This document shows, in pieces, positions 1-64,000 of a DNA stretch of 64,000 nt. The stretch's first letter is position 1, and every line of letters begins with the position of its first letter. The stretch comes from Mactra quadrangularis (taxonomy: Eukaryota > Mollusca > Bivalvia > Venerida > Mactridae): NCBI GenBank assembly GCA_025267735.1, contig CM046294.1:37045222-37109221 (forward strand), in the 5' to 3' direction. The notes under the pieces are model-generated. The model saw nothing but the letters and a program-made list of their open reading frames with translations. It was not told the origin of the DNA and did not search any database. A program made the position numbers and the translations under genes.

Positions 1-205
1 TTGGGTGATCTACAATGCACCCGTAGCAATCCTCTCTCACTTTTTGGTATATCAATGATTGTAATTCTTCTACGACATGATGATTTAAATTGTCCTTTAA
101 AAACTCAGTCCGTGAGCTTTCACAACACGGAAAAGTAAACAGTTCTATTTCAAATTGTTGTCCTTCACTGATTTCAATTTCATCACACATCATGTCTTCA
201 CTCAT
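1..205 (-). CDS. Conserved small Polinton protein, partial (C-terminus outside window)
   Basis: The first 68 residues of an open frame begin at ATG 205 and run off the left edge without a stop. The start lies 2 nt after the MCP stop, so the spacing fits the packed gene order. The protein is acidic at the N-terminus (MSEDMMCDEIEISEGQQ) and reaches a Cys-rich stretch, CYGCIVDHP, at residues 60-68. A CYGC-x2-DHP segment downstream of the capsid gene is a pattern I recall from other animal Polintons, but its function is unknown to me. The frame is too short for the usual ORF cut-off. I assign no function. Confidence 0.7.
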   Translation of the reverse strand, partial: MSEDMMCDEIEISEGQQFEIELFTFPCCESSRTEFLKDNLNHHVVEELQSLIYQKVREDCYGCIVDHP

Positions 206-207
206 CT

Positions 208-1506
208 TCAATAGTCTAGTATCACTTCTCTGTACGAATTGATTTCAATCTGATTGTCGTATTCAGCATACACAATAACGTTGATAGCTGCATCAAGGGC
301 TCGAGAGAAATGAAACTCTAAACGTAGATTTCCTGTCTTTATAGGATGAAGCTGTCCTTCTTCTGCACCTTGATCCGCCGTCAAATCTATACCCCACAGT
401 GTATAACCGTTTCTGTAATCGTTCAAACTAATACCCATGGATCTATTGACTCCAAGGGAGCCCGTGGCTTGATACAAGGACATGTAGGAACGTAAACATT
501 CTCCGCTCGCAAAGTTGGGTTGAAAGGCTTTGTTGTGTATACTTTTACCATCAATACTGACTTCCAGCTGATTCAAATTAAAATGTTGGAAATTGAAAGG
601 GTTGCTATCAGGATTTCCATTCATATCTCCATTGCTCACCATACCAATGATCAATCGTTTTGGCAGTTGTCCTTGAAAAAGATGATCTTCAATCTTGGAT
701 CGTTGACCTCCAGGAATTGTGAATGTTTTGACTTCAGCTCGTTTGATCGGAATTTTCATATTATGTTGAGCAATCTGCTGATTGAGCTGTGTAGCTACGA
801 TGGGTAGTAAATCCACGGTTCGCACATTGAATCCAGCTTGTGTAAACTGAACTTTGCCAGTAGATGTGCCAATCAAACAAAAGTTGGCTGAAGCTCTGTT
901 TAAGCGTAAACGTATTTCAACACCATTGGGAATATATTTTTCTTGCATGACCAAATCTAAATGAAGTCGTCCACAGAGTTCTAACGTACGACTTTGATGT
1001 ATCTGTAGTCTTCGGTGAACATAACCTTTGTTATCTCCATTATATACTCGGGTATTCATCTGGCCTGCCGTATCTTCAGCCCATAGCTCCAATCCTTGTA
1101 ATTGAGTTTGTTTACATCCTTTGGTGTAGGAAAGTAAGTTTTCAATGTACGCGCGATACGCATACGTATCGGCATTACTGGTAATCAGTTTATTGTTCAA
1201 GTAGACATCAATACTGCTGAATAAACTGTGAAAGAAATTGTTGACAGGAGCCAATTCTGCATCATTTTCTAAATTATCTCCATTTTCTTGCACCACTTTG
1301 ACTTTTAAATACAAGTACGATTGATTTAAATCTGTCCACTTTTCTGTCTGTGCAGGAATCACAAATTCAATAGGTGCGTTGTTATCCAAAGTAGATATAG
1401 GGTAATGTTCAGTCCATTGACCCTCTTGCATGGCTGTCATGGTAGGTGGAACAAATCCTACATCCAATTCTGTCTTACTGCATTCGCATGAACCGTGTTG
1501 CATCAT
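208..1506 (-). CDS. Major capsid protein, double-jelly-roll type (F54H12.2-like)
   Basis: This 432-residue protein matches the family often annotated in invertebrates as uncharacterized protein F54H12.2-like, which is the Polinton/adintovirus major capsid protein. Features seen are the PIEFVIPAQTEKWTDLNQSYLYLKVKV strand region near residues 45-71 (split here: PIEFVIPAQ then TDLNQSYLYLK), the FFHSLFSSIDVYLNNKLI segment near 91-108, and a C-terminal half that repeats a beta-rich pattern and ends in a HFSRALDAAINVIVYAEYDN stretch. Two stacked jelly rolls would form pseudohexameric capsomers of an icosahedral shell. The ATG is the first of two tandem ATGs and overlaps the PX-like stop by 4 nt (ATGA). 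Length is close to that usual for the family. The gene is intact. Confidence 0.9.
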   Translation of the reverse strand: MMQHGSCECSKTELDVGFVPPTMTAMQEGQWTEHYPISTLDNNAPIEFVIPAQTEKWTDLNQSYLYLKVKVVQENGDNLENDAELAPVNNFFHSLFSSIDVYLNNKLITSNADTYAYRAYIENLLSYTKGCKQTQLQGLELWAEDTAGQMNTRVYNGDNKGYVHRRLQIHQSRTLELCGRLHLDLVMQEKYIPNGVEIRLRLNRASANFCLIGTSTGKVQFTQAGFNVRTVDLLPIVATQLNQQIAQHNMKIPIKRAEVKTFTIPGGQRSKIEDHLFQGQLPKRLIIGMVSNGDMNGNPDSNPFNFQHFNLNQLEVSIDGKSIHNKAFQPNFASGECLRSYMSLYQATGSLGVNRSMGISLNDYRNGYTLWGIDLTADQGAEEGQLHPIKTGNLRLEFHFSRALDAAINVIVYAEYDNQIEINSYREVILDY

Positions 1507-1871
1507 TTTTGATCAAATATGTCGTGAGGTCTTGACTTCTTGACACTTGAACGTCTAGGTTTAGAATGAACTCTTTTCTTTGGGTGTGTGGGTTTTGTAC
1601 GTTTGGCAGGAACAACAGCTTTGAGTAATTGTTCACCCATGTTTTTAAGCATGTTAGCCCCACGTTTTCTCGCCACTTCTTTAGGTTTGGAGCCTGTCAT
1701 TAAATCTTGCACAGCCCCTTTTCCTTGACGAACTGCTTCATGTTTTAACGTTTTCATTCCAGTTTTGAACAAGGGTTGTAGTAGAGGCATGACATTTTTC
1801 ATAGCTTTTTTAAACACGGATCCTAAACCATGTCCATATTGACGAGCTTGACCTTTGTAAATGGGTATCAT
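1503..1871 (-). CDS. Small basic core protein, adenovirus pX/Polinton PX-like
   Basis: A 122-residue, strongly basic protein. The N-terminus MIPIYKGQARQYGHGLGSVF, followed by a helical KKAMKNVMPLLQPLFKTG segment, is the usual layout of the small Polinton protein compared with the adenovirus X core protein. The C-terminal third is Lys/Arg/Pro-rich (PAKRTKPTHPKKRVHSKPRR), as expected for a DNA-condensing virion protein or a nuclear localisation signal. It sits between capsid and penton genes, with 4-nt ATGA overlaps at both its start and its stop. The DNA-packaging role is inferred from composition and position. The family assignment rests on pattern recognition alone. Confidence 0.75.
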   Translation of the reverse strand: MIPIYKGQARQYGHGLGSVFKKAMKNVMPLLQPLFKTGMKTLKHEAVRQGKGAVQDLMTGSKPKEVARKRGANMLKNMGEQLLKAVVPAKRTKPTHPKKRVHSKPRRSSVKKSRPHDIFDQK

Positions 1872-2692
1872 TGTTTCTGTCGAATATGAACTTTTACCAT
1901 CGACTTCCCGTGCACAAAATGAATGTGTTTGCCTGTGTCTCCCCTTATATTTATATGAATAGTGTCAAAATCGGCTTTGGCAAGAGGAACATAGTGTAAA
2001 TTCAAAAATTCGAAATGAATGTGGGGATTACTCCCTGCTTTAGTCACCGATTCAAATGGAACCACGCGTAGAATGGGGGCTTCTATATTTCCTAACAAAG
2101 TGTAAGAGGCAAGATCAGAATACACAAATAAATGATTATGTCCCATATGCACATCTACACCATAAGGAAATGGATTTTTATTGTCTTTAAAATACACAGT
2201 AGTAGACTCATTTGGATCTCCCCCTAGTTTTATGAACAGATCAGGATGAAATTGAATACCCAATTCATCCGAACTGGCCATTTTCACTGTTTTACTAATA
2301 TTGGAAAAACTCATCACCAATGTAAGATTGTGTTTTTTTAAAATACCTCCAATATAATTTTTAATCGTTTCATCAATCGTTTGAATGAGATGTTGTGGTG
2401 TTACATAAGTTGCAGGCGGAATAGATAAACATAAACCTTGAGCACAATGTTCAGGAAGTTCACTCAATGCTCTGCGAACATTTTCATCTTGACTGACAAT
2501 GTAAAATGTTCCTTCCTCTTGTGTAATATTTATGACTTGACTTGGTACAATTAATTCGACTAGAGCAATTTCCCAATCTTGTTTATTTAAATGTACAGGT
2601 TTGATCAATTTTGTACGAAAACAACATTGTTTATTATCAGGAAACAAATCTGTAGAACTATCACTCATTAATGTAATGTAAAAAGAACTCAT
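1868..2692 (-). CDS. Penton (minor capsid) protein, single jelly roll
   Basis: A 274-residue protein that opens with SFYITLMSDSSTDLFPDNKQ and continues with LNKQDWEIALVELIVPSQ. This N-terminal signature (short strand, aspartate/serine loop, FPDN, then WEVAL-type strand) is typical of the Polinton penton protein. The rest is beta-rich with no transmembrane segment. Pentons occupy the fivefold vertices of the capsid and interact with the MCP encoded two genes downstream. The start codon overlaps the stop of the membrane-protein gene by 4 nt. The length is usual for the family and the frame is intact. Confidence 0.85.
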   Translation of the reverse strand: MSSFYITLMSDSSTDLFPDNKQCCFRTKLIKPVHLNKQDWEIALVELIVPSQVINITQEEGTFYIVSQDENVRRALSELPEHCAQGLCLSIPPATYVTPQHLIQTIDETIKNYIGGILKKHNLTLVMSFSNISKTVKMASSDELGIQFHPDLFIKLGGDPNESTTVYFKDNKNPFPYGVDVHMGHNHLFVYSDLASYTLLGNIEAPILRVVPFESVTKAGSNPHIHFEFLNLHYVPLAKADFDTIHINIRGDTGKHIHFVHGKSMVKVHIRQKQ

Positions 2693-2931
2693 GTTGATTT
2701 AGGTTTATTAAATTTCAAAGAAGGATTTGGTAAAATATAACCCAAAGAGCTGCTTAATAATAAAAGCCACAATTCACGATCAGGACGTTGAAAACATAAA
2801 TTAAATAAAGACACAGAGATAATAATAAATACCACCACAATTTGTGAGATAAACGTAACTTTGTTTTTGGGTTCACAAGGTTTAATGACGGTGGGGTCCA
2901 CTTGAATACTGGCACTATCTGTCTGAGACAT
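2689..2931 (-). CDS. Small two-helix membrane protein of Polintons
   Basis: An 80-residue protein from ATG 2931. I prefer this start to the in-frame ATG at 2973 because the upstream one would overlap the integrase by 35 nt, while 2931 lies just after the integrase stop at 2939. The N-terminus is hydrophilic (MSQTDSASIQVDPTVIKP). A hydrophobic segment follows at about residues 27-45 (ISQIVVVFIIISVSLFNLCF), and a second at about 53-66 (ELWLLLLSSSLGYIL) before a basic tail. A small membrane protein next to the penton gene is common in these elements. Its role in the virion or in egress is unknown. Confidence 0.65.
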   Translation of the reverse strand: MSQTDSASIQVDPTVIKPCEPKNKVTFISQIVVVFIIISVSLFNLCFQRPDRELWLLLLSSSLGYILPNPSLKFNKPKST

Positions 2932-2938
2932 GATGTTT

Positions 2939-4012
2939 TTATACAAGATAAGATTCTGGTATCCAACTATCAAATTTAGAAGGATAGCCTTTCCAATGTA
3001 CTTTTATTTCCCGTATCTTTTTTCCACCTACACTCCTCTGACGCCGATCAAGAACTGATTCAATTTCGTAAATGTCACTATCAAATATAGGTTGAATTTC
3101 CGAAACATAAAAAGAGCCTAATATTTTCTCACCTTCTAAATCTTCTAATTTAAAAGTGGGAGGTTGGGTTTTGGACACACGTACTACTTTAAATATTTCA
3201 GTGGTCCAATTGGGTAAATAACCTTTGTCAAATGTACGTTTTGTTTTATTCAAACGTACTCGATCTCCCACCTGAATGGTGTGGGATGAACTTTGTTTTT
3301 TCTTACCGTACAAGGCATTAGAGACTTGGGCTTCATTTTGTGCATTGACAGAAGCTGGTGTTCTTTGAATGCTACGATGAAACCGATGATTATAACTATG
3401 AACCAGTTTAGGCAATATGTCTACATAGCGCCGTGTATTTTCATGAGTGAAATATTTCCACATACGTGTTTTCAATGTACGTTGAAACCGTTCAACAACA
3501 CTTGCTTTGGTTTCTGGATTTTCAGTGGTGAAAAAATGAATACCCGATTTTTTAAGAAACTGTTGAAATGCATGATTTTTAAATTCAGTTCCTTTATCGG
3601 TTTGCAGAGCTTTAGGTTTTCTTGGAATAGAACTAAATGCTTGAATAAGTGTATTGCCTGTTTTATTTTCAATAGGAATGACCCAAGCATATTTTGAAAA
3701 AACATCAATAACACAAAGTAAATAACGATAAGGTTTATTAAATTGTGCCAATGATTGCATATCAGCTAAATCAGCTTGCCATTGATGATCAATCCCTGCT
3801 ACTACGGTTGCTCTTCTGGAAAATTTACGCCGTATAGGTTTATGCAGAGTGTAGGTGTTCTCTCCTTTTAACCAGGATTTCACTTGATTCAAAGTGATAG
3901 ATTTTAATTGGCGTCTTGCAGCTTTGTACAGAGCTTGTATTCCACCAAATGCTGCTGGATTTGCAGGATTGTAATAGATGGAACGTAACACTTTCTTTAA
4001 TAAGGATCCCAT
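2939..4012 (-). CDS. Polinton integrase, retroviral-type DDE with C-terminal chromodomain
   Basis: This 357-residue rve-family integrase inserts element DNA into the host chromosome in the nucleus. The N-terminus NPANPAAFGGIQALYKAARR is characteristic of the F54H12.3-like family. The catalytic triad is D81 (in WQADLADM), D139 (in LQTDKGTEF) and E174 (in KASVVERFQRTLK). The segment YNHRFHRSIQRTPASV follows, then an SH3-like region around 246-300 (VGDRVRLNKTKRTFDKGY). A chromodomain occupies about 314-357 (YEIESVLDRR, then IKVHWKGYPSKFDSWIPE). The chromodomain probably directs integration to modified chromatin. All catalytic residues are present, so the enzyme looks functional. Its start lies inside the last codons of the preceding gene (16-nt overlap). 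Confidence 0.95.
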   Translation of the reverse strand: MGSLLKKVLRSIYYNPANPAAFGGIQALYKAARRQLKSITLNQVKSWLKGENTYTLHKPIRRKFSRRATVVAGIDHQWQADLADMQSLAQFNKPYRYLLCVIDVFSKYAWVIPIENKTGNTLIQAFSSIPRKPKALQTDKGTEFKNHAFQQFLKKSGIHFFTTENPETKASVVERFQRTLKTRMWKYFTHENTRRYVDILPKLVHSYNHRFHRSIQRTPASVNAQNEAQVSNALYGKKKQSSSHTIQVGDRVRLNKTKRTFDKGYLPNWTTEIFKVVRVSKTQPPTFKLEDLEGEKILGSFYVSEIQPIFDSDIYEIESVLDRRQRSVGGKKIREIKVHWKGYPSKFDSWIPESYLV

Positions 4013-4674
4013 TTTTCAGTCTTGAGATCTGTAGGACTGGAAAAACTTTCATAAAATTGATCTTCTTCGTCCTCGTCTTCCACGTTGTCATCTAACTGTT
4101 GAATCCAATTCCAACGTCTTTTATTTCCTACCACTTCTTGAGGCACGTTCACTTCTCTTAATCCACGTGAAAACTGTTCCCAACCACGAGGGTTGGAGCT
4201 TTTTCTTTGACGTAATACATCATTGACTAAATCAATAATATTGGATCCTGCTACAGGTTTTCCATCATATTCTAAAACACCTTGTTCATTCCATGACATA
4301 TGAGGATGTTGTTTTAACATGTTGATTAAAAGTTCAGCTTTACGCCGCATAGTGCGTGGTACACTTTCTACAATTTGATCTTTCAATGTCGTTGTTGTTG
4401 GTGGCGGTGGTGTTGGTGCTGCTGAAGGCATTACCGTTGCTTTTGGTGTACGAGCTCTTTCATGCGATTGTTGAAATTTATGTAACACTTCACCATATTG
4501 TCTAGCTTTTTCTGAGGGTGATAAAGTATCTTCATTTAACACATGATTCATTTCATTTTCTAATTGAGCTGTTTGGGTGACTTGAGGAGAAGGTGGTAAA
4601 CGAGGTCGTTGTTGTGTTTTCCATCGTTGCATCTCTTCCAACACTTTGAAAGGAACAATAGCCATTTTCTTCAT
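3997..4674 (-). CDS. Conserved Polinton protein of unknown function (PY-type)
   Basis: A 225-residue protein that begins MKKMAIVPFKVLEEMQRW. A Pro/Thr-rich linker (PTPPPPTTTT) lies near residues 88-97. A conserved C-terminal block around 105-185 contains KAELLINMLKQHPHMSWNEQ, GKPVAGSNIIDLVNDVLRQR and NPRGWEQFSRGLREVNVP, which I recognise as a recurrent module of animal Polintons without assigned biochemistry. The tail is very acidic (DDNVEDEDEEDQ). The acidic tail beside several basic proteins suggests a chaperone or assembly role, but that is speculation. It starts with a 4-nt overlap with the upstream gene and its stop lies 16 nt inside the integrase gene. Confidence 0.7.
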   Translation of the reverse strand: MKKMAIVPFKVLEEMQRWKTQQRPRLPPSPQVTQTAQLENEMNHVLNEDTLSPSEKARQYGEVLHKFQQSHERARTPKATVMPSAAPTPPPPTTTTLKDQIVESVPRTMRRKAELLINMLKQHPHMSWNEQGVLEYDGKPVAGSNIIDLVNDVLRQRKSSNPRGWEQFSRGLREVNVPQEVVGNKRRWNWIQQLDDNVEDEDEEDQFYESFSSPTDLKTEKWDPY

Positions 4675-5075
4675 AATTTCTTGACTAATTGAGCAACTCC
4701 ACCACTTAATGCACCGGCAGCAACTGCTTTTGCAATGACAGGAGCTAATGCTAACAAGGGTAATATACCTCCCTTTTGATTCAGTACACGTTTCTTCTTT
4801 TGAATAGATGTTTTCTTATCAGCTAATAATCGGAGGTGTTGACACTTTGGCCTCAACTTGCGCTTTTGAGCTGGAGTCAATGTCACATTCCCTTTTAAAA
4901 TGTTACTACAACATTCTGAGATACAATTGATCAGTTCTGAAGGTGCATGATGAATCATCTGTTTTCGATAGGCTTCTGGGGCTTGAGCTAAACCAAGCAT
5001 CACATGCCCATACTTTTTCACAAGTGGTTGCTTTCGTGTCATGATGATAACTAAATCAAGTGTTGTACTGCTCAT
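4671..5075 (-). CDS. Conserved Polinton protein with amphipathic/hydrophobic C-terminus
   Basis: This 134-residue basic protein has a helical region at 47-100 (ELINCISECCSNILKGNVTL, then TPAQKRKLRPKC and KKTSIQKKKRVLNQKGG) followed by a hydrophobic Gly/Ala-rich tail (ILPLLALAPVIAKAVAAGAL). The layout LILA.. - NVLKGNVPLT - K..L - GG-hydrophobic is a recurring Polinton protein. The hydrophobic tail could be membrane-active in the manner of adenovirus protein VI, but no direct similarity is claimed. The N-terminal half of the next gene upstream (5072-6112) has the same layout, so the two may be duplicates. Both ends are ATGA overlaps. Confidence 0.65.
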   Translation of the reverse strand: MSSTTLDLVIIMTRKQPLVKKYGHVMLGLAQAPEAYRKQMIHHAPSELINCISECCSNILKGNVTLTPAQKRKLRPKCQHLRLLADKKTSIQKKKRVLNQKGGILPLLALAPVIAKAVAAGALSGGVAQLVKKL

Positions 5076-6112
5076 GACTTATATAACATTTCTAAAGCTT
5101 TTAAAGCCTCTGCTGTGGATGGATCTTTGGGAGGAGACTGAGATAGTAAACGTTGTATTCCTCTTCGCATTAAATCTTGCATGCCATCTACAGGTGTAGC
5201 AGATGTTGGCATCATTCTTCTTAATCCTTGTCTCATTAATTCTTGTTTCACCATATCTGCATCAATGGTTTGGGTTAAAGGTGAAAATCGAGCTATCAAA
5301 GTAGAGGGTTCACTTCTTGAACTATTTCTCGAACTGTTTCTTGAACTATTTCTTGAACTCAAACTACGACTTGGTGTAGAATTAAAACTTCTTGTTGGCG
5401 TATGACTTGCTGAATTTCTTGGTGAATTAAAACTTCTTGATGGTGTAGAATTAAAACTTCTTGCTGGCGTATGACTGTTTCTTGATGGAGTAGAATTGAA
5501 ACTTCCAATTGGCGTATGTCTTACTGAACTTCTTGTTGAACTGAAACTTCTTGTTGGCGTATGTCTTGATGAACTTCTGGTTGAACTGAAACTTCTTGTT
5601 GGCGTATGTCTTGATGAACTACTGGTTGAGGGTGGTGTTTTATGAGCAATATACCCCGTTGTTTTCTGTGCCATTTTCTTTTTCACAGGTTTCTTTTTAG
5701 TTGTTTTCTTAGTGGACTTTTTAGCAGTTTTCTTAGCAGTGGTCTTTTTCGCAGAGGTCTTTTTAGCTGTTTTCTTAGGACCAAATTTGCGTATTGTCTT
5801 TTGACCATTCCATCGTAATAAACTGCGTATCATCACTCCACCCAGAAATCCACTCCCGCCTGGTTTTAAAATCAATTGACGTTTTGTGTCTAAATCAATG
5901 GTGTCATCTTGTAACTGCTCTAATTCATGGCGATGTTTTTCCATGAAATTAAGAGTTTGTTTAGGAAGTTTTACTTTCTTTTGTAAAATAATTTGTGCAG
6001 CAAGTGTAAACCATTTCACCATTTCCTTTAATCCCGAGCGTAATAATTGTTCACGGGTGTCAGGATTCTTTTCCCGACTCAAATGAACAAGAGACTGAGC
6101 TATAGCTTCCAT
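5072..6112 (-). CDS. Histone H1-like Lys-rich and Ser/Arg-repeat Polinton protein
   Basis: A 346-residue protein. I start it at ATG 6112 because the open frame upstream to 6139 begins with TTG, and ATG 6112 has a strong context (A at -3, G at +4). Residues 25-100 form a helical block ending in KRQLILKPGGSGFLGGVM that resembles the 134-residue neighbour. Residues 113-146 are a (K)KTAKK-type array like the tail of histone H1. Residues about 162-275 are repeats of the kind RHTPTRSFSSTRSS, then SRNSSRNSSR, an SR-type low-complexity segment that may be phosphorylated. The C-terminus is helical (ELMRQGLRRMMPTS, RRGIQRLLSQ). It probably binds DNA in the virion; this is inferred from composition. Confidence 0.7.
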   Translation of the reverse strand: MEAIAQSLVHLSREKNPDTREQLLRSGLKEMVKWFTLAAQIILQKKVKLPKQTLNFMEKHRHELEQLQDDTIDLDTKRQLILKPGGSGFLGGVMIRSLLRWNGQKTIRKFGPKKTAKKTSAKKTTAKKTAKKSTKKTTKKKPVKKKMAQKTTGYIAHKTPPSTSSSSRHTPTRSFSSTRSSSRHTPTRSFSSTRSSVRHTPIGSFNSTPSRNSHTPARSFNSTPSRSFNSPRNSASHTPTRSFNSTPSRSLSSRNSSRNSSRNSSRSEPSTLIARFSPLTQTIDADMVKQELMRQGLRRMMPTSATPVDGMQDLMRRGIQRLLSQSPPKDPSTAEALKALEMLYKS

Positions 6113-6145
6113 GATGGATAATGAACCAATGATCCTCAAGTGAGC

Positions 6146-6793
6146 CTATATATACACAACTGAAGCCCGATCTTCTCCTGTTAACCAATGATGAAATATA
6201 TCAGTTCTTAACCGATACGTGTCTGGGGTATGAGGATGAAAATCAATCAGTAAATACCCATGAGGTGTTGATACAGCATCTTGATAAGCTGCTATCAGAT
6301 GAGGAAGTTGAATCTGGTTGGCTAACACTTTAATTTGACCTTTATCTCTCGTGTTTTGAAACAAGATCATGTAATGTGCATTTAAACTCAAAGTGCGACT
6401 TGCTTTGGATGATTGAAATAAATTTTGTGTAATATAAATAACACTTGCATTGCGATGATGACCTTTACGTGTAAACCATAATTTGATTTTTTCTTCATCC
6501 TTTTCTCCCAACATGTCATCAAACACAATCAAATGAGGGATGGTTATATCATCCACAATGTCTTCATCATTCTCAGGAATACCCTGAATAAATTGAATCT
6601 GGGTTTCTTGCTCTTTTAACTGCGCATAAGCTGACTGCCATTCTTTGTAGCACCAAACAATACGTTCAGGTACTATATGAAATAAATCCGTTTTGTATTC
6701 CAACAGCTTTTTTACAAACTGTGTTTTTCCTGAGCCACTAGGACCCGAAATAAAAATATTGCATGGATGCTTAAAAAGTAAACTCTCTTCCAT
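6146..6793 (-). CDS. Genome-packaging ATPase (FtsK/HerA, A32-like)
   Basis: This 215-residue P-loop ATPase is expected to drive DNA into the capsid. The Walker A motif GPSGSGKT is at 17-24 directly after a short strand (CNIFISG). Walker B is LIVFDDM at 88-94. The sensor-type motif VIYITQNLF lies at about 118-126. The order and spacing match the Polinton/A32-like packaging ATPases. The RKGHHRN segment before the sensor may hold the arginine finger; this is inference. The size is normal for the family. Downstream is the Lys-rich protein gene after a 33-nt gap. Upstream is a 184-bp non-coding stretch. Confidence 0.9.
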   Translation of the reverse strand: MEESLLFKHPCNIFISGPSGSGKTQFVKKLLEYKTDLFHIVPERIVWCYKEWQSAYAQLKEQETQIQFIQGIPENDEDIVDDITIPHLIVFDDMLGEKDEEKIKLWFTRKGHHRNASVIYITQNLFQSSKASRTLSLNAHYMILFQNTRDKGQIKVLANQIQLPHLIAAYQDAVSTPHGYLLIDFHPHTPDTYRLRTDIFHHWLTGEDRASVVYI

Positions 6794-6977
6794 GACTGTA
6801 CATGAACAACTAACACATGAATCAGAGAAACATTTTTATTTAAACATTTTTCAAAACATGTTTTTATGAAATAACAAAACATCAATGATAAAACACCAAT
6901 GATAAACAGTTTTATAAACATTACAAACATCAATGATAAATAGCTTTTATAAACATGACAAACATTAATGACAAAGT
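6794..6977. repeat. Non-coding AT-rich spacer with short direct repeats
   Basis: This is the only spacer of note among the minus-strand genes. It contains three to four imperfect copies of a unit around catcaatgataaa joined by ttttataaacat (about 6,870-6,975). An AT-rich TTTAAATAAAA on the minus strand at about 6,834-6,844 could serve as a TATA-like element for the packaging ATPase gene. No credible ORF is seen; the 73-aa frame across 6,712-6,933 overlaps the ATPase and has no features. Confidence 0.5.
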
Positions 6978-7109
6978 TTAATCTAACAATTCATAGTCAT
7001 GTTTCAATTGTTCCATCACTTCGCGAGCTTCCCGTCTTATTTGATAAGTGTTTATCCAAAACTCTAAATCGTTCACACACGATAACAATGTGAATATCAA
7101 AGCAAACAT
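6978..7109 (-). CDS. Small 43-aa ORF with hydrophobic N-terminus
   Basis: An open frame from ATG 7109 to TAA 6978 encodes 43 residues: a hydrophobic start (MFALIFTLLSC) followed by a charged helix (YQIRREAREVMEQLKHDYEL). It could be a secreted or type II membrane micropeptide. It lies in the gene-sized gap between the CARD gene and the packaging ATPase, on the same strand. No family is recognised. The call rests on position, a reasonable composition and intact length only. Confidence 0.4.
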   Translation of the reverse strand: MFALIFTLLSCVNDLEFWINTYQIRREAREVMEQLKHDYELLD

Positions 7110-7130
7110 GTTTACTTATTAGAAATGGTT

Positions 7131-7162
7131 TCAACAATGAACACAATACTTTTGTTCAAGAG
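7131..7162. repeat. 32-bp direct repeat, copy 1 (left of CARD gene)
   Basis: This segment begins tcaacaatgaacacaatact and is identical over 32 bp to 7460-7491. This copy contains the TGA of the CARD gene (7156-7158). It would encode the last residues of the 82-aa protein if read in that frame, so it looks like a duplicate of that gene's 3' end left behind when the CARD gene entered. Confidence 0.95.
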
Positions 7163-7449
7163 TTTTTAATATTTGACATAAGAATGTCAGCGATATGGTT
7201 TAGTTTGTTTTGTAGGAGAGCCTCTATGAATATTCCGAAAGCACGAGGTCCTCGTCTCTGTAAAATGTAAAATAATTTCCTGTTTCTGCTGAAGTTTGAT
7301 CGTTCACACTCTATTTCTTCCCGCATACCAATAGTTAAAATACTGTTTTCCATGAGGTAGTCCATGATATTTAAAGTTTGTTCTGATGTTAGCAAACGAA
7401 TCAGAGATGTCCAACTTTTTCTAATGGCTCTTTTATGTATCTCATCCAT
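7156..7449 (-). CDS. CARD-only protein (caspase recruitment domain)
   Basis: A 97-residue protein consisting of a single death-fold domain. I start at ATG 7449 because MDEIHKRAIRKSWTSLIRLL is the normal CARD helix 1, and the 15 residues upstream overlap the neighbouring gene. The CARD signatures seen are the basic helix 1 (2-12), the acidic helix 3-4 block ILTIGMREEIECER (37-50), and the helix 5 motif RRGPRAFGIFIEAL (65-78). The last resembles the RGP-x-AF segment of caspase-2/RAIDD-type CARDs. A CARD without an effector domain would act as a dominant-negative or bait in apoptosome, caspase or innate-immune filaments. The gene is bracketed by a perfect 32-bp direct repeat. Domain identity is by eye; the inhibitory role is inference. 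Confidence 0.85.
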   Translation of the reverse strand: MDEIHKRAIRKSWTSLIRLLTSEQTLNIMDYLMENSILTIGMREEIECERSNFSRNRKLFYILQRRGPRAFGIFIEALLQNKLNHIADILMSNIKNS

Positions 7450-7459
7450 AATTAGAATG

Positions 7460-7491
7460 TCAACAATGAACACAATACTTTTGTTCAAGAG
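7460..7491. repeat. 32-bp direct repeat, copy 2 (right of CARD gene)
   Basis: Identical to 7131-7162. This copy lies in the 3' end of the 82-aa gene, where it encodes LEQKYCVHC and the stop codon. The repeat start-to-start distance is 329 bp, which just spans the CARD gene. Confidence 0.95.
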
Positions 7492-7708
7492 CATTTAAAA
7501 CACAATCTAAATTAACAATCTCTTTCCAATTCACTCCGTACACATGAGTATGATGTATTTGATTCACTACAAAAAGTGCCATGTCCAATTCTTCCAACAT
7601 TAAAGGTGAATTCATAAACTGTTGAATCCAGTCCCTATTATATACACCTTTGGGTATTTTCAAACGACATGCTAGCAATAATGCTTTGGTAATGATTCTA
7701 TTGCGCAT
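7460..7708 (-). CDS. Hypothetical 82-aa Polinton protein
   Basis: I start at ATG 7708 (MRNRIITKALLLACRL), which overlaps the stop of the F-box-like gene by 11 nt; an in-frame ATG at 7738 would lie deeper in that gene. The protein is mostly helical with a few Cys and His residues near the end (YCVHC). No family is recognised. Its last 32 nt are duplicated on the far side of the CARD gene. CARD and this gene are separated by only 10 nt. Confidence 0.55.
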   Translation of the reverse strand: MRNRIITKALLLACRLKIPKGVYNRDWIQQFMNSPLMLEELDMALFVVNQIHHTHVYGVNWKEIVNLDCVLNALEQKYCVHC

Positions 7709-8303
7709 TTTCCCACAAAGTGAAATTCCCTGCGGCAAAAGAATTGACTCTCGCTAAACCAGTGTATTCTATTTCAGAAGTGTCCAACTCGACATTTTCT
7801 CTGAACTGTCTCAAATCAGAAGAATCCTGTTTATATATGTGAGCTCGATCTCCAAGGATAAGAAATACGTGTTCAAACGTAACGTCGTATGGAAATAGCA
7901 TGAAACCATGTATACGCACCCCATACATTGTGTTCACATAGTAATACCAAACAAAAACACAACTTTGATGAAACCGTTGGGCTAAAAGTTCAGTTTCTTT
8001 CATTTCTGCATCCGTGAAACTAAAACCCCAAATACGTGATACCATATGATACACTTTTTGCTGCACCATGTTAAATTTTCTTAACACGGGTTGTCTTTGA
8101 TGAATCGTCAAATCGTCTCTTCCCAAAACATCCAACACCATAGATTCTAATCGAAAGTCCTTCTTTTGTAAACTATGCAAAGCATTGTGACTTGCCCAGG
8201 CTATCACCAATTCCGTTTTCCAGCGTTTTGCATTGGCCCATACCACATAACGATAAATTTTCTCTCTCAATTCAATCGGTAAGTATGGTATCAAGTCCAT
8301 CAT
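7698..8303 (-). CDS. Hypothetical 201-aa protein with F-box-like N-terminus
   Basis: The N-terminus MDLIPYLPIELREKIYRYVV (after an extra Met) fits the F-box pattern LP-x-EL-x3-I-x2-Y(L/V), with helix-forming WANAKRWKTELVIAW after it. The middle and C-terminal parts (for example FVWYYYVNTMYGVRIHGF) are not recognised. If the F-box is real, the protein could recruit SKP1-cullin ubiquitin ligase to a host or viral target; that is inference from a short motif. The start overlaps the polymerase stop by 4 nt (ATGA). The alternative is an unrelated Polinton-specific protein. Confidence 0.55.
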   Translation of the reverse strand: MMDLIPYLPIELREKIYRYVVWANAKRWKTELVIAWASHNALHSLQKKDFRLESMVLDVLGRDDLTIHQRQPVLRKFNMVQQKVYHMVSRIWGFSFTDAEMKETELLAQRFHQSCVFVWYYYVNTMYGVRIHGFMLFPYDVTFEHVFLILGDRAHIYKQDSSDLRQFRENVELDTSEIEYTGLARVNSFAAGNFTLWENAQ

Positions 8304-11300
8304 GTCAATGAAGTGTAACCAAAGGGTACCGTCATATAATTGTCAATGATGATACGTTTTGTATATACCGAACGAAATGTCTTGGTTTGTTTCTCACTGG
8401 TGACTTTACGATCCCGATGTCGTTTTATTCTAGATTCATACTCTACGACTGTAGAATACTGATCACGATTTTTTACACATTCTACCATGGAATTAAAATT
8501 GACTTTTTGTGAAGCATTGAAATCTAAAGTAATGCCTTTGACTTTGCAAGTCTGATGCACTTCTCCGTTTTCTATGTATTCATAACCATAATTCTTTGGA
8601 CCTAAAGCTACATATTTTACAATACGACCCTGAGGCACTTCATCGGTCCACATTCCTAAACGACTGGAGTGGATAGGAACATTGTACCCGTTGGGATCAT
8701 AAATAAACATGCAAGAGTCCGTGTCAAAATAAAGGACTCTTTTTCCTAAAGGTTCAAGCACTTTGTAAAGTTCTAATCTTGCATAGGCAGTAACATACGA
8801 GGCCACTACAGGATTGGATGAAGAGTGGGGTTCTACTTTATCGTTTTCATCTGTATAATTCACTAACATGAATTCATCATGATCAAAGGTTTCTGTATAT
8901 TTAACAGACTTTCTAGGATCAGACAAAATCTCATATAAACGATCTAATTTATGCACATACTCTGTTTTAGGTAGAATATTATTCTGGGCATTTTTACCCC
9001 ATAAACAATTGAGCATAGTTTTAGCAAATGCTCTTTTTCCAGGGTTTTTCTCTACATGCTCTAACACAATGCCTTCTGCTTTATAGTAGTCTTCTTTAAA
9101 CTGGTTTTGTTCTGCTTCTGTAGTCACACCACTTGGATAACCACTAGCTTCTTGTTTTATTTTCAAGTATTTGTCTATGTATCGACGGTACACATCTGAA
9201 CTCCACTCCTCCCAATGCCATACATGATACACATTCAATACACGATAACCCAACTCTATAGCTTTAGCCAGTTCAACATGAGTCCATGTGCCAAACAAAC
9301 TACGTTCCCTTATCGTATGAGTGCATGGCTTTCCCATTTGTACCTCTTCAGCACATGTGCGACATAATGTAAACACCATCTTTTTATTACAATGCATGGG
9401 AAGTACTGGCATCCATAAATCTTGAGGGGGTAAAACACAACATTTAATCAGTCCTTTGTAGAGATCTAGTTGAGTGAGATCAATCTGTTCTTGACTTAAT
9501 ATTGTAGGATGACCAATAGGGTAAGCTCTATACTTGTTCACAAAGGGATACAAGGAGCAAATGTCTACATATTTTATTTCTTGACCTTCTTCACATTCAT
9601 GAAACAATTTGACAGCATTGGTGCGACCTCCAAATAAAGCTTCACGAGGGATGATAGGATCTTGACCAAAATAAAATCGTTCTACTCTGGTTTTATAGAC
9701 CTTGTCTGCTTTACATTTTTTCTCAAATTCACATTCCCACATGACCACTAATGTGTAGCCTTGATCTTTCAATTCTTCGAGGCGACATTTTGTGTGGGCA
9801 TACAACAAACCCATGGTTTTCAAGGAATACGGATGGATCAGATCTCTATTGGGAAAACACTCGGGGCATCCATGATACCAACATCCCATAAATTCATACA
9901 CGGTATTCGTATCTTTACAAAATCCATCTACATAATATGGTCCAATCTTGACTTCACCATGATGGTTCAAGGCATGTTGAATATGAATACCTTCTGTCAA
10001 AGCCATCATTTGTAGCCAGCGCACGCCTTTCATAGAATATTTCGTTTTGTTGGGATATCCAGCATCAGAAATAACACCTAAACTCAGTTCTGGCATCGAG
10101 TTTTTTCTCCATGCTTTATTACAAACTTGTGCTAATGTTGTCGCTTCCAAGAATGGATCTATTTGATCACTCTCTAATAACTGTTTACGAAATTCTCCAC
10201 ACCCTCGTCGTAAAATGTCAACATCTGATCTACAATATTTCTCCATTTCCAATTGAAAGTCAAACACTTTGTCTTTTTGTTCATTGTACCAAGCCAGAAA
10301 TTGTTCACGTTGAGCTGGTTTCATACTATTAGGTCTGTAGTAATACAAAGATAAATAGGGTCCTACATAATCTTGAAACTCCAACTTGTTGGCATAGAAT
10401 GGAAACCATCCTTTAGCTAATTCATCCAATCCAAATGTTTTTGGAAATGCAGAGAGGGGCATGCTCAGAAAACTGAGAGAGTCAATCAAACGTACTCCAT
10501 GTATTTTCATCATAATAATTTTAGACCCATTCATGATTAACTCGGGTTTGGCACTTCCATGTGTAATAGCATGTCGTAGAATAAACTGTACATCATATCC
10601 ACCAGCATTATGAGCAATCACTGTTGATCCACGGTGGGTAGATTGAAATAGCCATGAAAAGAACTGTTTTAAAGTATCTTCTCCGCGAAACACCATTTCA
10701 CGAGGTCCTTCAACACCATCACATGTTGCGCAGGGTTCTTGAACAGACTGACACATACAATTCCCACACGCTCTTTGAGCTACACAGAAATTCGGGATAT
10801 GTTCACCCGAATCAAAGCGACATTCAAAATCAAAGAAGATAAAGGGTACTTTTGCTGGCTTCTTGTCTGGTGATTCATACGTAGGAATAAAGCACTCATG
10901 ATCTGGTCCAACGGTTGTTTTACAATAACGACACTTTTTCGTACCTGTACATTGATGATTGCGTTTCGTTTCAACAATAATCTGTCCACATGTTTTACAT
11001 TTACACACCGATTGACATATGGTCTTTTTTTGTTTTCCTTGAGTAGATTTATGCTTCTCATAACATTGTTCACTCTTGAACATTCGACGACACTCAAAAC
11101 AATAATGAGGTTTACCAAACTCACATGGGATGGGTGAATAACATACACAAATATGTATACATTTATGACCTTCACGATTACTATATCCTACATCACAATA
11201 TTCACAGAAATATTGTTTTGCTAGGAATCCCGTAATAGATACAATACAGTCATAATGATTATCATGATGATAAATGTGTATCACTCGACTCTTTTTAGTC

Positions 11301-12088
11301 ACTTCTGGAGGGGTGAATAATAAATCTTTTCCATGTTGTGTACGTATTTTAATGACATACTCTGGATACAAATGATCTTGTAGTTTCTTGTATTCTTCTA
11401 TACCACACGGTTGATGCATTCCAATACCAACTTGATCTAATAACGCTTTTGCTTCTAATGTTTGTAGATTTTTCTTGGATTGGCGAATAAGATTCCATCG
11501 TTTTTTCCATTCAGGTGTTGAAGTCTGGTTCGCTTTACATCGACCGACCACAATAGATCTGGCCAAGCACATCGAATCTGAACTGTTGTCAATACGTACA
11601 ATACTTCGTTTGGTTTGAATAAGATGACTGACATCTACGGATTTAAATGGTAGAGGCTTCCCAGAGCCGTGCGGCATCTCAATATGCGTAATTTCTAGCT
11701 GGGTTTCTCCATCATGAATTCTAAAGGCTTGATTACTCTGTGCCACTTTCTCGATTTCTTCTAATAAGGATTCTCCCATGACGCTGGATGCTTGATTAAA
11801 AGGTATATGAATACCAAAATCTAGCTCTGGATGTTGAATGGAGAATCGAACTTGATCGGTTGATTTCACTTGACATGTATCGTAGAGTTGTTCAATCATA
11901 TCGTTGAATAATCGACTGGTAAATTCATACGATTGATCATACTGGTGTAGTGTGACATCGTAGACTTGAGCTTTAGTTCTAAACTTTCTTGATTTTCTTT
12001 CCGACCTCCGTTGTATATTATAGAACTGACGTACATTGTCTGTTTTTAATCTCTTGGTAGGAGGTGGTTGCTCGTCTTCGTGAGACAT
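8300..12088 (-). CDS. Protein-primed family B DNA polymerase (pPolB)
   Basis: This 1,262-residue replicative polymerase carries an intact 3'-5' exonuclease: Exo I FFDFE at 418-422, Exo II HNAGGYD at 493-499, and Exo III YCRSDVD at 618-624. Polymerase motifs are A YVDICSLYP (D842), B KTMLNCLWGK starting at K1023, C FDTDS (D1122, D1124) and CKVKG at 1181-1185. Residues 295-399 are rich in Cys/His pairs (CEYC, CVC, CFEC, CKCKTC, CRYC), probably several zinc sites. Residues about 718-790 (VDGFCKDTNTVYEFMGCWYH, then GYTLVVMWECEFE) look like the endonuclease-fold insert common in Polinton polymerases. The N-terminus holds a basic KKRLK-type stretch (PTKRLKTD) that could be a nuclear signal. It probably replicates linear DNA from a terminal protein. 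Confidence 0.95.
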   Translation of the reverse strand: MSHEDEQPPPTKRLKTDNVRQFYNIQRRSERKSRKFRTKAQVYDVTLHQYDQSYEFTSRLFNDMIEQLYDTCQVKSTDQVRFSIQHPELDFGIHIPFNQASSVMGESLLEEIEKVAQSNQAFRIHDGETQLEITHIEMPHGSGKPLPFKSVDVSHLIQTKRSIVRIDNSSDSMCLARSIVVGRCKANQTSTPEWKKRWNLIRQSKKNLQTLEAKALLDQVGIGMHQPCGIEEYKKLQDHLYPEYVIKIRTQHGKDLLFTPPEVTKKSRVIHIYHHDNHYDCIVSITGFLAKQYFCEYCDVGYSNREGHKCIHICVCYSPIPCEFGKPHYCFECRRMFKSEQCYEKHKSTQGKQKKTICQSVCKCKTCGQIIVETKRNHQCTGTKKCRYCKTTVGPDHECFIPTYESPDKKPAKVPFIFFDFECRFDSGEHIPNFCVAQRACGNCMCQSVQEPCATCDGVEGPREMVFRGEDTLKQFFSWLFQSTHRGSTVIAHNAGGYDVQFILRHAITHGSAKPELIMNGSKIIMMKIHGVRLIDSLSFLSMPLSAFPKTFGLDELAKGWFPFYANKLEFQDYVGPYLSLYYYRPNSMKPAQREQFLAWYNEQKDKVFDFQLEMEKYCRSDVDILRRGCGEFRKQLLESDQIDPFLEATTLAQVCNKAWRKNSMPELSLGVISDAGYPNKTKYSMKGVRWLQMMALTEGIHIQHALNHHGEVKIGPYYVDGFCKDTNTVYEFMGCWYHGCPECFPNRDLIHPYSLKTMGLLYAHTKCRLEELKDQGYTLVVMWECEFEKKCKADKVYKTRVERFYFGQDPIIPREALFGGRTNAVKLFHECEEGQEIKYVDICSLYPFVNKYRAYPIGHPTILSQEQIDLTQLDLYKGLIKCCVLPPQDLWMPVLPMHCNKKMVFTLCRTCAEEVQMGKPCTHTIRERSLFGTWTHVELAKAIELGYRVLNVYHVWHWEEWSSDVYRRYIDKYLKIKQEASGYPSGVTTEAEQNQFKEDYYKAEGIVLEHVEKNPGKRAFAKTMLNCLWGKNAQNNILPKTEYVHKLDRLYEILSDPRKSVKYTETFDHDEFMLVNYTDENDKVEPHSSSNPVVASYVTAYARLELYKVLEPLGKRVLYFDTDSCMFIYDPNGYNVPIHSSRLGMWTDEVPQGRIVKYVALGPKNYGYEYIENGEVHQTCKVKGITLDFNASQKVNFNSMVECVKNRDQYSTVVEYESRIKRHRDRKVTSEKQTKTFRSVYTKRIIIDNYMTVPFGYTSLT

Positions 12089-12214
12089 GGTTATGATGAC
12101 TGAATGTAGAAACAGCGGTCGTTTTTATACCCAACGGTGAGCGGTTGTGTATAAAAGAGGGAGATGTTCAGATCTCAGATCATTTCGAAACACGTCTTCG
12201 AACTGTGAACAATT
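12089..12214. promoter_or_regulatory. Divergent promoter between pPolB and zinc-knuckle gene
   Basis: Two TATA boxes face opposite ways. On the plus strand, TATAAAAG begins at 12150 and a TCATTTC initiator has its A at 12182, a distance of 32. On the minus strand, TATAAAAA begins at 12129 and a TCATCAT initiator has its A at 12097, again 32, leaving about 9 nt before the polymerase ATG. The TATA boxes are only 20 bp apart, so factor binding to the two may compete. Initiator positions are predictions. Confidence 0.75.
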
Positions 12215-12580
12215 ATGGCTCAGAGTACATTGATCTACGAGTTAAAGAAAAAACTTGCTGAAGTACATGCCATTGTTGTTAAGTTGGATACTGAGGATTT
12301 AAGTCATATTGAATGTTATCGTTGTCATGAAAAAGGACATTATGCGAATAGTTGTTTGAATCAACCAAGGTACACAGAGGGATGTTATTACTGTCATGAC
12401 AAAACACATTATATAAACAAATGTCCATTGAAAACAAAAGAAGAAGATGTGAATGAGAATAAGTTGGTGATCGACATGCCGGAGGTAAACAAGATAGACA
12501 TGCCGGTGGAAAACAACACTGAAATACCGGAGGAAAAAAAGAAAGAAAAGAAACGTAAACGGGCAAAGAACATGGACTAA
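12215..12580 (+). CDS. Two-zinc-knuckle (CCHC) protein
   Basis: This 121-residue protein has two perfect CX2CX4HX4C knuckles: C34-C37-H42-C47 (CYRCHEKGHYANSC) and C57-C60-H65-C70 (CYYCHDKTHYINKC). The N-terminus is a short helix (YELKKKLAEVHAIVVKL). The C-terminus has two near-repeats around IDMPEV/IDMPVE and ends in a Lys/Arg block (KKKEKKRKRAKN), likely a nuclear signal. CCHC knuckles bind single-stranded RNA or DNA, as in retroviral nucleocapsids and CNBP. A role as single-strand binding protein for the adjacent polymerase, or in RNA handling, is inference. It is expressed from the divergent promoter and ends at an AATAAA signal rather than a histone-type hairpin. Confidence 0.85.
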   Translation: MAQSTLIYELKKKLAEVHAIVVKLDTEDLSHIECYRCHEKGHYANSCLNQPRYTEGCYYCHDKTHYINKCPLKTKEEDVNENKLVIDMPEVNKIDMPVENNTEIPEEKKKEKKRKRAKNMD

Positions 12581-12608
12581 ATGTGACTTATGTGAACATA
12601 GTGACTGA

Positions 12609-12647
12609 ACGTAGTGAGTGTACGCAGTGACAGAACACAGTGAGTGA
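12609..12647 (+). repeat. Three 13-bp tandem repeats in 3' UTR
   Basis: Three units, acgtagtgagtgt, acgcagtgacaga and acacagtgagtga, follow each other directly after the zinc-knuckle gene's stop codon. Their function is unknown; they could be protein-binding sites on the mRNA. Confidence 0.8.
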
Positions 12648-12668
12648 AATGATTTGTAACATTTAAAA

Positions 12669-12674
12669 AATAAA
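12669..12674 (+). terminator. AATAAA polyadenylation signal of zinc-knuckle gene
   Basis: AATAAA lies 89 bp after the stop codon. It is 20 bp from the HDE-like element of the convergent gene, so the two transcription units nearly meet tail to tail. Confidence 0.6.
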
Positions 12675-12693
12675 TATATTGACATAAATGTTG

Positions 12694-12737
12694 TTTGTTA
12701 TTCTTCGTAAGTAAATGGTGTGGTCCTGAAAAGGACC
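12694..12737 (-). terminator. Histone-type 3' stem-loop plus HDE-like element
   Basis: On the minus strand, GGTCCT-TTTC-AGGACC (12737-12722) is a 6-bp stem with a UUUC tetraloop, flanked 5' by CCAAC and 3' by ACAC. Fifteen nt further is the purine-rich CGAAGAATAACAAA (12707-12694). This is the layout of replication-dependent histone mRNA ends, which are recognised by SLBP and U7 snRNP. The stem begins 14 nt after the stop of the LYPDL gene. Confidence 0.85.
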
Positions 12738-12751
12738 GTTGGTTTTAGTTA

Positions 12752-13063
12752 TTAAATCTTAGCGGCAGTAATGAAGGCCTTCCATCTTAGGACAGGGTCC
12801 TTCGACTGACATTCTGCTAAGTAGATGTAGTACCAGTAGTTTTTGTACAGCTCATCATCATAATACTCTGACAAATCAGGGTACAAATTACCCATTTTGA
12901 TGTTGGTTGAATCATCATAATACTCTGACAAATCTGGATACAAATTACCCATCTTGATGTTGGATTTATCAGACTGAAACTCTGACAAATCTGGGTACAA
13001 ATTACCCATTTTGATGTAAGAGGGTGTATCATCACACAGAGAAGGTTTTAAGCAGTTGCCCAT
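12752..13063 (-). CDS. Myristoylation-signal protein with three LYPDL repeats
   Basis: A 103-residue protein. MGNCLKPSLC at the N-terminus is a good N-myristoylation signal (Gly2) with nearby Cys4 and Cys10 as possible palmitoylation sites, so it is predicted to sit on the inner face of membranes. Three 19-residue repeats follow, each IKMGNLYPDLSE plus a polar/acidic tail; LYPDL is at 22-26, 41-45 and 60-64. LYPxL is the ALIX V-domain-binding late-domain motif of retroviral Gag proteins, including EIAV p9. The C-terminus is aromatic (YKNYWYYIYL) then amphipathic. The protein probably recruits ALIX/ESCRT to membranes for egress or trafficking; this is inference from motifs. It ends in a histone-type hairpin. 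Confidence 0.85.
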   Translation of the reverse strand: MGNCLKPSLCDDTPSYIKMGNLYPDLSEFQSDKSNIKMGNLYPDLSEYYDDSTNIKMGNLYPDLSEYYDDELYKNYWYYIYLAECQSKDPVLRWKAFITAAKI

Positions 13064-13274
13064 CTTGAATGCTCAAGCACAAATGAACTGGGACACCACA
13101 CAATACAAGAGAAAAAAAACTAAGAACCAATCAAAACACACATATGAAGAACCAATCAAAACTCGTACTTTAAGAACCAATCACAGACTTTCAGGATGTA
13201 GGTCAATCCTATTCCTGTAGGTCAATCCACAGTATATAAGTCGTTGGAATCGCTGCACACATTCATATCTCAAC
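13064..13274. promoter_or_regulatory. Shared divergent promoter with three phased CCAAT boxes
   Basis: CCAAT occurs at 13127-13131, 13152-13156 and 13177-13181, each inside AAGAACCAATC and exactly 25 bp apart. Two copies of TGTAGGTCAATCC follow at 13197-13209 and 13216-13228. For the rightward gene, TATATAAG begins at 13233 and the initiator TCATATC has its A at 13265, 32 bp on. For the leftward gene a TCATTT initiator-like site is at 13086-13081, but no good TATA box is seen. CCAAT boxes in this number suggest NF-Y binding. Confidence 0.75.
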
Positions 13275-13550
13275 ATGTCTCAGAAAATTACTTTCGCCGA
13301 GATTAGGAAAAGATTGCCACCTCCAGAAGTGGAAGACTGGGGTGATAATGTGAAATTACCACCTCCGCCTCCAGAGGACTGGGATAAGGAGTTAATAGAT
13401 CTGCCACCTCCTCATGTTAAGTCCACTGAAAATTGGGATGAGGAGCTTATCAAATATAAGGCTCCAACATTCTCCCTGACAACAGGGGTATGTAAGCCTA
13501 AGTGGCGTAAATGGTGCGTGGTGTGTATGGGGAAGTGCGGTTGTCGCTGA
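13275..13550 (+). CDS. PPP/W-repeat protein with Cys-rich basic tail
   Basis: A 91-residue protein. Three imperfect repeats combine a proline run and an acidic Trp motif: LPPP at 14-17 with EDWG, LPPPPP at 28-33 with EDWDKEL, and LPPP at 43-46 with ENWDEEL. LPPPP is close to ligands of EVH1, SH3 or WW domains. The C-terminus has Lys/Trp and five Cys (CKPKWRKW, then CVVCMGKCGC), which may bind zinc or be palmitoylated. No catalytic domain is seen; the protein looks like a multivalent linear-motif adaptor. It diverges from the LYPDL gene and carries the same type of histone-like 3' end, which suggests coordinated expression. Confidence 0.75.
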   Translation: MSQKITFAEIRKRLPPPEVEDWGDNVKLPPPPPEDWDKELIDLPPPHVKSTENWDEELIKYKAPTFSLTTGVCKPKWRKWCVVCMGKCGCR

Positions 13551-13568
13551 ATGCAACCGAAAAACAAC

Positions 13569-13608
13569 GGCCCTTCTCAGGGCCAACCATTTCATTTCGA
13601 AAGAATCT
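13569..13608 (+). terminator. Histone-type 3' stem-loop plus HDE-like element
   Basis: GGCCCT-TCTC-AGGGCC (13569-13584) lies 18 nt after the stop codon, flanked by CAAC and AACCA. The purine-rich element GAAAGAATCT is at 13599-13608. The second loop base is C instead of the usual U; otherwise it fits the histone stem-loop consensus. Confidence 0.8.
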
Positions 13609-14040
13609 ATTTTCAACATGTCACAATTGATCACTCAGTACATTTTCGACTTAATCCGTGTTTTAGATCTAACCCCTATTTTGTTAAAAAAAAATCTAGT
13701 ATGATATATGTATAACAATTATTTTAATTTGTAGGCATCTATGACGTTATTATTATTATTTATGCACGTATTCCTGCCTATATTATAATCAATAAATGCG
13801 TTTTTAATTGAAGTATGGAAAGAAACACAGGTTGAAAATCGCCTAAAATCGTTCATTGAATAAAATATAAAAATAATACCGCTCCGAAACTAATATGCTA
13901 TTAATCTATGTTACTGATAGAATAAGGATCAATCATTCAAAAAAGTCTCACTTAAACCGTTTTAAAATAACAGCCATTTTAAATTATAAAAGAAACACAA
14001 CTGAGCGTAAATTCATAAATATTAAACATGCCATATGCAT
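13609..14040. other. AT-rich stretch without genes
   Basis: No credible ORF in either strand. The first part (to about 13,700) resembles the sequence after the third hairpin: both have a CAAYATGTCA segment soon after the HDE-like element and then an AAAATCTAGT segment. This suggests duplication of a 3' end module. Confidence 0.5.
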
Positions 14041-14131
14041 GACGTGACGTCATCAGACTTAAAATTCTTGGAAGTGCGCTATTTATAGCACCGCGCTTCG
14101 AGAACGTTCATTTCTTGTCTAACCAGCGACG
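14041..14131 (+). promoter_or_regulatory. Promoter of Gln-rich gene: CRE, TATA, initiator
   Basis: A palindromic TGACGTCA (CRE/ATF-type) is at 14045-14052. TATTTATA begins at 14080, and a TCATTTC initiator has its A at 14110, 30 bp downstream. The ATG follows at 14132. Confidence 0.7.
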
Positions 14132-14593
14132 ATGTCGGATCAAGATTTATTAAGAGAAGTTATGCAGACTGCAGAGTTGATGGAATATTCTACCATGTAC
14201 CAGCCTGTCTATCAACAACCTCAACAACAAATGATGCAACCACAATCAACTCAACAACAAATAATTCAACCAACTCAACAAACAATGATTCAACCAACAA
14301 CTCAACAACAATCAGGTGGGTGCAGTTTAAGTCAAGATCGTCAAATTTCGCTTGCCATTTTGAAAGAACTGAGAGAAATTAAAACGCTGCTGTACCCGCT
14401 GAAAGATGTACGTGAAATGATCGAAAAGAGACAAAGCTGCGCTGTACAATTCATACCTCAAGAATTGAAAATACCTGTACGCTTTTCAACGGAGAGCCGT
14501 CATGAACAACATGGACAAGGCAAGCACAGTAAGAAAATGCCTGAGGAACCTGCGCTGAAGAAAAAGAAAGATGATGCGAAACGAAAACATTAA
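14132..14593 (+). CDS. Gln-rich protein with basic C-terminal tail
   Basis: A 153-residue protein. After an acidic start (MSDQDLLREVMQTAELMEY), residues about 24-61 are Gln-rich with repeated QQ-x-IQPT units. Residues 70-100 form a predicted coiled-coil-like helix (ISLAILKELREIKTLLYPLK then VREMIEKRQ). The C-terminus ends in lysine clusters (ALKKKKDDAKRKH), a likely nuclear signal. Gln-rich plus helix plus nuclear signal is compatible with a transcription or DNA-associated factor; no family is recognised. It has its own CRE/TATA promoter and a histone-type 3' end. Confidence 0.75.
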   Translation: MSDQDLLREVMQTAELMEYSTMYQPVYQQPQQQMMQPQSTQQQIIQPTQQTMIQPTTQQQSGGCSLSQDRQISLAILKELREIKTLLYPLKDVREMIEKRQSCAVQFIPQELKIPVRFSTESRHEQHGQGKHSKKMPEEPALKKKKDDAKRKH

Positions 14594-14617
14594 AGCAGAC
14601 GGATTTATACAACCAAC

Positions 14618-14656
14618 GGCCCTTTTCAGGGCCACCCATCTATGCCGGAAGAATGA
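14618..14656 (+). terminator. Histone-type 3' stem-loop plus HDE-like element
   Basis: GGCCCT-TTTC-AGGGCC (14618-14633), preceded by ACCAAC and followed by ACCCA, fits the animal histone mRNA stem-loop consensus in stem, loop and both flanks. The element CGGAAGAATGA at 14646-14656 is 14 nt after the stem. The stem begins 25 nt after the stop codon. Confidence 0.9.
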
Positions 14657-14688
14657 ATTCTCAATATGTCAAAATAAAATCTAGTCTT

Positions 14689-14691
<3 letters not shown>

Positions 14692-14720
<29 letters not shown>
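14692..14720. repeat. (CA)n microsatellite
   Basis: An uninterrupted CA dinucleotide run directly left of a short MITE-like element, close to the presumed right end of the Polinton. Confidence 0.95.
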
Positions 14721-14723
<3 letters not shown>

Positions 14724-14926
14724 GTGGTACAAAAAAGTTTTACTTTTTGCGTGGTACCTCTTCTCTCCCCCAAATTTTGATCGTTTTCTCTCCCAAAATT
14801 CGTTTTTTCGTTTTGGTACTATAAAGGTTTTTTTCTAAAATTTGCGGTACCATAACGGTTTTATTTTTAAAATCGCGGTACCATAACGGTTTTTTTTCTA
14901 AAAAATTGGTACCACGCTAGCACCCT
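14721..14926. mobile_element. 206-bp MITE-like element
   Basis: It starts AGGGTGGTAC and ends GTACCACGCTAGCACCCT, so the ends are inverted repeats with an 8-bp insertion on one side. Three ~32-bp internal units around GGTACCATAACGGTTTT are arranged in tandem. Flanking ACAC on both sides could be a 4-bp TSD but lies in a microsatellite, so it is weak. Confidence 0.5.
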
Positions 14927-15163
14927 ACACTACTATCAGTGCTTCCCAATTCAGTGTATACCGCCCAATCAGTACCGTCAGTACTTTGATTCACCATAAT
15001 GATATCCGAGGTTTATCTGCGTCGAATATCGACGAGGTGGTTCTGAATGGTATCGGAGTAGGCTACTCTGTGTGTTCGTGTTGTGTGTTGCGTGACAGAT
15101 ACATTGTTTATATTCATTTGTTTGTAACAAGATACCTATGTATACGTTACTGTAATAAATTAT

Positions 15164-15184
15164 CTGTTCTGTTCTGTTCTGTCG
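15164..15184 (+). repeat. (TTCTG)n run, possible LINE tail remnant
   Basis: After AATAAAT-like sequence comes CTGTTCTGTTCTGTTCTGTC. The same pentanucleotide tail ends the LINE at 50,283 and the reverse-oriented LINE at 52,999. This may be a very short 5'-truncated insertion. Confidence 0.4.
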
Positions 15185-15253
15185 AACTGTCGACTTTTAT
15201 GCAATAGTTAATATTTTTATACCTTCGAATAGTTTGATTAATTTATAGTTATC

Positions 15254-16291
15254 ATGGAGATGAATATTTTTAGAGGGTTATGCATATTAATTACACTTGT
15301 AGTTCTTTCGTATATCAGTTATAATTTGGCGGATGTATACAGCATCAAAACAGTGAATGAGATGGTAAATATACCGAGATTAACAAACATTGTCACAAAT
15401 AGAGAATGCTTAAGAAATGTCACGAGTTCTTATTCTAGTCGGAGATGTTATCATTTGAATTGGGTTCAGAGTGATATCACACCTGATGTGATCGTTAAAT
15501 GTGGATTCATCAAAATAGGTGAGGCAATTGGAAATTCAGGAAATCAAATGTTTCAAGTTGCTGCCCTTTTTGGCATCGCTCACTCGCTAGACTTGATTCC
15601 TATTATTGATAGCGATTTTAAGTTACTTCAGCATTACAAGCTACCTAACGTTATTAATATCAAATTAACAAATACCAAAAATTGTGAACCCGAGATTCAT
15701 CAATACTATGTGAAGTGTACCCGTCCACATTCAGATGTTGTTAACATGACCATTTACGGATATAGACAATCCTGGAAATACTTCAAACAAATTGAAGATG
15801 ATATTGCAAACATTTTCAGACATCAGTTCACGAGACCTTCAGAGATGAAGGCAAATAAATTCCTTTCAACTTTGCCAACGAATTCTACAAACATCGCGAT
15901 ACATATACGGAGGACGGACAGATTAAGGGATATGAAACTTAAAGGGTTTGCGGTTGGCGCAGAATTCTACAAAAAAGCCATGACATTTTTTCAATTTTTT
16001 TATAATAATATCAATTTTGTTGTTTTGAGCGATGACATGAAATGGGTAAAGAAAAATATTGTTGGAGATAATATATACTATAGTCCTTTTACAGACAAAA
16101 CTGATGATTTAGCGTTAATGTCAAAATGTGATCATGTGATATCAGCATATAGTTCATTTGGTTGGTGGGGTGCGTGGATGGCTAATGGAACAGCTGTACA
16201 TTATGCAGAAAGAATCAAGAATATAACACGGGTTTGTCAAATTGAAGAAATGGGTGACTATTATACTCCTGGAACGTGTTTAATTCCATGA
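15254..16291 (+). CDS. Alpha-1,2-fucosyltransferase-like protein, GT11 family
   Basis: A 345-residue type II Golgi membrane enzyme that would transfer fucose from GDP-fucose to a galactose of glycans. A short cytoplasmic tail precedes a membrane anchor at about 8-24. GT11 motifs are GNQMFQVAA at 96-104, the GDP-fucose-binding HIRRTDR at 217-223, VLSDD at 257-261 and SAYSSFGWWGAWM at 297-309. Sequons at N55, N164, N210, N311 and N323 fit a luminal domain. The frame is intact in one exon with no intron. Single-exon GT11 genes are common in large invertebrate families. It is a host gene or retrocopy and probably not part of the Polinton. Specificity cannot be told. Confidence 0.9.
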   Translation: MEMNIFRGLCILITLVVLSYISYNLADVYSIKTVNEMVNIPRLTNIVTNRECLRNVTSSYSSRRCYHLNWVQSDITPDVIVKCGFIKIGEAIGNSGNQMFQVAALFGIAHSLDLIPIIDSDFKLLQHYKLPNVINIKLTNTKNCEPEIHQYYVKCTRPHSDVVNMTIYGYRQSWKYFKQIEDDIANIFRHQFTRPSEMKANKFLSTLPTNSTNIAIHIRRTDRLRDMKLKGFAVGAEFYKKAMTFFQFFYNNINFVVLSDDMKWVKKNIVGDNIYYSPFTDKTDDLALMSKCDHVISAYSSFGWWGAWMANGTAVHYAERIKNITRVCQIEEMGDYYTPGTCLIP

Positions 16292-17524
16292 CCAATATGA
16301 CAACATGCTTATGACCATCATCTTTCTTAAAATTTAATCCTTTTTTCCGTTGTAAAATTCTTGATGTTTTTCAACAAACTTTAGTGAAATTATTGATATG
16401 AATCACTCTAACAAAATAATAGAAGTTGACTAAATACTCTGTTCATAGTGTGAGATAATTCTCACACCAATTGGAAAAATAGAAGTCATGATAAAACTAT
16501 AGCTTTACCAAAAATTAATCATCTAAAATAAATATGGACTAAATACATACTGGAACGTCTACTTAGACACTGCTGGATAACCTACTAAACATATTATTAA
16601 CGTATTATTAATAAAGCTGTAGGACAATATCATAGTTCTACATGGTTAACAAATATTTCTAGTGATGCTGACTTTACGCGTCTAAAAAATATCCAGCTAG
16701 ATATCACCCTATCTATTATATGGTCAAGTGCTATAAGTAAGACAGACATTATACATGCAATAAAAACAGTGAAATTCTTGACATTCGCCTACAATCGTAG
16801 AGATATTCAAAATTGAACACTGTGGCATTCATCAATCACAGATATGCAAAGACATTTAGTAGCAGAGTGCTCTCAAGTTCAAATTATGAGACTGCAATTC
16901 TTAAGTTATGTACATACACTGTAAATCGCAACGTTAAACTTATGAACACCATTTGAACACCAAAATGCAACAGATATTGAACGCGTCCATTTGTTCAAAA
17001 CATGGTCCAAACTATAATACTTGGTGTTTAAATAGGAACGCCTTTAGAACACTGGTGTTCAGTAAGTGAATGGCATGTGTTCCGAAATTTTACGTTTGTG
17101 ATGTCCAAATCCAATGCAACAGATATTGAAAACCTCGACCAAGTTTAAAGGATAGGCGTATATATTTTGAACACTAGTTTAACATTTAATATTTCCGAAT
17201 AGAACGTACAGGCGTTCAACTATTTTATGCGTTCAAACCGCAAGTGTTCAATAACAAGGGTTGTGGTCCATATATACAATAAAACCTTTCTTTTTTCATT
17301 TCTACTAGCAACTAATAGAAAGAATAAGCAAAACATAAAACAAAAATACTTTATTTACCCATGTAGACTAAATTGATACCCATGAATTTGTAAGTAACTT
17401 TTAGTGAAATATTCATAAGTTTTAAATATAACAATTGTAGACTAGATGCTCAATGCTCTATTTTTTAAAGTTACTTCAATTTATATATACATTACAATAA
17501 AACTGTGACCAGATTTGGTTTCTT
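16292..17524. other. Non-coding AT-rich stretch
   Basis: No ORF with recognisable features. A unit containing atgcaacagatattgaa occurs at about 16,973 and again at about 17,115, and many short gttcaa/ttgaac segments make local inverted repeats around 16,950-17,250, possibly a degraded MITE. Confidence 0.4.
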
Positions 17525-18065
17525 ATAGATAAACATAGGCGGATCCAGGATTTCTGGTTAGAGGGGGCGGAAAATTCTAGTTAGAGGGGGCGTAACATGA
17601 ATAAGCAAAATGGGGTTCCAAGGGGCCATAAGGGTCTCAAATGGTCCAGGGCAAACTCCTGACCAGAGGACCAGGTGACCGGCGGCCCCGGAAATTCCCT
17701 GGTTTTAAACCACCTGAATATTTTGATACAATAGAGTTAGAGCAGTTTTGCATTCACTGGACCATAATAGTAAAATATGTACAAAATATAAACGCTACAA
17801 TATCAAGACCATATAACCTGTACATAAGAGAAGGGGCGGATCCAGGATTTTTTCGGGGGAGGGGCGAACTTTTCTAGGGGGGGTCCGAACTTTTCTAGGG
17901 GGGTCCGAACTTTCGAACCCCAACAACATAATACACATTTGGCAAAAAATGCAATATATTAATAATAAAAATTCACAACAATTAAATTTATGTTTATCAC
18001 CGAGAAAAATCGGACCCCCAAAGCCGGACCCCCTGACCCCCCCCCCGCTGGATCCGCCTATGTAG
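17525..18065. mobile_element. Fold-back element with GGCGGATCCAG ends
   Basis: GGCGGATCCAGGATTTCTGG near 17,532 and CTGGATCCGCCTATG near 18,048 are inverted. A further GGGCGGATCCAGGATTTTTT at about 17,834 opens an inner unit that shares the right end. G-runs and C-runs lie just inside both ends. It looks like nested or tandem copies of one short non-autonomous transposon. Confidence 0.6.
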
Positions 18066-18296
18066 GAGATAGGACTGCAAAATAAATTAAAACAGTTTTT
18101 CTGACATCATTTATGAACAGATGCATCTATGTTGTATTAATTTACCGAAAAAGTGTATATTTCAACGTATAATATCTATTAACATTATTCATTTCATTAA
18201 ATTCCAATTGAAAGTTGATCAAAACATGAAGCAGAATTGGAAAGGTAGTTACAAAAAATGAGTTTGAATCACAAACTGGTTAAAATAGTCTTGTGG

Positions 18297-19309
18297 AATG
18301 ATCAATTTCAATTCTAACAAAGTTGATAACATGTTACATGCGTGGATTATTTTTATAAACTGTATGTGACGAATAACTTTATGATCGTCCCCTCTAGCAA
18401 CTCTGTAGAACTGCTGTATAGGAATATACTCTTATTAAGACTGATTTTTTTATTTCTACTTGCAAATTATTTTATAGATGATTTTATCATGTTTTAGTGG
18501 ATTTTTGACAATATTTACGCGATAAGCACCTGTGGCCTGAACTATTCCCTTCTTCATTAGGACATTTTTAAATAAATTCAAGAAAATCAATTACTTCACT
18601 TCATTTTATAACCAATCATAAGGCAAAGTAGCCCCAAGGAAAATATTTTTTATCAGGTAGTGTATAGCTGATTTTGAGTTGCCATACTTGCCCTATAATA
18701 ATAAACTGCTCGGATACATGTTACAATATCTACACGCTCTTGTAAAAATATCTATGACCAGATAGAGTGGTCGGACGTGTTTTTGTTTTCAACTTTGGAT
18801 CCAGAAGACACAGAAAAGAATCTATTTACCAAACGTAGTTTACAAAAGACACAAGTGGGTAAAGTAAAAATATCAATGCAAATATATTTAACTACAGATA
18901 CATCCTGAAGTAGATCATCTCATAATCCCTATTTCGATTCCACTTTCCTTTCGATCATATAAGCAGGAACGTATACATCCTGATATGAGGTTCTAAAAAA
19001 ACGGACTATTTCAGTACAGCAAATTTATGGCCCCAGATGGTCTTAATTAGATTGAAGACTTCAAGATCGGAAGTACGTTAAATAACCAGGTACCAAAGTG
19101 TACTATAGCACGACAAAAAAACCAATTTAGTGCGTCAGTTTATTTACCGCACGTGAACGTAAAAAACACTGAAAAGATACAAAATATAACGATTCCTTAA
19201 CAAATTGAATTTCTACATAATCGCGAAAACATGACATTTTATTTATAAAAATAATCCACGCATGTAACATGTTATCAACTTTGTTAGAATTGAAATTGAT
19301 CATTATTTT
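18297..19309. repeat. 63-bp near-perfect inverted repeat, about 0.9-kb loop
   Basis: Bases 18297-18359 (starting aatgatcaatttcaattcta) recur as the reverse complement at 19247-19309. The interior shows no coding capacity. It could be a non-autonomous DNA transposon whose outer ends have decayed, or a fold-back duplication. Confidence 0.7.
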
Positions 19310-21139
19310 TCATGCCCCTTCTTATGTTCAGATATTTGTAATTAATCACTAATCACAAATAAGGAATAACAAATAAGGAATAAGTATTAGCTAATGAGTA
19401 TAATTTGACTAATGGACACTACACTCTCATCGAATGGAAATAAAATAACTGCTAGAAAGGACACAAATAAAACGATTTTGCCATCTTTTCTGTACAATGT
19501 CAAAAATGGCCGAACGATCAGTCTACGTTAAACTTAAAAATAAATCATAACAAATAAGTAATAACAAATAAGTAATAACAAATAAGTAATAACAAATAAG
19601 TAATAACAAATAAGTAATAACAAATAAGTAATAACAAATAAGTAATAACAAATAGCATAAAATGTCCCTCCGGGCTTCCGTAAGAATGACACTAACAGAA
19701 TTCTGGCTTACACATGTTAGGATGGACATGTCATTTGACATGTCCATTCAAAAACAGCAAACAAATAGCCTTGTATACTTAATGGAATATATGTGTAATT
19801 ACCATATTTCTTTATTGGTTATCATGAATAATTATAGACATTGTTAGAGAGAAAACTGTAGTCTATCTACCAATCTCCGTAAACAGATATCCTGTAGAGC
19901 TTAGTCGTACAGGATCTCTACTGTCTCCGTGGAAGGTCACGTCGAGATGAACTTTGTATCGACCAATCAATGCGTAGCTCTCATCTAGACGAAAACACTA
20001 TAAATCACATTTTGATTTCGTAATTTCTATTTTTAGACCAAGGTGTGCATGCTTATCTAACAACGGTATTATTCACAGTCTGCGATTGGGCGGCTCATTT
20101 TCAAATTGCGTGACGTAGACGATGTAAACAAGTTACGAATCATAACAATTTCGTCATGAATATTATGATGAGAAAAGGTCACCTGAACGTGACCTTCGTT
20201 TGAAAAAGGCCAGTTCTAAATTAGCGAGTAGGCGAGAGAAAATTTTTAGATCGGGTTTTAATGAGATTGTCTATCTACTGAACAAAAATAATTTACCACC
20301 AGTGATTCAGTTATCACAATTAGTCACTGGTATATTACATATCATAATATATTTTTTGTGGAAGTGAATTCCCAGTTTTATTTATTTCATGAATTATGTA
20401 TGCAATTTTTAAAGTTATATCTCAGGCTTGATATAGATTAATGATTACCGGTATATGTTTGGTAAATCAATGATTTTTAATTCATTAATGGATTGTTCTA
20501 ATGTTGTACAGGTATATAGGGCAATGTAATAAACATTTTGCAAGCTGGTATTTTAGAGGGTGGGGCTAAATGTCTCGTGTGTGTTTTCCTTGAAATGTTG
20601 CTGAAGCTGTTCAGTTTGTATTCATGTATCAATTACTTGCATAATTCCAACATTTCCATTTTTCACATTTTATGTGACTTAAAGTTTGTAAAATATTTCA
20701 TGAATAATACATGTGTAATTCTGTTAGTAAATTCTCTGGCACGGTCGAGATTAATTATTACCGGTATATGCAGCGCTCAAATTTAAGCTCGTTTACTCGC
20801 TGAATGCGGAACCACTTCCGTACAGAGTTACTTCCCTTGTTGGTTCATGCTACATGATAAATGTCTTGTACTGGGTACTCCGTGCGTATTTTATTCTTGA
20901 ATTGGTGGATCTAAATGACTCAAGATACATGAGTGTGAAATTTTTAAAAAGTTTAAAAATATATGCTTAAAACTTTGAATAGCCCGTTTCATATAAACCT
21001 ATCGTTCTTTACTGTAGAATTATTAAATCTACATGTACAAGTATTTAGTTTAATTTGTCAAAAAGCTCATCGCAGTCGGTATGGTTGAGTATTATCAATG
21101 TAAAATGGTACAAAAATAAACATTTTGAATTTTTATGGC
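19310..21139. other. Non-coding stretch with one minisatellite
   Basis: Apart from the 14-bp array at 19541-19654 I see no gene. A palindromic ATGGACATGTCATTTGACATGTCCAT lies at about 19,721-19,746 (two halves: ATGGACATGTC and GACATGTCCAT). The ATTACCGGTATATG segment occurs at 20,446 and again at 20,756, suggesting a dispersed repeat. Confidence 0.4.
19541..19654. repeat. 14-bp minisatellite
   Basis: About 7.5 nearly identical copies of ataacaaataagta in tandem. Confidence 0.95.
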
Positions 21140-21250
21140 GTGTCTCGAATGTAACCTGATAAAAATCCATGGCCCGATCTGAGACTCGAACCTACTATAT
21201 ATACCTCTCGAGTCGTAAGAGAACACTATCGCGTCGCCATAAAATGTATT
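21140..21250 (-). repeat. tRNA-derived SINE-like fragment (family 3)
   Basis: On the minus strand there is a tRNA-like head with an anticodon-arm-like TTACGACTCGAGAGG, a B box AGGTTCGAGTCTC, and then GGATTTTTATCAGGTTACAT. The same arrangement occurs on the plus strand at 24125-24230. Confidence 0.55.
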
Positions 21251-21475
21251 AACAAACTTAAAAATACATTAAACGATACATTTCTTTGTTTGTTTTTTCT
21301 TTTTTCATAACTACAAATCAAACTGATTAAAAAGACCGCACAAAACATTAAAATTATCATAGAAGTTTAAACTTTAAATAGTTTCTCACAAATTGTAGTA
21401 AATCTATAGTAAGGCTGTTATGAATAAAATGTCACAGAACTTACCTGTTCACATTATGGGAAGAAGGATATGTAA

Positions 21476-21552
21476 GCGGCCGGAAAGCTCAGTCGGGAGA
21501 GCACTCGCCCTGTAAGCGAGGGATCCTGGGTTCGAGTCCCTGTCAGGCTGCA
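21476..21552 (+). other. tRNA-like sequence in 5' LTR
   Basis: A box AAGCTCAGTCGGGA, anticodon stem CTCGC/GCGAG with a 7-nt loop CCTGTAA (anticodon would be TGT, threonine), and B box GGTTCGAGTCC. Acceptor ends pair at six of seven positions. Base 33 is C rather than the invariant U, and the T stem has a mismatch, so this is not called a functional tRNA gene; a Pol III promoter role is plausible. Confidence 0.75.
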
Positions 21553-21742
21553 TGTTTTTCCTACCCTGTGACATTTGGCGCCCAACGTGGGACCGTGACA
21601 ATTACTCGGTCAGTTGAGAAACGCTTGTAAAAAAATGCTCCTCAAACGACTTGGAATTCTGAAATTCGAGACGAATTTTCAGTTCGTGGGGGAGTATGTC
21701 ACAGCACTTACCTGTTCACATTATGGGAAGAAGGATATGTAA

Positions 21743-21819
21743 GCGGTCGGATAGCTCAGTCGGGAGAGCACTCACACTGTAAGCGAGAGGTCCTGGGTTC
21801 GAGTCCCTGTCAGGCTGCA
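21743..21819 (+). other. tRNA-like sequence in 3' LTR
   Basis: Same fold and boxes as the copy in the first LTR (A box TAGCTCAGTCGGGA, B box GGTTCGAGTCC). A mismatch in the anticodon stem (CTCAC/GCGAG) again argues against a decoding tRNA. Confidence 0.75.
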
Positions 21820-22079
21820 TATTTTTCTTACCCTGAGACAAAAACATAAACCGATTTTACGGCGAATTCATTAAAATACAAAAAAAAACATATTAGACGC
21901 TATATTCATCAAGAATAAAAACATCATTTAAACCGTCAACAATTTATGTCACAAGCATATCTTTTATAAAACTAAAAACACAGACAGCAGTTGGTCATAT
22001 TCCCGATTTATTATATTTTTAATACGATCTAACCATCACCTTTAAAGGGACCCTTATTTTAAGCAGAAGTGCCTAAACA

Positions 22080-23650
22080 CATCCAAAGTAGGTGATAATT
22101 TGACTTCATCTGGTAGCTTATTCCACATGGGACCCACTGTACTAAAACTTATGCCACTTCAATGTTATTTTTTCTTATTTAGTAGTACCACAAAATTCGG
22201 GTCTTCGGATTTTGCAGATTTAAGACCAGATCTGCTTTGTACAGGCTTTGGAGAATTTCAATCAGATATGCAGGTGCTATTCCAGTAAAACAGTTCTAAA
22301 TAAAAGTACATATTTTTAAGTTGATTCTTGCTTTGACTGGTAACCAGTGTAGTGAGTGCAAAGCATATTTTGATTTGTCTGATTTTTAACAATAATACTA
22401 GTTTGGCACACATGTTTTGAATTCGATGAGATTTCATTCACGCACATATCACATTTTTGAGATTCCATACAATATCAGATTACAGTATTCGATGTGGGAC
22501 ATAACCAAAGATAGGACTAGTGTTTATGTTGCATCTTTATCCAAATATTCTATTATAATTATGATACGTAAATAATTGAACATGGCAGTTCTACTGTTTG
22601 TTTTGACATGATCTTTAAAATTTCACCCAGAAAGGTCCCTAAGTAGCGAATAGTCTTCACTGATATTATAGTTTCACCAGCAATATTAATTGACTGGGTT
22701 AAATATTTATTCAGCTGTGGTTTGCTTCCAAACATGATAAACTCAATCTTTGAGTTGTTCATTTTTAATTAATTTTCATTCATCTATGAATTTATCGTTA
22801 CGACACACTCTTCAAGATCAGAAATGACATTTGCTTCTTCATTCTAATTGTTAGAACAGAATCTTTTATTGGCAGTGTGGTCATCTGCAAAACCATGCAC
22901 TGATATATCAGATGGAATTACATCAAATAAGGTTCTTGCATGGGTAAGATAATGCCACGGACCCAGACAACTACCTTGTAGAACATTGCAACCTAATGGA
23001 CGTACGGTTGATAAACTTGTATTGACATTGACTCGACATGCACATGGACGAAGACACGAGTCAATCCAGAGAAGTGTACTATTACGTATGACATATTGAT
23101 TGTTAAGTACTTCCAATAAAATGTCATGATTAACAGTGTCAAATGCAGCACTCAGATCAATAGCTTTTAACGCCGTAACTTCTAGTTTCTCACCCAGTAG
23201 GTCATTGCCTAATGTAAGAAGCCTGACTCATATTCACGAGTGAAAAGGTCTACATGCAGACTGATTTTTGGTAGAAGATTATTTTTATTCAACATGATGA
23301 TTCAACCTACTTAAAGTGAGCTTTTCAATTACCTTAGATAAAAGGGACAAATTGCTTATCGGTCTATAGTTAGAATATCCCAGATCCAGACCCACCATCT
23401 TGAGGAGAGGCTTAACAATTGCCTCTTTCCCCTTTATGGGAATACACCATGTTTCAATGATATTTTTATTAAATGAGTAATTAGAGGTAATAATTGTTGT
23501 ATATAACATTTTAGCAATTTCGTTGGCAATATGTCTAGCTCATATGATTTGGCATTTAAATCACATATAAGATCTCTGACCCCTTCTATTGACTATTGTA
23601 AAATCCTTAAAATGGTCAAGACTAGGTACATCCTTCTGTTGGGGTGAGTA
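22080..23650 (-). pseudogene. Decayed LINE reverse transcriptase (CR1/L2-like)
   Basis: Reading right to left, fragments in different frames match successive reverse-transcriptase blocks. At 23285-23509 there is NYRPISNLSLLSKVIEKLTL; at 22844-23116 there is FADDH, the catalytic YADD-type box; and at 22559-22762 there is KIEFIMFGSKPQL plus IRYLGTFL. The phrase YRPISNLS...SKVIEK is common in CR1/L2-group LINEs. Frameshifts and stops break it throughout, so it is dead. The left 480 bp show no coding and may be its 3' UTR. Clade assignment is tentative. Confidence 0.7.
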
Positions 23651-25920
23651 AGTTGGAAACTGCAGCAAGGATTCTCTATTTTTTTTAAATTTTATTTGAT
23701 AATAATCTAATAATTGATAATCAGCTAAGTTTTCTGCTATTAGTTTTCAGTAAAAATGCTGATTTTATAGTATTTTGGTGGATATTTTGCTTCAATGACA
23801 CATCAAAACTAAAAATAAAATGCTAACATATGTTTCAAATATGCCCTTTGTATTTGTAAAATCAATATATGCATATAAATCTACAATTTGTTTTAAGAAT
23901 TTTACTATTATAATGACACATTTCATTTTTTATTCTTTTTGGCAGCCATTTTGAAAATATGGACTGTTCCAACCGAAATACTTAAATTGAATTCCTGATC
24001 TTACCATATTTAATCAATATGGACCTATTGGCAATAGAAAAATACTATTTACAATGATTTTTAAGAAAAAGTATATATTGGCCCACCCCTAGTTATACGG
24101 CATTTGTACTCCCTTGCCTTCAAGCTAGCTTTTATGGCCACGTAAAAGAGTGCCCGCTTACGACTCGAGAAGTCGTAGGTTCGAATCTCAGTTCTGACCA
24201 AGGATTTTTATCGGGTTACATCTATTTCAAACACATCTAATGAACAAGATTGTTCAATTAAATGCAACTAATTGTAAACATGTTTATATTATTTATTGCA
24301 TTTTAAAGTGAAAGTAAATCGAAACAGAAAATAGAAATTGGTTGTCAATACTTGAAACATTAGTTTTGATCACAGTTTGTTCAAGAGGAAGTCTTTTTAC
24401 AGAAAAAAAACTGTTTCATATTACATAATTAAACACTAAACTATTTTGGATCAGGTAAATTGAACATTAGAATATAAATGAATATGGAGTGCTCTTGTAA
24501 AAGTATCCCACTTTTTTTAAGAAATGGACACTTTGTCAAGTTCAAATTTAAAAGCAGAGTGGTTTGAACAGTGTCTCTGATGTATATATGTTTAATTCTG
24601 ATAACTTCATGGTTGTATAATAGTTTTTAGGTCTACTGTTGATGATTATATCTTCATATAGTGGCTTTAGCATTATTAGCACACAAGGAAAAATGTGTTG
24701 AATGTGGTTTACAAGTTCTGTCAGTTTCATGGTCAACCTAATACTTTAGAGAACTAAACTATCATTATGACTGAAAATTGTTACTGTAATTATTTTGGTT
24801 TTTAATGTTTAAAGCACAACTCTTCTTATTTCAAAGCACTCATGGTGAAACCAGTGGTTTAAAAAAATATTAACTACATAAACTTGGTATCGTTGTAAAC
24901 TTGATCATAATATTACCAGTCCATTCTGTATCTAGTAGCATTGAATGTAAAACTATGAAGTCTGTATGGCGTCGTAAATTTTCATTCACACAATTATCTC
25001 TAATTTTACGAGTTTGCGGTCCTCGCAACCATACCCAACTTTTAGACCCATGAAGAGTTTCGCTGTTTGATACAGCCATATAGCACTGACCGTAGATACA
25101 TCAGTTTTGCGATAACATAATCTACAAGCCTTGACCCCATGTTGTGATCGATAATGTAACATAAGGATCATATATCACGAGTATAATTATGCAGATTTCA
25201 CTTTGTCATTCCTTGTAGGCAAATGTTTTATATTTGCATATTGTCCATTGTGCATGAGGTGTAAATTAACACTACTTTAGTGGTAACATTTTGTATACAT
25301 GACAGTTCATTTGAAACAGGGATTTTATACAACAAATGTGTATATGTTATATTAAAAATGTTATATAAAATCCCTGGTTGAAACAAAATTAACGATTGAA
25401 ATAATTTTCTTATTGTTTAATAATGTTAGAAATGAGAAATATATTACAATATAACATCTCCATTTTAAATAAATTTATTGTCCGTCCGTGAATTTTTATA
25501 CACCATATTTTCATTGAAACAACAACTAATTCAATCCTCATAGTTATTGTTAAGCCGTCAATAACTATTTTTGTTTCGTTTGTCGGTTGCAAAATTTTAC
25601 TTTGACTGAAATGACCATGCATTCATTAGTATAACTGTTTGATTATTTTTTACATTTTTAATAATATTGTTTAACATGAATTAACTAGTCAGTAACAATG
25701 TTTTCAAGGTATCTTCGTTTAAAGAAATAATTACGGTAGTGGTGAAATTAAAACAGTTGCATGTCGTTCTTTCAGTTATTATTATGCCGCCAAAATAAAC
25801 TACAACACTTAATTAATGTGTAAAAGTATTCATTTATCAGAGAGATATGAATATATTAAAATGCAAATTATATACATATAAATATCGATACTTACGATCT
25901 AAAAGATTATCTTGATCATT
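23650..25920. other. Non-coding stretch with one SINE fragment
   Basis: AT-rich sequence without recognisable genes. It contains the family-3 SINE at 24125-24230, and a small region at 24,880-25,180 that reads in broken frames without a recognised match. Confidence 0.4.
24125..24230 (+). repeat. tRNA-derived SINE-like fragment (family 3)
   Basis: The plus-strand counterpart of 21140-21250: TTTATGGCCACG, then CTTACGACTCGAGAAGTCG, B box AGGTTCGAATCTC and GGATTTTTATCGGGTTACAT. Confidence 0.55.
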
Positions 25921-25924
25921 TTTT

Positions 25925-26712
25925 ATCAACTGGACTTTTCCCGCCAAAATTTGCATGGAAAAAGATTTGCATGCGTGCTATAAAAAAGTGTGAAGAAAAC
26001 AAGTGGTCAGATCGTCTTGAACTCAGTACAGATTTCACTCTATTTAGACGCTGTCACTTACAATTATGTGAATATACCCTATGGACCTTTGCTAGGAATA
26101 ACCCACATTGTCTTTCTTCAGTTAAATTCTTGGTGTCTGTTTTATGCAGTCGTCCGTCAAATAATACTTGTCTTCGTTGTTTACAGCCATGCAGTATCGA
26201 GGTTGAGCATAAGTTACTATATTGCCCATATACAAATGCAAAAACCTTGTTAGTAAAATATTTTGAGGACATTGGTGCTTTAAGCTGTTCCTTATCAACT
26301 CTGCTGCGTGGTTGTAGCAAGGAAGATATCTTTGCTTATATGCTTGGAAAATTAGACTGTAACTTTTGTAACTGTATTGACATTAACCTGTACCCAAGAT
26401 ACCTGTCATTATGTCATGTTCTTATTAGATCTGTTCTTAATGAAGATATTTAATTTTTCTGTAACTATCATGTAAACTGATTTCCTTTGCGAATGGATTC
26501 GTTTTCGTTTCGTGCTATCCATTTGCTTCCTGGATTTATTCATTTACAACTGTATTTGTTACATTTTCAATTTATTGTACATAACATATTCTGTTTTTCT
26601 ACTTACATACATGTACTTTTCTCTTATACTCTATTTATTGACTATGTCTATATGTTTGTAATTACTATGTAAATCTCCAGAAAATGGAGGCAATAAAGAT
26701 ATATATATATAG
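25925..26712 (+). mobile_element. 5'-truncated LINE, C-terminal ORF2 and 3' UTR
   Basis: An open frame of 160 residues (25971-26453) holds a Cys/His cluster, CLRCLQPCSIEVEHKLLYC, of the type found after the reverse transcriptase domain of many LINEs. The frame reads on from upstream sequence (PPKFAWKKICM) without its own convincing start. A 3' UTR with a GGAGGCAATAAAGATATAT end and AT-rich tail follows at about 26,690-26,712. The insertion probably lost everything upstream of the C-terminal domain. Confidence 0.65.
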
Positions 26713-27374
26713 TCGATAATCAAATCTACCAAAAATTACATTTTCTTAACTATCTAGAATAATATTTTTTTCTAAACCTTTATTGCTAGATCATGTGACA
26801 GATACAACTGATTAGCAATGAAACAGAGACAGGAAGGTTATCCTGTCATAAAAGTGTACCCGCTGTGCCTTGCTATATACAGTGTATTATACAATCACAC
26901 CAGGGGTCCCTATATCCGATAGCGCACATTATAAAATTAAGAAAAAATATATGAAAAATCCAAAAATTTTGGAAAAAAGTGCAAAACAGACCAACACTTC
27001 ATGTAGATATTTTAAAAATAAAAAATGCTCCGGAAACTAGAAACATACAGCTTTCTCATGTCGTTTGCACAAATTTGATCAAAGGACCGGAAAGGCTTTA
27101 TTTTTTAACTTATATCAGCATGAGTATTTCTTTTCCTTCTTATTTTATAGTAACGTGAGTAATCAAATAAAACCTTAAAACAGACCAAAACTTTACAATT
27201 TTACAAAAATATAAAAACAACTTTATGAAAGAAGGAAGTTTAATCATTTTAGCATCATTTGCACAAAATTGATAACTTAAAAAATAAAAGAGATATGGCC
27301 GTTTAAAGAATTTTCCCCTATACTTTTCTATTGACAATCGAGCATCGAATTGAGATTATGTATGGGCCTAAAAG
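26713..27374. other. Non-coding stretch
   Basis: AT-rich, no recognisable gene. Two related segments with caaaacagaccaaNact and cataaTTTGATC-like text around 26,980-27,075 and 27,178-27,275 suggest an old tandem duplication. Confidence 0.35.
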
Positions 27375-27590
27375 TTGGACATGACATTGTATAGGCGACC
27401 AGTCAACCTACACGCCTTTCGTAGACATGCCAAATCTCTTGATTTACCTGTTAACCAGTTACTAGGCGACTTCCGCCAGTTACTGACAAACGCTCTACAT
27501 GGTTAAGAATCAGTGGTGAGATGAGGAATAGCCGAGGAGATTATTTCATGACCAAACTCCACTGAAATATGCCCTGCCCAGGAATCGAAA
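27375..27590 (-). repeat. SINE family 1 copy, partial
   Basis: The reverse complement contains GGTCATGAAATAATCTCC, CACCACTGATTCTTAACCATG, GTCAGTAACTGGCGGAAGT and GGTTAACAGGTAAATC, the body of the family-1 SINE seen complete at 35456-35768. Confidence 0.7.
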
Positions 27591-27997
27591 GAATATTAAA
27601 TACACTATGTTAAGTTTTCATAGATTCAATCCAGAATTCAAAACATTTTTTTCACAAGCACTGACGAGGTATAGACAACCGTTTCTTACACTCTACTGCT
27701 GGAAATCACGGAACACAAAATAAATTTTGTTTTCTAAACTCACAGACAACCTCTTCTTTGCAATGGTAAATGTTTATTTGTACCGCAGGACAAATCTCCT
27801 AAATTGTAATTCCGGATACTAATTGAGTATGAATATGAAACAGAAATTCAGTAGTTGCATGCTCTTGTATCGTCTATTTGAAGGTTGGGCATGCAGTGCA
27901 TGCATTTTACTCGTATTTCTAAAATAGATGATATACTTTCTGGGTGTGTATTTACTTTAATTGAGCGATGGCAAGCACCATAGTCAACGCAGATTTT

Positions 27998-28207
27998 TTT
28001 GCTGGGTTTAACGCCGTGTCAACACGGCGTCCAGCTCACCTAACCTAGCTTTCCTGGACCCCGAAAACTTCTCCATATTATCTAATCCATGGAGGAAAAA
28101 TTGACATTATTGTCAAATTTTCATGGGAGGGTATAACCTCCCCGGGAGGGACACAATATTCCAAATCCCGACACGCTACCAACTGCGCTATCGACCCGGG
28201 TTAAGAT
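27998..28207 (-). repeat. SINE family 2 copy, tRNA-headed
   Basis: On the minus strand a tRNA-like head (GGGTCGATAGCGCAGTTGGT as A-box arm) leads into a body ending in CACGGCGTTAAACCCAGC. A better copy is at 61845-62133. The B box here is degraded. Confidence 0.65.
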
Positions 28208-28837
28208 TTTGTTTTGTCGACACAAAGTCGAAAAATCAATATGCACTGATGAAGGTTGTATACCGTTATCAATGTATAGTAACCGTTTGCTGATCTTGCG
28301 ACTTCTGGGTCGACCTAGCAAAATCTGCAATGATTGTGATGTTTGAAATTGGCCTATGAATAAATTCGGCGTATACAGATGTTGGTATGTAGCTATACAT
28401 GCTTGTATATAAGACATATAATAAGTCATTATGATGAAGCTGGTCATGAATTGAACTTTGGTAAATTCGATATTTTTAATAATTTACGTTATAAGTACAT
28501 AAAGTGTTTAGTCTCGGAGTCATGCAGACTGCCTATGAGATATAGGTTATGCACTTTTGTAGAGACGTTCGATTAAAAACAGAATACAATATTCTTTATA
28601 AAATGTTATGATATTACAAACGCTATTCATTTAATTTAGAATATACCATTTACTTTACCACAAGAGTTATTCATAAGCATATTCTTGACATTATAAAGAA
28701 GTTTTGTTATGGTTCCAACTTTAATATCTCAATGTAGTTAAACAATTTAACAAAACAGTGTTGATACGTTTTACATTTTTATTTATTGCGTTTGTTGCGT
28801 GGTTATTCTTAAGCATATTCTGGACAGTATAAAGGGC

Positions 28838-29070
28838 TATTGGTACTTTGCGAAACGGAACGAAACGGAACGGAACGAAAAGAGAGGCACCACATGGGGG
28901 AAATAAGAAATGAAATGTAATTTCTTAAAATCAATATACAGTAATCATAATAGTAAATTATATAAACTCTGTATAATCTTAGTCTATCCGATGAAACTCA
29001 TTATACACAAACAATTAAGTATGAACTATAGTTTTGTCTAGTTCCGTTTCGTTTTGCAAAGTACCATTAT
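28838..29070. mobile_element. MITE with GGTACTTTGCGAAACGG inverted repeats
   Basis: TATTGGTACTTTGCGAAACG at 28838 and its inverse GTTTCGTTTTGCAAAGTACC at about 29,046-29,065 bound a 230-bp element with no ORF. Further single ends lie at 29227-29261 and in the palindromes at 39.6 and 39.9 kb. Confidence 0.6.
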
Positions 29071-29457
29071 TGTCCATTTTTTCTCAACTGTCAAAGTTTG
29101 ATTAATTTCACGGTGAATGATTACACACTATTTCAATATCACGTGTGTAAGACAAAGAGCGTTTAGTCACCGTAAAATTATTCATGTTTTGACAGTTGAG
29201 AAAAAAAACCGAACAATACCTTCACGGGTATTGGTATTTTGCGAAACGGAACGAAACGAGAAAAAATTATTTATATACATGAAATGTTTTTTTTTATCTA
29301 ATAATCGTTTATGCTTCCATGTACAATAATGATCACAAGAATTTGTATGTCAATATTGTTCAAGTAATTTGCGACCGCTCATCAACGCCATAACTAATTA
29401 CTGATACCATACAACACTTTACTAAAAGTAAATGTAGAGTTTCTTTTTTAACGTCTG

Positions 29458-30358
29458 TTGAACCTCATTTTTCACAACCCGTGTTTTTCACAACTTGTGA
29501 AAAACGCGTACGTATTTTTCACAACTTGTGTGAAAAACACGTTAGCAAGCAAATTTCATACGAGCATAGAAACGCATTTTTCACAACATCAAATCTGGCG
29601 AAAAAAATGTTTGAAAAATTTGAGTTTTTTCGTACTAACGCATTTTTCACACATGTAAATTTTTAGTTGCCAGCTGTAAGTAAGTAAGTGAGTTATTTAT
29701 TTTCGTGACATGTGTTATGACAATATTACAAACATGAAAACAACATGAAGAGTAATTACAGATAAACACCCGACCCAATGGGTGTAAAAACCACAGCCTT
29801 TAAAAAGACAAATTTTGTGAAAAATGAGGTTCAAAGTTTGTTACAACCTGTTTTGTAATAAAAACCCGAATTGTAAAAACTATTACAAAACAGGTTATAA
29901 CAAACATACAAACGCGTTTTGTAATAAAAACCCGAAATGTAATGAAATGGCTAGTTGTATTAATTTTATTATAAAATATAGTACACTACATTTTATTGGT
30001 AAAGAAAGAAAATAATGTTTAACAAGCAAACATAAATGTTCAAATAGACAAATTACTTACATTTCGCAATGTTAATTTGAAGATTTCTACAGAAAAACAA
30101 GTTGTCATATTTTATTGCAAAAAGAGTTATTACAAAAGTGGTTGAACTTACCAACCGATTTATTATAAACTTTTGTTACAATTAGGGGTTTTATCACAAA
30201 ACGGGTTTTAACAAAAGTTGAAAAAAAACACGAGCGTAATTTTACAGGTTGTGAAAAACACGTTTGTGAAAAATGAGGTTTAATGTTGAACCTCATTTTT
30301 CACAGAACGCGTTTTTCACAACCTGTGAAGAACACGTTTGTGAAAAACGAGGTTCAAC
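29458..30358. repeat. Hairpin-rich repeats with TTGAACCTCATTTTTCACA ends
   Basis: The part at 29458-29660 is the reverse complement of the tail of the 0.73-kb repeat at 38727-39453: many copies of TTTTTCACAACTTGTGAAAA-type hairpins. TGTGAAAAATGAGGTT recurs at about 29,818 and 30,267, and a compact hairpin TTGAACCTCATTTTTCACAG...ACGAGGTTCAA fills 30286-30358. Between 29,838 and 29,940, TTTTGTAATAAAAACCCGAA occurs twice. No coding sequence. Confidence 0.6.
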
Positions 30359-30742
30359 ATGGCAAACTTGTTCAATTCTGGAATCTATCGCCCGCCTCGA
30401 GGTTTTATCAGCACACTTTCACAGCAATTTTGTTACTATTCATACAACATATGAATTCCAGTATTGAGCGACGGTAAAAAATCTGACAATGAAATCTTAC
30501 CTCTGAAATTGACCACTGTGTTACAATTCACAAAATATAACTCACATATTTGCATAAATAAAACTACAATGACCTTTACTTTTATATATCAATTACATAA
30601 GCTATAATCATATTCATTTAAGTTTAATATGCATGCATCTTCCCAACATGTAAACCTTTTTTTACCAACGGTATATCTTACCAAAACATGAAATACTGTA
30701 GAATCTTCATGTTGCCATCTAATAAATAATAAATAAATATAA

Positions 30743-32822
30743 GTGTCAGGGCGGATAATGGGTTATGTGCTTCATGCGTCATGCCCCAAGAGTCGCTAGT
30801 TTGAATCCCTCTCCTCCACTTAAACGACTAAGGCTTGATAGAAAGTGCTATAAACATAACATATTACCATGGATATTCGCGCTGTTACAAGGGAGCGTAA
30901 CGTAGGATGCTGGGACATAAGTGTTCTTAGAAGCATTAGAATAATAACTCTGCATAGCAATGAACATGTTGCTAAGTGTGCTTTAGCAGCTGCTATGGAC
31001 CTCAAGGCGGTTGATTCGGATGTGAAACTTGTTAATACGGAAATTATTACAGTACCATGGGGCATGTGTGCTTACTATGTTCCTTAAGATGACTTCTCTA
31101 TGTGCTAAAGTGGTTGCTTGAACGTAAAGATGGTTAAATAAGGCACAACTCTGGCTGGTTGAAGACCTTAGAGTGGTTGCGACCAGGGATGGGGCCAATT
31201 AATTGTTCTGAACAATTAATTGCCAATTAATTACTGTGTGAAAAACAATGGTAATTGTAATTAATTATTTTATAAAAAAATGGAAAACAATGGTAATTAT
31301 AATTAATTACTTAGGAAATTTAGGCAATAATTAATTGATTTCAATTATTTTTCAATTACTTTATGATACATTTGCATATGTTTCAATAAATGCCACTTAG
31401 TTTCCAAACTGGCCCCCTCTTTTCTGTTTTTCACACCTTTCACACCTGATGAATGGGTTCTTTACTGTCATAACAATAGTGTTTGTAATATGAAATCTAT
31501 AGCTAATTGATTGATAACCCTGCATGGTGTTATAGTAAAAGATTAAATTGTCTGACTGGTCACTGACAGTTGAGCATTGAGGTGATAATCTTGAAGACAA
31601 CGCCCATATTGAGTAAATGTTTCACATTGTTTCTGTTGATATGATGTGCATTGTATAAATAAAACATAACTAAGAATATTGGAAGAAAATAAAGTATCAA
31701 GTACATGTATACTGCAATTTGAGTAATCTTATCTTCTATTTAGTGTTTTAAAGGTAAGGACAATAATTAACAGTGTTTTTTTTACCTCTGCATCCTGAGT
31801 CCAGGACTCATTTAATTTGCTGTGGATGCAAAGTTTCAAAATATAATGTGCATCTTTTGGATGCATAGTTTTTCTGAGTATGGAGTCCTGTCTGACAGGA
31901 ATTTGGTAATGCATGTAAATACCAAATTGTGTTCAAGTTATGTCAATCATATTCTAGGTCAGCAAATCTTCTACAGATAAAAATAATAATGTGCTTTACT
32001 ACAGATAAGCATAAAAATATTAAGGAAAAGAAGTTTTGATTAATCTCAAACTAAATTAATGAAAATAAACTTCTTAAATTTATTTGACAGTTTTGAATAA
32101 TTTCAGTATCAGAAGCATTGTAATTAATGTAGAAATCAAATTCATTTTTCTTCATTCCATTGTTAATATACCCTTCATATCACCAAAGCAATATTAACCT
32201 TGTAACTTTGATTAGTCGGCTAAGTTTTGGGACTCATAGATTTATAGCCCAGCAAGTCCTAGGACCCACACTGATGAGTTGGTAAAAAAATCACTGTATT
32301 AATACGTGTCAGTAACTGGAATTCCATTTTTTGCCTAAATACGTCATTGAAATAATTAATTAATAATTAATTGTTTTTGTAAATAATGGTAATTGTAATT
32401 AATTATTGTCCTTACTCAGGGTAATTAACAATTAATTATAATTACTGAGGTTGAGAATAATGGTAATTATAATTAATTACTTTGCAAGTAATTGACCCCA
32501 TCCCTGGTTGCGACATCGTGCGTCCACGTGCGACGTTAACCATCTAAATAAAGTATTTGAATAAAAACTGAAACATTAATTTTGTTTATCATAATATACT
32601 TTAAATATAATATGATATTGACCCATGTTGTGAAAATTGCGTTAGGACTAAAAATAAAAGATTATGTCTAACGTAATTTTCACATTGCTCATTTGTGAAA
32701 AACGCGTACGCAATTTTCACCACATGTAAAAAATACTAACGTGTTTTTCACAAGTTGTGAAAATTGCGTACGCGTTTTTCACAAGTTGTGAAAAACACGG
32801 GTTGTGAAAAATGAGGTCCAAC
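30743..32822 (+). mobile_element. Repeat family A copy, interrupted by a hAT element
   Basis: The sequence starts GTGTCAGGGCGGATAATG and ends GGTTGTGAAAAATGAGGTCCAAC. Without the inserted hAT element and one TSD copy it is about 749 bp and aligns along its length with 38727-39453. Its left half consists of diverged ~30-bp modules around GCTATGGACNTNNNNGCGGTTG. Its right third is hairpin modules of TTTTCACAAGTTGTGAAAA. It is non-autonomous and of unknown class. Confidence 0.7.
31184..32506. mobile_element. Non-autonomous hAT transposon, 8-bp TSD
   Basis: The ends are CAGGGATGGGG and CCCCATCCCTG, the hAT terminal sequence. The 8-bp TSD GTTGCGAC is at 31176-31183 and 32507-32514, and the uninterrupted target is visible in the sister repeat at 39,141-39,148. 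Subterminal parts at both ends hold many AATTAATT/GGTAATTATAATTAATTAC repeats. No transposase frame is found in the 1,323 bp. Confidence 0.9.
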
Positions 32823-32899
32823 AAAGCATCGTCGGTTAATCCACGATACATTACTCCGCTATGTTGCGTTGTGTACCGTCGGACAATTGGTTAGGAAAA

Positions 32900-33187
32900 T
32901 CTCGTAATTATGAGTAATATATGAGGTAGTTTCATTGGTTCCGCAAGTAAACCACTGTGGAGCTTAGATCATGAGATAATTCCTACGGCCATTCTCACTC
33001 CTACCACTGATTCTGAATCATGAAGGGCAGTAGTCAGTCACTAACGGAAGTATGCGCCTAGTAGTAGGTTAACAGCTAAATCCAGAGATTTTGCCTTTCG
33101 AGGCAACAGTGAGTATAGATAGACTGACCGCCGTGATATAACCTATGCAATGTGTTGCTACGGCGTTAAACCCAACATAAAAAAAAC
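32900..33187 (+). repeat. SINE family 1 copy, 5'-truncated
   Basis: Body and tail of the family-1 SINE: GGAGCTTAGATCATGAGATA, CACTGATTCTGAATCATGAA, GGTTAACAGCTAAATCCAGA and the end GTTGCTACGGCGTTAAACCC plus an A-rich tail. The tRNA head is degraded. Confidence 0.7.
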
Positions 33188-33361
33188 TAGAGTTATGTCC
33201 CTTCGCATTGTAATTGATATAGTTTGAATAAGTATACCAACTTTCAATTAAATGTCTTGTGAAATGTTGAAGATATGGGCTATTAGAATCATTTGACCTC
33301 ACAAGCAACGCCAACACGAACACCGACGTCCAACTGGTAGCATAAACTCTTCTTTCTCCCC

Positions 33362-33537
33362 TCCCCGCCCGGCTTACACAGTCGGTAGCGCACGAGTCTA
33401 CAGATCGAGGGGTCGTAGGTTCGATTCCCGGGCGGAGCATACTTTCGTTGAGCTTGGGCATGAAATTATTTCTACGATCATTCTCCTTAAGTGTGTTGCT
33501 ACGGCGTTGAACCCAACAAAAACAAACAAACAAACAA
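33362..33537 (+). repeat. SINE family 1 copy with internal deletion
   Basis: The tRNA-like head is GCCCGGCTTACACAGTCGGT with B box GGTTCGATTCCCGGGC. The centre of the body is missing; the tail GTTGCTACGGCGTTGAACCC is followed by (CAAA)n. Confidence 0.75.
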
Positions 33538-35450
33538 TCTCCTTTGCATCGCTCGAAAGTTGCGCTCGTTTACTTTCTACACTCTGCTAAAAGACCATGC
33601 TCAAACCGATATTTCTATTTTTAGACAGAGACAAAAACACGTTTTAATAGAATGACTGTCACATAGGTTTCAAAAGCAGATGCGTGATCGACTATACGCT
33701 GAGCTGCATTTATTCATTAAGAAGAGCTTGATAAGAATTACGCAGCCCTCGCAGCCCTGTGAACATACTGGTGTGAAATTCACCCACTGTGCCGATTTTT
33801 GTCTGGTTTCCAGTCGTGATTTGACAGGTAAAAGTACGTCAGGCAAAGTATGATAATGGCCGCACTCGATGTAATGAATTAGGTAGTAGATAATTATGTT
33901 TTCAAATGAACATTTCTCAATTCACAGGCTAAAATCAAAGGATCCTTGTACAAGAATTACAGTGGATATTTTAGTTGTTCGGGAACATTTATGCTAAATA
34001 AAGAATTCGAAATTCTAACGAGATTAATCCACGTCCGAATTGTGTTCACTTCGAGACATGTTTTTTGTCAGTCGTTCGCTAAATTTATCAGAAAATTGAA
34101 ATCGAATGACCTATATACATTGTAGTACCGAACTCCTACTTAAGTTACTAACATCAGCAAATGATCATGCCAGATTAAGAAAACGTAAATGAAAATTTTG
34201 TTATCTGAATAAAAACTGTGGGGCAGCCATTATTCACGCATTAATTTGTTAATCAGACTGGTCGTCATTTTTGCCGTGTTAGGAACAATATACGTCACGT
34301 GATTCCCCACACTGTTTAAGCAGAGTAAAGAAAGTGAACGAGTGAATTTTTTAAGCAATGCAAAGGAGAGTTGATACGAACCATTCAGTGTCAGTTTATC
34401 CAGGGCTCGAACCTAAGCTCGCATACTCGCAAAATGCTAGTGGATTTTGAAAACTGCGACTAACTTTTATTCTAACTCGCAATTTTTCGCGAGTTGAAAT
34501 CGCCGCAAACGTTTTACTGTCTAAACTACTAAGGCTCAAATCAGCATTGAAAAGGCCAGATAGATCGATAGTAATTATTAAAGATTCACTGTTAAAACAT
34601 GTTGGGATAGTTTTGTCTATCTCTCAATAACGCCATTGTTCTCTCTAGTTAAACGTTGCACTACGTTGTTTTTATATTGCATATATGAATACTTACCATG
34701 TATGCTATCAAAATTTACTAAGAAATAATGCGAGTGATTATTTTCATTTTGCGAGCCCAGTTTTTGTTAAATTCGAGCCTTGGTTCATCATAAAGCCTAA
34801 TAACCGTGATTGATAATGTAAACCAAACGTAAAATATTCTATACTAAAATTAACTAGCGTGAAATTGCTTTTTTTCTTCAATTACATTGGTTTCAACTTG
34901 CAACAATTGCATGTGCATTTATCATTATTAAAATCTTACTGATACGTTATTGCAAAACTTGTTCAAATTCACGTAAACTCGCGCTTAATGTAGGCTTGTT
35001 TTGCATTCACTCATCAACATATTATGAAATACATGTTCATGATTTGAATGAATGCTTTGGACAGCATAATGACAACCTGACTTTTTGACGGCTATATTGG
35101 TAGACAAATTAGTAAAAAAATATTAGTTTTTACCTAATTTCATAATATATATTTCCTTATGTTCTGATTTTTGCTTCAAATTTCAAAATTAAGATTCAAT
35201 CTAAAACTCTCCAAATTAATTTCATTTTATGCAATATCACAGCATGCATGAATAACACGTTAAAACCTGGGGTTAAATGTATGTAGAACCTCATTTTTTC
35301 ACACACAAAAAATGTTATTTCACATCAAATGAAAATTACGAGCGAGTTCTTTACAAACTTGAAAAATGCATTTGATTTTATCCGATATTTAGAATGAACT
35401 TAATTTTCACAACTAAAATTCAAATCATTATACACCCTATAGTATCAGAA
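33538..35450. other. Non-coding stretch
   Basis: No recognisable gene. A tail-like AACCTCATTTTTTCACAC at about 35,286 is a fragment of the hairpin repeat family. Confidence 0.4.
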
Positions 35451-35455
35451 AAAGC

Positions 35456-35768
35456 CACCCGGCTAGCTCAGTTGGTAGCACACAAGTCTACTGGTCGAGA
35501 GGTCGTGAGTTCGATTCCCGGGCGGAGCATTTTTTCGTAGAGCTTAGTCATGAAATTATTTCTACGGCCATTCTCCCTCCTACCAATGATTCTTAATTAT
35601 GTAGGGCAGTTGTCAGTCACTGACGAATGTATGAACTTAATAGTTGGTTAACAGCTAAATCCAGAGATTTAGCCTTTCTAGGAACAGTGAGTAGGTTGAC
35701 TGACCGCCGTTATATGACCTATACAATGTGTTGCTACGCGTTAATCCCAACAAAATCAAACAAACAGT
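35456..35768 (+). repeat. SINE family 1, full-length tRNA-headed copy
   Basis: The head CACCCGGCTAGCTCAGTTGG with B box GAGTTCGATTCCCGGGCGGA is tRNA-like. The body contains GAGCTTAGTCATGAAATTAT, CCACTGATTC-type and GGTTAACAGCTAAATCCAGA segments. The 3' end is GTTGCTACGCGTTAATCCCA then (CAAA)n. Four more copies or parts occur in the window. Confidence 0.8.
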
Positions 35769-35789
35769 ATCAGATAAGTAAACATTACT

Positions 35790-36420
35790 ATAAGGACAGA
35801 GTAGCACTGCTTAACTTCACATAGGACTTGAGGTCCATAGCAGCCACTTTAGCGCCATAAGCAACACTTTTATAGTTCATTACTCTAGTACCTTAGCACT
35901 CACATAAGGTCCTAACATCCTACCTCGCACTATCTAGAAACTGCATATAGGTCAATTGCTTCAAATTTACCGTCCCTAACAACTGCAGCGTGTTCAGTTA
36001 CCCTGAACGTTCCAAAACGCTCCGTAACGGAAGTGTCGGAACAACTCAACCCAAAGACAACTCAACCCGAGACAACTTAATCCCCTACTAACGGATTGAG
36101 ATGTCCCAACTTTGAGTTGAGTTATGCACGGGTTGAGTTGTCTTCGGGTTGAGTTCTCCCGTACCCGTAACGTTAGCTAACAGTCGTTACTGAACACGCA
36201 GCTGTTGTAAGGTCCATAACAAAGAGTCTCGCACTCCTAGCAACCGCACGAATACCCATGGTAACCACATTTGCGCCCCTAGCAACCGCATTAAGATACA
36301 TATCAACAACTCTCTCGTCCTTAGCTCTTAGTAGTTTTAGTGGAGTAGAGAGGGTCGAACGAGCGACCCCTGGGGTGAGAAGCGAGGGTCGAACCAGCGA
36401 TCCCTGGGGTGAGAACAAAA
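35790..36420 (-). repeat. Diverged relative of repeat family A
   Basis: Reverse-oriented modules such as GAGGTCCATAGCAGCCACTT, CACATAAGGTCCTAACATCC and CACGAATACCCATGGTAACC resemble the ~30-bp modules of repeat A. A short triplicated motif of GAGTTG/CAACTC words lies at 36,040-36,165 (for example GACAACTCAACCC, GGGTTGAGTTGTC). It abuts the LINE remnant at about 36,424. Confidence 0.5.
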
Positions 36421-36423
36421 CTG

Positions 36424-38720
36424 ATTTTCAGTTTTAACCACAACCCATTTAAATAAACTGAATCAAAAGCGCGTTTAAGGTCAATCATGCAACAATATAA
36501 ACGTTGTATTTCGCTCAGTATCTTATTTATTACTGAATGTAGTATAAATGCAGCATCTATAGTAGATCTGCCATTGCGGAAACCAAATTGGGCGTCTGTT
36601 AATATTTCGTTTTTTTCTGCCCAATCATTTAATCTTTGATTAAGAACACCTGTAAATATTTTCGAGAGACAACTAACAATCTTCACCCCTCTGTAATTTC
36701 GAGCGTCATTTGGGTTATTTTTCTTGAAGATTGGAGTTATATAACCTTTTGACCAGCTGGATGGAAAATGTCCAGAGGATAAAATTTTGTTGAACAAATC
36801 AACAATATGCGAAGATAAAATATCGAAACTTTCAATAAAGTATTCATTTAATAGATTATCTATGCTATAAGCTTTGTTTCGCTTTAAACCCTTAATAACT
36901 TTTTTTTATTTCGAGCGCAGTGATTGGTATGTCTAATTCTTCGAATCGACAAGAGTTATCATTAAATTTTTGATTGGCGCAAAAGCTTTCAGACTCTTGA
37001 TTTGTGACAGTTTGTAAATCAGTCTGCAATGAAGAGAAATACTGGTAGAAATCTTCTACACTAACATTATTATAAGTTTTATTTTTTCGTCTAAAAAGGT
37101 TCCAAAAGTCCTTAGGTTTTGAATGACGTAAATTTTGTATTTTACGTAAACGTTCGAATTCAATTTTTTTCTTCTTAGAATTGATCATTTTTTTATACTT
37201 AGATTTTAATTCGGTCATATTACTCCTAGCCAGATCCGTTTTACAATTGTTAAAAACTAATATAGACTTATGATAGTCTGTTTTGGCTTTTTTACATTCC
37301 TGATCGAACCATTCAGCATTTTTACTAACTGATTTACGTCCCGATTCTCTGTTTGGGTTGATAGTCTTAGTTTTACTGAACAGAGGCGTAGCAATATCAT
37401 TTATAACGCCTGTAAATTTTCTATACATAAATCTATTCTTTCTTGATCGTTTAAATGAGAACAACTATTTATAATAGTATTTATTAACGGAAGTTGCCCT
37501 ATGAGTTTACCCCTGAAAGTGTCCCGCATATCATCAGACCACCTTATTGACGTACTATATTCATATGATTCATGTTCAAAATGTACACTAGTTTTACAAG
37601 TAATATTGAAAGAAAGTGCGCAATGATCGGACCATTCATTTATGGATAAAACATTAAAATCATTTATTCTGTGAAAATTACATTCCTTCAATAATAAGTA
37701 ATCAATTGTACTAGACCCTTGATTGTTTACATAGGTATAAGACCCTTCGATATCGTTTGCTAATCTACCATTAGCAATACGCAATGATGTACTTTTACAA
37801 AGTTCAATCAATTTTAATCCGTGAGAATTAGTGACTGAGTCGCACGAATTTCTAACAAGCTGTGAATCAGGTGAATAATTATCGTCGTCAATAATGTCAA
37901 TATATGAGTCATAAACAATAAAATCGTGTTTTCTGCCCACGCGTGCATTTAGATCACCTGTGAGTAAAATTTCACCTTCATGCTGAAAAAAGTTTATATC
38001 ATCTTGCAATATATCAAATAAATTAACATTGATAACATTGTATGAAGGCGAACCTTCCACCCATATGTAAGAACCACATAAAAATACATCATTTTCGAAA
38101 CCAAAATATGTCTTGTCTAACTTTAACCATATGATAGTATTATAATGTTTTTTCACTATAGAAACACCTTTTGATATTGTATCTTTAATATATAATACGA
38201 TGCCACCGCTATTACGTTTAGCTCTCCGATGTTGAAAAGTTTGATAAAAATTATTGCTTGTGTAACCGTTTATTTCAATATCCGAATGTTCATTAGTCCA
38301 GGATTCATACAAAAATATGATATGATTTTGTAAAAGAGTATTGATGAAATTCTTATTGCTAAGTTTATATTTTGTTAAACCGTTAACATTCCAAGAAAAT
38401 ATCTTCAAATCAGCCTCCGTTACGACCTATTGATGCCTTCCAGTTGAATTATTGGATGTTTGTGTATTTTGCTTCGTTGGTACACCATCAATATACAGGG
38501 TATCATAGTTTATATTGGCTCTCTTGCCATTTCTCCTAGCTTCCTTCATTATTGGAACCAGAGATCGACGAATATCAGCTATGTCTTTGGGATATTGTTC
38601 ATTTATAAATATACCAGAGCCTTTCAATTCCTTACTTTGGCGCCTTACAGTTTCACGATCTTTAACGAACGTAAATTTTGCAACGATATTTCTGTTCTTC
38701 TTGGTTTGGGAAGTGTAATG
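36424..38720 (-). mobile_element. Truncated LINE: ORF1 end, endonuclease, start of RT
   Basis: Right to left: an ORF1 C-terminal part at 38427-38718 (GSGIFINEQYPKDIADIRRS, KANINYDTLYIDG-like RANINYDTLYIDG); an apurinic-type endonuclease at 37401-38408 (MKIFSWNVNGL, LTGDLNARVG, INEWSDHCALSF); a linker frame at 36892-37464; and the first RT blocks at 36424-36797 (NYRGVKIVSCLSKIFTGVLN, QFGFRNGRSTID, CMIDLKRAFDSV). The junctions between frames are frameshifts. The 3' two thirds of the RT are missing. ORF1 plus ORF2 layout and two-ORF spacing fit a CR1/L1-type element; the clade is not assigned. Confidence 0.8.
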
Positions 38721-38726
38721 TTGAGG

Positions 38727-39453
38727 GTGTCAGGGTGGATAATTGATTATGTGCTTCATGCCCCAAGAGTCGCTAGTTTGAACTTAAACGACTAAGGCTA
38801 GGTAGAAGTTGCTATGGACATAAATGTTACCATGGATATTCGTGCTGTTTCTAGGGAGCGTAACGTAGGATTCTAGGACCTAAATGTTTGCCAGAAGCAT
38901 TAAAGTAATTACTATGGGCAATGAAAATGTTGCAATGAGAGTGTGCTTAAGCAGCTGCTATGGACCTCGAGGCGGTCGCTTTGGATGCGAAGCTTGTTAA
39001 TATGGACATTATAACAGTACCATGGGACATGTGTGCTTACTATGTACCATAAGATGGTTTCTCTATGCGCGTAAGTGGTTGCTTGCACGTAAAGGTGGTT
39101 AAATAAGGCACACATCTGGCTGGTGGAAGACCTTAGGGTGGTTGCGACATCTTGCTTCCATGTGCGACGTTAACCATCAAAATGATATATTAAAAAAACT
39201 GAAACATTAATTTTGTTTATCATAATATACTTTAAATTATACTTTGATATTGACTCATGTTGTGAAAATTGCGTTAGGACTAAAAATCGAAAAATATGTC
39301 TAACGTAATTTTCACATTGCTCATTTGTGAAAAACGCGTACGCAATTTTCACAACTTGTGAAAATTACTAACGTGTTTTTCACAAGTTGTGAAAATTGCG
39401 TACGCGTTTTTCACAAGTTGTGAAAAACACGGGTTGTGAAAAATGAGGTTCAA
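38727..39453 (+). mobile_element. Repeat family A, uninterrupted copy
   Basis: A 727-bp copy from GTGTCAGGGTGGATAA to AAAAATGAGGTTCAAC. It preserves the site GTGGTTGCGACATCTTG, where the other copy received a hAT element. The hairpin modules occupy 39,250-39,453. No long ORF is convincing; the 72-81-aa frames across the module array have no recognisable domain. Confidence 0.7.
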
Positions 39454-39560
39454 CAAACGTCGCTAGTCGCTTTTGCATATTTCATTGTATGTGCACGCGT
39501 GATTATTCTTCAAACTACTATGTTTGTGCTGTTGATGTCATTATACCAATCTAGCCCATT

Positions 39561-39641
39561 CTCTCTTGTTTCGTTCCGTTTCGCGAAGTACCAATACCCA
39601 CACAGGTATTGGTATCTTGTGAAACGGAACGTAACGAGAAA
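39561..39641. repeat. Palindrome of two facing transposon ends
   Basis: TTTCGTTCCGTTTCGCGAAG-TACCAATACC and GGTATTGGTATCTTGTGAAACGG face each other across CACACA, giving a hairpin with arms of about 35 bp. Confidence 0.75.
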
Positions 39642-39915
39642 AAATAATGTATTTTACACGAAATATTTCGGGCATTCATATATAATGATCGTTTATGCTT
39701 GCCTGTAGAATAAAGGTCGAGCCTGGATTGGTAAATCATTGTTTTTATTGCCGACTTAAATAAAGCTTATCTTATCTTATTCATACATCATTCTTGGTTG
39801 TATTGTATAAATTGCCATCCGAAAATATGATTCTCCGTCTATTTATCTTTTCATTCTTATTGTCGGCATCTTTGATGACGTAATACATATACATGTATAA
39901 CCAGAATAGCCTCTT

Positions 39916-39996
39916 GTCTCTCGTTTCGTTCCGTTTCGCAAAGTACCAATACCCACACAGGTATTGGTACTTTGCGAAACGAAACGAAACGAAACA
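39916..39996. repeat. Second palindrome of the same type
   Basis: TCGTTTCGTTCCGTTTCGCA and AAGTACCAATACC, then CACACA, then GGTATTGGTACTTTGCGAAA: the same arrangement as 39561-39641, with better preserved arms. A single end lies at 40685-40720. Confidence 0.8.
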
Positions 39997-40299
39997 ACAG
40001 AATACTATTTATTTACAAGAAACTTATGGTATTGTTTGGCAATATTGACCTGGGACATTTGAATATTCAATGACGGTTTGTCGGTAATTGTCGGACTCCG
40101 AAATAAATCATACAGATTTTAAAGTCTGGCAAAACGGTATATACACTATACATGGTTTATGTATACTTACAGTTACCGCCACAAACGAAATTATTTTCGT
40201 TTCGAACAATACATAGATTATTATATATGTTATATGTATAGCAAATATCTATAGTTTACGTTAATTCGATTTAGTCTGAACACTAGTCTTGATATCAGC

Positions 40300-40376
40300 T
40301 GCGGTGAGAATCGAACCAGGATCGCTGGTCTTGTAGTCGTCTAACCTGCTAACACTTGCGCTACTGACTTTCTATG
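40300..40376 (-). repeat. tRNA-like SINE head
   Basis: The minus strand has an A-box-like AGTAGCGCAAGTGTTAGCAG and B box GGTTCGATTCTCACCGCAGC, but it is not a clean cloverleaf. Probably a SINE head or tRNA pseudogene. Confidence 0.45.
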
Positions 40377-40720
40377 TATCAAACGCATAGGTACATGTAC
40401 CTTTATAAATAACCTCGACATGCAATTTTGCCAGGTATATCAAATAATCATTTATGGCTTTATATATGTAGTAATTGTATCTACAAGTCGCCTTTTTACA
40501 TGTATGTTATAAGATTATAGGAAAATTGTATTTTTGTAAAGGGAAGGCTTTTGCATATTTTCTTGCATGTACACGCGTGTTATAAAATACTTTTTTTATC
40601 AAACTACTATTTTGCGTTGTTGTCATTATCTTGAATCACATAATAAATACATGTATATAACCAAATTAGCCCTTTCTCCCATACAGGTATTGGTACTTTG
40701 CGAAACGGAACGAAACGAGA

Positions 40721-42200
40721 CAGAATATAATTTATATCTATGATTTTTTTAGGAATATCGGATAATCGTTAATGTTTGTATAACTGTCAAGTTTGAATCT
40801 GCAACTAATCATTATTATGTAATAAGGCTAATCTGTTAGTTAGTGTTCCTTCCATTTAATGATTGTTTTTAAATATGATTTAGCTAAACGGAACGAAACA
40901 GAATATAAAAAGACCACTAATTTGGTTACAAATGTATTATGTAGTTCAAGATGCCGACAGTAAGAATTCAAATAAAAATAGGTAAAACATATTTCATTAG
41001 AAGCAAGTACATGCAAGGAACACAAACATAAAGATTAAATATAAAAGGGCAATAACTCAAAAAATAATTCATCCAGAGTTATCCCCTTTTACAGAATGGT
41101 TAATATAGTCCCACTTAATAAGTATACCAACTTTCAATAAAATAACTTGGATAGTGTTCAAATTATAAGTGTTTCAAAAAACTTTAACCTGAAAACCAAC
41201 GCCAACGCCAACGCCAACGCCGACGCCAACGCAAAAGGTATAGCAATAGCTCTCATTTTCTTCGAAAAGTCGAGCTAAAAATGACAAACAGGCAAGTTTT
41301 TATGCAACATCCTCGCATTGATCACTTCCCCTTATTGTGATAAAAGGATGGCAACCTTTTGAGAAGATTTTACGCAACATTATTACGTCCGTTATTGTAA
41401 TAATGTAAGAATGACAACCATGTCAGAATTAACGCAAAATCATCTCAGTGGTGTGCGATCTTTTGTTGTGTTGTAAGAATGACAACCATGTCAGAATTTA
41501 CGCTAAATACCAAACTCCTCACAGCGGTTACTTCACGCGTTGCTACTTTATACTCGCATTAGTTACTTCCCTTTATTGTAATATGTAAGAAGACAACCAT
41601 GTCACAATTTACGCAACATCCTAGCATTGGTTTCTTCCCTGTGATGAAAGAATGTCAATCCTCGGTCCACGATTCAGTGGTGTCAGAACCAACATAAACC
41701 TAATTGCCTTAGATCTCATCATGATCAAATCTGCCAATGTATTAAACGTTAATATTAACCTGATGTAGCACTGAACTAATACAACTCTTTCTTTTGTCAA
41801 GTTTGCAGCATCGTCCAAATGGGTAGCTCCCATCTTGAAGAGATTATCTCTAAATATATAGCCGGTGCTTGACTTTATTTTAAACCGAAACAGCGCTTAT
41901 ACATTTTAATATGCAATTTACAATATTACTTAAGTGCTACAGGTAAAAGCTGCCCTTCGTTCAGTTACCGCGAACGTTACAAAACGTTCCGTAACGATAC
42001 ATTCGGAACTCCTCGGCCATTCGTTGCGATTAATCTCGGACATATTTAGACGCTATTTTGAAACTACCAGTGTTGAAGTAAACAAATATATGATCGTTTA
42101 GGCATTGAGTGATGTTTCGTTTATAGTTCGTAAATTTTTAAACATATCACTCATCGCCTTAACGATCGCATATTTGTGTATTAAATTAGATTATTCGCAG
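40721..42200. other. Non-coding stretch
   Basis: It contains a (CCAACG)n-like hexamer run at about 41,192-41,232 and four diverged segments with acaaccatgtcagaatttac and ttattgtaata around 41,300-41,620. The sequence at 41,953-42,005 (CAGTTACCGCGAACGTTAC) resembles 35,996-36,035. No gene seen. Confidence 0.4.
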
Positions 42201-42215
42201 CGAATGGCCGAGGAG

Positions 42216-45200
42216 TTAGATTTTCCTCTGTCTGGCTTCTTCTGATATAGTAGCCCAATGTGTAATGTCTACAATATGATGCATGAATTTATCAGAGAGT
42301 CTGTAATTGCCAGTGTCCGTTATTGCGCGTTGTTTTTCTTCCTGTTCACTTTTAACAATGGTGTATAATGTATTGATAAATTTTGGCATGTCTTGTGCTT
42401 TCCATTTTATAGCGGATTTTAGTATGTGGTTAGCACTTTCACAATTGTTATTTGTCCATGTTGATGAAATTTTGTTATTATTAACTGGTGCTATGACGAG
42501 ACTTTTGAGTAATGGCATTAATTTGTCTACATTAATGTCTTTTTCTTTATTTTTATTTTCTAACTGTTCAATTTTGAAATTTAATGTGTCATTATCTGTC
42601 TTTTGTACTAAGCCTTCTTTACCATAAATTGCATTGACTATTTCATCTCTGTCTTTTTTGGGATAGCCTACAATATTTTCCATATGCCTTAAAGTGTTTT
42701 CTTTTAAATGGCGAGTACATAAGACGTGGGTACAACCTTGGAAACATCTTTTAATAGCGCTTTTAAATGCAAGCTCTTCATCTGATCCTATTGTAATATT
42801 ATGTATTTCAGTGTCTGTTAAGTTATCCGAAATTTCATGCATAAAGGAGCTATATGCCTGAGTGGACGAATTTTGATGAATGAATGTAGGGCCGAAAGTG
42901 ATAGGATGCTCATTTGTAGTTCTTTTAGTGACAGATTTGTCCTTGAAAACGGTCGGGGTTACATGGAATTCTCCAAGGTTGTACGTTTTGTCTATGCCTA
43001 AAACTTCGCCATTTTCAATGCAACAGAACCTTTTAATATCATTAATTTGTTGACTTGTATATAAAGTTATTAGTGGATGGGGAATACCATTAATGTGTTT
43101 AACACTTTGAACGAAAGGGTGGGTTTTAGTCATTTCTTTTACTTTGATCACGTGATCTGCTATATAACCGGACGAATAACCTGTCCGTTCTTTTTTATTT
43201 ATTGCTGATTTAATATTTCTTAATTGTGTTTCATTTCTTTGTTTTTCAAAGTCATCACTAGTCTCTATGTTCATTTTGCGTTCCACGTCTTTAACTGATT
43301 GATTTTTAATTCGTGTTTAAGTGTCCTCATTACTGAGGGTTTAGTCCTAATGTATTTGGTTTTTGATGTTTTTTTTTGAAATACCATGGGCTGTGTGGCC
43401 TGGGAAACTACCAATGTATTCGTATACAGCAACATCAAGGGGAATATTAGCATAAAGGGCATTTGAATTTTCAAACCAAGTTACACGTCTTTTGAATGAA
43501 TGGTCTGCTTTAAGATGGTGATAAAATCTGTGCACTTGCATAACGTCTTCTTTACAGGGCTGTGGATCTAATGGGACGAAGTTAGTTTTTTTGGCTATTT
43601 GTTTTCTGGTGCAGTATTTACCATCTTTCTTGACAACAATGATTAATTTTCCGTTTTGAATTAAATAATGTGTACATGGAGTCGAGCCATTAACCCATGC
43701 ACCGCAGTCATCCCAAAATTCGGACCGTAAACCCTGATTTCTTCTATTTATATTTTCATTATTTGAAATAACAAAATAAGAATTGTCTTTTTTGCCTAAA
43801 GGGACTTGGTCTAATTTACTGATGCCATCAGGCGTATTTAAAAGACTGATCAGGTCATTAATATCCATAAAATTGTGAATTTTGTTGCTTCGGTTTTCTG
43901 ATGGTGTATTAATACTGTCGTTAATATATGTGCTATTGTTAACACTGCTAGCAGAACTGTTTATTTCATCAAAGTTGCCCTGAGAACTAAAACTGATTTT
44001 ATGATTATTAATAGGGCTCGGACTTTCAATTATAACAGATAAGCAGGGTCTATATGGTGAGGTGTAATATACATCATTGGATGAGTCATTCTGGTTGACA
44101 GGCTGGTGTGTAGTTTTGGTTGTAAGGTTGTTATAAAGAGAGTTGGGGCTACCGTCAGTGTGCAACGCACCCGGTGAGGTAGAATTACCTCCCTTCCTGA
44201 CAGGCTGGCGTGTAGTTTTGGATGTGAGTGGGGGGCTGTTAGAAAGAGAGTTGCTTTCAATAAGAGTAGGATAGGCTGGGGTTTGAGTGGGGCTGACAGA
44301 CTGGCGTGTGGTTTTAGGTGTGAGTGGGGGGGCTGTTGGAAAAAGAGTTGCTTTCAATAAGAGTAGGATAGGCTGGGGTTTGAGTGGGGCTGACAGACTG
44401 GCGTGTGGTTTTGGGTGTAAGTGGGGGCTGTTAGAAAGAGAGTTGCTTTCAATAAGAGTAGGATAGGCTGGGGTTTGAGTGGGGCTGACAGACTGGCGTG
44501 TGGTTTTAGGTGTGAGTGGGGGGCTGTTGGAAAAAGAGTTGCTTTCAATAAGAGTAGGGTAGGCTGGGGTTTGAGTGGGGCAACCGTCAGTGTGCAACGC
44601 ACCCGGTGAGGTAGAATTACCTCCCTTCCTGACAGGCTGGTGTGTAGTTTTGGGTTTGAGTGGGGGCTGTTGGAAAGAGAGTTGCTTTCAATGAGAGTAG
44701 GATATGTTGAAGTGGGAATGACAGACAGGCGTGTAGTTTTGGGTGTGAGTGGGCGTTTTTTCACAACATCACTGAATGTCAAATCAATACTGACTGGAGA
44801 AGAAATTTGGATAGGTTCTGCCAGCGACTGGTATTGAAGATCTACTTTTTGAATTTGTGCTCTGGATTTCACTAAAGGTACGAAATGGTTTAAAACAAAT
44901 TTAGATTTACGGGTTTCCCCATGTTTCACTTTTGAGGGTGGGGAGAGGCTGCTTCACATAATTGTAAGAACTGGGCGTTCAGGATCTAGAAATTTTGGTC
45001 TGAACGTTTGGTTTCAGGTTTTAAACTCAAATGAGTCCGTGCCATTGACAGCAGGGTATACAACTTCTATTTTAGTCTCAAGGACATTTGACATAGCTAA
45101 AATATGCCACATTGACGACCAATAACCTGTTTTGGAAGTGTTCACACATTCAGTGTCAATGTCAGGAGAGCACAATTTTATTTGGGTAGAAAGACGATGT

Positions 45201-45659
45201 CTTTCCAGTCTAGATTTATTTTGAATCAATTCAAGACAACACCTATAACGCAGTTCATTACTGCGTGATTCATTACCAGCTAGATGTATTGAAAATGAAT
45301 TAAATAGGCAATCTCCATTACCAGTGCTAGCCAAAGCTATTTTAGAAGAGGCATAAAAAATATGTAAGTATGGCATTAGCTACCTTATCTTGTTTCATGG
45401 AAATGTTGGGCTGGGGAATAGCTGTATTAAATGAGACTTGTTTCAAATATTGACGCTCACGCATCACTCCAATCAACATATAATCAAAGCCAAATTCAGT
45501 GTCTCTTTCCAAACGATTTAGACCTTTAGTAAAATCATACTCACCCTTGCTGTCCGTACGACATTTAAGACACGTATATACCATTCTCTCATCCTGCCAT
45601 AATTTTCGGTTGAGTCTGTTAATGTCTTCGCATCTGAAATGACTCCATTCATTACAATC
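42216..45659 (-). pseudogene. MULE-type transposase gene with PHD, OTU-like and Pro-rich parts, frame-broken
   Basis: Right to left: 45342-45659 completes a PHD finger; 45014-45376 is an OTU-like domain (STGNGDCLFNSFSIHLAGNE, Asn where the usual catalytic Asp would be); 44354-44929 and 43347-44597 hold a Ser/Thr/Pro-rich repeat region and a conserved accessory block (WDDCGAWVNG, RRVTWFENSNALYANIP); 42216-43286 is a Mutator-like transposase with D99 (GIDKTYN), D169 (GSDEELAFKSA), C190-x2-H193 and E283 (NNCESAN). Frame changes occur near homopolymers at about 45,358 and 43,372 and inside the repeats. It is a decayed transposon gene, or an intact one with sequence errors in homopolymers. Confidence 0.75.
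44215..44760 (-). repeat. About 96-bp coding minisatellite
   Basis: Five units begin TTGCTTTCAATAAGAGTAGG (plus-strand reading) at about 44251, 44348, 44443, 44539 and 44682. In the gene frame they encode a 32-residue unit with TQTPAYPTLIESNSLSNSPP. Unit length is a multiple of three in places, but some units are shifted by a base, which breaks the frame. Confidence 0.85.
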
Positions 45660-46861
45660 CTGAAATGTAAATATATATATTCTTATATCAAATGAATACC
45701 TATTTGAAGAATAATTCTTCCTAAGAAAGACAATTAAGCTATATGATCGCCCATCTGCATTATGTAATGGCCTTGGTCGAGTACTTAATAACTTCCGATC
45801 GCAACTTTTAAAAATTATATCTATTTAATATAAATCAAGGTTAAATATAACAGAACTAATGAAACAAAAAAAATAAGTTTTTATTAGAGATTCAATAGAA
45901 ATGCTGATTTAAATACTGGTTTAGAAGAAAATATGAAATTATATAGCGCTACAAGGTCTAACATATAATCCCATTATTGGCACGCGTCGCGTAAAACACC
46001 AACATGTCTCGCTTTAAATATGCATATTAACACGATCCTTAATGATAAAATCAGTTGCCAATCAAAGACGATACACAATATGACACCGATTATAATTAAC
46101 AATATCTTTATTGTGATACAATCATGTGACACTCAGCAATACACATTCTACAATAAATAATTATGAGATAATCAACATCTGTTCTGTTAATGTATAATGC
46201 TTGTTTGTTAACCTATGTATAAGAACTTGAAAAAAAAGTTGACAGTTTATTATTGCGTTCTTATTCAGTTTTAATACATTAGTTTAAAAAATATATTTTA
46301 TTTTTAAAAAATCCAATTTATTATGAACTGGCTAAGACAGTAATATAATTAAATAATATAATTAAAACAATGATTAGATCAGAACAGCTTTTAATTCCGT
46401 CTCCGCATTTTTTATAAAATATTTTGCTTTACGGTATTGAGGCAAGCCTTTTTACACATTCATTGAAATTTCTAAAAATCTAAATTAAAAGTTGAAAAAA
46501 AAATACCATGAGTGGATTTAAGCAAATTTGATGCTAAAGTTTAATAAATTACTTATTTTAGGGGTCTACGGTTAACACAATCAACATACACTTATTTTTA
46601 ATGTAATATTCCAGTGCATAATATGAAATAGACATTATGATATTGTTAGCTGAAAACAGTCGTTATTGTGAATATTTTCAAATCAACTTATTCTCACTTC
46701 AGAAATAAATCCCTATTATCTTGGTATAATTCTGGAACAATTCAATTAGACATATATAGTTATACAAAAAGTGTAGTAAATAAGTATGCATTAAAGTCAA
46801 TCGATATGTCATATTGAGTGAGAATATAATAAAAAGAGATCAATACATTAGATGAACTTAC

Positions 46862-46921
46862 CTCACAGTATATACAATGATCATCACAGGCTTCCTCACA
46901 AACTGAACACAAATAATCCAT
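46862..46921 (-). CDS. First exon of the MULE-associated PHD-finger gene
   Basis: ATG 46921 opens a 20-codon exon (MDYLCSVCEEACDDHCIYCE) that ends at a strong donor, GAG|GTAAGT. The matching acceptor TTTACATTTCAG lies at 45,660, and the next exon continues in phase 0 with DCNEWSHFRC. Together they make the C4HC3 spacing of a PHD finger: C5-C8, C16/C19-C22, H27-C30, and a late C-x2-C (YTCLKC). The predicted intron is 45660-46861. Confidence 0.7.
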
Positions 46922-46989
46922 TTTACTAACACAGTACAAATAAGTTATATTTAAAGTCAATTAACAAAATTTAAATCTTAGAAATATAT

Positions 46990-48708
46990 TAATCAGCAAA
47001 ATTATCCTATATTTACGTTCACAAAGTAAATTGATTATCTTACAAAACCATTAATCAGCACAATTAATCCTCTATTTGCATAAATCAATTACAAATTATA
47101 AATTTGAAATATTATTTTATATTGAATGATGCGGTAATTTATATATACCAAATGGGACGAAATACGGGTACAATTACACTTTATAAGCATGCATTTATTT
47201 CTGTCATTAGCACTTTTGGACTTTGATGTCTTTTGTTTTATTTATAAACAGGGATTTTATATAACAATTATATAGACTCCCTGATATAAACAACAATTAT
47301 TAGTGACATTTACTTTAAGACCTTAGCATTACTAACCGGACAGTCTTCGTCTCCAGTGTTGTATCTAAGTGACAGTTGTTACAATACGTATCTGGGGCCA
47401 AGGGCTGTCTGGTTTAGATTTTTTGCTAGTTAGACCGGTCTGAATCCTCCGGTCTACCACTCAGTAAATAATCTCATTCCTATTTTGTGTGTGCTGTGCG
47501 GTGGTACCTGTGGGGGTCATGTCTTCCCAGGGCCATAGCGCAGTACACACAGACATCTGTACTATCATAGTAAAACGAATTTGAGGCGACCCGGACATCC
47601 ACCCTCCTCTCAAGCACTGCTGAGCCACCACCCCTACTATACTATAGTACTAAATGAACAAAATAACAATCAGGCAATAGTCGAGTAAAAGCGATAGACA
47701 GCTACACCGGAAGATAGTAAACCACATGAGATCCTTAATATATATAAATGGGGCAAATAGCTATACACTTATCCCTTTAGTGGGATTATATTGTCTCTAA
47801 GACAAAGCCCTTATCAGGGCTAATACATTATTAGTAAGTGTATACAGCCCTTTTTAGGGCTATTTGTCCCCATACATACTTTAAAGTTTATAACTTATCA
47901 GGGATTCCCTGTTCGGCACTGTCCCCCCCTTTTTTAAACTTGTACATATATTTGTAATTGTGTTATTTTACTAGTTCCATTACTTTTAACTATTTATTTT
48001 TACGTGGCCCTATAAGCGAGCCGTTGTACTTAGTCGGAATACACTTAAGATTATATTTTACGCTGACTTTTTTATTCCGCTTCTTTTACCTGCCGAACAG
48101 GAACATATCCCCCCCCCCTCTTTTTTATATATAACACAGTCGACATACAGATTTAAGATAGTTTAAACAAACTATTAAAGATACTCATATAGTAAACAAG
48201 CCTATGTACTGTACATATTATCTTAACATAGTTTCATCTTTTTGTATATATTTAAAATAACATAGATAGATCTTATTCTTATATAGATTTTTAATAAAAA
48301 CAGATATTAAAATAGATTTTTAACATAGAGTTTACTATTGTAAACTATCTATATTATTGAATTAAGAGATTTTTAATCATAGTTTTTAAAATAGACATTT
48401 TTATAATTAGATTTTTGTGATATAGCAGACTGTCAATGATAGAAAATACTCGCTCAAAGCATTAATGCATATGAGCGAGTCTAAATAAATATCAGCCAGC
48501 CACAACAATTATTAAAACAACTACCTTCAGCAATTTATAATTAAAACAATAAATGCGGTTCCTTTACATTATTAACTATTATGGTTTTAAAAAGTGTGTT
48601 TGTATAGTTTGTAAAGGAGATATTATTTAATCCGCATATTTCATCACATTTATTTGGTGACACCCTTTACTTAAACAATTATCTAATATCGACAATAGAT
48701 GTGGTTCT
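46990..48708. other. Non-coding stretch upstream of a LINE insertion
   Basis: AT-rich. Short hairpins AGCCCTTATCAGGGCT (about 47,805) and AGCCCTTTTTAGGGCT (about 47,850) occur within 60 bp. C-runs at 47,925 and 48,110 flank CTGTTCGGCACTGT and CTGCCGAACAGG, which are inverted relative to each other. No gene is seen. Confidence 0.4.
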
Positions 48709-48721
48709 TATGAAGATAATA

Positions 48722-50283
48722 GGTTATCTCGGTCTGACCCCCGAAGATTTACAACTATCATTAGATAAATTACACGAGTATTGCTCTACATGGGGGTTAG
48801 AAGTTAACGTACAAAAAACCAAAATAGTTGTTTTTCGAAAACGAGGTAGTGTATATACATGAACGTTGGAGCTATGGAAATGAAAATATTGAAATTGTCG
48901 ACAATTTTAATTATCTAGGGGTAACACTTAATTACAAGGGAAGTTTCCATCTAAATACCCAAACATTGTACGGGAAGGGTTTAAAAGCCATGAATGTTTT
49001 AATATCTAACCTCAAACGGTACGAGACCAAGCCAAAGGTGGCTTTACAATTATTTGATGCTTTTGTTTCTTCCGTCATAACGTTCGGTTGCGAAATATGG
49101 GGTTTTACTAAGTCTAAGCAACTCGAGACATTACATTTGAAATTTTGTAAAACAATACTAGGCGTTAAACAGACGAGTTGTAATGTAAGTGTCTATGGCG
49201 AACTAGGTCGTTTCCCACTACATATAAACCGATTTGTACGAATCTTAAAATATTGGTATAAATTATGTTATAGCGAAAACATTATTATTAAATCTATTGT
49301 TGAATCATCGCTTGATGACGTAAATAAAGGCCACGTTAATTGGTTTAGCAATGTAAAAAATTTATTAGAAAAATATGGATTTCTACATATTTGGCATAAT
49401 CCATATTCTATAAATATCAAACAGTTTATACCCATATTTAAACAGAGGCTTTTTGACGAGTTTTTACAATCATGGTACAGTAAAAAAGAATCCAGTAGTT
49501 CTCTAAAACTCTACAATTCTATTAAAGACTCTTTTTGTTTAGAAACATACTTGAATACAATTATATCTCGAAAATATAGAACATATCTTACAAAATTACG
49601 TATATCTGGCCTTAATTTAAGAATTCAGACAGGTCGTTACTCAAACACTAGAGTCGAACGAAATCAGCGATTTTGCCAAATTTGTAATTTAATAGACGTC
49701 GAAGACGAGTTTCATTTTATTTTTAAGTGTCCTATGTATGACCATATTCGAAAAATTTACATAAAGAAGTTTTATAGAACTAAACCGAGTATGTTCAAAT
49801 TCATTAATCTTTTAAACAGTAGTAATAAATCAGAATTAATTTCTCTTGCGAAATATATAGAAGAAGCTTTAATAATTCGAAATAATGTATTAACCTAAAT
49901 CAATTAGTTTAAGTAAATGTAAATATATTACAAAGTAACATATTATAATAGTTTTGTTTTGATACTATTCTATTACATCAATACTTGATGTGTATATTGT
50001 CATTGTCTATATGTTGTATTTATCTTTTGATTTAAATGTAATATAATCAGACATTTCTCTGATATTATGTCTCTATGTTTGTCATTGTCATTGTATAATC
50101 TTGTTCACCCGTGTCATTGTAATTTTGTCATGTCTTGTAATATTTTCACGTCATTGTAATTTTGTGATGTTGTCTTATCATGTTATGATCGTTTTGATTG
50201 TGATGTAAGCATTGTATTGTTATAATTGTTAATCACTAGAAACTGTATAGTTTTTGTGAATAAATGTATGTTCTGTTCTGTTC
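48722..50283 (+). mobile_element. 5'-truncated LINE with 13-bp TSD
   Basis: The TSD TATGAAGATAATA is at 48709-48721 and 50284-50296. Coding begins after the catalytic RT block (LGLTPEDLQLSLDKLHEYCS, LEVNVQKTKIVVFRKRG); a +1 frame change near 48,840 leads to the 356-residue frame 48828-49898 with the YLGVTLNYKGSF motif and a C-terminal CQICNLIDVEDEFHFIFKC zinc cluster. The 3' UTR ends in (TTCTG)n. The same LINE group is present in reverse at 53.0-59.2 kb. Confidence 0.85.
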
Positions 50284-50296
50284 TGTTCTATGAAGA

Positions 50297-51463
50297 TAAT
50301 AAGTCGGTTACTTCAAACGTGGAGCATTTAATTACGTGCTCATATGTTACTGATAATGTGTTTCTTCACTCCTTCATGTTGACTCAATTGCACAACTTTT
50401 TTAATTGATTTAATCAATTTATTCTTTAATTACAATTAAATAATATTGCATGAACTGTGTAGTGAGTATATGCTGTAAGATAATAACAGAACGTTCAATA
50501 GTTCAATAATTGTATAATTTGAATGAAAGCCCGCTCAAAGATTAATTCAATAATTATTGAAGCCCCATAATCAATACTGATATGTTTAATGTGTATGTTC
50601 ATGTACATTTCTGATACTTTGATTTTCATACAGTTTGAACAATACTCAATCGATAATGATCGGCAATCATCGTATTTGGTCATTTAGTTAATAATGACAA
50701 AAATGAGTATTCTTCATCTATTTTATTATTTATAAGATATGATATATAATACAGTAAGCCTATAAGTACATAACACTAACAAATAAAGCAAACATATTTA
50801 CAAGACAATTAAGAGAAACATATATATGAACACACAGAAACGATGTAGAAATGAATAATTGTTACATATGAATGATAAACATATAAAATACACATATCTT
50901 TAACAAATGTTAAAACAAAACTGTTTCAATAATACAGGAATATATTTGGTATTTAATTTGGTTGTATATTGTGGTGTAGACTCTTACAGTTGTTTCTAGC
51001 TGGACTTCTGAGTTAGTACTGGTTAGACTTTTTGTTGGTACTGGTTAGACTTTACGTTGGTACTGGTTAAATGTCCAAGTTGGTACTGGTTAAACTTTGT
51101 AACTATATCGCTGGTTTTTCTACATCCACATTAATATTTAACTAACACAAGTTGACACTTAACATTACTTTATTTTAAGTACTTTTTGTATTAACATAAA
51201 ATTATAAAATAACAACAAATTATCCGAAATGTATTAAATCTAAAGTTCGTCTAACCTTCGTCTAACCCCGTTTACACGGGTTACAGAGTTTTTATACCCA
51301 GAGGGATCCGTCGGATCCTTTTCTACCGGATTCAGTTTTCACCGGATCGGGATCCGGTGAACTCTTAACCTAGAGTCCGGTACACCGGACTTATCAAATA
51401 TTCGCAATTTGCGACATATATTGTTGTTGATGGTCTTATAGAATGCTGTGGGAATTGCATAAC
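50297..51463. other. Non-coding stretch with a 27-bp tandem repeat
   Basis: AT-rich. At about 51,010-51,100, four units of about 25 bp contain TTGGTACTGGTTARACTTT. Around 51,290-51,395, GGATCC-centred inverted words occur (GAGGGATCCGTCGGATCC, ACCGGATCGGGATCCGG). Confidence 0.5.
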
Positions 51464-51469
51464 GCAGTT

Positions 51470-51664
51470 TTATCATTCCACCCTCTGAAACACCGGGGTG
51501 GATTAAATATTCGTCCAATTGGGAAATTTTCCTTTCTCTATTATTTCGCTGATGAACACCATTTTCTTTTCATATCTGTGACAAGCCTCTTGATGTCTTC
51601 AACCACGTCATTTGGTCTACATTTGTAGTTGATATTATTACCCCCAAGAACGACAAATACATAT
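51470..51664 (-). pseudogene. SGNH-hydrolase-like exon fragment
   Basis: After a good splice acceptor (TCTCGATATTTTCAG) at 51665 the minus strand reads YVFVVLGGNNINYKCRPNDV and EDIKRLVTDMKR, resembling the SGNH block with the GGN-D/N element. A frame change then gives VFISEIIEKGKFPNWTNI before a stop. It may be an exon of a host or transposon gene that has decayed. Assignment is weak. Confidence 0.35.
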
Positions 51665-51889
51665 CTGAAAATATCGAGAGAAAAAAGTTAACATTTTAAA
51701 ATACATTGTAGAATTGTATTCAACAATAATTACGTTTAACACCATACATGGAAGTAATTCAAGTTATTCTTTATGTAATTGTTTTTCTCTTAATTTCGTT
51801 GTCAGAATGCAACGCTAAAAAAGTCTATGCATTTTCCAGAATTGTGATAAAACATTGAACTTGTTATGTATTGGTAGCAAAGTTGTTGA

Positions 51890-52340
51890 ACTGATTGTTG
51901 TTTTCGTAGGAAAAGTTGTTTTCGTAGGAAAAGTTGTTTTCGTAGGAAAAGCTGTTTTCCTACTAATATTTTCTATTAGATAGAATAGAAGTTGTTTTCA
52001 TGAGATTGACTGATTGTTGTTTTCGTATAAAAGTTGTTTTCGTATAAAAGTTGTTTTCGTATAAAAGTATTTTTCGTAGGAAAAGATGTTTCCGTATAAA
52101 AAGTTGTTTTCATGAGACTGACTGATTGTTGCTTTCGTTTAAAAGTTGTTTTCGTGAGATTGACTGATTGTTGTTTTCGTATAAAAGTTGTTTTCGTGAG
52201 ACGGACTGCTTGTTGCTTTCGTATAAAAGTTTTCGTAGAAATAGTTGTTTCCGTACGATTGACTGATTGTTGTTTTCGCATAAAAGTTGTTTCCATATAA
52301 AAAGTTGTTTTCGTGAGATTGATTGTTGTGTAAAAACAGT
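51890..52340. repeat. GTTGTTTTCGTATAAAA minisatellite
   Basis: About 20 units of 15-40 bp built on GTTGTTTTCGT followed by ATAAAA, AGGAAAA or GAGATTGACTGATT. Because units are often multiples of three they give false ORFs with NNF/TTF repeats on both strands. The same word recurs through 52,340-52,990 and 59,280-59,745. Confidence 0.9.
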
Positions 52341-52379
52341 TGTTTTGTTACGATGGATAAAATCAAAATTTTACTATCA

Positions 52380-52998
52380 TGTTATTTACTTACCAATTAA
52401 ATTTCTTAAGAAATGATGTAAAATTGAAAAGAACATAAATGAATACACAGATGATTTTAATTTCAACGTTTGTTAAGTTGTTTTCGTACGAAAGCTAAAC
52501 AGTTAGCTGGTTGTTTTCGTGAAGGAAATTATTATTTTCATTTATTGCTAAAAAATTAGAAAATTGCATTCAATTAATATACTTATTACAGAAAAGATTT
52601 TTAGATTATTTTCATTTATTGTTAAGAAGGTAATCAGAAAACGTATCCAGGATATGTATTTATTACATAAAATATTTAAATTATGTTAAACATGACTAAA
52701 TAAACATTTTATAGGTTGTTTTCGTATAGAACTTCAACGTAGGATTTCGATCGACTTCCCGTTGTGATCCGCTAAAACAAGAAAATCGGCTATAAAGTCA
52801 TTATTTTTTTGAATTTTGTACCAAAATTTGCCCATTTAACGTATTTTATAATATGCTTTCATAAAATATTAAGTATTGTTTGAAATAATGTATAATATTA
52901 ATGTAACAGGTTGTTTTCGTAAAAAAAATTGTTTTCTAAGTTGTTTTCGTACTGAAAGTTGTTTTCGTTAGTCAGACATAATGTTGTTTTCGTGAAAT
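52380..52998. repeat. About 0.55-kb direct repeat, left copy
   Basis: Aligns with 59213-59745, including TCGATCGACTTCCCGTTGTG, CCGCTAAAACAAGAAAATCG and many GTTGTTTTCGT words. The two copies flank the LINE at 52999-59212 in the same orientation. Confidence 0.85.
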
Positions 52999-53827
52999 TA
53001 ACAGAACAGAACAGAACAGAACAAATCTTTTATTTTCAACTCAGGTACATGTTGTACAGCAAGAGGAAAAGACAAATATAAATTAAATAATACAATGGTA
53101 TCCGGTGAAAGGAAGAGATATAAATTTACTAGTAATATACATGTATAATAAATCATAGCAAATAACTGATGTCTCTAATGAGGTCACGATTACAATATTT
53201 GCAATATAGTGTCGAGTAGTAAATAGTTGAGAGTTAAAATTTCCATCTCTAAAAAACCAGCAATCAGTTCATAATTTATGTGACATTGTTGAAATACATT
53301 TTAAATAGGTTATGCATGCGGTGTAAAACATTTCAACAAAAAGAGAGAAGGAAAATCAATTACAACAAAACAAGGCTAAACGAAAAGAATAGTCTGCCAT
53401 AGCTAAAGGTAGTAGACATCGGGATATGAAGGTCAGAGTTATGTAGTATGGTATAACTAAGTAATACATGCAATTGAATAATAATAATCAAAGTTACAAG
53501 AAGTTGTCTTAACAAGTTATATATAATTATAATAATAGAATAAAGTTTTTATTTTGGTATGGGGTTGTTAGCTAAGAAAATATAGAAAAAGCACAGATAC
53601 GCCCTAGCTAAATTTATGAACGAAACCAAATCGAGGCAACACACGCAATGCACGTGGAAAACGTTGTTTGTGTATGTGGCCTCGATTGGATTTCATTCAC
53701 TCTTTCGTTTTACAACATGTTGTTATACAGTATATTTATGATTTAAATCGGTCATGGAGTACAATACTATATGATTGTTCACAATTATGGATTACGAACA
53801 AATATATGAAAATGAGAGGCAGTGGGA

Positions 53828-54618
53828 TTAATTACTAAAGGTTTTCATTATGGTGTTAAGGAAAAGTGCAACTTTCTTTAAATGATATTCGCTATCAAAA
53901 TTAAAAATGGTTTCAATGGACTGTAGTCGCGTGTTGGATCTATCTATGTTATTTAAGAAATTAGTTCGTTGAAGGTCGAAATAATTACATTGAAAAATAT
54001 AGTGTTCTTCAGTGCCGGGTAAATTCGATTCACAGAGAGGGCATTTCCTGTCTAAGAATGGTGTACCGTCGTATCGTCCAGTTTCTATCGGAAGTCTATG
54101 GTTTGCTGTGCGGAATTTTAGAAGTATTAAAGATTCGTTTAACGGTAGGATTTTGAGATAATTTTCAAATTTGTGATTAATTTTAAAAGTATTGTATATC
54201 AGGCCTTTGTTTAAGTTCAATAGTTGAGCGTGCCAATTTTGTTTATACTGATCTATTAATGTTTGTTTTATGTGTTTATGAATAGAGCTATTTATTTGGT
54301 CTTGATGATGCCAAAGGTCTGGTCTACCTACTGAGTTAAGAATTTGTTTGATTTTTGTTATCCATTTTAACTCAAAAGGTTGATTAAGTATATATTTATA
54401 GATAAGGCTCGAGACCTTGCTCGTTTTACCTAACAGTATGCGATTCCAAAAAGCAATCATTTTTGATTCGATTAACACTGATATAGGGTATCTTCCCAGT
54501 TCACCCATTATCATATAAAGGGGGGTAGATTTTCGAACTTTGGTTATTTTTCGTAAGAATTTATGGTGTACTTTTTCTAGTATGTCTAGGTTCTCAAAAC
54601 CGAAAATATCACTTCCGT
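53828..54618 (-). CDS. LINE ORF2 C-terminal part
   Basis: After the transposon the LINE frame resumes with TYGSDIFGFENLDILEKVHH and continues for about 263 residues to a stop at 53828. A C-terminal Cys/His cluster CPLCESNLPGTEEHYIFQC resembles that of the LINE at 48.7-50.3 kb. The 36 residues before it in the same open frame come from the transposon's terminal repeat, so the apparent ATG near 54727 is not the LINE's own start. Confidence 0.8.
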
Positions 54619-54623
54619 ATGTC

Positions 54624-56589
54624 CACTGTCTAGATCGTGAAACGGTTGCGATTTTCCGTGTCACGGTGTAGCCACACCAAGATGGCGGAAAAACAACCAT
54701 CCAAAATGTACATGTCGTTTTTTGCATGATATTTTGAGAAATATTCTGGCCTAAACGCGTTATAAAGTTTCATTTGATCCGTAAATATATAAACTAAAGG
54801 GCGGGTGTACTCATCTGACATGTCACACAGGATTTATGTGAGTTAAAGTCACCAAAGTTGACGAATGACTGTTTGACAAATTTGAACCGAGAGAGTGTAT
54901 TCTTTTGATAAAATCGCCGTAAGTACGACACTTAGCGGGTTGTAAATACGATTGTGAGATAGTGTATAAGCATGAAATTATACTTACAAATTGTACAAGT
55001 TCTAATTTGTTTTGTTATATCAAAACATGCCTACTTTCGGTTTTGTCTAAGCAACGGTTGAGATATTAGCCCCGGTGAAGATTTTCCGTAAGAAATGACT
55101 CGGTGTTGCCATAAAAAGTGGATACGGTGTATACATTTGCGTTAAAGAGAACACGGTTAGGACACTCATTCAAACGCTTGAAATGCGACCAGACCATTTG
55201 GAATACTGTCGAATTGTAGGCAAGGCAAAACGAAGCAGTATTTGTTAAAACACAGATACGGGTTTGGTCAAATCGTAAACAAATTTAAATCTTCTAACTG
55301 TTCATCAAGTTCCTCGTACATGGAATAAACGTTTGCTGAGAGGGACCTGCTAAAGTTACACTGCCGAGTGCTCTTATTGGTGCTGACGTTTTGTACGTTT
55401 TTCACATCTGGACTGGGAAGTAATTAAATCAGTATCAACAGAAATATCTTGTTTAGATTCTTGTATATTTTCTAGCTCTTTTACATAGGGACACTTCTTA
55501 TTTTCTAGAAAGGATGTACATATGTGTTGATTCACTTTGAAATATTCCCCAGTTTGCAGTTCTAAATTTGGTGTTAGTCTTTAGTCTTTCGTCGGACGGC
55601 CATATCGGCCGGTTGATACTTTTAAAACCATCTCATCCGTCATTTTATCTGCAATTTGGCATGCTTTTCTACTGAATGATGAATGCATGCTAGGAGATCG
55701 GATTTAGAAAACTTACAGTGGTAGCATTTATAGACTTTTTCCATTTTGACACTTGGGAGAACAAAATTATGAAATATATAATTTTAGTCTTATCACAAAA
55801 GGGCTTTTATAAGTATCAGTTTGGTATTTCTATACTACATTATTTTTAAGTATCAATACGAAGGTGACGATCTGGAATAGTGGGAATAGTGGGAATAAAA
55901 TAATACTAACTGATTTATAATTAGGCGTTGTTTCTGCAAAGATTTACGTATTGAACACATTGGGCTTTTCTGTATAGCAAAATACGAAGGATAATGCCAA
56001 TGTGATTTACTTCAAATGATATGGTTGCGTTTAGCCTTTGGATGGGTGTCCGAACCGTGTTCACTTTCACGCAAATGTATACACCGTGTCCACTTTTTAT
56101 GGCAACACCGAGTCATTTCTTACGGAAAATCTTCACCGGAGCTAAAATCTCAACCGTTGCTAAGACAAAACCGAAAGTAGGCATGTTTTGACAAAACAAA
56201 ATAAATTAGAACTTGTACAATTTAAAGGTATAATTGCATGCATTTACATTATCTCACAAACGTATTTATAACACGGTAAGTGCCGTACTAACGGCGATTT
56301 TATCAAAAGTCATACACTTTTCTCGGTTCAAATTTGACTGACGGTCATTCGTCAACTTTGGTGGCTTTTATTCACATAAATCCTTCGTGACATGTCAGGT
56401 GAATATACCCGCCTTTAGTTTATACATTTTCGGATCAAATGAAACTATATAACGCGTTTGGGGCCGAATATTTCTCAAAATATCATTCAAAAAAACGACA
56501 CGTACCTTTTGGATGGTTGTTTTTCCGCCATCTTGATGTGGCTACACCGTGACACGGAAAATCGCCACCGTTTCACGATCTAGACAGTG
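54624..56589. mobile_element. DNA transposon, long inverted repeats, 5-bp TSD (Transib/RAG-like ends?)
   Basis: The ends are CACTGTCTAGATCGTGAAAC and its inverse ending CTAGACAGTG. The TSD ATGTC is at 54619-54623 and 56590-56594, and removing the element rejoins the LINE frame at PILT/YGSDIF. The inverted repeats run about 550 bp (54624-55178, 56036-56589) at roughly 90% identity by eye. A 5-bp TSD with CAC termini is the Transib/RAG pattern; other superfamilies cannot be excluded. The 860-bp centre holds only a decayed coding fragment. Confidence 0.85.
55374..55752 (-). pseudogene. Decayed C2H2-type zinc-finger coding fragment inside the transposon
   Basis: The minus strand opens MEKVYKCYHCKFSKSDLLAC followed by HHSVEKHAKL, a C-x2-C...H-x5-H arrangement, then stops. 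A second frame gives LQTGEYFKVNQHICTSFLEN and KKCPYVKELENIQESKQDIS up to a stop at 55374. The two frames look like one gene broken by shifts. No catalytic domain is seen. Confidence 0.5.
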
Positions 56590-56594
56590 ATGTC

Positions 56595-59197
56595 AGTATA
56601 GGAGAAATAGTGTGGTCAAAAAGTTTAAGAATCAGGTCTAACGGTATATCAGAATTGTTGCATTTAGTGTATAGAAGGTATAATGCCTTCGTGGCTTGCT
56701 CAGATATGTGTTTACGTGCGTTAAGGAACGATCCATTACTAGTAAAGGTAATGCCGAGATAATGATATCTGTCCGTTATATCTATAGAACTATTTCCTAA
56801 TTTAAAATTGAAGTTGTTTGTGCGGCGTGCCCCGAAGATGACAATTTTAGTTTTATTAAGATTAACAGTTAAATGCCACGTATTACAGTAAGAATGAAAA
56901 AGGTCTAAACTAGTTTGTAAGTCGGCGGCCGAGTTCGACATGAGTATAGTGTCGTCTGCGTAGAGTAGAACTAGAAGTCTAAGCCATAAAGTTAAATCAC
57001 GTGGATCAAAAAGTTCAACTCCAACGCTAGAGTTTTCTATAAGATAGTTTTCCAAGTCATTAAGGTATAATGAGAATAAGATCGGAGATAAATTTTCTCC
57101 TTGACGAACGCCTGTTTCTGAGATAAATGACTTCGATTGTTGTCCATTGTGTAAAATCGATGATTTGATATTGCTATACATATTTTGTACTAAAATGAGA
57201 AATTTGCCATTTACATGGTTATTTAAAAGTTTGTGCCACAAGCCATGTCGCCACACTTTGTCAAAAGCTTGGGCAAAATCGATAAATGCACAAAAGAGCT
57301 TTTGTTTTCTTTTTTTTAATAATTCGATTAATGAATATAGAGTAAATATGTGGTCATTACAAGAGTAGCCATGTCGAAAACCCGCTTGATTTTCTTGTAA
57401 AATATTATTGTCGTCAAGAAATTTTGTGAGTCTATTATTCAAAATAGAAGTGAACAGTTTTCCTAAGCAACTAAGAATCGTTATGGGCCTGTAACATGAG
57501 GGATCACTTGATTCGCCCTTACTTTTATAAATTGGGATAATAGACCCTTCTAGCCAGCTTGTTGGTATAATGCATGATTCAAATATATGGTTAAATAGTT
57601 TAGTGTAAAAATGTATTAGAAGGTCTTTAGTGCATTTAATGTATTCATTAAGAATTTTATCGACAGGGCTGGGGGTTTTACCATTATGTAGATTTTTAAT
57701 ACATTTAAGTATTTCGTCAGGGGTGATTTTCATATTGAGACTATCAGTGTTAAAATTATCAACGACTTCGTTGTGGTCAAAATGCGCTTCTGTTGGTATA
57801 GAACTTTCATTGACTGATTTAAAGTGACAGTAAAATTCGTCTATGCTAGGTGAGTCCTTTTTTGTGGTGCTGGGCTTAATATTTTTGAGAAATTTCCAGT
57901 ACTTTTTTGGATTAGATTCATTGAGTTTTCGCAGTTTTAAAGAATTGTTATGTTTATCTTTTTTGATGTAGTAATCTAAAGTTCTTTTGTAACGTTTGCT
58001 TGCATCGCGAAGACGTAATTTATTAGTCTCAGAAGGTTCTAGTTTATAGCACTTTTTTGCATTATGATAATTGTTTCTTGCAATGTTACATTTAGGCCCA
58101 AACCATGATTTTTTGTTATTTTTGATAAAAATTTGTTTTTTAATATTAAACGTTTTATTTGCAGATTCTTGGAAAATATTTTGTAATTCTGTTGTAGCAT
58201 GTTCAATGGATTGTCTTGTGAGTGATTCCTGATCAATGTATGAATTAAGTGTGTGTATACGATCTATATTAATATTACTTAAGAACACGTCTGACAGATT
58301 ACTGTCCCATGTAGAGGTTATATTCAGGGGTGTATCAGAATGTTGTGGGTGAACTATACTTTTAGTTTTAATTGTCCAGTTTAAGATACAGTGTCCGTCC
58401 GAAAATATAGGATCAGTTGATTCTATGTCAAAGTAAGTTAAGTAAGGAAAGCATTCTGCCGTAGAAAGTACGTAATCTATGATGGATCGATCTCGGAATG
58501 TGAATTTTCCGACATTACGGTCGTTTGAGATCCTGCCATTTAATATAAACAAATTATTATTTCGACAAATATCAATCAACCGAAAGCCGTGGGTGTTAGT
58601 GCGCTCATCAAGCGAAGACCTGTCTAAGGGTATATTGTGATTTTCAAGTATTTTGTATTTTTTAAGTTCAGATTGAAGTTCGTCATCTAAGCCGCAGATA
58701 TCATTGATAAAGTTGTCGTTTAAGATAAAATCACGTAGTTTTGATACACGTGCATTCATATCACCGGCTATTTGCATGAATTTGTTTTGACTACTCATCT
58801 GCGATATTTCGTTTTCTAAATCGTAAAAATCGTCTTCGTTAAAAAAGCGAGAATTTTCGGGTGGAATATAAGTTGCACCGAGAATGAAATTTTCAGCGGT
58901 ACCCGTGCACTTTTTATCAATAGAGATCCAAAGAATGTAGTCAGAGTTATTTTCTAATACTTTAACGAAAGGGGCAATTCTATTTTTAACATAAATCCCA
59001 ATACCTCCAGATTTTCGTTTATAATTTTTAGTTCTATTTTTGGCAAAAAATACAAAGTCGTCAATATCAACAATATCAGTGCTGTCTATATGAGTTTCAG
59101 AAGTACAGAGTATATCATATTTATTCACTAAGTCTATAAAATCTGGGTAATTCAGTCTCTTCTTCAAACCATTTACATTTACATGTCGTAACATCAT
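56595..59197 (-). CDS. LINE ORF2 N-terminal part: endonuclease and reverse transcriptase
   Basis: The open frame gives 867 LINE residues, then runs a few codons into the inserted transposon before a stop at 56573. The endonuclease is at about 1-280 (MLRHVNVNGLKKR, SETHID at 33-38, GDMNARV, SDGHCILNW). The reverse transcriptase is at about 540-800: CYRPITILSCLGKLFTSILN, QAGFRHGYSCNDHIF, FIDFAQAFDKV (first catalytic Asp), TGVRQGENLSPILFSLYLND and LYADDTILMS at 745-754 (catalytic D748, D749). The RT thumb follows (HYLGITFTSNGSF). The layout fits the CR1/Jockey group; the clade is not assigned. It would nick and copy at the target in the nucleus. Confidence 0.85.
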
Positions 59198-59212
59198 TAT
59201 GTTACTATTATT

Positions 59213-59745
59213 TTAATTAATTACCAATCAAACGTCTGAAGAAATGATGTTAATGTAAAAAGAACTCAAATAAAGACACAGTAAATATTGATTTCACAGT
59301 TTGTTAAGTTGTTTTCGTACGAGAGCTTTAAACAGCTATCAGTAGATCCAGTTGTTTTCGTGAAGAAAGACAGTAAAACCATAATTAGTTTCATTTATTG
59401 TTAAGAAGGTAATCAGAATAACGTATCCAGTATATGTATTTATTACATAAAATATTTGAATTATGTTAAACATGATTAAATAAACAGTTTATATGTTGTT
59501 TTCGTATAGAACTTCAACGTAGGAACTCGATCGACTTCCCGTTGTGATCCGCTAAAACAAGAAAATCGGCTATAAAATCATTATTTTTTGGAATTTTGAA
59601 CCAAAATTTGTCCATTTAACGTATTTTTATAATATGCTTTCATAAAATATTAAGTTTTGTTTGAAATAATATATAATATTAATTTAACAGGTTGTTTTCG
59701 TAAAAAAAAGTTGTTTTCGCGAAAACAAGTTGTTTTCGCTATCTA
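59213..59745. repeat. About 0.55-kb direct repeat, right copy
   Basis: Counterpart of 52380-52998; for example TGTATTTATTACATAAAATA and CGACTTCCCGTTGTGATCCG occur in both. It ends with three GTTGTTTTCG words before unrelated sequence. Confidence 0.85.
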
Positions 59746-61271
59746 TATATACCGTTCATAAAATGCTTGGGGTCGAAATGTCTTGGGGTCGAAATGTCTT
59801 GCACCCATTGTATAAGAACTGAATGAAATATTTTTTTACACTTTATTAATATTTCAAGGTATAGAAAACAGCGAATTGAGAAATTTATCCGCTAAATTTT
59901 GTCCTAAGCGATTATTTTGTGCCCTTTCACAGTGATGACGTATAGGTCACGTGAATCAACCTGATTGGCTGGCCAAAATAACCAATAGCTTTCTTTTCCC
60001 TATTGGGGCGGACTGTGAGAACATGGATTTTATTATCGGGTATGTTTTTTAAGATTTATCGAATATTGTTGTGCTTTATGATATTTTAATCATGCTGATG
60101 AAGTCAGTAAAATTTATAATATTTATAAATACGATGATAATTTTGAGTCTGACGTGCTTCATACCCGAAATGCGAATCTTTAAAATCACGTCGACAAATC
60201 ATCCCTAATCATGGCGGACGTGCAAATTTAAGAGAAATAAGCAAAAATCGAAATCCAAACAATCCTCCCTCATGATTCAATATAATCAGTAAATTTTGTC
60301 AGCAATCGAACATTTAGATACTAAACTTTCTAACATTTTGGTGGATTTGGAAGGAAAATATGTTTTATATGTTGAATTTGGCATCTTTTCCGAATGGACT
60401 TGCACATGGTGACGGTCACTGCCCAAATTTCCTAGACACACGTGCAATAAGTTTGTGTTAGTGTGAACTTATTTGGGTTTTGCAAAAACTGCTCTACGAA
60501 TTCAATGGCTTCATCTTACAACTTGTATGATATAAGGTGTGTTAGGGCTAACTAACGACAATTTTTGAGGTCCTGAAACAAATTCTTATTTCTTGAAATA
60601 ACACTGGCATTTCCTGCTGTTTCATCCATCAAGGAAAAGGGGACCCAAACAAAAAAAGGGCTGAGATTGAATGGGGTGAATAAATTGTCGATAAATTGTC
60701 AATTTATTTCCAATTCAGTGCAAATGGCATTCACATGTATGGGCTTGTTCAGCAATTCAGTGCAAATGGCATTCACATGTATGGGCTTGTTCAGCCTATC
60801 TCACGGCCACGGGGCCGAATATGGGCCCCATTCCCAATGCCAATTAATGACCATTTTCCCCAATTTCAAGAAAAAAAATCCCAATCTTGTAAAATATATT
60901 CCTTTGAACCGGATGTATTGTGCCTTGACAAAAGAAACCACCACACCAGATTTCATGGAAAAATTATAAATACATGAGATTTTGCATTGAATACCTCACT
61001 GAACTGTCAAAACAAACACCATAATAGCACTGCAACTCTTTCAGAGACACCAAAGCAAGGCATACAGAGATTTAATGCCGAAAAATTAATGATGAAACTT
61101 CCACATCGGGTTTATTTGTCGATACTTTTATCCCAAATTGGACTATTTACAGCATTAAAAATTCCCAATTTGTGCAGGGGCCTTTTTCCCAAAAACCACT
61201 GAAAAAGCCCTGCATGCTAATGAGCTAATGCATGGACTGAATACTTAGTCAATAAATGGGGTTTAATAAAC
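59746..61271. other. Non-coding stretch with a 39-bp tandem duplication
   Basis: TTGGGGTCGAAATGTC occurs twice at 59,767-59,800. A perfect duplication around CAATTCAGTGCAAATGGCAT is at about 60,712-60,790. Short frames crossing it have no recognisable domain. No gene is called. Confidence 0.5.
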
Positions 61272-61500
61272 TTTTGGCTTTTGCTTCAGACTCGAGTGCC
61301 TAGAACATTGACTTGTCCGGACTTGGGGTCTGTTTGTTTCAACAAACGTTTTACAACCCGAGGTTGTGTTTGGGGTAATAGTTTTGGCTTTTGCTTTGGC
61401 TCTGAGTTGTGCCTGGAACATTGACTTGTCAGGGCTCTGGGTCTGTTGGTTTCATGCAAAGGTTTAACCCGAGGCTGTGTTTCTAGGTTAATAGTTTTAG
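61272..61500. repeat. Two 113-bp tandem repeat units
   Basis: TTTTGGCTTTTGCTT occurs at 61272 and at about 61385. Each unit also contains GAACATTGACTTGTC and AACCCGAGG-TGTGTTT. A 90-residue minus-strand frame covers both units but looks like a by-product. Confidence 0.8.
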
Positions 61501-61844
61501 TTTCCACATATGTTTTTGTCCCAGGTTGGAAATCATGAGGAAAAACCGTGTCCAACAACCAACTTTGTCTAAGATCACCAAGTTTTATGTATCAATACTC
61601 TTTGTGTCAAGGGTGTGAACATTTGGTTCTGAGGCCCCAGGCTCAAGGTCACTGGAAGTTTGTATGGGAAAACATAGTGCCGGTGATAACTCAACTTTTA
61701 CTAAAATTTCACTCGCCGAATTCCCGAAACAATGGTTATTAACCAACACAAAATGAAAACAGGGATATTGAAATCGAGTCTATTGTTAAAGCAGGAAGGG
61801 ACTGCATTTTATTTCTGCGTGTAAATTTCTCAATTAATCCTTAT

Positions 61845-62133
61845 CTTATTTATTTATTGGAGTTAACGCCATATCAACACAATTTAGGTCATTTCATGGC
61901 GTCCAGCGCACCTAACCTAGCTTTCCTGGACCATTGTCTATAACCAGTACTCACCTACCCTTCCACAAGGCCGGAAACTTCTCCTTGTTATCTAATCAAT
62001 GGAGGAAAATCGACATTGTCAAATTTTCATTGAAGGGTATAACCTCCCCGGGTGGTATTCGAACCCATACCCCCTCGGGCACGAGTATCCAAATTCCGGC
62101 GCGCTACCAACTGTGCTATCGACCCGGGTTTAA
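61845..62133 (-). repeat. SINE family 2, nearly complete tRNA-headed copy
   Basis: Minus strand: the head GGGTCGATAGCACAGTTGGT with B box GGGTTCGAATACCACCCGGG is tRNA-like. The body contains GGAGGTTATACCCTTC and GGTCCAGGAAAGCTAGGTTA. The 3' end is ATGGCGTTAACTCCAATAAA then (TAAA)n. Confidence 0.75.
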
Positions 62134-64000
62134 TCCTTATCAAGGTAAAATGTACACTGCACATATACGCAGCAAACCTCTTTGCAGCACATACATCACA
62201 GAAGATATTGAAACGAACTGGCATTGTCGTTTTGTTTAGCGACTTTGTTGAGAGCATTTTCTCTTTGTATGCAAGATCGCCTTTGAACAATTACTTTGTT
62301 TAATAGTTTTGACAAATTATCTCCCTTTATTAAAATTGAATGTTTTAGTGAATTTTCTTTTCTCTGTCATGTTTAGAATTGTGATACGTTCTGATAATCT
62401 AAAACTGTATAGTATTAAACCTTTTTTAACTATTTATTTGGAACTTTAAGTGAAACCCATACCTTTGTTTTATTATTTTAAATCTAGTTATAGCATTGAG
62501 TTAGGTCAGCTAAGGAAAATGTGTAAATTACCTCCCTTTTTGAAAATTAACTTGTTTTACCTTCCGGATTGGAAATGGACTGGAGTTTTCTTTAATAAAT
62601 GTTTGTTTTTACTGCAACTGTTTTATTTCTTTAGGTATTGATTTCAAACTTTAAATATATGTTCCTTATTATCAACCACATCTCATGTGACAAGGTTCAT
62701 AACTCCATATATATTTTTTCAGAATTATCTCCCCTTGAAATTAGAGTTTTTCTTTAAAAAATGTTTGTTATTGACTTCAAACTTCAGATATATGTTCCTT
62801 ATTATCAACCACATCTCATGTGACAAGATTCATAACTCCTTATACATATTTTCAGAGGTGTCCTCCTTGAACTTATAGTTTTCTATTTTTTTCTCTTTTT
62901 TTCTTTGAATTTTTTTATGGTTATATTTACAAATTTTAAAATATGTATGTTCCTTATCATCAACCACATCTCCTGTGACAAACACTTACTAAGTCGAGCA
63001 TGCTGTCTCCTCTGACAGCTCTTGTTTCCTTTCCGCTGGCAAAAACTGGTAAAAACCGGCAAAAACTGGAAAAAACCGGCAAAAATGGAAAAAACTCCAA
63101 AATGATTTTATTTTGCTAAATGCTGTGCTTGTTTAACACATTTGATCAATGCAAATACTAATGATTGTTATTTTTTAATGGTTTATTCACAAATTCTAAA
63201 TATAAATACAATTTTAAATGACAAAAACAAATGAAAAAATTGTCCTTCATATATAGCCCTAGGATGAATCTAGGACCCTGCTCATTGGGATATCATGTCT
63301 GTAAAGTGAATATATGTATACCTGTCATAAAAATGTGTCAATTGTTAATTTGTGGGAAGGTCTGACATTGATCATGATATGGGCACAAATGTATTGTTTA
63401 GGGGTGTGTCATTGAATATTTGTTTAGGGGTGTGTCATTGAATATAATATTTAACATTTATTTATAGTAATTAGTATTTTTAATAAGTTAAAAAAATATA
63501 ATTATTCCCCTACCAATTCTGAGAAAGGTTTTTTAGCCACCCTGTTTTTTTTCTTTCTTTTTTTGACCAGACATCCAGAGGCAAAAACTTCCAACCCTGA
63601 GCAAAAATCTTTTCTTTATTGCTATGATTATTATTCAATTTCTTTTAACACTACCCCTGTGAAATGTTAACCATGAATCAAGTTTGACCATGGTTGACCA
63701 TGGTCAAAACATGGTTGACTATGTTGTTTGTCAGACTTTGACTCTGGTCAATTATGACCATGATTGACTATGATTTGACTTTGGTCTGACTGTGTTAAAA
63801 TATCATGTTTTCTAAACCATGAAACACTGTCAATCATACAACTTTTAACTCATTTGATGATGAGCATTGCATTGTAACACTAGTGTATGTCTCTTACTTT
63901 AAATGCAATAATTTAGATTTCTATGCAGTTTAGCATGCAATTGTGTACACTTTATGTATTGTTCTTGACTGACAATGATTCATGGTCATGTGTCTTTGTC
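62134..64000. other. Non-coding stretch with tandem repeats
   Basis: TATGTTCCTTATTATCAACC followed by ACATCTC starts units at about 62,658, 62,791 and 62,946 (133 and 155 bp apart). CAAAAACTGG/CAAAAACCGG words lie at 63,040-63,090, a 25-bp duplication of GTTTAGGGGTGTGTCATTGA at 63,398-63,443, and TGACCATGGT/TTGACTATG words at 63,685-63,790. No gene is seen. Confidence 0.5.

Follow-up and report, generated by a model that had tools for sequence, protein, structure and literature searches.

Three short genes beside the DNA polymerase gene of a Polinton-type element in the clam Mactra quadrangularis end in modules that are best read, from their sequence, as histone 3' end signals of the RF00032 type. 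We consider it quite probable that these modules function as 3' end signals of the replication-dependent histone type on bivalve Polinton accessory genes. Such 3' ends are generally regarded as nearly private to replication-dependent histone genes. A sequence-only reading of this DNA had proposed a histone-type signal for three Polinton accessory genes, and the proposal is supported by stem, loop, flanks and a downstream purine element at the ends of three genes that adjoin the Polinton core genes. The features are listed in Table 1 with positions in the window, that is, the whole stretch of 64,000 nucleotides (64 kb) that was analyzed.

Table 1. Features of the Polinton-type element and of the 3' end modules, in window coordinates
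Feature	Position	Strand	Remarks
Capsid-like ORFs	208-1506, 1868-2692		Assigned by position only
Retroviral-type integrase with chromodomain	2939-4012	minus	PF00665 and Chromo PF00385
A32-like packaging ATPase	6146-6793	minus	PF04665, E 2.7e-7
Polinton-type family B DNA polymerase (PolB)	8300-12088	minus	PF03175, E 1.1e-38
121-aa gene, same cluster as the hairpin genes	12215-12580	plus	CCHC-knuckle-like, under Pfam cut-off
Downstream purine element 1	12700-12706	minus	GAAGAAT, 15 nt past stem 1
Stem-loop 1	12722-12737	minus	GGTCCT-TTTC-AGGACC, 14 nt past stop of 103-aa gene
103-aa gene	12752-13063	minus	N-terminal MGNCLK, three MGNLYPDLSE repeats
Divergent promoter region of 103-aa and 91-aa genes	13064-13274		CCAAT at 13127, 13152 and 13177, TATATAA at 13233; motif matches only
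91-aa gene	13275-13550	plus	EDW-rich, Cys-rich C-terminus; Mactra antiquata homologues
Stem-loop 2	13569-13584	plus	GGCCCT-TCTC-AGGGCC, 18 nt past stop of 91-aa gene
Downstream purine element 2	13600-13606	plus	AAAGAAT, 15 nt past stem 2
153-aa gene	14132-14593	plus	Gln-rich, Lys-rich C-terminus; Mactra antiquata homologues
Stem-loop 3	14618-14633	plus	GGCCCT-TTTC-AGGGCC, 24 nt past stop of 153-aa gene
Downstream purine element 3	14648-14654	plus	GAAGAAT, 14 nt past stem 3
Candidate right end of element	14721-14925		Repeat-rich, 31-nt units, inverted GCGTGGTACC

The first 15 kb of the window hold part of a Polinton-type element, the core genes of which all lie on the minus strand. The element shares with Polintons, Mavericks and adintoviruses the combination of PolB, an rve integrase with chromodomain and an A32-like ATPase on one strand; it differs from them in having accessory genes that end in histone-type 3' signals. 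The two capsid-like ORFs gave no Pfam or PHROGs match, and a single-sequence structure model of the ORF at 208-1506 (mean pLDDT 38.7) was too poor for a capsid-fold reading. For an adenovirus-type protease, a Pfam search with 10 proteins (the ORFs at 3997-6139 were not in this set) detected no protease family. The first of four small genes to the right of PolB begins at a distance of 126 nt from the start of the polymerase gene. The left end of the element lies beyond the window, and the repeat-rich region that follows the last hairpin gene may be its right end, which is unproven. Three 31-nt tandem units with GGTAC at 14815-14914 are possibly subterminal repeats of this end.

A re-scan of the 64-kb window bore out the positions and strands that the sequence-only reading had given for the three hairpins. 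Each hairpin consists of a 6-bp stem and a 4-nt loop. The gap between stop codon and hairpin, put at 14-25 nt in that reading, was measured as 14, 18 and 24 nt, and the 5' flank CAAC that it had described was present before all three stems. In addition, stem-loop 3 is directly followed by ACCCA on its 3' side. A scripted scan of both strands of the window detected no further perfect GG....-4 nt-....CC 6-bp stem with a histone loop; the single other 6-bp stem of the same size, at 51945, is unrelated in sequence. If two or fewer mismatches to GGYYCTTYTCAGRRCC were allowed, three matches were obtained in the window, all of them the known hairpins. At the same tolerance, shuffled versions of the whole window (n = 100) contained a mean of 0.25 matches, and three were reached once. 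A first-order Markov model predicts 0.0002 exact matches for the window and 2.6e-6 once the flanks AAM..AM are included, as compared to three found in both cases.

The background of such patterns was visible in 257 Gb of prokaryote contigs, where the 21-nt flanked pattern common to all three hairpins matched 11 stretches. Six short histone peptides were sought at these loci and found at none of the 11, and we take the loci as background. One of them (L002) scored 34.9 bits, above the gathering score of Rfam family RF00032 (histone 3' stem-loop), so a lone hairpin match can be due to chance. Three hairpins inside 2 kb are not plausibly a product of chance. It is very improbable that the hairpins have a different role, either at the DNA level or as simple intergenic terminators. 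For two of the three, a terminator-like structure was called on the strand that does not carry the histone-type hairpin, but the loop, the flanks and the purine element fit the histone family, and in all three cases the histone-type hairpin reads in the same direction as the preceding gene.

All three hairpins were matched by RF00032, and one of them reached the gathering score of 34. Stem-loop 3 obtained 38.3 bits over 14613-14658 in a search of the 64 kb. In a 3-kb search, stem-loop 1 scored 33.9 bits (E 2.5e-7, over 12697-12742), which is 0.1 bits under the gathering score, and stem-loop 2 scored 32.7 bits (E 6.8e-7, over 13564-13610), 1.3 bits under it. The claim that RAAGAAT follows each stem after 14-15 nt agreed with measured distances of +15, +15 and +14 nt. 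The window holds 35 RAAGAAT sequences, and the spacing at the three stems has a p of ca. 3.5e-8 if the ends are independent, which they may not be, and with a 12-base range that was picked after the fact. Folding of the 3' regions, a check proposed together with the signal, placed each stem in its predicted fold. The folding energy was better than that of shuffled sequences for two 3' regions (z −2.70 and −2.18) and ordinary for the 3' end of the 153-aa gene (z −0.82).

When the three 3' ends were compared, the stem, its flanks and the purine element were more similar to one another than the intervening and surrounding bases. At one of the six stem pairs the copies have different bases in both positions and still pair; this is weak evidence because there are three sequences and 181 of 500 shuffles do as well. 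A further common block, ATGTCA, which the sequence-only reading had not mentioned, occurs at +32, +33 and +36 nt. As the longer block CAA..ATGTCA is common to all three downstream regions, a single cassette may have been copied to give the three ends. Copies of this kind would also be expected if the 3' UTR of a histone gene had been acquired by recombination, copied, and was no longer needed. We consider such a captured relic unlikely, since stem, flanks, purine element and CAA..ATGTCA block are alike and much of the rest differs, and since the trace in Mactra antiquata described below indicates that the signal was retained as protein identity fell to ca. 60%.

The modules have several properties in common with the 3' ends of replication-dependent histone mRNAs: a GG..CC 6-bp stem, a TTTC or TCTC loop, CAAC and AC-rich flanks, a short intronless ORF, a stop gap of 14-24 nt and a purine element 14-15 nt downstream. 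In contrast to replication-dependent histone genes, the genes found here sit in a mobile element and encode proteins that match no Pfam histone family. The purine core RAAGAAT differs from the AAAGAG of mouse H2a (PMC7026596). In Lucina, all histone mRNAs are reported to have stem-loops, and purine-rich elements lie near four of them (PMC6210712); among the literature matches listed, none supplied a usable sequence of a bivalve U7 snRNA or histone downstream element. The adomavirus 'Histoid' likewise links animal DNA viruses to histones; there it is the protein that is histone-like (PMC11071296), whereas here it is the mRNA 3' signal alone.

In animals, the stem-loop is bound by SLBP, the downstream element pairs with U7 snRNP, and cleavage by CPSF73 takes place between the two; in the mouse H2a substrate the cleavage site is preceded by ACCCA (PMC7026596). 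The mRNA is left without poly(A) after such processing (PMC5011920). Since the three Polinton genes carry the cis-acting parts that are visible in sequence, including ACCCA after stem 3, we take them to be substrates of the host pathway. Host SLBP would bind the stem-loop in the nascent RNA and host U7 snRNP would pair with the RAAGAAT purine element, upon which CPSF73 would cut a few nt past the stem, after ACCCA, AACCA or ACACCA. The products would be short, intronless mRNAs without poly(A), which would be made and translated mainly in cells that replicate their DNA. We infer SLBP binding, cleavage, absence of poly(A) and S-phase timing for the mRNAs of all three genes. On balance we lean towards the explanation that a clam Polinton lineage adopted host histone 3' processing as an expression class of its own, tied to host replication or to oocyte and embryo control. 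The accessory mRNAs would then be SLBP-dependent and without poly(A), and another gene of the cluster would keep polyadenylation signals.

The distribution of poly(A)-type signals bears on this explanation. Neither AATAAA nor ATTAAA was present within 200 nt for the 103-aa and 91-aa genes. One such poly(A)-type signal lies 79 nt past the stop of the 153-aa gene, so a polyadenylated form of its RNA is possible. The 121-aa CCHC-like gene is without a histone hairpin and shows signals of the poly(A) type at +88 and +170, which suggests that two classes of 3' end may coexist in the element.

The same signal could also serve another purpose, by providing mRNA that does not depend on poly(A) and is stably kept or stored in the germ cells and the early embryo, with no tie to somatic S phase. 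Histone mRNA is stored in germ cells and early embryos with oocyte SLBP, and Polintons must act in the germ line in order to be inherited, which we count in favor of this alternative. Furthermore, the RF00032 matches and RAAGAAT fit any use of SLBP, and the ordinary poly(A)-type signals of the CCHC-like neighbor, with the two 3'-end classes that they allow, agree with it as well. The present sequence data do not separate such storage from S-phase coupling, and an exclusive expression in S phase, reported for Hydractinia genes with such 3' ends (PMC5011920), argues against it. We regard another purpose of this kind, including a variant in which the mRNA escapes a shut-off of polyadenylated mRNA, as possible but rather doubtful; it overlaps with the best explanation, that of working histone-type 3' end signals.

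The three hairpin genes are short and intronless. Their proteins gave no match to a histone family in Pfam at E values up to 1. Pfam also gave weak matches for the accessory proteins, among them PadR and spectrin-like ones, all of which were under the cut-off and were rejected. A structure model of the 153-aa protein was of low confidence (pLDDT 55.4) and showed two helices, at 3-16 and 68-101. At its N-terminus the 103-aa protein carries a myristoylation-like MGNC, and it has three LYPDL motifs that resemble ALIX-binding late domains. Between the two divergent hairpin genes the CCAAT boxes occur three times at 25-nt spacing, and TGACGTCA is found at 14045, ahead of the third hairpin gene (153-aa). 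A histone-like promoter class for the hairpin genes was considered and dropped; TATA motifs also occur ahead of PolB and the CCHC-like gene.

Searching with the 103-aa protein yielded seven proteins at E values up to 1, all containing NLYPDL. Three of these (P0001-P0003) are convincing relatives (E 4.3e-18 to 1.8e-4) and the remaining four are weaker; NLYPDLSEF is kept at least once in each of the seven. The 153-aa and 91-aa proteins each gave four matches, all from Mactra antiquata (order Venerida), with identities of 57-60% and 63-67%, respectively; the protein clusters matched stand for 34 and 15 member sequences. Thus, M. antiquata has at least four distinct homologues of each protein, and for each protein the longest contigs of the homologues have four different sizes, ranging from 15.8 to 48.1 Mb. 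Two homologues, P0010 and P0013, have consecutive locus tags (ACF0H5_012107/012108) and contigs of equal size, from which it follows that a gene pair of the 153-aa and 91-aa types stands together there. A PPRY sequence, of the PPxY motif type, is missing from the window copy of the 91-aa protein and occurs in its relatives P0012-P0014; P0015 has APRY.

These homologues also bear on the question of whether the three genes belong to the element. The left end lies outside the window, the candidate right end is unproven and the linkage to PolB is known from this window alone, as would suit host genes that lie beside a Polinton by chance. We nevertheless find this improbable in view of the 126 nt that separate the first gene of the cluster from the PolB start. 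In addition, two of the genes have at least four M. antiquata homologues each on large contigs of different sizes, including the pair with neighboring tags, and such scattered homologues are as expected of a mobile element.

A trace of the signal itself was found in M. antiquata. The 91-aa relative P0014 diverges near its C-terminus and ends in the tail SNGPSQGQTISIHKN, and the hairpin region of the window reads NNGPSQGQ and TISFRKN in two reading frames. The tail was scored against DNA by taking the synonymous codon that fitted best and penalizing frame shifts; the likeness had been spotted before the test. Against the 3' end of the 91-aa gene it reached 37 out of 45, a score obtained by none of 5000 shuffled tails (mean 26.5, best 34). 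Among 3654 tiles of the window this 3' end was the best match (37) and that of the 103-aa gene the second (34); the 3' end of the 153-aa gene scored 30, which is not outstanding. The KN codons of the tail would span the core of the purine element (AARAAY). Since the tail fits hairpin-plus-element DNA, at least one M. antiquata copy seems to have, or to have had, the same stem and probably also the downstream element. The trace occurs in one of the eight homologues, through a tail in another frame that is known from the protein alone, and no hairpin-like tail was seen in the alignments of the other seven, proteins that are silent on the signal. The histone-type signal seems to be conserved in this other clam, which suggests that the element borrows host histone mRNA machinery.

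Relatives were also sought by DNA in the viral_contigs collection, which may omit records near the genome of the window. Three hairpin patterns, the flanked one among them, retrieved no hairpin-bearing relative from it, and a PolB pattern gave no match there. The capsid-like protein had 4 matches, the alignment of LYPDL proteins 37 and that of the 153-aa protein 600; tblastn confirmed none of them, and they were discarded. A degenerate NLYPDLSEF pattern led to a single contig (L001) without an Rfam match; its ORFs look phage-like, and we take it as chance and not as a relative.

Among the literature matches listed, from a collection with few subscription papers, none described histone-type 3' ends for Polintons or viruses, those on Polintons had nothing on 3' ends, and no paper of that collection joined 'Polinton' and 'histone stem-loop'. 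We know of no earlier use of this kind by a mobile or virus-like element. The signal itself is a known one of the RF00032 type; the kind of gene that appears to carry it is not known to us as described before. If the proposed adoption of host 3' processing is correct, cis signals alone could allow an integrated virus-like element to synchronize its expression with the replication of host DNA, and poly(A)-selected RNA-seq would be expected to miss such transcripts.

The sequence to the right of the element contains several other features. A glycosyl transferase family 11 gene is located at 15254-16291 on the plus strand, 0.3 kb past the possible right end. A perfect 63-nt inverted repeat at 18297-18359 and 19242-19304, with 882 nt in between, is arranged as in a small DNA transposon. 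Two tRNA genes detected with Rfam at 21478-21550 and 21745-21817 are near copies of each other, 267 nt apart.
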